Virus record (IMG/VR): IMGVR_UViG_3300021356_000182
Span: 1 to 22,984 of that record
DNA: 22,984 nucleotides
Strand: one strand, 5' to 3'
From: a virus
The notes below the pieces were generated by a model. That model worked only from the letters and a program-made list of their open reading frames with translations. It had not been told where the DNA came from and searched no databases. Positions within the stretch are counted from its first letter, which is position 1, and each line of letters starts with the position of its first letter. The translations under genes were made by a program, and so were the position numbers. Of the stretch, positions 1-22,984 are shown piece by piece.

Positions 1-2
1 CA

Positions 3-1610
3 TCAGGTAGAGCACCATTACTGCTTGATCATGATATGACTAAGCAAATTGGTGTAATCGAAGAATTCAAATTAGATGAGACAGCAAAAAGGACAACTGC
101 TGTAGTTAGATTTGGAAAATCTGCTTTAGCTCGTGAAGTATTTGAAGATGTAAAAGATGGTATTCGTATGAATATATCTGTTGGATATCGAATCGATAAA
201 TTAGAACGCTATGAACATAAAGATGAGACTTACTATAAAGCTCAGTGGACTCCTATGGAAGTATCTTCTGTATCAGTTCCAGCAGATCAAAGTAGACTCG
301 TTGGAGTAGGTCGTAGTAAAAATAAACAAAATAATAACATTGAGGTAAAACTAATGGAAAATGAAAAGAAACAAGATATTAATCTTGACGAAGTTAGAGC
401 TCAAACTGTTGAAGATGCTAAAGCTGAATTTAAAAGAAATTCAAAAGAAATCATTGATTTAGCTGTTAAGCACAACAAAAGAGATTTAGCTGATAAAGCA
501 ATTAGTGATGGTATCTCTGTTGCAGAATTTAGAGGAATTTTATTAGAAAATATTTCTAACAATACTCCTTTAGAAACTCCTTCAGAAATTGGCATGACTA
601 AAGAAGAAGTTAGAGAGTTCAGTCTAGTAAAAGCTATTAGAGCTATGGCTAACCCATCTGACAGACAAGCACAAAAAGATGCAGAATTTGAATTTGAATG
701 TTCTGCTGAAGCTGCTAGACAGTATGGTAAAGATGCTCAAGGCATCATGCTACCTGCTGAAGTCCTAAGAACTTGGGGCAAAAGAGACATCAATTCATCT
801 GATGATTCAACTTTAATAGCTGAAGATTACAGAGGTGGAGATTTTATTGATGTATTAAGAAACGAATCTTCAGTAATGCAAGCTGGAGCAACAATGCTAA
901 GAGGATTACAAGGTAATGTTGTAATTCCTAAGAAAACTGCTGCTTCATCTGCTGGTTGGATTGCAACTGAAGGTAATGCTGCTTCTGAAAGTGAGTTCAC
1001 TTCAGGTTCAGTAACAATGTCACCAAAAGTAATTGGTGCTTTTACTGATGCAACAAGACTCTTATTACAACAATCTTCATTAGATGTTGAGAACTTAATT
1101 AGAGATGACTTAACAAAATCTATAGCTACTGCTATTGATTTAGGTGCTTTAGCTGGTTCAGGTTCAAGTGGACAACCAACAGGTATTGCTAATACTTCAG
1201 GTATTAACACAACTACATTTGCTGCTGCTAACCCAACATGGGCTGAGATCGTAGCTATGGAAAGTGCTGTAGCTAATGACAATGCTTTAACTGGTTCTTT
1301 AGCTTATATCTGTAGACCTGCTGACTTTGGTACTTTGAAAACAACTGAAAAAGCAACTAATACTGCTCAATTTGTTGTTTCTCCTGATAACACTATGAAT
1401 GGTTATAATGTTGTTAGAAGTAATCAAGTAACAAGTGGTGATTTCTACTTTGGTAACTTTGCAGACTTATTAATTGGTATGTATGGTGGTTTAGATATTA
1501 CTGTTGATCCTTATGCATTATCAACTTCAGGTGGAGTAAGAATTGTTGCTCTACAAACTGTTGATGTTGCTGTAAGACATGCAGTATCTTTCTGTAAATC
1601 AAGCGACTAA
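3..1610 (+). CDS. Prohead protease-major capsid protein fusion (HK97 family), 5' partial
   Basis: The frame is open to the left edge. Residues before the ATG at 36 read GRAPLLLDHD, the conserved HK97 protease segment with the catalytic-type His, so 36 is not the true start. The protease part continues with TKQIG, NISVGYR (the catalytic-Ser-type motif) and EVSSVSVPA. After a polar linker near residue 100 (counting from the ATG at 36) the frame enters an HK97-fold major capsid protein: a charged delta-like helical region (about 107-210), then the shell domain with GWIATEGNAASES, QQSSLDVENLIRDDL and GSSGQPTGI. By family knowledge the protease cleaves the delta/scaffold region during prohead maturation, and the capsid part builds the icosahedral shell. 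The fusion is uninterrupted for over 500 codons. An internal Shine-Dalgarno/ATG at 342-356 could also give free capsid protein. Confidence 0.93.
   Translation, partial: SGRAPLLLDHDMTKQIGVIEEFKLDETAKRTTAVVRFGKSALAREVFEDVKDGIRMNISVGYRIDKLERYEHKDETYYKAQWTPMEVSSVSVPADQSRLVGVGRSKNKQNNNIEVKLMENEKKQDINLDEVRAQTVEDAKAEFKRNSKEIIDLAVKHNKRDLADKAISDGISVAEFRGILLENISNNTPLETPSEIGMTKEEVREFSLVKAIRAMANPSDRQAQKDAEFEFECSAEAARQYGKDAQGIMLPAEVLRTWGKRDINSSDDSTLIAEDYRGGDFIDVLRNESSVMQAGATMLRGLQGNVVIPKKTAASSAGWIATEGNAASESEFTSGSVTMSPKVIGAFTDATRLLLQQSSLDVENLIRDDLTKSIATAIDLGALAGSGSSGQPTGIANTSGINTTTFAAANPTWAEIVAMESAVANDNALTGSLAYICRPADFGTLKTTEKATNTAQFVVSPDNTMNGYNVVRSNQVTSGDFYFGNFADLLIGMYGGLDITVDPYALSTSGGVRIVALQTVDVAVRHAVSFCKSSD
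342..356 (+). promoter_or_regulatory. Candidate internal ribosome binding site and start for free capsid protein
   Basis: GAGGT at 342-346 lies 7 bases upstream of an in-frame ATG at 354-356. This is exactly where protease homology has ended and the capsid delta region begins (MENEKK...). Initiation here would yield a capsid protein of about 418 aa from the same frame, which would help produce capsid subunits in large excess over protease. The SD and ATG are visible; their use is inferred. Confidence 0.5.
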
Positions 1611-1631
1611 TTAACTGATGCTTAAATGGAA

Positions 1632-1651
1632 TGGGGGTAGTAATACCCCCA
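1632..1651 (+). other. Strong RNA hairpin with GUAA tetraloop downstream of capsid gene
   Basis: TGGGGGTA (1632-1639), GTAA loop (1640-1643) and TACCCCCA (1644-1651) form a perfect 8-bp stem with a GNRA-type tetraloop. The G/C run stands out in this AT-rich DNA. It lies 21 bases after the capsid stop and 8 bases before the ATG at 1660. No T-run follows, so it is not a classical intrinsic terminator. It may protect the capsid mRNA 3' end or damp expression of the next gene. Confidence 0.7.
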
Positions 1652-1659
1652 ACTTAAAT

Positions 1660-1875
1660 ATGAAAAAATACAAAATATTAACAGATACAATGGCTGGTGG
1701 TTCTAAAGTTCATGCTGGCGATATAGTTGAATTACCTGAACATGAAGGTCATGCTTTATGTGGATATGGTAAAGCTGAAGTTCATACAGCTAAACCTAAA
1801 GTTGAAAAACAAGATAGAAGTGTAGGTTTAGAAACTTCAAAAGTAAAAGCTCCTAAGACTAGAGCTAAAAAGTAA
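1660..1875 (+). CDS. Small basic protein of unknown function, head region
   Basis: This 71-aa protein starts MKKYKILTDT. An in-frame ATG at 1618 would run the reading frame through the 1632-1651 hairpin and add unconserved-looking residues, so 1660 is preferred. No clear Shine-Dalgarno is visible before either ATG. The N-terminal half (about 1-42) looks like a small beta-rich fold (KVHAGDIVELPEHEGHALCG). The C-terminal third is Lys-rich and probably disordered. It sits between the capsid gene and the connectors, where phages often encode small head-completion or accessory proteins. I do not recognise a named family, and a head role is inferred from position only. Confidence 0.75.
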   Translation: MKKYKILTDTMAGGSKVHAGDIVELPEHEGHALCGYGKAEVHTAKPKVEKQDRSVGLETSKVKAPKTRAKK

Positions 1876-1878
1876 ATC

Positions 1879-2280
1879 ATGCCTTTAGAGAGTGCATTAG
1901 ATTTTAACGCCTATGTTGATACAACAACAGGTCATGGTGTTACTGCCACTTTCTTTGAGGTACAACAAACTCTATGGGATGATCTTCCCTTAATAGATAC
2001 TCTTTTTGATATTGATTCAGGTGCATCTAAAAATATAGATATAATTATAGATCAAGAATATTTTAATATTGAGGGTGGAACTGTACCTGTTGCAGGTTAT
2101 CAACCAAGAGCAATAGTCAAAGCATCTGATGTTCCTTATATATCTCAAGAAGATAAATTAAGAGTTGATGCTATTACAACTGATCAAGGTAATGTTTTAA
2201 AAGCTGAAACTACATTTATTATTAGAACAGTAGAACCTGACAATACAGGTTTAATATCTTTGGTTTTAGAGGAAGAATAA
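1879..2280 (+). CDS. Head-tail connector / head closure protein, lambda gpFII-like (copy 1)
   Basis: This is a 133-aa protein. The C-terminal two thirds (GGTVPVAGYQPRAIVKASDV, then DKLRVDAI and the ending NTGLISLVLEE) follow the lambda gpFII pattern: a VxVxGxxPxxxVRxxDV strand, then a DxLxI strand, then a terminal strand. By family knowledge such proteins form the ring that closes the portal and provides the tail-docking surface. The next gene is a recognisable paralogue, and the two overlap through TAATG at 2278-2282. The N-terminus carries a GHGVTATF segment shared with the paralogue. The assignment rests on pattern, position before the tail terminator, and length (gpFII is about 117 aa). 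Confidence 0.7.
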   Translation: MPLESALDFNAYVDTTTGHGVTATFFEVQQTLWDDLPLIDTLFDIDSGASKNIDIIIDQEYFNIEGGTVPVAGYQPRAIVKASDVPYISQEDKLRVDAITTDQGNVLKAETTFIIRTVEPDNTGLISLVLEEE

Positions 2281-2630
2281 TGTCTCAATTTAGATTAGAA
2301 ACTGAATTAGATATGGCTGGATATTTAGATATTAATTTTGGTCATGGAGTATCTGCTGTCTATACTAATTCAGGTACTTCTACAACTATTAATATTATTT
2401 TAAATAATGAATATGTAGAACAAGAAGAAGGTATTGGCGTAGAAGCATTAAAACCAATAGCCTATTGCAGAACTATAGACGTACCAAATATTGCATTTGG
2501 AAATAGATTAGATGTATCTGCAATTAAAGATACAAATGGTAATATACTCAAAGCAGCACAAAACTATACTGTTGTTAATATACAAGCAGATAGAACAGGT
2601 TTTAGTGCATTAATGTTAGAGGAAATATAA
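2280..2630 (+). CDS. Head-tail connector, lambda gpFII-like (copy 2, tandem paralogue)
   Basis: This is a 116-aa protein. It aligns to its upstream neighbour along most of its length: FGHGVSAVY against TGHGVTATF, IILNNEYVEQEEG against IIIDQEYFNIEGG, DVPNIAFGNRLDVSAI against DVPYISQEDKLRVDAI, and TGFSALMLEE against TGLISLVLEE. It lacks the roughly 17-residue segment around QQTLWDDLPLIDTLFD found in copy 1. Both ends couple through TAATG overlaps. Two diverged connectors could form successive rings at the neck, or one could have taken a new role. The paralogy is seen directly; the connector function is family inference. Confidence 0.7.
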   Translation: MSQFRLETELDMAGYLDINFGHGVSAVYTNSGTSTTINIILNNEYVEQEEGIGVEALKPIAYCRTIDVPNIAFGNRLDVSAIKDTNGNILKAAQNYTVVNIQADRTGFSALMLEEI

Positions 2631-3070
2631 TGGCAAATCATATAAGACAACAAATAAGAGAAAAGTTTGGAACTACTTTAACTGGTTTAACTACAACTGG
2701 TTCAAGAGTTTATGAGTCAAGGGTTTATCCATTAGAAACAGTACCAGCATTAGTTATCTATACTAAATCAGAAACATCTGAACCAATAGTGATAGGTACT
2801 GATCGTGTTATGAGTAGAGAACTGTCAGTAGTAGTAGAAGGATATGCAAAAGCTACTAGTGACTTTGATGATACTATTGATACAATATCAAAAGAAGTTG
2901 AAGAAGCAATAGCAGCAGATAGAACTTTAGATGGATTAGCTAAAGATTGCTATTTAGAATCAACAGAAATAGAGTTTAATGGTGAAGGTGAGAAACCACT
3001 AGGATATGTGAGTTTAACCTTCTTAACTAATTACTATGTTCAGGAAACTAATCCTGACGTAGCAGTATAG
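2630..3070 (+). CDS. Tail terminator / minor tail protein, lambda gpU-like
   Basis: This is a 146-aa protein. The region SRVYPLETVPALVIYTKSET, followed by a beta strand ending in VVVEGYAK, a helix (DDTIDTISKEVEEAIAAD) and a terminal strand (LGYVSLTFLTNYYV), matches the order of elements in gpU-type tail terminators. Such proteins form a hexameric ring that stops tail-tube polymerisation and joins the head connector. Position between the connectors and the tail tube gene, as in lambda, supports the call. It starts at a TAATG overlap with the previous gene. The identification is by pattern and position, not alignment. Confidence 0.7.
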   Translation: MANHIRQQIREKFGTTLTGLTTTGSRVYESRVYPLETVPALVIYTKSETSEPIVIGTDRVMSRELSVVVEGYAKATSDFDDTIDTISKEVEEAIAADRTLDGLAKDCYLESTEIEFNGEGEKPLGYVSLTFLTNYYVQETNPDVAV

Positions 3071-3079
3071 GAGACAATT

Positions 3080-3247
3080 ATGAAAATGATTAGTCCTGAT
3101 GGCAAAGTTTCTATAGAAGCTCATCCTTCTAAGGTTGAGTCTTTATTGAATAAGGGCTGGAAAGAGGAAGCAGTCCATTCGCAAGATAAAATTAAATCTT
3201 CTTCTAAGAAAAAGTCGAAAGACGAGGTAGAAAATGGCAACACATAA
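3080..3247 (+). CDS. 55-aa protein of unknown function between tail terminator and tail tube
   Basis: The short ORF MKMISPDGKVSIEAHPSKVE... ends in a Lys/Ser-rich tail. It starts 9 bases after the previous stop with a good AGGAG at 3069-3073 and overlaps the tail tube gene start by 14 bases in another frame. The body (SPDGKV, KVESLLNKGWK) resembles a small recurrent phage pattern in which a short beta strand precedes a helix ending in LLxKGW. Such proteins are common in head-tail gene clusters, but I know no defined function. The strong ribosome binding site and tight packing are the evidence that it is real. Confidence 0.7.
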   Translation: MKMISPDGKVSIEAHPSKVESLLNKGWKEEAVHSQDKIKSSSKKKSKDEVENGNT

Positions 3248-3623
3248 AGGAAGTGAGGGAACTGTAAAAGTCGGTTCTAATGCTATTGCTGAAATAAGAT
3301 CTTACAACATTGATGAAACTGCTGATACTTTAGAAGATACATCAATGGGTGATTCTGCTAGAACGTATAAACCATCATTGACTTCTTTCTCAGGAAGTAT
3401 TGATGTATTTTGGGATGAGACTGACACAAGTGGTCAAGGTGCTTTAGATATAGGTTCTGAAGTTACTTTAAACTTTTATCCTGAAGGTGATACAGCAGGT
3501 GATACTTATTACAGTGGATCAGCGATTGTAACTGGTGTAAGCAGAAGTGCAGCTTTTGATGGATTGGTAGAAGCTAGTATTTCAGTTCAAGGAACTGGTG
3601 CTTTAACTGAAACAACAGTATAA
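3234..3623 (+). CDS. Major tail (tube) protein
   Basis: This is a 129-aa, beta-rich, Ser/Thr/Gly-rich protein. MATHKGSEGTVKVGSNAIAE starts with the typical tail-tube opening (a short strand, then IAEIRSYNID). It contains DTLEDTSMGDSARTYKP and SFSGSIDVFWD, and a final strand LVEASISVQGTG. By family knowledge, hexamer rings of this protein stack around the tape measure to form the tail tube. It directly precedes the gpG/gpGT frameshift pair and tape measure, the universal order in long-tailed phages. The start overlaps the 55-aa gene, and GAGGT at 3224-3228 serves as Shine-Dalgarno. Confidence 0.85.
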   Translation: MATHKGSEGTVKVGSNAIAEIRSYNIDETADTLEDTSMGDSARTYKPSLTSFSGSIDVFWDETDTSGQGALDIGSEVTLNFYPEGDTAGDTYYSGSAIVTGVSRSAAFDGLVEASISVQGTGALTETTV

Positions 3624-3627
3624 GAAC

Positions 3628-3963
3628 ATGAAACTTATAGATAAGGCAAAAGCTCATTTTGACTCATTAGATGTCAAAGAGATAGAGATACCTGAATGGA
3701 GTGATGGAGATGAGGTTCTTAAAGTATATGCAAAGCCATTAACGCTAGCAGAAATGTCTAAATTGCAACGATATGCAAAAGATGATGACGTAGCATTGAT
3801 GGCTTATTGCTTAATATATAAAGCCTTAGATTCTGATGGTGAAAAAGTATTTGATCTATCAGATAAACATACACTTATGAATGGTGTGGATAAAGATGTG
3901 CTTGCAAGAGTTGCAACTGAAATCATGTCATCACCAAGTGTAGAACAACAAGCAAAAAAGTAG
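3628..3963 (+). CDS. Tail assembly chaperone, gpG-like (unshifted product)
   Basis: This is a 111-aa protein. The N-terminal beta region (KEIEIPEWSDGDEVLKVYAKPLTLAEM) precedes a helical part, as in gpG-type chaperones that coat and solubilise the tape measure before tail assembly. It sits between the tail tube and tape measure genes. It ends GAA CAA CAA GCA AAA AAG TAG, where the last seven sense bases form a canonical -1 slippery heptamer, so the gene encodes two products. Most ribosomes should stop at TAG 3961-3963, giving this form. Confidence 0.85.
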   Translation: MKLIDKAKAHFDSLDVKEIEIPEWSDGDEVLKVYAKPLTLAEMSKLQRYAKDDDVALMAYCLIYKALDSDGEKVFDLSDKHTLMNGVDKDVLARVATEIMSSPSVEQQAKK

Positions 3964-4115
3964 CAGAGGATAAGGACTTATTTGCTAAATACTATCTAGC
4001 TGAAATGTTACATTGCACACTTCAGGAACTAGAAGAAAAGATGACCTTATCCGAATTTACAGGATGGTTAGCATATTTAGAGGAAAAGAATAGGCAGATA
4101 AGAAATGGCAACTGA
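3628..4115 (+). CDS. Tail assembly chaperone, gpGT-like fusion made by -1 frameshift
   Basis: Slippage by -1 on A AAA AAG (3954-3960) re-reads G3960 and continues in the -1 frame as VAEDKDLFAKYYLAEM... to TGA 4113-4115. This adds 51 codons for a total of about 162 aa. The added domain has the gpT hallmark: a helix ending in HCTLQELEEKMTLSEFTGWL, then AYLEEKNRQIRN. This corresponds to the lambda T domain that binds the tail tube protein while the G part binds the tape measure. The extension has no start codon of its own in a sensible position. It overlaps the tape measure start by 11 bases. The frame, motif and slippery site all agree; the frameshift efficiency is unknown. Confidence 0.85.
3954..3963 (+). 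promoter_or_regulatory. Programmed -1 ribosomal frameshift site (A AAA AAG followed by TAG)
   Basis: The heptamer A AAA AAG is in the correct zero-frame phase (GCA AAA AAG TAG) with the stop codon immediately after the slippery codons. The stop at the A site may increase slippage. Lambda uses G GGA AAG at the equivalent position. I saw no strong downstream pseudoknot. Confidence 0.85.
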
Positions 4116-5619
4116 TTATAAATTAAGAATTACAGCCCAAGATAAAAGTAAAAAGGGCTTTAATTCAGTAAATAAAAATATCAACAGCACCCAATCAGCT
4201 ATGAAAAAATTAGCTGGTGCTTTTGCTGGTGTTTTTGCTGTTAGACAAATTGTTGAATTTGGTAAGGAGACATTAGCTTTAGCAGATACTATTGGTAAAG
4301 TTGCTGATTCTATTGGTGTTCAAACAGAGTTTTTACAAAGATATCAATTTGCTGCTCAACAATCAGGATTAACTACTGAAGAGTTTAATAAGGGTATGCA
4401 GAACTTTACCAAGATGGTAGGTCAAGCACAACTTAGAACTTCTGAAGCTGGTAGGACATTAGAAAAACTTGGAGTACAAGTTAAAAATGCTGATGGTTCT
4501 GTAAAAGGTGCAGAGCAAGTATTTATTGAATTGATGACTGCTCTTGATGGTGTTGGTAGTCAATTTGAGAAAAATGCTATCTTAGCTGACCTTATGGGTA
4601 GAGCAGGTGTAAAACTTGCTGTTATGGGTAAAGATGGTTCAGAAGCTATGAAAGAATTAGCTGCTTCTGCTACTGGAATTATACCTGAAGAAACTATAAG
4701 GGATGCTGAAAGATTTAATGATTCTATGAATCGTCTACAAAGACAGGTTTTAACACCATTAAGAAATGAGTTAATTGAAGTTGCTACAGCTTTTCTAGAT
4801 GTAGCAGAAGCTATGGGATTAGTTGACCCTGAACCTTACACTAAGAGTATAGAAGAACAAAATCAACAGTTTGCAAATTCTAATACATTGATTAAGGCTA
4901 TGATGAATACTCTTAGGAAAAATAAAGAGTTAACAGAAGACCAAAGAAAAACTATAAAAAATGCATTACTAGAAGAAATAAAATTAAGAGATGAAGCTAG
5001 TGAAGCAATCATAAAATATAATAAGACTCAAGAAGCTAAAGAAATATTTACTGGAAGCATAGATACTAGCAATCAATTAAATAATTCAATAAAAGAAAAT
5101 ATAACTGTAGTAAAACAATTTGCAGATACAGTTGAAGGTGAATTAACAAGAGCATTTACTGATTTCTTTGATTCTACAAATAAACAATTTTTAGATTTCC
5201 AAAATTTAGCCACCTCAGTCGCAAGAGCAGTAGTTGCTGAATTGATAAATATATTTGTAGTACAAAAACTTGTAGGAATGGCAACAAGTGCTATAACTAA
5301 CTTAGGTACACTTGGTAGTGGTGGTATGGGTGATGTAGTAGATGGATTTCAGAATTTAGATGGTGGTGGTTATACAGGTAATGGTATAAGAGCAGGTGGT
5401 TTAGATGGTAAAGGTGGTCGTTTAGCTATGATACACCCACAGGAGACTGTTATAGATCACACTAAAGGACAAGCTATTCAATCAGCACCAACAGTAAACT
5501 TTAATATATCAACAGTAGATGCTGCTGGATTTGATCAATTACTAGCATCAAGAAAAGGATTAATAACATCAATCATAAACAATGCCATGAACAATCAAGG
5601 CAAAATGGGAGTCGTATAA
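4105..5619 (+). CDS. Tape measure protein
   Basis: This is a 504-aa, helix-rich protein. MATDYKLRITAQDKSKKGF followed by an amphipathic/hydrophobic segment (LAGAFAGVFAVRQIVEFGK) is the characteristic tape-measure opening. Long helical stretches follow (about 60-360). A Gly-rich segment near 400-440 (GGMGDVVDGF, GGGYTGNGI) and a late motif LAMIHPQETVIDHTK are typical of tape measure C-termini. By family knowledge it sets tail length and is ejected ahead of DNA. Its short length implies a tail of roughly 75 nm at about 0.15 nm per residue, which is an inference. No peptidase or lysozyme domain is visible inside. The gene overlaps gpGT by 11 bases and couples to the next gene through TAATG. Confidence 0.88.
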   Translation: MATDYKLRITAQDKSKKGFNSVNKNINSTQSAMKKLAGAFAGVFAVRQIVEFGKETLALADTIGKVADSIGVQTEFLQRYQFAAQQSGLTTEEFNKGMQNFTKMVGQAQLRTSEAGRTLEKLGVQVKNADGSVKGAEQVFIELMTALDGVGSQFEKNAILADLMGRAGVKLAVMGKDGSEAMKELAASATGIIPEETIRDAERFNDSMNRLQRQVLTPLRNELIEVATAFLDVAEAMGLVDPEPYTKSIEEQNQQFANSNTLIKAMMNTLRKNKELTEDQRKTIKNALLEEIKLRDEASEAIIKYNKTQEAKEIFTGSIDTSNQLNNSIKENITVVKQFADTVEGELTRAFTDFFDSTNKQFLDFQNLATSVARAVVAELINIFVVQKLVGMATSAITNLGTLGSGGMGDVVDGFQNLDGGGYTGNGIRAGGLDGKGGRLAMIHPQETVIDHTKGQAIQSAPTVNFNISTVDAAGFDQLLASRKGLITSIINNAMNNQGKMGVV

Positions 5620-6224
5620 TGTCAGGACAATTTCCAACATCTCCTAATTTTAGAAGTTTAAATTTTAAAGATAATAGACCTACTTTATTAAATCAGACTT
5701 TATCAGGTAAAAAACAAGTCAGACAAATAGGTAGTCAATATTTTTCTTTTACAGTGCAAATGCCACCTTTACAACAAGAAAAGGCTCAAGAAGTATTTGC
5801 ATTTTTACAAAAACAAAAAGGTTCTTTTGAGGATTTTACTATAGTTGCACCATTAGATAATTTAGGTGCAGGCAAAGCAGAAACAGATATACAAGTAGTT
5901 GGAGCTCATACATCAGGAGATGCTTCTATTGCTATAGATGGCTTCTCAAACAATCAAACAGGTGCTTTGAAAGCTGGTGATCTAATTAAATTTGCTAATC
6001 ATAGTAAAGTGTATATGGTTCAATCAGATATTGATTCTGATGGTAGTGGAGCATTAACTGTTCTTATATCACCTAACCTAGTAGCATCTCTAGCAGATAA
6101 TGAAGCTGTTACTGTAAATAAACCTAGTTTCACTGTTTATCTTGAAAATAATGAGATTATGTATTCAACAGATGCTAGTGGTTTTTATAGTATTTCATTT
6201 GATGTTAGAGAGGTTATAACCTAA
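5619..6224 (+). CDS. Minor / distal tail protein (gpM-like position)
   Basis: This 201-aa protein lies between the tape measure and the DUF2163 protein. The N-terminal part (PTSPNFRSLNFKDNRPTLLN, QYFSFTVQMPPLQQEKAQEV, then a helix and FEDFTIV) resembles distal tail or gpM-like proteins, in which a first strand pair and the PPL/helix segment form the tube-like ring under the tail tube. A middle beta domain (about 90-165, IDGFSNNQTGALKAGDLIKF) appears inserted, then the fold closes with PSFTVYLENNEIMYSTDA and ISFDVREV. A ring-forming role at the tail tip is inferred from position and pattern. Confidence 0.65.
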   Translation: MSGQFPTSPNFRSLNFKDNRPTLLNQTLSGKKQVRQIGSQYFSFTVQMPPLQQEKAQEVFAFLQKQKGSFEDFTIVAPLDNLGAGKAETDIQVVGAHTSGDASIAIDGFSNNQTGALKAGDLIKFANHSKVYMVQSDIDSDGSGALTVLISPNLVASLADNEAVTVNKPSFTVYLENNEIMYSTDASGFYSISFDVREVIT

Positions 6225-6772
6225 TGCCTAGAAGTTTATCGTCTGATCTACAAACTCAAGTATCATCAACAGCAACAAAAACAGCTTTCTTAGTTGAGCT
6301 TAATCTATCATCTACTATTAGATTAACTGATTGGTACACTAATGTTACTTATGATTCTAACAGCTATGAAGCTGGTGGTTCTTTTTTATCAGTTGATTCA
6401 ACAACTGAAACTGGTCAATTAGAGGTGAACGAAGTTAATTTAGGATTTTCTAACATTACTGATCAAGTTAGGTCTTTAGTTGAAGATGGAGAATTTACAG
6501 ATAAAACAGTTGATATATATTTAGCTTATTTTAATGATGATGAAACTATTGTAGGTGCAATCAATTATTTTACTGGGCAAATTAGAAATATTGGGATTAA
6601 CGAAAACTTAAATGAATCAACTTTACAAATGACAGTTGCATCGCATTGGGCAAACTGGAATTTAACAAAAGGTAGACATTTTTCTGACGAATCACAACAA
6701 TCATTTAGCTCAGGTGATAAAGGATTTGAATTCGCAACTCAAGTAAAAGCAGATGTGAGGTGGGGTGTCTAA
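6224..6772 (+). CDS. DUF2163-type tail-tip protein (lambda gpL-like position)
   Basis: This is a 182-aa protein. It shows the DUF2163 pattern: TKTAFLVELNLSSTIRLTDW, then a Y-x-S-Y-E-A-G-G-S-F-L segment, and a C-terminal HFSDESQQSFSSGDKGFEF resembling the conserved N-D-x-x-Q...PGDxFFE region. In gene transfer agents and related siphoviruses such proteins are part of the baseplate hub between the distal tail protein and the receptor-binding assembly. Those systems often carry an NlpC/P60 peptidase gene next. Here none is present, and the tail-tip gene follows directly at a TAATG overlap. GAGGTGGGG near the end serves as the next gene's Shine-Dalgarno. Confidence 0.75.
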   Translation: MPRSLSSDLQTQVSSTATKTAFLVELNLSSTIRLTDWYTNVTYDSNSYEAGGSFLSVDSTTETGQLEVNEVNLGFSNITDQVRSLVEDGEFTDKTVDIYLAYFNDDETIVGAINYFTGQIRNIGINENLNESTLQMTVASHWANWNLTKGRHFSDESQQSFSSGDKGFEFATQVKADVRWGV

Positions 6773-9700
6773 TGGCTTTTATGTTACCAGCATTCTTTAG
6801 TAAAATTGGTGCTTTTATAGTAGGCAACTGGGCAAAAATTAAAGCTGCTGCTTTTATAGCTACTTTAGCTGTAGGTGTTAAAGGTTACAGACAAGCTCAG
6901 GATATGCTTGCACAATCACAAGCTATTTTAGCTAATAAGACTGCTGCTGGTGGGAAAATACCTGTTGTATATGGTACTCGTAGAGTTGGTGCTCAAGTTG
7001 TTTATATGGATGTCTCTAATAATGATTCAAGACATTTATTTGTAGTTTATGCATTATCAGTTGGTGAATGTGATGAGATTCTTTATAGAACGATTGAATT
7101 GGATGGCAATCCTTTAACAGACCCTAATAGATTTAAATTTGGCTGTTATGTTGGCTCAGATAGAAATAATCAAACTGGTTACAGTAGTCACCAACCTTTA
7201 AATACAGTTTCTCAAGTAGGCTCTACTATTAGTGCTGGTGCTGGTCAATTTGGCACAAATCAAAATGCAAGATACAGAATAACTTTAAACCTTCATCATG
7301 GTACTGCATCACAAACAGCAGACCCAATGCTTGTTGCATCTATGCCTAACTGGACTTCATCACATAGATTAGATGGTGTTTGTTATATAGCAGCACATTA
7401 CAAATACGATAAAGAAGGTATGTTTTCAGGAATACCACAACTAACAGTACAAGTTAAAGGTAAAAGAATTTATGACCCAAGAGACACCAATCAACAGTTT
7501 GGTACTCCAACTACTTACAAACATTCTGATAATCCAGCTTTAGTTTTTTTAGATTACATTACTAATAATGAATATGGTAAAGGTTTAACTTCATCACAAA
7601 TAAATATGTCTACTTTTAGTTCTGCTGCTAATGTTTGTGATACGCAAGTTGATCAACCTTATTTTAATGGAACAGCACAATCTTTAACTTGGTCTGCTAA
7701 TAGTGGAGATGATTTTTTTACTATTTTAGGAACAGATGCTAATGAAGATTGGTGGCAAAACAAGATAGGTGAACTATTAGATTTATTTGATGGAAATGGT
7801 AATGGCGTATTAGATGAAGTAGAAATAAAAGAAATACAAAGAACTGAGTATTTTGATACTACTCAAGAATTTATTGTATTCATAAATGGCTATTTTAGTA
7901 GCAGTTATTCTTCACAAAATGGTTCTTCATTATTAAAAGTTAAACGATTTACTACTAATGGTTATTTAGATTCAAATAGAAATGTAATGGAAAATGCTAA
8001 AGAGCTTCTTAGTAATATGAGAGGTATTTTTCTTTATATTAATGGTAAATACGAATTATCAATAGAAGATACAGGTTCTTCTACATTTAGTATTAACGAT
8101 AATCATATTATTGCTGATGCTGGTATATCTGTTGATTATGGAAACAAGGACAAAAAAGCAAATAAGGTTATTGTTGAATTTTTTAATGCTAATAAAAAAT
8201 ACGAATTAGATACAGCTACAGTTTTACATGATGCTAGTCCTGAATATTACTCAGATGATAATGACGAAATACTAGAAATAAAAGCTGAGTTTCCTTATGT
8301 AACTGATCCATATATTGCTTACAACATGGGTAAAGCAATCTTAACTAGAAGCAGAAATCAAACTACTATGCAGTTTTTAGGAACTCCTGAAATGTATAAG
8401 TTAAATGTAGGAGATATAGTAGATTTAACTTATGCAGGTTTAGGATTCTCAGGTAAAGTTTGTAGAGTTGAAGCATTAGAATTACAACCTAATGGTTTAG
8501 TCGCAGTTAGCTTAATAGAATACTTTGATGTTTATACTTGGGAAGTACCACCTCAAGAGCCAGTAGAAGAATTAGCTAACTTACCTTCTGCTTATGCAGT
8601 TAAAGCTCCGACAGGATTATCATTTACTGATACTGATTCAAGTTCTACAGGTAGACCATTCTTATCTTGGAATGAACCAACTGACTTTCCTGATTATCAA
8701 TACAGGGTCAATGTTGTAGATAGTTCAAGCAATCAAGTTTTAAATAGAATAGTAGATGTAGAGAATTGTGATTTAAACTTTTTACCTGTTGATTCTAATT
8801 ATGTTGCAAGTGTGACTTCATTAAATGTATTAGGTTCAGAATCAGATGCAGCCACTTTAACCTTTACTATTGGTGATGCTCCTACAGGAAGTGCAGATAT
8901 AAAAGATAATGCAGTTATAACAGATAAAATAATAAATGATGCTATTACTACTCCTAAAATATTAAATGATGCTGTAACTGATGCAAAAATTAATTCATTG
9001 TCTGCTAATAAAATTACAGCAGGAACTATTGATGCTTCAGTTATTACAGTTACTAATTTAGATGCAGATAATATAACGTCAGGAACTTTAGCTACTGCTA
9101 GATTAAACGTATCAGATATTATTAGTACAGGTAATATTATTGTTACTGGTGATAATATATCTACATTAACTAACAATGCAGGGTATGTTGATGCATCAGG
9201 GGCAGCTTCAGCAGCACCAGTACAATCAGTTGCAGGAGCTACAGGAGCAGTATCAGCTTCAACTATTATTACTGCTGGTAATATTGTTGTTCAAGGTGAC
9301 AATATATCTACTCTAACTAATAACGAAAACTTTATAGATGGTACTCAAGTTAATTCAAATGTAACCTCTATATCAGGTGGAGTAATACAAACAAACACAA
9401 TTGCTGCAGATAGACTCAATGTAACTAACTTATCATCTATATCAGCAGACTTAGGTAGTATTACTGGTGGTAGTATAAATATAGGTTCAGGTCAATTTAC
9501 TGTATCATCAGCAGGTGATGTGGTAGCTAACTCAGTTACAACAAGAGGTAAGTATTTATCTAAAAATATTACTGCTACAGGTCAAGCAGGTTTATTTTCT
9601 GAGTTATCAGACAGTGTTACAGGTGGCTCAGACCCATTAAGAATATTATGTCCTTCTGATGATTCTGATAAAGATTTCTTTATTTTAATGGGTAATGATC

Positions 9701-10218
9701 CATATAGCATGGCATTTTCAAGTGGTGTACCTACTTCAGCTAATCATGGTCTATGGTTTACTGGTACTGGTTCTATTTACATGGGTGGTACTAACGATTC
9801 ATTTTCACCATTAGCAGATAATTCAAATGATTTAGGTAGATTAAATAATAGATGGGATGATATATATGCCACAAATGGAACAATACAAACTTCTGATGCT
9901 AATGATAAATCTAATATAGCTGATTCAGATTTAGGATTAAGTTTTGTATCACAACTAACTCCAAGAAAATATACATTAAATGATGGAGATTCTAATAGAA
10001 CACATTATGGTCTTATAGCTCAAGAAGTTAAGACTGTGTTAGATAATAACAACATAAATACATCTGATTTTGCTCCTTATATTAAAGGTGAAATTCTTGA
10101 TACAAACAATCAAGGAACAGGAGAATATAAGTATGGTTTAAGATATACTGAATTAATTAGCATACTAATTAAAGCAATACAAGAATTAGATCAAAGAATA
10201 GAAGATTTAGAGAATTAA
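6772..10218 (+). CDS. Tail-tip / host-specificity protein (gpJ-like) with EF-hand loop and C-terminal S74 chaperone
   Basis: This protein is about 1148 aa. The ATG at 6772 overlaps the previous stop and has GAGGTG upstream; an in-frame ATG at 6760 is less likely. A hydrophobic N-terminus (about 1-40) precedes the gpJ-type segment GGKIPVVYGTRRVGAQVVYM. Residues 340-351 (DGNGNGVLDEVE) fit the EF-hand calcium loop and are flanked by predicted helices. A fibronectin-like stretch follows (PTGLSFTDTDSSSTGRPFLSW, from about 610). After it come helical/beta repeats (DNAVITDKIINDAI, GDNISTLTNN twice). The C-terminal 108 residues form an S74 intramolecular chaperone with the Ser-Lys pair in SDANDK (S1041, K1046) and LIAQEV. 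Self-cleavage before S1041 is expected from the family. It probably forms the trimeric tip fibre that contacts the host. Confidence 0.85.
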   Translation: MAFMLPAFFSKIGAFIVGNWAKIKAAAFIATLAVGVKGYRQAQDMLAQSQAILANKTAAGGKIPVVYGTRRVGAQVVYMDVSNNDSRHLFVVYALSVGECDEILYRTIELDGNPLTDPNRFKFGCYVGSDRNNQTGYSSHQPLNTVSQVGSTISAGAGQFGTNQNARYRITLNLHHGTASQTADPMLVASMPNWTSSHRLDGVCYIAAHYKYDKEGMFSGIPQLTVQVKGKRIYDPRDTNQQFGTPTTYKHSDNPALVFLDYITNNEYGKGLTSSQINMSTFSSAANVCDTQVDQPYFNGTAQSLTWSANSGDDFFTILGTDANEDWWQNKIGELLDLFDGNGNGVLDEVEIKEIQRTEYFDTTQEFIVFINGYFSSSYSSQNGSSLLKVKRFTTNGYLDSNRNVMENAKELLSNMRGIFLYINGKYELSIEDTGSSTFSINDNHIIADAGISVDYGNKDKKANKVIVEFFNANKKYELDTATVLHDASPEYYSDDNDEILEIKAEFPYVTDPYIAYNMGKAILTRSRNQTTMQFLGTPEMYKLNVGDIVDLTYAGLGFSGKVCRVEALELQPNGLVAVSLIEYFDVYTWEVPPQEPVEELANLPSAYAVKAPTGLSFTDTDSSSTGRPFLSWNEPTDFPDYQYRVNVVDSSSNQVLNRIVDVENCDLNFLPVDSNYVASVTSLNVLGSESDAATLTFTIGDAPTGSADIKDNAVITDKIINDAITTPKILNDAVTDAKINSLSANKITAGTIDASVITVTNLDADNITSGTLATARLNVSDIISTGNIIVTGDNISTLTNNAGYVDASGAASAAPVQSVAGATGAVSASTIITAGNIVVQGDNISTLTNNENFIDGTQVNSNVTSISGGVIQTNTIAADRLNVTNLSSISADLGSITGGSINIGSGQFTVSSAGDVVANSVTTRGKYLSKNITATGQAGLFSELSDSVTGGSDPLRILCPSDDSDKDFFILMGNDPYSMAFSSGVPTSANHGLWFTGTGSIYMGGTNDSFSPLADNSNDLGRLNNRWDDIYATNGTIQTSDANDKSNIADSDLGLSFVSQLTPRKYTLNDGDSNRTHYGLIAQEVKTVLDNNNINTSDFAPYIKGEILDTNNQGTGEYKYGLRYTELISILIKAIQELDQRIEDLEN
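7789..7824 (+). other. EF-hand-type calcium-binding loop within tail-tip protein
   Basis: The encoded loop D-G-N-G-N-G-V-L-D-E-V-E has the ligand positions 1, 3, 5, 9 and 12 and the invariant Gly 6 of a canonical EF-hand. Helix-forming sequence lies on both sides (NKIGELLDLF before, IKEIQRTEYF after). Calcium binding is inferred. Confidence 0.7.
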
Positions 10219-10237
10219 CATATAATAGGTAGATATT

Positions 10238-13200
10238 ATGGCACAACACGATTACAACATAGCAAACCAGTCAGGTGCAGATTTTAGAGCAGATTTAAAT
10301 AATGCTCTTTTAGCTATTGCAACAGTCAATAGTGGAGCAACTGAACCATCAACCACATTTGCCCATCAATTATGGGTAGATACATCAACTAGTGAATTAA
10401 AGATCAGAAACGCTGCTGATAATGCATGGATTACTACAGGTGTTAGTATTACTGCATCTAATACATTTACAGGTGACTTAACAGGTAATGTCACTGGTAA
10501 TGTAACAGGTAATGTTACTGGTAATGTAACTGGAGACTTAACAGGTAATGCAGATACAGCTACTACTCTTGCAACTGCAAGAACTATATCTTTATCAGGA
10601 GATGTTGTAGGTTCTGCTTCTTTTGATGGTAGTGCCAATATAGATATAGATACAGTAGTTCAGATTAATTCAATTACTTTAGGTACTGATACAACTGGTG
10701 ATTATGTTGAATCACTATCAGGTGGAACTGGTGTAACAGTAACAGGTGGAACTGGAGAAGGTTCTACTCCTAGTGTTGCTATAGGACAAGCTGTAGCTAC
10801 AACTGATGATGTTACTTTTAATAGTGTTACTGCTCCTGATTTTATTGGTGATTTACATGGTGCTGTAAGATTCCCAGCTAAAGCAGATGGTGCTTTATCA
10901 AAGGGTGATGTAGTTTATATTTCAGGTGTTACTGGCAATAATCCAACAGTAGCAAAAGCTAAAGCTGATGATGCATCTAAAATGCCTGCATTTGGTTTAG
11001 CTGCAAGCGATGCTAATGATAATGCTAGTGTTTCTATTTTAACTTTTGGTACTTTATCAAATATTGATACATCACAATTATCAGTAGGACAAATATTATA
11101 TGTATCTACAACAGCAGGAGAATATACAACAACCCCACCTTCAGGTGAATCAGCACAAATACAAAACATAGGCAAAGTTCAAAGAAGTCATGCAAGTGCT
11201 GGTTCAATAAAAGTAGGTGGAGCTGGAAGAAGCAATGCTACGCCTAACTTAGATAATGGCAAAATATTTATAGGTAATGCTTCTAATGAATCATCAACAG
11301 CAACACTTGATACTTCTATAGTCGTTGAAAATACTAATCTTTACTATACAACTACAAGAGCAAATACAGATTTTGATACAAGATTAGCTACTAAAGATAC
11401 AGGTGATTTAACTGAAGGAAGCAACTTATATTACACAACAGTTAGAGTTAATTCAGATTTTGATACTAGATTAGCTACTAAAGATACTGGAGACTTAACT
11501 GAAGGCTCTAATCTTTATTATACAGATGCAAGGGTTAATTCTGCATTTGATACAAGACTTGCTACTAAAGATACCAATGATTTAAGCGAAGGAACAACTA
11601 ATTTATATTACACATCATCAAGGGCAAATACAGATTTTGATACTAGACTTGCAACTAAGTCTACAACTGATTTAGCAGAAGGCACTAATTTATACTATAC
11701 ATCTGCTAGATTTGATTCAGCTTTTACATCTAAAGATACAGATGATCTTAGCGAAGGATCAACTAATTTATATTACACAACTGCAAGATTTGATTCTGCA
11801 TTTGGTAATAAAACAACTGCTGATTTAACAGAAAACACAAATTTATACTATACAGATACAAGAGCAAATTCAGCTATAGATACAAGAGTAACTAAAGCAT
11901 TTGTTGATGCATTAGGAATACAAGCATCAAGCGTAGATGCTAATTCAGTTGCATTAGGAACTGATACTACAGGTAACTATGTTGCAACGATAACAGGAAC
12001 AGCTAATAAGATTTCAGTGTCAGGAAGTGGTAGTGAGTCTGCAGATATAACACTATCGCTACCTGATGATGTTCAAATTGCATCTGATTTAACAGTAGCA
12101 GGTAATTTAACTGTTAATGGAACTCTTACATCTCTTGATACTACTAACTTAGATATAGAAGATAACTTATTCCAGCTTAATGCAGGATTAACAGGATCAC
12201 CAGTTAATGATTCAGGTATGTTGATCAATAGAGGTACTGCTGATAATGGTATCTTTATGTGGGATGAATCTGTTGATAAATTCACATTAGGATTAACAAC
12301 AGCAGATGGCAGTGCTACAGGTAATATTACTCTTAATTCACTTGGTACTTTAGTTGCTAATATTGAAGGGGATGTTACTGGAGCAGTTACAGGTACAGTT
12401 TCTAGCTTATCTAATCACGATACTGATGACTTAGCTGAAGGTTCTAACCTTTATTATACCCAAGCAAGATTTGATTCTGCTTTTACTGCTAAATCTACAA
12501 GTGATCTATCTGAAGGATCAAACCTTTACTATACAGATGCTAGATTTGATACAAGACTTGGAACAAAAGATACTGATGATCTGTCTGAAGGAACAAGCAA
12601 TCTTTACTATACAACAGCTAGATTTGATTCTGCTTTTGGTGGTAAGTCTACATCTGATTTATCTGAAGGTACTAATTTATATTATACAAGTGCAAGAGCT
12701 AACTCTGATTTTGATACTAGACTTGCAACAAAAGATACTGGGGATTTATCTGAAGGCTCTAACCTTTATTACACTGATGCAAGAGTACAAGCTGTTTCTA
12801 TTAACAATGTTGTAGAAGATACAACTCCCCAGCTTGGTGGTAATTTAGATTTAAACTCAAGCGATATAACAGGTACAGGTGATATTAATATTACAGGTAC
12901 AGTAACAGCTTCAGATTTAGAAATAGATTCAGGAACTTTATCAGTTGATTCTACAAATAATAGAGTTGGAATTGGAACGACTAGTCCTAGCCATGATTTA
13001 ACAATACAAAAATCAGGACAAGATAATTATATAAGAATTGGTTCTAATTCAGATGGTTATGATGCAGGTGTATATTTTGGTACAAATGCTGATTGGTCAA
13101 TAGGTATTGATAATTCAAATAGCAATGCTTTTAGTGTTGCAAGTGGCTCAACTGTAGGAACAAATCCTAGAGTTACCATTGATTCTTCAGGCAATGTTGG

Positions 13201-14422
13201 AATTGGTACGAGTAGTCCAAGCAAAAAATTTGTTGTGTCTGAAAGTGGAGCACATGGTTTTGAAATATCACCTTATGATGGTAGTCAAAATGCAACAAGG
13301 TTAATTAATTATAATAGAAGTACAAACGCATATTTTCCTTTAGAAATTGAAGCATCACAAATTACTTTTGAAACAGGCTCAACAGAAAGAATGCGTATTG
13401 ATTCTTCAGGTAATGTTGGAATTGGAACGAGTAGTCCAAAAGAGCTTTGTGATATTAATGGTGGAGGTTTAATTGTACGAGGTGCTTTAACTAATGGAGT
13501 TGGTAGCGGTAATGGTTTAAGGTTTGAACACACCTCAGATATAGGTCAAATTTATTCATTGGAACCAAATGTGGCTTGGAGAGAGCTAAGATTAAATGCT
13601 TCCCAACAAACTTTCTATATTGCTAATGGCGAAAAAATGCGTATTGATTCTTCAGGTAATGTTGGAATTGGAACGACTAGTCCTTCTACTTTATTACACT
13701 TATCTAATGCGTCAAATCCAGCTATAAGAGTTACAGATACTACTAATTCATTAAACATTGAAATAACTGCAACTGATACTATTGGTTATTTTGGTACAGA
13801 AAGTAATCATGCAACAGCATTTATAACTAACAATACAGAAAGAATGCGTATTGATACTTCAGGCAGATTGATGGTAAACCAAACATCTGCTTCAGCAGCT
13901 AGTGCTGGGAATAAAATGCAACTTGCTGCCGATGTTTTAAGCACTGGTTCTTTGGCAGGATTTTTTTGGGAAAACAGAAGTGGCATGACAATAGCTTCAC
14001 AAAGTGGCTGGGGTGGTTGGTACTCAACTGGAACTGCAAGTCATTTCATATATAGTGATGGTGCTAATAGAGCTAGTATTGGTCGTACATCAGGAACATA
14101 TACTGCTCTTTCAGATGTAAATAAAAAGAAAGATTTTGAAGATTCAACTGTAGGTTTAGCTGAAGTAATGCAGTTACAACCTAAAAAATTTAGAATGCTA
14201 GATGATGCAGATGATGCTCCTAAAAAATTAGGTTTTGTAGCCCAAGATGTTGAAAATGTAATACCTGAAGCCTACGTTGAAGATTTAGCAGATGATGAAA
14301 ATGAAGAAACATTTATTGGACTTACAGATACACCGATTATTGCTGCTTTAACCAAAGCTATACAAGAACAACAAGATCTAATAAATAATTTAACTTCAAG
14401 AATAGAAGAGCTAGAAAATTAG
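10238..14422 (+). CDS. Long repeat-rich tail fibre with C-terminal S74 intramolecular chaperone
   Basis: This protein is 1394 aa, with AGGT 8 bases before the ATG. The N-terminal part (about 1-70, ANQSGADFRADLNNALLAIA, HQLWVDTSTSELKIRN) is a common fibre attachment region. Residues about 79-106 are 4-residue G-[ND]-[VL]-T repeats. About 368-553 and 738-851 hold tandem 25-30-residue units of the form LYYTxxRxNxxFDTRLATKD. The region 900-1210 carries IDSSGNVGIGTSSP motifs separating distinct modules, as in many fibre shafts. The end is an S74 domain with the Ser-Lys pair in SDVNKK (S1292, K1297) and GFVAQDV. By family knowledge this domain aids trimerisation, then cleaves itself off. It is probably a receptor-binding or side fibre, Ser/Thr/Asn/Asp-rich throughout. 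Confidence 0.85.
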   Translation: MAQHDYNIANQSGADFRADLNNALLAIATVNSGATEPSTTFAHQLWVDTSTSELKIRNAADNAWITTGVSITASNTFTGDLTGNVTGNVTGNVTGNVTGDLTGNADTATTLATARTISLSGDVVGSASFDGSANIDIDTVVQINSITLGTDTTGDYVESLSGGTGVTVTGGTGEGSTPSVAIGQAVATTDDVTFNSVTAPDFIGDLHGAVRFPAKADGALSKGDVVYISGVTGNNPTVAKAKADDASKMPAFGLAASDANDNASVSILTFGTLSNIDTSQLSVGQILYVSTTAGEYTTTPPSGESAQIQNIGKVQRSHASAGSIKVGGAGRSNATPNLDNGKIFIGNASNESSTATLDTSIVVENTNLYYTTTRANTDFDTRLATKDTGDLTEGSNLYYTTVRVNSDFDTRLATKDTGDLTEGSNLYYTDARVNSAFDTRLATKDTNDLSEGTTNLYYTSSRANTDFDTRLATKSTTDLAEGTNLYYTSARFDSAFTSKDTDDLSEGSTNLYYTTARFDSAFGNKTTADLTENTNLYYTDTRANSAIDTRVTKAFVDALGIQASSVDANSVALGTDTTGNYVATITGTANKISVSGSGSESADITLSLPDDVQIASDLTVAGNLTVNGTLTSLDTTNLDIEDNLFQLNAGLTGSPVNDSGMLINRGTADNGIFMWDESVDKFTLGLTTADGSATGNITLNSLGTLVANIEGDVTGAVTGTVSSLSNHDTDDLAEGSNLYYTQARFDSAFTAKSTSDLSEGSNLYYTDARFDTRLGTKDTDDLSEGTSNLYYTTARFDSAFGGKSTSDLSEGTNLYYTSARANSDFDTRLATKDTGDLSEGSNLYYTDARVQAVSINNVVEDTTPQLGGNLDLNSSDITGTGDINITGTVTASDLEIDSGTLSVDSTNNRVGIGTTSPSHDLTIQKSGQDNYIRIGSNSDGYDAGVYFGTNADWSIGIDNSNSNAFSVASGSTVGTNPRVTIDSSGNVGIGTSSPSKKFVVSESGAHGFEISPYDGSQNATRLINYNRSTNAYFPLEIEASQITFETGSTERMRIDSSGNVGIGTSSPKELCDINGGGLIVRGALTNGVGSGNGLRFEHTSDIGQIYSLEPNVAWRELRLNASQQTFYIANGEKMRIDSSGNVGIGTTSPSTLLHLSNASNPAIRVTDTTNSLNIEITATDTIGYFGTESNHATAFITNNTERMRIDTSGRLMVNQTSASAASAGNKMQLAADVLSTGSLAGFFWENRSGMTIASQSGWGGWYSTGTASHFIYSDGANRASIGRTSGTYTALSDVNKKKDFEDSTVGLAEVMQLQPKKFRMLDDADDAPKKLGFVAQDVENVIPEAYVEDLADDENEETFIGLTDTPIIAALTKAIQEQQDLINNLTSRIEELEN
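10472..10555 (+). repeat. 12-bp tandem repeats encoding G-[ND]-[VL]-T units
   Basis: Seven consecutive 12-base units follow the pattern GGTAATGTNACN, with GGTGACTTAACA-type variants at both ends. They encode GDLT GNVT GNVT GNVT GNVT GDLT GNAD. Synonymous differences between units show the array is selected as protein, not just recently slipped DNA. It probably forms a beta-helical shaft segment. Confidence 0.85.
11339..11896 (+). repeat. Tail fibre repeat block A (LYYT units)
   Basis: There are seven tandem copies of a 25-30-residue unit, each opening with LYYT. Four long units contain FDTRLATK (for example RANTDFDTRLATKDTGDLTE). Two shortened units (RFDSAFTSKDTDDLSE type) lack part of that segment. 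A seventh degenerate unit (RANSAIDTRVTK) ends the block. Third-position divergence is high, so the array is old. Confidence 0.85.
12449..12790 (+). repeat. Tail fibre repeat block B (LYYT units)
   Basis: This second array of the same unit has five LYYT openings. It is separated from block A by about 180 residues of a different domain (TLTSLDTTNLDIEDNLFQLN onward). Units include RFDSAFTAKSTSDLSE, RFDTRLGTKDTDDLSE and RANSDFDTRLATKDTGDLSE. Confidence 0.85.
13391..13683 (+). repeat. Near-identical 47-bp direct repeats in tail fibre
   Basis: Positions 13391-13437 and 13637-13683 differ at one base by eye and encode MRIDSSGNVGIGT[ST]SP. A third, slightly more diverged copy begins at 13178, and partial copies occur near 12966 and 13844. 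The sequence between copies encodes unrelated modules. Confidence 0.85.
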
Positions 14423-14460
14423 TATATAATTTAATTAATATAAACTTATAGGAGAGTTAA

Positions 14461-14724
14461 ATGAGTAAAGAAGATAATAAAATGGAAAACCAAGAACCAG
14501 TAATAATTACATTTAATGGCAAAGAATATAGAGCTGCTGATCTAAACGAGGATCAAATGGCACTTGCTGCTAAGTTAAATATTGCTGGTAAAAAACTAGC
14601 TAGACTTCAAGAATACTATGATGATTATGTGATCACTGATGAATATAAGAATCTATGTATCCAATCATTTGATAGAGCTATTAATGCTACAAATGAAGAA
14701 GCTGAGGTAGTAGAGGAAGAATAA
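14461..14724 (+). CDS. Small acidic protein of unknown function
   Basis: This is an 87-aa protein with GGAG 10 bases before the ATG. The first part carries a short beta motif (PVIITFNGKEYRAADLNEDQ). A helical pair follows (MALAAKLNIAGKKLARLQEYYDDY), and the tail is Glu-rich (NEEAEVVEEE). This NGKEY/DLxED plus helix arrangement resembles small phage proteins of the DUF6447 type, which have no firm function. It lies between the tail fibre and the lysis genes, so a fibre-assembly or lysis-related role is possible but not supported by a motif. It overlaps the next gene through TAATG. Confidence 0.75.
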   Translation: MSKEDNKMENQEPVIITFNGKEYRAADLNEDQMALAAKLNIAGKKLARLQEYYDDYVITDEYKNLCIQSFDRAINATNEEAEVVEEE

Positions 14725-14960
14725 TGCCTAGAGTCACTGCATCAGATGTAAGTGTTGAATTAGAAAAGCACGAAATTCAATGCAGTGAAAGATGGACTCA
14801 AAACTGGAATAGACTAAAAAAGATAGAAGAATCAGTAAAAGAATTAGATTCAAATACTGATGCTAAACTTAACAAAATTGATTGGTCTATTAAAGGTGGT
14901 TTGGGTGCAGTCATATTAATACTGTTAAGTGGCATTATCACCTTGATTATTAAATTATGA
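14724..14960 (+). CDS. XhlA-like small membrane protein, lysis cassette
   Basis: This is a 78-aa protein with a coiled-coil-prone N-terminal half (about 12-55, LKKIEESVKELDSNTDAKL) and a single C-terminal transmembrane segment (about 58-77, GGLGAVILILLSGIITLIIK). This layout matches the XhlA/haemolysin-like partner proteins that act with holins and endolysins at the inner membrane. It lies directly before the 3TM holin gene and overlaps it by the ATGA at 14957-14960. Function as holin partner or antiholin is inferred from topology and neighbours. Confidence 0.7.
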   Translation: MPRVTASDVSVELEKHEIQCSERWTQNWNRLKKIEESVKELDSNTDAKLNKIDWSIKGGLGAVILILLSGIITLIIKL

Positions 14961-15328
14961 TAGATAAACTAATCCAACCTGTAGGTGACATATTAGATAA
15001 ATTTGTTGCTGATAAAGATTTAAAAGTAAAACTTTCCCACGAGCTTGAGAAAGAAATAATTTCGTTAAACAAAGCACAATTAGAAGTAAATAAAGTTGAA
15101 GCAAAACACAATAACATATTCGTTTCAGGCTGGCGCCCTGCTATTGGTTGGATATGTGGTTTTTCAATCGGTTATCACTTTATCTTAGAACCTATTATTC
15201 AATACATTCTTATAGTCAATTCAATTCAATTTGAAACGCCTGAGTTTGACTTTAGTCAGCTATCTACAATCGTTATGGCTATGCTTGGTATGTCAACACT
15301 TAGAACATACGAAAAAACTAAAAAATGA
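14957..15328 (+). CDS. Holin, 3TM family
   Basis: This is a 123-aa protein. The N-terminal helix is amphipathic and charged (about 20-50). The family signature SGWRPAIGW (57-65) is followed by membrane segments at about 61-88 and 100-115, and the end is LGMSTLRTYEK, matching the LLGxGxxRTxEK ending of the 3TM (GTA-type) holin family. Holins oligomerise in the inner membrane and form holes that release the endolysin. The neighbours fit: an XhlA-like protein upstream and an endolysin two genes downstream. It overlaps the next gene through ATGA at 15325-15328. Confidence 0.85.
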   Translation: MIDKLIQPVGDILDKFVADKDLKVKLSHELEKEIISLNKAQLEVNKVEAKHNNIFVSGWRPAIGWICGFSIGYHFILEPIIQYILIVNSIQFETPEFDFSQLSTIVMAMLGMSTLRTYEKTKK

Positions 15329-15687
15329 AAATCATAGATAAAATCAAGAATACTGAGTTTTATCAAAACTGGGCAAAAGCATTTGCTATATGTTACCCAA
15401 TGATGGTTGAAGGTGATTTATCAGCATTAACCTTTACACATTTTTGGAAAGCTAATGTTACTGGGATCATAGCAGCTACTCTAGCTTCACTAACCAAAAA
15501 ATCTTGGTATCAAAGTTTTATGCAACATAAATATGCACCAGCAATCATTTTAGGTCTCTGCACCTTTGTTGCTGATTTATTAGTTCACCCAACTCACTTT
15601 GGAGCATTTTGGACTGAAGCTCTAGCAACAGGAGTTGGTGCTGGTTTACTATCAGCTTTCTTTATCTATAAGCCATTAGGAAAATAA
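15325..15687 (+). CDS. Multi-TM membrane protein in lysis cassette
   Basis: This is a 120-aa protein with three likely membrane segments: about 42-57 (KANVTGIIAATLASL), 71-88 (APAIILGLCTFVADLLV) and 97-115 (TEALATGVGAGLLSAFFIY). It lies between the holin and the endolysin, and its stop is one base before the endolysin ATG. It could be a second holin or a holin regulator. I recognise no definite family, though the size and topology suit a class I-type holin. Having three membrane proteins before one endolysin is more than the minimum needed for lysis. Confidence 0.75.
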   Translation: MKIIDKIKNTEFYQNWAKAFAICYPMMVEGDLSALTFTHFWKANVTGIIAATLASLTKKSWYQSFMQHKYAPAIILGLCTFVADLLVHPTHFGAFWTEALATGVGAGLLSAFFIYKPLGK

Positions 15688-15688
15688 A

Positions 15689-16132
15689 ATGTACGACAAC
15701 ATAAAAGAAATGCTGATCAAGAATGAAGGATTGGTATGTACTCCTTATCATTGTAGTGCTGGTAAATTAACAATAGGCGTAGGAAGGAACTTAGAAGCTA
15801 ATGGTATCTCAGAAGATGAAGCTATGTATCTTTTAGAGAATGATATCAATAGAGTTGTAGCTAATTTAGATAAGATGTGGGAAGTATGGAGAAGTTTCCC
15901 TGTACCTGCTCAAGAAGTTTGTGTTGATATGGCATTTCAAATGGGCATAGCAGGATTTATGAATTTTAGACAAACACGAGCTCTGATGGAGATGGGGTGC
16001 TGGTTAGAAGCATCAGAGGAAGTATTAAGAAGTAAGTATGCAGTTCAAACACCAAATAGGGCAGCTAGGAATTCAAGAAAACTAGCTTTGTGTAAAAGTG
16101 CCAAGAAAAACATCAGACCAACATCAAGCTAA
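15689..16132 (+). CDS. Endolysin, T4-lysozyme-like muramidase (GH24)
   Basis: This is a 147-aa protein with AGGA before the ATG. Residues E13, C22 and T28 fit the GH24 triad spacing Glu-8aa-Asp/Cys-5aa-Thr, within KNEGLVCTPYHCSAGKLTIG; the Asp position is Cys here. Later family landmarks include a VDMAFQMGIAGFMNFRQ segment and RNSRKLALC at the end. The enzyme hydrolyses MurNAc-GlcNAc bonds of peptidoglycan. No signal peptide or membrane anchor is visible, so release through the holin is expected. Its last 35 bases overlap the following nuclease gene. At about 147 aa it is a compact, single-domain endolysin. Confidence 0.92.
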   Translation: MYDNIKEMLIKNEGLVCTPYHCSAGKLTIGVGRNLEANGISEDEAMYLLENDINRVVANLDKMWEVWRSFPVPAQEVCVDMAFQMGIAGFMNFRQTRALMEMGCWLEASEEVLRSKYAVQTPNRAARNSRKLALCKSAKKNIRPTSS

Positions 16133-16544
16133 TTCTAGACTTGGTGCATTAGGAGAATCATTAGTTCAAACCTTCTTGCTTGAGTACGCTGACTTTTGTT
16201 ACCCAACGCAAGAAAAACATCCTGCTGACTTAATGGTTGAATTTGGTTCAGCTAAATATACAGTGCAAGTAAAAAGCAGAAGAGCTACTAAAGAAAAGAA
16301 GTTTGTATTTGCTGCTGAGAACTCAAGATCACAATCTGAAACCTATAGACAATATACTTGCGATATTCTAGCTTTTGTTTTTTTTGATGATGATAAGAAG
16401 CACATTATGTTTAAAGCAAACACATCATCACAAAACTATTTTACTTTTGATAAGAAATCCATAACTGATGATATGGAATTAGAATCCCTTAAAGAAACAC
16501 TGGATAGTCTAAGTTCAGTACCAGTTCTGAATCCTATAATTTAG
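16098..16544 (+). CDS. PD-(D/E)XK-type nuclease-like protein
   Basis: This is a 148-aa protein starting at GTG. An in-frame TAG at 16083-16085 leaves no other usual upstream start, and a later ATG would lose the first motif. The layout is that of small PD-(D/E)XK nucleases: RLGALGESLVQTFLL (E20 on the first helix), then ADLMVE (D44), then YTVQVKSRR (Q57, K59). Here the usual E of the E-x-K motif is Q, a variant known from the I-Ssp6803I-like group. A role in recombination, DNA processing or host DNA attack is possible. It overlaps the endolysin by 35 bases, which is unusual for a nuclease and makes it the last gene of the late block. No Shine-Dalgarno is obvious. Confidence 0.7.
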   Translation: MPRKTSDQHQANSRLGALGESLVQTFLLEYADFCYPTQEKHPADLMVEFGSAKYTVQVKSRRATKEKKFVFAAENSRSQSETYRQYTCDILAFVFFDDDKKHIMFKANTSSQNYFTFDKKSITDDMELESLKETLDSLSSVPVLNPII

Positions 16545-16634
16545 CACCTAAAAATAAATTAATATTTTTTTACACATTTATATATATTTATGTATAATGG
16601 GGGTATGTTAATTAAAAATAAGGAGTTAAATAAC
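16545..16634 (+). promoter_or_regulatory. Intergenic control region between late block and DNA-metabolism block
   Basis: This is the largest gap between genes in the window. It holds an A/T-only inverted repeat (AAAAATA at 16550-16556, TATTTTT at 16563-16569, 6-base loop). That repeat could be a weak terminator or an UP-like element. The promoter at 16569-16598 and the AAGGAG of the next gene follow. Confidence 0.6.
16569..16598 (+). promoter_or_regulatory. Sigma70-like promoter
   Basis: TTTACA (16569-16574) and TATAAT (16593-16598) are separated by 18 bases, with an A/T-rich tract upstream. It is the best promoter match I found. It points into the small-gene and methyltransferase operon. 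Transcription would start near 16605, upstream of the AGGAG and ATG at 16635, which excludes the earlier in-frame ATG at 16590. Confidence 0.7.
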
Positions 16635-16883
16635 ATGAACTATAACAATGTAAAAGATGCTTGGGGTAATGTATTAACATCAAGACAGTCACAAACCAAA
16701 TCTAAAGTTAATTTTCTAATAGGCAGAAGCAAGGGTGATACTGCTGAATTAGAAAGACTTTGGAAATTATATGACGAAGCTCACGAAAAATATAATAAAA
16801 AAATAGATGCTCTTACAGCTAAAAGAGATTATGAAGTTGATTATATTTGGAAAGAGATTTGTAAATTAGAAGGGAGTAAATAA
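16635..16883 (+). CDS. Small protein of unknown function, first gene of DNA-metabolism operon
   Basis: This is an 82-aa protein starting MNYNNVKDAWGN, with AAGGAG upstream. Starting at 16590 instead would place the start codon inside the -10 element. The sequence is charged and helix-rich: TAELERLWKLYDEAHEKYNK and a following helix (LTAKRDYEVDYIWKEICKLE) suggest a two-helix coiled coil. No family is recognised. As the first gene behind a strong promoter it could be an early host-interaction or regulatory protein, but this is position only. It ends EGSK with TAATG coupling to the next gene. Confidence 0.75.
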   Translation: MNYNNVKDAWGNVLTSRQSQTKSKVNFLIGRSKGDTAELERLWKLYDEAHEKYNKKIDALTAKRDYEVDYIWKEICKLEGSK

Positions 16884-17035
16884 TGTCAGCAACTAGATAC
16901 ACACTACAAGTTCAACTACCCAGTATAGGCTGGGTGGTTGCTATCAAGACTAGCGACTTATTCTATATGGCTAGTAAGAGAGCAAGATTAATTGCTCAAG
17001 GGCATAAGGTTAAATTAACTAAGGAGAAGAAGTAA
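16883..17035 (+). CDS. 50-aa protein of unknown function
   Basis: The ORF MSATRYTLQVQLPSIGWVVA... ends in a Lys-rich tail (KVKLTKEKK). GGGAG precedes the ATG by 8 bases, and both ends use TAATG overlaps with neighbours. A short beta region (YTLQVQLPSIGWVVAIKTSD) is followed by a basic helix (FYMASKRARLIAQGHKV). It is rich in Lys/Arg and might bind nucleic acid. No family is recognised. Confidence 0.7.
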   Translation: MSATRYTLQVQLPSIGWVVAIKTSDLFYMASKRARLIAQGHKVKLTKEKK

Positions 17036-17244
17036 TGGCTAAATACACAAACGAAGAAAAAGCACTTATGGTTTATGCTTTAAATCTTATGGCAGGTGAA
17101 TCACATATTTGGAATGATGAAACGCATGACAAAATATTCAGACTTATTGATAAGGTTGATACTCCATTTATACCTAATGATGATAGTGGTTTGTACAACA
17201 AAAAATATCAAAACTATATGAAAAGCTGGGAGAGTAAAAAATGA
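17035..17244 (+). CDS. 69-aa protein of unknown function
   Basis: AAGGAG upstream and TAATG coupling support the start. The sequence has an N-terminal helix (NEEKALMVYALNLMAG), then acidic and aromatic residues, and ends KSWESKK. No motif is recognised. It overlaps the next gene by 4 bases (ATGA). It is probably expressed with the methyltransferase gene downstream. Confidence 0.7.
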   Translation: MAKYTNEEKALMVYALNLMAGESHIWNDETHDKIFRLIDKVDTPFIPNDDSGLYNKKYQNYMKSWESKK

Positions 17245-17498
17245 ACCTAATGTGCAATACCAAACATGGTGTTATTCAATGGAGATGGAAAGACTCAGGT
17301 CAACCATCTCCTGAATACAAATCATTGAATCATCAATGGTGGATTCCTAAGAAGACTGAGTTTGAATTAGTTACTAAAGTTGATCCTACGATTAAGCAAG
17401 AAATCAAAGACGAGATTTGGGAAGATATGCAATCTGATTTTGAGTATCAGAAAGGCATTTATAAATTACATAAATTAAATAAAAGGGAGAGTAAATAA
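17241..17498 (+). CDS. 85-aa protein of unknown function
   Basis: The protein is Trp-rich near its N-terminus (MNLMCNTKHGVIQWRWKDSG, then NHQWWIPKK), followed by a charged helix (KQEIKDEIWEDMQSDFEYQK). It starts inside the GGGAGAGTAAAAAATG cassette and ends NKRESK at the copy that precedes the methyltransferase gene. No family is recognised. Confidence 0.7.
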   Translation: MNLMCNTKHGVIQWRWKDSGQPSPEYKSLNHQWWIPKKTEFELVTKVDPTIKQEIKDEIWEDMQSDFEYQKGIYKLHKLNKRESK

Positions 17499-17500
17499 TG
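17478..17500 (+). repeat. 23-bp direct repeat, left copy, at methyltransferase start
   Basis: AATAAAAGGGAGAGTAAATA followed by ATG matches 18101-18123 at 22 of 23 positions by eye. It combines the C-terminal codons of the upstream gene, the Shine-Dalgarno, the stop and the next ATG. The two copies exactly flank the methyltransferase gene at 17498-18121. Confidence 0.8.
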
Positions 17501-18121
17501 AAAACATTAGAATTATTTGCAGGTAGTAGAAGTTTTAGCAAGATAGCAAAAAGTTTAGGTCATAAAGTATATACAACTGATAATCAAGACTTTAAATCTA
17601 TAGATCAAGTATGCGATATATTCGATTTTGACATCAATAAAATACCTTATAAACCTGACATAATTTGGGCAAGTCCACCTTGTACAAGTTTTTCTGTTGC
17701 ATCTATTGGTCATCATTGGAATCTTGACCATACACCAAAAACTGATAAAGCTGAATTAGGTGTGGCAATTGTAAAAAAGACAATTGAAATTATTAATTAT
17801 TTAAAACCTAAATATTGGTTTATTGAAAATCCAAGAGGTAAATTAAGAAAGTTAGATTTCATGCAAAATTTACCAAGAAAAACTGTTACATATTGTTCTT
17901 ATGGAGATATGCGAATGAAGCCTACAGATATATGGACTAATTTTGATTTTACGACTAGAGCTATGTGTAAAAATGGTAATAAGGACTGCCATCACGAACC
18001 AGCTCCTAGAGGATCACAAACTGGAACACAAGGATTAAAGGGAGATTATTTGCGAAGTCAAATACCACCAGCTTTATTTGAAGATATATTTGAACAAATT
18101 AATAAAAGGGGGAGTAAATAA
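17498..18121 (+). CDS. DNA C5-cytosine methyltransferase-like protein (1)
   Basis: This is a 207-aa protein. Motif I LFAGSRSF (6-13) is the SAM-binding loop. PPCTSFS (60-66) holds the catalytic-type Cys62, and ENPRG (110-114) corresponds to the ENV-type motif. A later segment with YCSYGD, KPTDIWTN, paired Cys/His (C157, C164, H165) and RSQIPPALFEDI is common to small phage cytosine methyltransferases. It is much shorter than typical enzymes (over 300 aa) and has no long target-recognition domain. Protection of phage DNA from host restriction is the likely role. No cognate endonuclease is adjacent. The gene is bounded by 23-bp direct repeats. Confidence 0.85.
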   Translation: MKTLELFAGSRSFSKIAKSLGHKVYTTDNQDFKSIDQVCDIFDFDINKIPYKPDIIWASPPCTSFSVASIGHHWNLDHTPKTDKAELGVAIVKKTIEIINYLKPKYWFIENPRGKLRKLDFMQNLPRKTVTYCSYGDMRMKPTDIWTNFDFTTRAMCKNGNKDCHHEPAPRGSQTGTQGLKGDYLRSQIPPALFEDIFEQINKRGSK

Positions 18122-18123
18122 TG
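18101..18123 (+). repeat. 23-bp direct repeat, right copy, at methyltransferase end
   Basis: AATAAAAGGGGGAGTAAATA followed by ATG is the partner of 17478-17500, with one mismatch. The last 14 bases (18110-18123) are also identical to 16872-16885, another gene junction. The spacing between the pair equals the length of the methyltransferase gene. Confidence 0.8.
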
Positions 18124-18213
18124 GACTATCAATTATTAATATTAGTAGCTGCTGTAGCTTACCTATCTTATGGTGCTGCACTTTTAATCAACGACAGGAA
18201 TAACAGAAAATGA
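18121..18213 (+). CDS. 30-aa single-TM microprotein
   Basis: MDYQLLILVAAVAYLSYGAA is a single membrane helix ending in a polar, basic tail (NDRNNRK). A strong GGGGGAG lies before the ATG, and it has TAATG and ATGA overlaps on its two sides. No family is recognised. It may be an inner-membrane microprotein, and its presence between two methyltransferase genes is unexplained. Confidence 0.6.
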   Translation: MDYQLLILVAAVAYLSYGAALLINDRNNRK

Positions 18214-18386
18214 ATGTAACATTTAATTTAATGGGTGGTGGTGAATTAAATATACCATCAAGAGCAATCAGTGGTTTCTATAAAGATGAATTTACCAGTG
18301 AGGTCATAGTTGAAGTTAATGGTGATGAATACAAGGTTAGAGATTCACTAGATGAAGTTAGATATATATTGGGGTTAGCAAGATGA
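18210..18386 (+). CDS. 58-aa protein of unknown function
   Basis: The ORF MNVTFNLMGGGELNIPSRAI... carries two short beta stretches (VTFNLMGGGELNIP and EVIVEVNGDEYKV) and a C-terminal helix (SLDEVRYILGLAR). It joins both neighbours through ATGA overlaps. It has no recognised family, but the fold-like alternation and tight coupling argue that it is real. Confidence 0.65.
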   Translation: MNVTFNLMGGGELNIPSRAISGFYKDEFTSEVIVEVNGDEYKVRDSLDEVRYILGLAR

Positions 18387-18955
18387 AAGTATTAGTTGCT
18401 TGTGAATATAGTGGAATAGTAAGAGATGCTTTCACTAAAAAAGGACATGATGCTATCAGTTGCGATATCTTACCAACTGAATCAGAAGGTAAGCATTATC
18501 AAGGTGATGTATTAGATATATTAGATGATGGTTGGGATTTAATGATTGCACATCCACCATGCACACACTTATCAGTTAGTGGTGCAAGGTGGTTTACTGA
18601 AGGAAGAAAACCAATGTATTTAAGAGATGAAGCTATAGAGTTTGTGAAAAAACTTATGGATGCACCTATTGATAAAATATGCATTGAAAATCCTGTAAGT
18701 GTAATTTCTTCATACATAAGAAAATCTGACCAAATGATAAACCCATTTCAGTTTGGTCACATGGAATATAAAAGAACTTGTTTGTGGTTGAAGAACTTAC
18801 CTAAATTAAAAGAAACAAATAATGTAAAAAAAGAAACAGATGCATTACCTGACAAAGAAAAGCATAGAATTTGGTGGATTGGTGGTGGTAAAGGAAAAGA
18901 AAGAAGTAAATTTTATACTGGCATAGCAGATGCTATGGCTGAACAATGGGGATAA
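18383..18955 (+). CDS. DNA C5-cytosine methyltransferase-like protein (2)
   Basis: This is a 190-aa protein. It opens MKVLVACEYSGIVRDAFTKK (SAM-loop-type motif I, variant of FxGxG). GHDAISCDILPTE and HYQGDVLDIL follow, then PPCTHLS (58-64, Cys60 catalytic type) and IENP (101-104). The C-terminus has NPFQFGHMEYKRTCLWLKNL and an IGGGKGKERSKFYTGIADAMA end typical of phage Dcm-like proteins. The two methyltransferase-like proteins in this operon are not close copies: motif I and the C-termini differ. A second specificity, or a non-standard base-modifying role, is possible. The start overlaps the 58-aa gene by ATGA. Confidence 0.8.
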   Translation: MKVLVACEYSGIVRDAFTKKGHDAISCDILPTESEGKHYQGDVLDILDDGWDLMIAHPPCTHLSVSGARWFTEGRKPMYLRDEAIEFVKKLMDAPIDKICIENPVSVISSYIRKSDQMINPFQFGHMEYKRTCLWLKNLPKLKETNNVKKETDALPDKEKHRIWWIGGGKGKERSKFYTGIADAMAEQWG

Positions 18956-18957
18956 AT

Positions 18958-19788
18958 ATGAAAATAGAATCACTTAAAAACTTTGAATCTAAACAAAAGG
19001 GTCAGGCTCTTATTTATAAAGACTTACCCAATGAGGACTATCATGCAAGTGTAGGGATCAGTAGTAGTTATGTTAGAAGGTTTGGTCAATCCCAACTTCA
19101 TGCAGTCAACTACACTTCTGAATCTACTCCAGCACTAAAGTTTGGAACAGCAGCTCATTCTTTATTAGTAGAAGGACAAGAAGCATTTGATAAAGAAGTC
19201 AGGGTGCTTACAGGTTCTCCTTATACTAAAGCATATAAAGAAGAGAAGGCTGAATACGAAGAGCAAGGATTCATAGTATTAAAAGAAGATGAAGCTGAGA
19301 TCATAAAAGGCATGAAAGAGAATATGATCTATGAGGGTAATGCTTACCTAAATGCAACTGGCAAGATACCTGAAGCAAGTATCTACTGGTATGAAGATGA
19401 CGTGCTATGTAAATGTAGACCTGATGTTATGTGTCCACCTTTAGATGAACCTAACTCAGATAACAGGATAGTCATTATTGATTACAAGACTACACAATCT
19501 TGCGAACCTCATGCTTTTAATTATTCAGTTAAGAAGTATGGCTATGATATGCAAGCTGCTTATTATAGAAGAGGAGTTGAGATGGCTGGATATGAAGTTA
19601 CTGATTTCTTATTTATAGCTCAAGAGAAAGTACAACCTTATGCATCTAAAGTTTTTAGAATCACGAAAGAACAAATGGATTATGGCTGGACTATGATGGA
19701 GCAATACCTGAATGATTATAAAGAATATCAAAAAGGTAAACCTTTAAGTATTTACAATAGTCCTAATGTTGTGGATTTGGTGTTGTAA
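18958..19788 (+). CDS. Exonuclease VIII / RecE-like PD-(D/E)XK nuclease
   Basis: This protein is about 276 aa. The ATG at 18958, two bases after the previous stop with GGGGAT upstream, is preferred to the in-frame ATG at 18946, which would overlap the methyltransferase. Features of the DUF3799/RecE-type nuclease core are present: FGTAAHSLL (H67), IPEASIYW (E139), KCRPD (D156), IIDYKTT (D175, K177) and YDMQAAYYRRG (Q199, Y202). By family knowledge it degrades DNA 5' to 3' to leave 3' single strands for annealing. No RecT/Beta-type annealase is recognised next to it. The gene for the protein with an SSB-like tip lies about 1.3 kb downstream. Confidence 0.85.
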   Translation: MKIESLKNFESKQKGQALIYKDLPNEDYHASVGISSSYVRRFGQSQLHAVNYTSESTPALKFGTAAHSLLVEGQEAFDKEVRVLTGSPYTKAYKEEKAEYEEQGFIVLKEDEAEIIKGMKENMIYEGNAYLNATGKIPEASIYWYEDDVLCKCRPDVMCPPLDEPNSDNRIVIIDYKTTQSCEPHAFNYSVKKYGYDMQAAYYRRGVEMAGYEVTDFLFIAQEKVQPYASKVFRITKEQMDYGWTMMEQYLNDYKEYQKGKPLSIYNSPNVVDLVL

Positions 19789-19931
19789 TGAACAAGCTAT
19801 ATATAAACAAGAGAGGTAAGTACATTTATTGTTATGAGTACACAAAACAAAATCGTTTAAATAAACAAGGTAAAAATGAAAAAGTGCTTGTAATTAATAA
19901 CGTAACTCAGATTTTAAAAAAGGGCGAATAG
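19788..19931 (+). CDS. 47-aa basic microprotein
   Basis: The ORF MNKLYINKRGKYIYCYEYTK... begins at a TAATG overlap with the nuclease gene. It is Lys/Tyr/Asn-rich, with a beta-hairpin-like opening (KLYINKRGKYIYCYEYTK) and a C-terminal helix (NVTQILKKGE). No Shine-Dalgarno is obvious, so translation would depend on coupling. It has no recognised family. Confidence 0.55.
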   Translation: MNKLYINKRGKYIYCYEYTKQNRLNKQGKNEKVLVINNVTQILKKGE

Positions 19932-19977
19932 ATATATGAGAGTATTTAGATTTATGGAGAGTTTATCTTACGCCCTT
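19920..19977 (+). other. Long-range inverted repeat across microprotein boundary
   Basis: AAGGGCG (19920-19926) and CGCCCTT (19971-19977) are perfect inverted copies separated by 44 bases, in DNA that is otherwise poor in G and C. The left arm sits at the end of the 47-aa gene, and the right arm lies inside the next candidate gene. No T-run follows, so it is not a standard terminator. Confidence 0.4.
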
Positions 19978-20040
19978 GAGATTAGTATAAGGGTTTTTGG
20001 AAGAGTAGGTAATAAAGTTCTAGCTTTATTATCAAATTAA
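19936..20040 (+). CDS. Possible 34-aa microprotein
   Basis: The ORF MRVFRFMESLSYALEISIRV... is short, amphipathic and basic. It fills the gap between the 47-aa gene and the RHH-like gene. There is no clear Shine-Dalgarno before the ATG, and part of it overlaps the inverted repeat at 19920-19977. It could be a real microprotein or a non-coding leader. The spacing is consistent with a gene, but the evidence is thin. Confidence 0.35.
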   Translation: MRVFRFMESLSYALEISIRVFGRVGNKVLALLSN

Positions 20041-20067
20041 ATATAATATAAAAAGTGGAGAGTCATT

Positions 20068-20229
20068 ATGGACGAAAAAACAAAAAAGGCACTTTGGATT
20101 CCTGAAGAATTACATAAGGATATCAAGGTGTTTGCAATCACAAATAATATGAATATTGAATCTGCTACTCAGCTATTGCTGAAGTTGGGCATGGTTTCTT
20201 ATAAGGAGAATAATCATGGGTCAGCATAA
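20068..20229 (+). CDS. 53-aa ribbon-helix-helix-like DNA-binding protein
   Basis: GGAGAG lies 8 bases before the ATG. The layout MDEKTKKALWIPEELHKDIK, then VFAITNNMNIESATQLLLKL, fits the ribbon-helix-helix (Arc/CopG) fold. It has a short strand with alternating residues (KALWI), helix A (PEELHKDIKVFAITNN), a turn, and helix B (NIESATQLLLKLGM). Such proteins act as dimeric repressors. It would be the only transcription-regulator candidate in the window, probably autoregulating or controlling this operon. The next gene starts inside its end (14-base overlap). Confidence 0.6.
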   Translation: MDEKTKKALWIPEELHKDIKVFAITNNMNIESATQLLLKLGMVSYKENNHGSA

Positions 20230-20380
20230 AGCAAAAGTAGAGCAACGTAGAAAAGAACTAGAAGCTGAAAAGCTAGATAAGCAGATCAAAACATATTATT
20301 TTCAAAAAGGTGCTGGTAAGCATTACAGGGAAGTAACATACATGAGTGGCAAAGTAGTTAGGACTGAGTTCAATGATTGA
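20216..20380 (+). CDS. 54-aa charged protein of unknown function
   Basis: AAGGAG precedes the ATG at a good distance. The N-terminal half is a highly charged helix (AKVEQRRKELEAEKLDKQI). A short beta segment follows (KTYYFQKGAGKHYREVTYM). The overlap with the RHH-like gene is 14 bases in another frame. No family is recognised. Confidence 0.65.
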   Translation: MGQHKAKVEQRRKELEAEKLDKQIKTYYFQKGAGKHYREVTYMSGKVVRTEFND

Positions 20381-20480
20381 GTGGATTCTATATTTTATTG
20401 CAGGAATATTTGGATTAGTATTTATAGGAATCATTTTAAGTGTATTAGCATTTATATATGTAATTAGAGAGTTAGATTAA
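20373..20480 (+). CDS. 35-aa single-TM microprotein
   Basis: MIEWILYFIAGIFGLVFIGI followed by a further hydrophobic stretch and IRELD forms one long membrane helix or hairpin. It begins inside the preceding gene (8-base overlap) and ends in a TAATG shared with the nuclease gene. It is strongly hydrophobic with only terminal charges. Function is unknown. Confidence 0.6.
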   Translation: MIEWILYFIAGIFGLVFIGIILSVLAFIYVIRELD

Positions 20481-20914
20481 TGGTAAATGGTAGAAATAAA
20501 GGTGCAGCTTTTGAGAGACTAATAGTCAATAAGATCAATGCAGTGTTAGAAGAAAAAGGTTTAGAAGAGAGAGTAAAAAGAAACTTAGATCAGTATCAAA
20601 CTAAAGGCATGGCTGATATTTATTTCAGGAACTTTGCGATTGAATGCAAAAGATACAAAAACAATGGCAATCAGAACATTTACAAGAACGAATGGTGGCA
20701 ACAAGCAGTAGATAGTGCTGGTGATAACTTGATTCCTATATTGATATACAAGTTTGATCGCAGAAATATTATGTGTGTTGTACCACTATTTTTAGTAAAC
20801 AACTTTGATAAAGCTAATTGGGATTGCACATATATGTGTCCTTTATCAGATATATGTGAAAGGTTAGATGAAATCATACAAAGAGCAGATGGATTTAAAC
20901 AGCTACCTGCTTGA
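20480..20914 (+). CDS. Holliday-junction-resolvase-like PD-(D/E)XK nuclease
   Basis: This is a 144-aa protein. RNKGAAFERLIVNKI (E12 on helix 1), RNLDQYQTKGMADIYF (D46) and FAIECKRYK (E55, K57) give the E...D...ExK layout of PD-(D/E)XK resolvases. The following NEWWQQAVDSAGDNLIPILI adds the usual helix and strand. Such enzymes resolve branched DNA after recombination or before packaging. It sits within the exonuclease/SSB-like/primase gene run, which supports a recombination-repair role. The start shares TAATG with the microprotein before it. Confidence 0.8.
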   Translation: MVNGRNKGAAFERLIVNKINAVLEEKGLEERVKRNLDQYQTKGMADIYFRNFAIECKRYKNNGNQNIYKNEWWQQAVDSAGDNLIPILIYKFDRRNIMCVVPLFLVNNFDKANWDCTYMCPLSDICERLDEIIQRADGFKQLPA

Positions 20915-21077
20915 GCAGGACTTTGAGGATTATTGTAGGTTTGCCTACGAAAAAATACAAAGTGCTTGCGATTTTCTCGGAATAATAAATGACGAGGATT
21001 ATGAGAGTTTTAAGGAAAGATGTTATTCAGAACTTGAAACTAATTACTTAAACAGTATTGAGAAAACAATACATTAA
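20868..21077 (+). CDS. 69-aa acidic helical protein of unknown function
   Basis: The ORF MKSYKEQMDLNSYLLEQDFE... overlaps the resolvase gene by 47 bases. AAGG lies 7 bases before the ATG at 20868, and a second in-frame ATG at 20889 is also possible. The sequence is helix-prone, with repeated Glu/Asp and aromatic residues (EDYCRFAYEKIQSACDFLG, NDEDYESFKERCYSELE). No family is recognised. The long overlap suggests translational coupling to the resolvase. Confidence 0.65.
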   Translation: MKSYKEQMDLNSYLLEQDFEDYCRFAYEKIQSACDFLGIINDEDYESFKERCYSELETNYLNSIEKTIH

Positions 21078-21091
21078 CCATAGGAGAGTAT

Positions 21092-21715
21092 ATGGATATA
21101 TTAGGTGGAATGAGTAGTTCCAGTGGTGAGAGTCAGCAAGTTTATCTTGCTTTTAAAACCATGCAGCAAAAGTTTTTTGCTAATGGTGAAACTCCAGTTG
21201 AATTTCAATATCTACAGCTTGATCCTGCTACCTTTAAAAGTGGCTGGGGTCGTTATACAAAAGCTGAAGGTTTTGAATATCACTGGGATGATAAATTTGG
21301 TGTAGTTAGTTCTAAACCAGCAGATGACTTTAAAAGAGCATTTAGTGCTTGGGTATTTCCTCAAGGAGCTCAACACGCATATCTTTGGCAAAGATTTACC
21401 TACGCTGAAACAAGTGCATTTAACAGCTTGTTAGCTACATTTTGGAATCAAATGGATACTTCATCTGATTCTCTTCCAGTAGTTAAGTTTGAAGGATCAA
21501 AACCAATTCAGGTTGGAATGGGTAATTCTTCAGAGCTAACTTTTAGCTTTGCTAAATTTGCACCAAGAAGTGATGGTTTTGTAATACCTCAATGGTATTT
21601 AGACCAAGAAGCACCAGTAGAGGACACATTTAAGAGTCCCAACGATGGTCTTAGCGATAAAGTAGCTGAGATGGTTAGTCAGAATGAATTGACAGATGAT
21701 GATATACCCTTCTAA
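21092..21715 (+). CDS. Protein with SSB-type C-terminal acidic tip; candidate ssDNA-binding or replication adaptor
   Basis: This is a 207-aa protein with GGAGAG before the ATG. The C-terminus (ELTDDDIPF) is essentially the SSB tip that recruits replication and repair enzymes; E. coli SSB ends DFDDDIPF. It follows a flexible acidic linker (about 171-200). The body (about 15-165) is aromatic-rich (YHWDDKFGVVSSKPADDFKR, AYLWQRFTYAETSAF). I do not recognise a standard OB-fold SSB, though a diverged one is possible. The Ser-rich N-terminus is likely flexible. Position between the resolvase and primase-helicase genes fits a ssDNA-binding protein or annealase-like partner. The tip is seen; function is inferred. 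TAATG couples it to the primase gene. Confidence 0.65.
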   Translation: MDILGGMSSSSGESQQVYLAFKTMQQKFFANGETPVEFQYLQLDPATFKSGWGRYTKAEGFEYHWDDKFGVVSSKPADDFKRAFSAWVFPQGAQHAYLWQRFTYAETSAFNSLLATFWNQMDTSSDSLPVVKFEGSKPIQVGMGNSSELTFSFAKFAPRSDGFVIPQWYLDQEAPVEDTFKSPNDGLSDKVAEMVSQNELTDDDIPF

Positions 21716-22984
21716 TGCAATCAGTAGATTGGCAAAGAATAGCACCTGAAGTTGCAAAGCAATTACTAGGTGAACCTACTAGCACCTCATCTAATGAATT
21801 AAGATGGGGTCGCAAGGGTTCTTTTGTTCTTAACTTAGAAGCAGGCACTTGGTTTGATTTTGAGAATGATAAAGGTGGTGGATTAATAGATTTAATCAAA
21901 CACTTGAATCAAGATGTCAATACAGTTTTAAAACAGTTTGGTTATGATCTAGCATTACAATCTAATGACTCCTTATTAAGTGGTTTTTCTCCCCCTAAAA
22001 TTAAAACCACTAGTAGTGCTAGATCATTCACTAGAGATCAAATGATTGACCTTTACAAACAAGCAATTGTAAAGGTCAAGTATGCTAATAATTTCATGGT
22101 GATGCGATTTCCTGAAGGTCACTTTATTAAGCAGAAATATGCACCATTTACCCTCAACAATGATCAAAGTTGGTCTATGAAGCGACCTGAAGGCTTATTA
22201 CCTATTTATTACACAAATAAGTACCCTACTAAACCTATTATCATAAATGAAGGTGAGAAGGCTCTACGTGGCTCAGAAGCGATTTATGAAGGTGATAGTT
22301 GTACTTGGCATGGTGGGGTAAATAGCTGGGAGAAAGCAGATTGGAGTCCTATATTTGGTAGAGATGTTTGGATATTTCCTGACAATGATGAAGCTGGTAT
22401 TAAGTGTGCTAATGATATAGCTAAGATGCTAAAGAAGAATGGTTGTAAAGTAAAAGTAGCACAACCACCTGAATCGTTTAATGAAAAAGATGATTTATAT
22501 GATGCATATATAAGAGGAGATTTTAAAGAGTCAAAAGATTTAGAAGAGTACATTATTAATTGTACTGAGAAGAAACCTAAAGGTGCTGTTACCTTTACAA
22601 GAGCAGATGAGGTGTTAAGGCAAGTAGATAATCCTGACTGGCTCATAGAAGATGTAGTAGAAAAAGAATCATTGATGTGCATCTTTGGAGCTCCTAAAAG
22701 TGGTAAGTCCTTTATTGCTATAGCTATGGCAGCTTCTATTGCTAAAGGTGAGAGATTCTATGGCAATAAAGCATACGCTAAACCAGTAATGTACGTGTGC
22801 GGAGAGGGGCAACGTGGCGTAAAACGTCGCTTGGCAGCATGGCAGCAAGGTATGTTTGATTTAAACAACGTGCCTTTATATCTATCAGATAGAGCAGTTA
22901 GGGTTAATGATCCTGATGATTTTAAGATGTTAGAGGATGAGATAGAAGCATTGGTACAAGAAGTAGGTGATATAGGTATGATTG
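21715..22984 (+). CDS. TOPRIM primase-helicase, 3' partial
   Basis: The frame runs open to the right edge, with 423 codons visible. The N-terminus has AGTWFDFENDKGGGLIDLI, resembling the segment after the zinc ribbon in DnaG-type primases, but no CxxC/CxxH zinc motif is present. TOPRIM signatures follow: INEGEKAL (E179, K182) and FPDNDEAG (D223, D225). The helicase part begins near 305 and has Walker A GAPKSGKS (325-332) and VCGEGQRGVKRRLAAW, characteristic of RepA/AAA_25 hexameric helicases. Walker B must lie beyond the window. It probably primes and unwinds phage DNA at the fork. It couples to the SSB-like gene through TAATG. Confidence 0.88.
   Translation, partial: MQSVDWQRIAPEVAKQLLGEPTSTSSNELRWGRKGSFVLNLEAGTWFDFENDKGGGLIDLIKHLNQDVNTVLKQFGYDLALQSNDSLLSGFSPPKIKTTSSARSFTRDQMIDLYKQAIVKVKYANNFMVMRFPEGHFIKQKYAPFTLNNDQSWSMKRPEGLLPIYYTNKYPTKPIIINEGEKALRGSEAIYEGDSCTWHGGVNSWEKADWSPIFGRDVWIFPDNDEAGIKCANDIAKMLKKNGCKVKVAQPPESFNEKDDLYDAYIRGDFKESKDLEEYIINCTEKKPKGAVTFTRADEVLRQVDNPDWLIEDVVEKESLMCIFGAPKSGKSFIAIAMAASIAKGERFYGNKAYAKPVMYVCGEGQRGVKRRLAAWQQGMFDLNNVPLYLSDRAVRVNDPDDFKMLEDEIEALVQEVGDIGMI

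Follow-up and report, generated by a model that had tools for sequence, protein, structure and literature searches.

A methyltransferase gene between two 23-bp direct repeats in a marine tailed phage: probably a recent single-gene insertion with a duplicated upstream gene end

How does a single gene come to lie between two nearly identical short sequences, each of which closes one gene and opens the next? The question is raised by a DNA methyltransferase gene (MT1) in a 22,984-base virus record of a marine tailed phage, called here, at its whole length, the window. The closest cultured capsid to that of this phage belongs to Roseobacter phage CRP-811 (62%), whose annotated genes near the nucleases and SSB show a differing arrangement, with no counterpart of the slot occupied by MT1. 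A sequence-only reading of the window had proposed a natural one-gene swap cassette, or alternatively convergent ribosome-site sequence.

The repeat and the genes that it joins

The locus comprises the following features.

17035..17244, + strand: 69-aa accessory gene in the slot before g85 in the window; a homologue lies after g85 in relatives L081 and L179
17241..17498, + strand: g85, conserved 85-aa gene upstream of MT1 (51 relatives)
17478..17500, + strand: upstream seam copy; NKRESK, the last six codons of the 85-aa gene, with Shine-Dalgarno (SD) sequence GGGAG and TAATG overlap
17498..18121, + strand: MT1, the probable inserted gene, 207-aa C5-cytosine DNA methyltransferase (Pfam DNA_methylase, PF00145, 2.7e-8; phrog_757, 3.9e-32)
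18101..18123, + strand: downstream seam copy; NKRGSK, the last six methyltransferase codons, with SD and TAATG; 22/23 to the upstream copy
18121..18213, + strand: g30, predicted membrane-like 30-aa peptide, directly after g85 in empty-site relatives
18210..18386, + strand: g58, conserved 58-aa gene, from comparison with relatives
18383..18955, + strand: MT2, 190-aa DNA methyltransferase, second inserted gene, in the g58/exonuclease slot (phrog_757, 9.6e-66)
18946..19788, + strand: RecE-like exonuclease (DUF3799 / exonuclease VIII family), conserved right boundary (PF12684, 1.1e-24; phrog_412, 1.1e-61)

The PF00145 match of MT1 is above cutoff, and the PPC motif is present in its sequence. The direct repeats described at 17478-17500 (AATAAAAGGGAGAGTAAATAATG) and 18101-18123 (AATAAAAGGGGGAGTAAATAATG) are confirmed by the sequence: 22 of 23 bases match, the sole difference being one A/G, and both copies comprise the last six codons of one ORF, the SD, the stop codon and the overlapping ATG of the next gene. 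The stretch AATAAAA, 5' of the SD, is also common to both. With up to three mismatches allowed, the pattern is found at just these two sites in the window (0.01 in shuffles), the next-closest gene starts matching at 16-18 of the 23 positions and the majority at 7-14. Among 3,204 pairs of gene starts taken within one genome, from 38 related genomes, the MT1 bracket is the sole pair reaching at least 21/23. Repeats ending at any ATG numbered 16 pairs, vs 12 in a reversed-sequence control, which is not significant alone; the argument rests on comparative evidence.

The second methyltransferase gene of the locus, MT2, is missing from the majority of relatives. It carries its own SD-like 3' end (GGGGATAA) and is not flanked by a repeat (6/23). 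The junction of the 69-aa accessory gene is a weaker version of the seam (GGGAGAGTAAAAAATG). Elsewhere in the window, a long tail-fibre-like gene (10238-14422) contains many internal repeats of ~83-87 bases, built of LYYTxARxxSAF units.

The slot in related phages

Genomes covering the slot were gathered with three baits, namely the exonuclease and the 85-aa and 58-aa genes; 38 distinct ones were obtained, window included. In 27 of them g85 is joined directly to g30 or its equivalent, with nothing between, and a different gene or a promoter-led block fills the slot in 10 others; MT1 occupies it in the window only. The methyltransferase is thus absent from, or replaced at, the same junction, as a swap would have it, and the outcome that the sequence-only reading held against itself, a gene always present with diverged flanks, is not what the relatives show. 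The junction predicted for a deletion product exists in nature: L089, L096 and L125 match it without mismatch over the 23 bases, and at 92-94% over 523 bp. These three and other relatives lacking the gene carry a single copy of the repeat. Since these empty forms are 6-8% diverged from the window, they represent natural alternative forms rather than sister isolates. More distant relatives are also empty (L153, L180, L187, L189-L191), and because the gene is missing there in 27 of 38 genomes, such distant ones included, the insertion of MT1 is the derived state.

The nucleotide identity of g85 is 89-95% in the twelve empty-site relatives compared, and its last 23 bases are identical in L003, L083, L089, L096, L125, L133, L157, L162 and L164, regardless of the gene that follows. 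The g85 seam is followed by other genes in some of them, by c29 in L157 and L164 and by c15 in L162. In several relatives sequence identity ends at the ATG after this seam, and most single inserts lack matching flanks.

Several DNA methyltransferase-like genes (MT1, MT2, c19-type genes and the adenine-methylase-like c17) rotate through slots of this phage family. Such genes are found at 18383-18955 of the window and in the post-exonuclease slot of L003, L094, L170, L187 and L191, and c17 is found in L081, L125, L160 and L162. This rotation suggests changing DNA modification in the phage family.

Origin of the repeat and competing explanations

Comparison of MT1 with its own relatives brings further clues about the downstream copy. 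Such relatives are encoded by 74 viral contigs in IMG/VR, and neither the junctions nor the NKRGSK tail was found in any of those whose end was read; their C-termini are of the type EIESK, EIKNK, IKKGK or IKKGQIDI. Since they end differently, NKRGSK is foreign to MT1 and equal to the g85 tail (NKRESK), within a C-terminal similarity that is short and of which a part (stop, SD and spacer) is under functional constraint. In L003 and L007, of the same phage family, MT1 sits behind the exonuclease instead, so that more than one slot is known for this gene. Its copies in other phages have unrelated flanks, and a nucleotide search of annotated phages gave matches limited to methyltransferase fragments.

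MT1 is thus probably a recent single-gene insertion at the g85/g30 junction, with a duplicated g85 tail joined on, and the 23-bp repeat is best explained as a scar left when a single insertion duplicated this SD-bearing tail. One-base gene overlaps (TAATG) place each SD inside the last codons of the preceding gene and, because of this embedding, a gene inserted here must supply the SD of the next one. MT2 does so with its own end, MT1 instead with the g85 tail. The insertion would have attached a further copy of that tail (NKRxSK, SD and stop/start) to the body of MT1, which leaves all three genes, g85, MT1 and g30, with a ribosome site and a reading frame; the direct repeat would therefore be the duplicated tail of the upstream gene. 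The join may have arisen when co-infecting phages recombined at short gene ends of similar sequence, possibly with the aid of recombination enzymes of the phage, of which a RecE-like exonuclease is encoded next door, and selection for working junctions would have followed. Red-type phage recombination enzymes recombine diverged DNA (PMC2327257). Once in place, the repeats would permit precise loss of the gene. A rule is suggested by these observations: where the SD lies inside the preceding gene, an insert needs either its own terminal ribosome site or a duplicated upstream tail.

A parallel case is provided by L003. Downstream of c19 stands a second, 84-bp copy (93%) of the 3' end of the exonuclease gene, SD included, by which the MT1 gene lying behind c19 keeps a ribosome site. 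The two copies of this repeat, at 3897-3980 and 5105-5188, bracket c19, a C5 methyltransferase-like gene. The joint is a 13-base near-match (CAAATAGATAATG/CAAATGGATTATG) between the end of c19, as it stands in relatives, and the interior of the exonuclease gene. By its sequence, this joint points to short-homology joining. L081 and L179 form a third such pair, with c42 lying between two identical 16-base seams in the former and missing from the latter.

Could the two junctions have become alike without any duplication? Independent optimisation of both as ribosome sites with TAATG overlaps would explain why the core SD and spacer recur at other junctions of the window, at 17-18/23 at 16883 and 17241, a sharing that the sequence-only reading had rightly pointed out. 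However, the identity runs upstream of the SD through AATAAAA and encodes the same residues (NKRxSK), which the MT1 relatives do not carry, and only one of the 3,204 within-genome pairs is this similar. The distribution of the 15-base core of the seam (GGAGAGTAAATAATG) is also restricted. It recurs at many junctions of this gene cluster, and with up to one mismatch 28 sites are found in 58 kb of cluster vs none in 291 kb outside, raw counts that are not independent, since one homologous junction is often present in many related contigs. Counting each kind of overlapping junction once, which partly corrects for such homologous positions, gives 14/49 inside vs 0/18 outside (p 0.014) at up to one mismatch and 21/49 vs 0/18 (p 0.0006) at up to two; even with three mismatches, none of the 18 overlapping junctions outside carries the core. 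When viral contigs were scanned for a 20-base version, 15 stretches matched, all from this phage family except L200, L204 and L207, whose neighbouring proteins are unrelated. Pure SD convergence was rejected on the tail residues, the pair ranking and the outside count, and we regard it as very unlikely: it fails for the full 23 bases, and the 15 bases that other junctions do share are shared in this cluster only. A target-site duplication left by a transposition-type insertion, which would likewise bracket one gene with a short direct repeat, is extremely improbable. The insert is exactly one methyltransferase-family ORF and gave no match to a transposase, integrase or homing endonuclease, and both transposition and homing were rejected in the absence of such domains. 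Moreover, the repeat is imperfect and coincides with a gene-end function, no such repeats flank the other inserts in the slot, and MT1 copies elsewhere lack flanking duplications of unrelated target sites.

Another explanation involves routine homologous exchange between seams, two seam crossovers having brought in MT1 from a donor in which it already lay between seams. The 15-base core follows 7 gene families and precedes 9, in the cluster only; the same accessory genes appear in two slots (c18 and homologues of g17035); and a second seam-bracketed gene is known, c42, which lies between two identical 16-base seams in L081 and is absent from L179. However, the flanks of 38 further single-gene inserts, spread over three slots, agree at 6-16/23 only, no donor with MT1 already bearing a seam tail was found among the MT1 relatives, and the flanks of MT1 in other phages are unrelated. 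Such an origin of MT1 is unlikely. The dissimilar flanks of those 38 inserts show that swapping here does not need 23-bp repeats, and a general 23-bp cassette device was rejected on this ground. The one-gene swap cassette proposed from the sequence thus stands in part: forms with the gene absent or replaced do exist, but the repeat bracket is unique to the MT1 insertion. It is conceivable, though unlikely, that the GGAGAGTAAATAATG seam is a working exchange joint through which accessory genes are traded singly by short-homology recombination with translation intact. If so, this phage group would keep the same stop/SD/start at many accessory gene ends for trading.

Comparison with known systems

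Short shared sequences at module borders have been proposed as recombination points in lambdoid phages (Clark et al. 2001, on HK620; Susskind and Botstein 1978, cited in PMC3029335). The present cluster likewise has one short sequence that recurs where different genes meet and is confined to the mosaic region. By its distribution, the seam core amounts to more than a generic SD consensus, and it is similar to the proposed lambdoid boundary sequences. The boundary differs here in its position, within the 3'-terminal coding sequence of the upstream gene, and most swaps of the cluster lack long shared borders. In cluster K mycobacteriophages, a 13-bp sequence, the SAS (GGGATAGGAGCCC), is found a few bases upstream of the start of non-structural genes (PMC3203893). 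It has in common with the seam its repetition just before start codons, whereas its sequence differs and the window seam includes the stop and start codons.

Promoter-leader units form another repeated element of this phage family. In the window, a promoter-like TTTACA-18-TATAAT is followed by the leader ATGTTAATTAAAAATAAGGAGTTAAATAACATG (16569-16637). This leader is conserved in relatives before many different genes, so that the true start of the ORF called at 16590 is probably ~16635. The unit is present twice in L081 (3758-4652), L183 (5485-6327), L184 (5022-6327), L172, L174 and L131, where the second copy heads a block of 2-4 genes inserted after g85. This is reminiscent of the mobile promoter cassettes (PeSL) of T4-type phages, reportedly described by Arbiol in 2010 and Comeau in 2014. 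The likeness lies in duplicated promoter-leader units that head accessory gene blocks in several relatives; it does not extend to MT1, which was not brought in by a promoter cassette.

Gene 68 of mycobacteriophage Island3 has 18 C-terminal residues that copy those of gene 67, and Brujita has a single copy (Pope et al. 2011, PMC3029335). Deletion or acquisition through recombination between the copies was offered as the explanation (Pope et al. 2011, PMC3029335). At the level of sequence, the architecture of the MT1 locus is the same: the C-terminus of the extra gene copies that of the upstream gene, and in the relative without that gene the shared 3' end occurs once. The differences are the phage family and the extent of the copy, ~50-60 bp (18 residues) there vs 23 bp (6 residues) with SD and stop/start overlap here. 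The relatives of the window phage add to this comparison, within one phage family, an unusually complete natural series of empty, filled, replaced and moved states for a single-gene gain. The MT1 case is ordinary in kind and unusually clear, a clear recent example of a known route of single-gene gain and loss in phages.

Follow-up and report, generated by a model that had tools for sequence, protein, structure and literature searches.

A cluster of five short ORFs flanked by a RecE/ExoVIII-type exonuclease and a PDDEXK endonuclease was analyzed in the window, a 22,984-base stretch of tailed-phage DNA from an IMG/VR virus record that carries genes for head, tail, lysis, and DNA metabolism (Table 1). 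Three of the ORFs, S3, S4, and S5, are real small genes that overlap head to tail at the front of the nuclease operon; the DNA of a fourth, S2, is a conserved two-helix stem-loop; and the stretch from the exonuclease to the stem-loop is a slot for cargo genes, many of them for DNA modification, with S1 as the cargo of the window. The original prediction had read the cluster as five or six microproteins. ORFs of 47, 34, 53, 54, and 35 aa do lie here on the plus strand, but they are not a set of five genes, S2 being no gene and S1 being cargo. Judging from sequence comparison, we lean towards an overall account in which S3-S5 are real genes, the hairpin would act in cis in the mRNA, the space before it serves as a cargo slot, and S3 would be a ribbon-helix-helix (RHH) repressor.

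Table 1. Features between the exonuclease and the 207-aa protein gene, in window coordinates
Feature	Position	Strand	Evidence and remarks
RecE/ExoVIII-type exonuclease, upstream neighbour of S1	18958-19788	+	PHROG 412 exonuclease VIII, E 1.1e-61; Pfam DUF3799, 1e-24
S1, 47 aa, cargo gene in swap slot	19788-19931	+	Few loci only; other genes occupy the slot elsewhere
Conserved stem-loop	19920-19977	+	Covarying pairs, conserved sequence, fold z-score -2.81
S2, 34-aa ORF, rejected as gene	19936-20040	+	pN/pS 0.72, flat codon positions; intact in 12/71 relatives
Inverted repeat AATAAAG-N6-CTTTATT in S3 leader, possible operator	20011-20030	+	58/100 distinct leaders
S3, 53 aa, RHH-like regulator	20068-20229	+	Conservation, pN/pS, profile matches, structure model and structural match
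S4, 54 aa, alpha-beta-beta-beta protein	20216-20380	+	Conservation, intact frames, pN/pS, structure model
S5, 35 aa, single membrane helix	20373-20480	+	Conservation, intact frames, pN/pS; 19-residue hydropathy maximum 2.83
PDDEXK endonuclease, operon gene after S5	20480-20914	+	Pfam PDDEXK_15, 2.3e-11; PHROG 244, 9.9e-16
69-aa conserved protein, no assigned function	20868-21077	+	pN/pS 0.22; no Pfam family over cut-off
207-aa protein, ssDNA-binding by position only	21092-21715	+	Roseophages: annotated ssDNA-binding protein in this operon

S1 starts within the exonuclease stop codon, the S3/S4, S4/S5, and S5/nuclease pairs overlap, and S2 overlaps none of S1, S3, S4, or S5. Two more DNA-methyltransferase-like genes lie just 5' of the exonuclease (17498-18121 and 18383-18955). 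The 207-aa protein matched no Pfam or PHROG family, and a DNA search of the INPHARED phages gave no match. A promoter scan returned 5 sites against 11.1 expected, none of them at S3.

The stem-loop covers 58 nt and is overlapped by the S2 stretch. Its first helix, P1, pairs 19920-19926 with 19971-19977 (AAGGGC-R with Y-GCCCTT), and its second helix, P2, pairs 19931-19934 with 19964-19967 (GATA with TATC in the window; GGTA/TACC or GCTA/TAGC in other lineages). Between the helices stand GAGAGTA, a linker of variable length, and TGGAGAGTT, with the purine strands GAGAG and GGAGAG lying between P1 and P2. The S1 stop codon TAG (19929-19931) is inside the hairpin. The rows of the 56-row hairpin alignment were gathered by patterns, so that much of its invariance arises by construction; this does not apply to the letters of the variable pairs or to the co-occurrence test with S3, which used a looser pattern and loci fetched by proteins. 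Two GC-rich pattern matches (L267 and L269) were removed ahead of the hairpin counts.

In a model-free count, a 5' GNTA was matched by a 3' TANC in 55 of the 56 distinct hairpins (43 A-U, 8 C-G, and 4 G-C), and the lone exception, L265, keeps the variable P2 pair and breaks the neighbouring one. The P1 pair 8-57 is A-U in 52 hairpins and G-C in 4. The covariance-model alignment had 93.3% of its cells paired, compared with 37-53% when it was slid, and none of 500 shuffles reached the same covariation score. Only two pairs covary, through few events, and the number of pairs changed on both sides (2) was reached by 124 of the 500 shuffles. RNAalifold predicted P1 alone from the plain alignment, and the window hairpin folds 2.81 SD below its shuffles, 4 of 200 of which fold as well. 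The first model search yielded in addition 45 weak matches on the strand opposite to these hairpins and 2 weak ones elsewhere, all of which the E-value limit kept out of the final alignment. The hairpin is missing from the list of a scan for intrinsic terminators, and in the rows listed the base after GCCCTT is A, G, or C, with no T-run. No Rfam 15 family exceeded its gathering score; the best candidate over the element, RAGATH-34, scored 22.6 bits against 60.7. The candidate structured RNAs manA, wcaG, and PhotoRC-II, described for marine phage DNA (PMC2864571), resemble the hairpin as conserved RNA elements of such DNA, and among Rfam models none matches the window hairpin. Among the papers listed by literature searches of the open-licence part of PMC, none describes the hairpin or the cargo hotspot.

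A covariance-model search placed one strong hairpin site per record in 14 of 15 whole virus records. The record IMGVR_UViG_3300050343_000089 (65,678 bp) has two equal-scoring sites about 33.9 kb apart and is probably a tandem dimer of one genome. The S3 profile alone fetched 75 places, and the hairpin stood 5' of S3 in all 71 that had at least 300 nt of upstream DNA, the other four being shorter; it was likewise upstream of S3 in 74 of 74 loci of the exonuclease-fetched set. S3 was missing from 4 of 107 pattern-fetched places, all of them at most 133 nt from a contig end. No hairpin was found in 68,560 bases of more distantly related phages (four stretches). The hairpin ends approximately 90-100 nt 5' of S3 in 62 of the 71 loci and 730-1790 nt 5' of it in the remaining 9, and thus need not act directly on S3. 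On its other side, the stop codon of the preceding gene ends between -11 and +37 nt from the first hairpin base in 148 of 151 distinct loci and overlaps the hairpin in 79 of the 151. Whichever gene stands in front, the hairpin starts at or near that gene's stop codon; the gene is the RecE-type exonuclease (64 loci), a second exonuclease type that we take to be YqaJ-like (30 loci), or another gene (54 loci), cargo included.

We propose that the stem-loop would serve as a cis element in the mRNA, placed after the exonuclease/cargo message and ahead of the S3-nuclease operon, where it would most likely protect or set the end of the upstream message or couple the end of upstream translation to S3 expression. 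Terminating ribosomes or an RNA-binding protein would act on the hairpin, and S3 would be an RHH repressor of its own operon. The 3' strand of the hairpin contains GGAGAGU, a ribosome-binding heptamer used by the window phage, with no start codon behind this copy; elsewhere in the window, GGAGAGT stands 5' of the start codons behind 14451, 17229, 17486, 20057, and 21083. A GGAGAGT without a start codon, in a hairpin that starts at the end of upstream translation whatever the gene, fits an element of this kind. The main rival, to which we assign a clearly lower probability, is that the hairpin works as DNA, as a single-strand initiation or origin structure beside replication genes. Covariation would be equally expected from a DNA hairpin, and a DNA role would suit the single copy per genome, the adjoining nuclease and putative ssDNA-binding genes, and the persistence of the hairpin where cargo parts it from S3. 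However, an mRNA element accounts more naturally for the way in which the hairpin start tracks the preceding stop codon, though tight packing of genes could have the same effect.

Sixteen cargo genes were scanned for protein families, 14 of them located 5' of the hairpin and 2 located 3' of it. Eight of them encode DNA-modification enzymes, namely four C5 methyltransferases, one N6/N4 methylase, one Dam, and two Mom proteins; the others comprise one generic methyltransferase, one PAPS reductase, one cytidylyltransferase, and five genes without a family. S1 itself was found in the window and in a single locus of the first 80; the set of 151 has 4 distinct loci with S1, too few for a selection test. 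Since the slot of S1 holds DNA-modification genes in sister phages, S1 is a reasonable candidate for an anti-defence protein. In the gap between the hairpin and S3, ten distinct proteins are methyltransferase-like by sequence (Pfam was run on two of them). The gap between S5 and the nuclease contains an insert of 510-561 nt in 8 of 70 measurable loci (L003, L005, L006, L014, L049, L063, L065, and L075), whose product is presumably an MT-A70-like methyltransferase. The insert of L095 opens with MPINS, the residues that open the nuclease in sister loci. By eye, a similar AT-rich leader flanks the inserted C5 methyltransferase of L092/L189 on both sides. Behind its methyltransferase insert, L071 repeats the final 31 exonuclease residues, a trace of recombination.

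Distant exonucleases are combined with near-identical nucleases in 42 of 1128 pairs of loci, and the correlation of distances is 0.67 for exonuclease and S3 and 0.57 for S3 and S4. Gene exchange thus occurs throughout the region and is not confined to the hairpin. The 42 pairs are in line with a hairpin that is chiefly a recombination site for the exchange of cargo genes, as is the free variation of the upstream sequence (RecE-type exonuclease, another exonuclease, or cargo) up to the first bases of the hairpin. Nevertheless, we regard this explanation as improbable, since a search of 16 virus records turned up neither a tyrosine nor a serine recombinase, the exonuclease-S3 correlation is no lower than that of S3 and S4, and cargo is inserted 3' of the hairpin too. 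Quite improbable, on the sequences compared here, is also that marine phages without an integrase would use the hairpin as the hub of a device for exchanging cargo, with DNA-modification genes joined precisely to its 5' edge, taking their stop codons from the hairpin, and expressed through it; if true, one RNA structure would serve any inserted anti-restriction gene.

Two known arrangements bear comparison with the slot and its hairpin. In integron cassettes with attC sites, a variable ORF is followed by a hairpin that often contains the stop codon, and the core sites are GTTRRRY and RYYYAAC. The variable ORF, the hairpin, and the stop codon often placed within it are shared with the window. 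In contrast to integrons, there is one hairpin per genome here, no tyrosine integrase was found (PF00589 in 0 of 16 virus records, some possibly incomplete), and the hairpin alignment has AAGGGC and GCCCTT at its ends without the GTTRRRY/RYYYAAC sites. Phage morons, which have their own terminators, likewise form an accessory gene slot whose 3' end bears a stem-loop, whereas here no U-run follows the stem and the hairpin stays in place without cargo.

The coding status of the short ORFs was assessed in 80 viral contigs retrieved by an exonuclease search (72-99% identical). Together with the window, they gave S3 in 76 cases, S4 in 73, S5 in 72, and S1 in 2, and at least some of the loci lacking S3-S5 lie on contigs that break off close to the exonuclease. 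S5 is 35 aa long with an ATG start in 72 of 72 cases, and S4 is 54 aa long in 72 of 73, the remaining one running off its contig. S3 measures 53 or 54 aa in 73 of its 76 cases; when translation is taken from its own start, the frame stays open in 75 of the 76 matches, and the last again runs off the contig. In the aligned-stop test, S4 and S5 were both intact in 71 of 71 relatives, while two antisense ORFs of the same region, used as a control, were intact in 3 and 15 of the 71. This strict test passed S3 in only 39 of 71 relatives because of its length of either 53 or 54 aa, and S2 in 12 of 71. The pN/pS ratios over distinct sequences were 0.20 for S3, 0.24 for S4, 0.35 for S5, and 0.72 for S2, compared with 0.16-0.22 for the larger neighbours (exonuclease, 0.16; nuclease, 0.19; 69-aa protein, 0.22). 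Conservation of the frames, which the original prediction had set as its test, was thus obtained for S3-S5 but not for S2. S3 occurs in every lineage seen and S4 and S5 in most, and the three look like core rather than accessory genes.

The RHH-like protein foreseen in the cluster corresponds to S3, a real and conserved gene that is probably an RHH regulator. The S3 of the window matched no Pfam family over its cut-off; among 17 S3 members, below-cut-off matches were obtained to Omega_Repress (6 of 17, best 4.2e-4) and 56B_RHH (3 of 17, best 1e-3), and 7 of 17 matched the Arc-like repressor PHROG 582 (best 0.0032). A search of PDB sequences with the S3 profile gave only weak or repeat-driven matches, with 56B at 0.038, and a search of phage records gave no match to S3. 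The S3 structure model (pLDDT 70.8, a weak value) has helices at residues 13-25 and 30-40, the strand being unassigned in the monomer model. All Foldseek E-values were 0.5 or worse, with several RHH proteins among the top rows, and the best match of a second structural aligner was the Arc repressor (Z 4.2, 39 residues, rmsd 2.2). S3 resembles phage Arc-type RHH repressors in length, predicted helices, best structural match, and its place at the head of an operon, but differs in that no S3 family match passes a curated cut-off, and its DNA binding is putative. The AATAAAG-N6-CTTTATT repeat is a possible candidate for an operator of S3.

A similar operon is found in the Roseobacter phages CRP-811, CRP-821, and CRP-406, which have a 53-aa small protein, a PDDEXK nuclease, an exonuclease, an ssDNA-binding protein, and a helicase; in CRP-821, a cytosine methyltransferase lies between the small protein and the nuclease. 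The capsid of CRP-811 is 61.6% identical to that of the window. Unlike in the window, the exonuclease of these roseophages follows the nuclease, and no hairpin was found in them. Their 53-aa genes, annotated as hypothetical, head the nuclease operon (L300:8791-8952, L301:8983-9144, and L302:4666-4827). The CRP-811 protein narrowly matched the Pfam NikA-like family, which is of the RHH type, with 27.6 bits (cut-off 27), and the CRP-406 protein scored 18.7, below the cut-off. None of the roseophage proteins convincingly matched the S3 profile, and hence we claim for them and S3 an equal position and a likely equal fold, but not a demonstrated homology.

The model of S4 (pLDDT 83) consists of a helix at residues 2-22 followed by three strands, with no convincing structural relative (best Z of the second aligner 3.2, to Pur-alpha). 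The anti-CBASS protein Acb4 of SPO1 was rejected as an identity for S4, having a Foldseek E-value of about 0.5 and no place among the matches listed by the second aligner. The tiny membrane protein expected in the cluster proved to be S5, a real gene whose product is one hydrophobic membrane helix. Of its 58 distinct sequences, 13 depart from the start motif of the window, most being quite different. A membrane ORF occupies the place of S5 in 79 of 134 distinct S3 loci. Proteins of the RHH type frequently serve as antitoxins, and with S5 being a tiny membrane peptide, S3 might be paired with S4 or S5 as a toxin-antitoxin system. We consider such a pair very unlikely, given that no membrane ORF is present at the S5 place in the other 55 loci and that in CRP-811 and CRP-406 the 53-aa RHH-like gene stands directly 5' of the nuclease, with neither S4 nor S5.

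S2 was ruled out as a protein by its pN/pS ratio, flat codon positions, and broken frame. Its three codon positions vary about alike (0.096, 0.098, and 0.128), one group of relatives has single-base indels, the start codon is missing in 17 of 74 matches, and the ATG is absent from distant lineages such as L190 and L203. That all five ORFs, S2 included, are microproteins is hardly credible against these data, although an ATG-started frame of 32-48 aa is open at the S2 place in 58 of the 74 close matches, which conservation of the hairpin DNA can explain.

A scan of the species-genome collection with the hairpin pattern identified two genomes. One match lies on a contig of a Flavobacteriaceae MAG, the other on contig 4 of "uncultured SAR86 cluster bacterium isolate AG-390-L11", a single-cell genome to judge from its isolate name. 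The first 50.2 kb of the SAR86 contig are bacterial chromosome and the last 22.5 kb (50230-72734) are a sister phage, whose head protein (capsid) is 89% identical to that of the window; homology to the phage relatives starts at approximately 50,230-50,248. With no recombinase of the tyrosine or serine type found in the 16 virus records, the joint may reflect chimeric amplification of DNA from an infected cell and not a prophage. Among the remaining 202 genomes of the order to which this isolate belongs, none gave a clear head-protein match (one weak local match). With a lone SAR86 genome, and with the closest cultured capsid coming from a Roseobacter phage, SAR86 is a good but single lead to the host. 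The SAR86-filed genome ties the sister phage to a host group that, as stated in a 2017 paper (PMC5332604), had yielded no virus isolate.

What began as a call of microproteins has led to a conserved structured element absent from Rfam 15. Three short gene families, S3, S4, and S5, are added for a large and widespread group of marine phages, and the slot 5' of the hairpin is a place to seek new anti-restriction genes, S1 among them.
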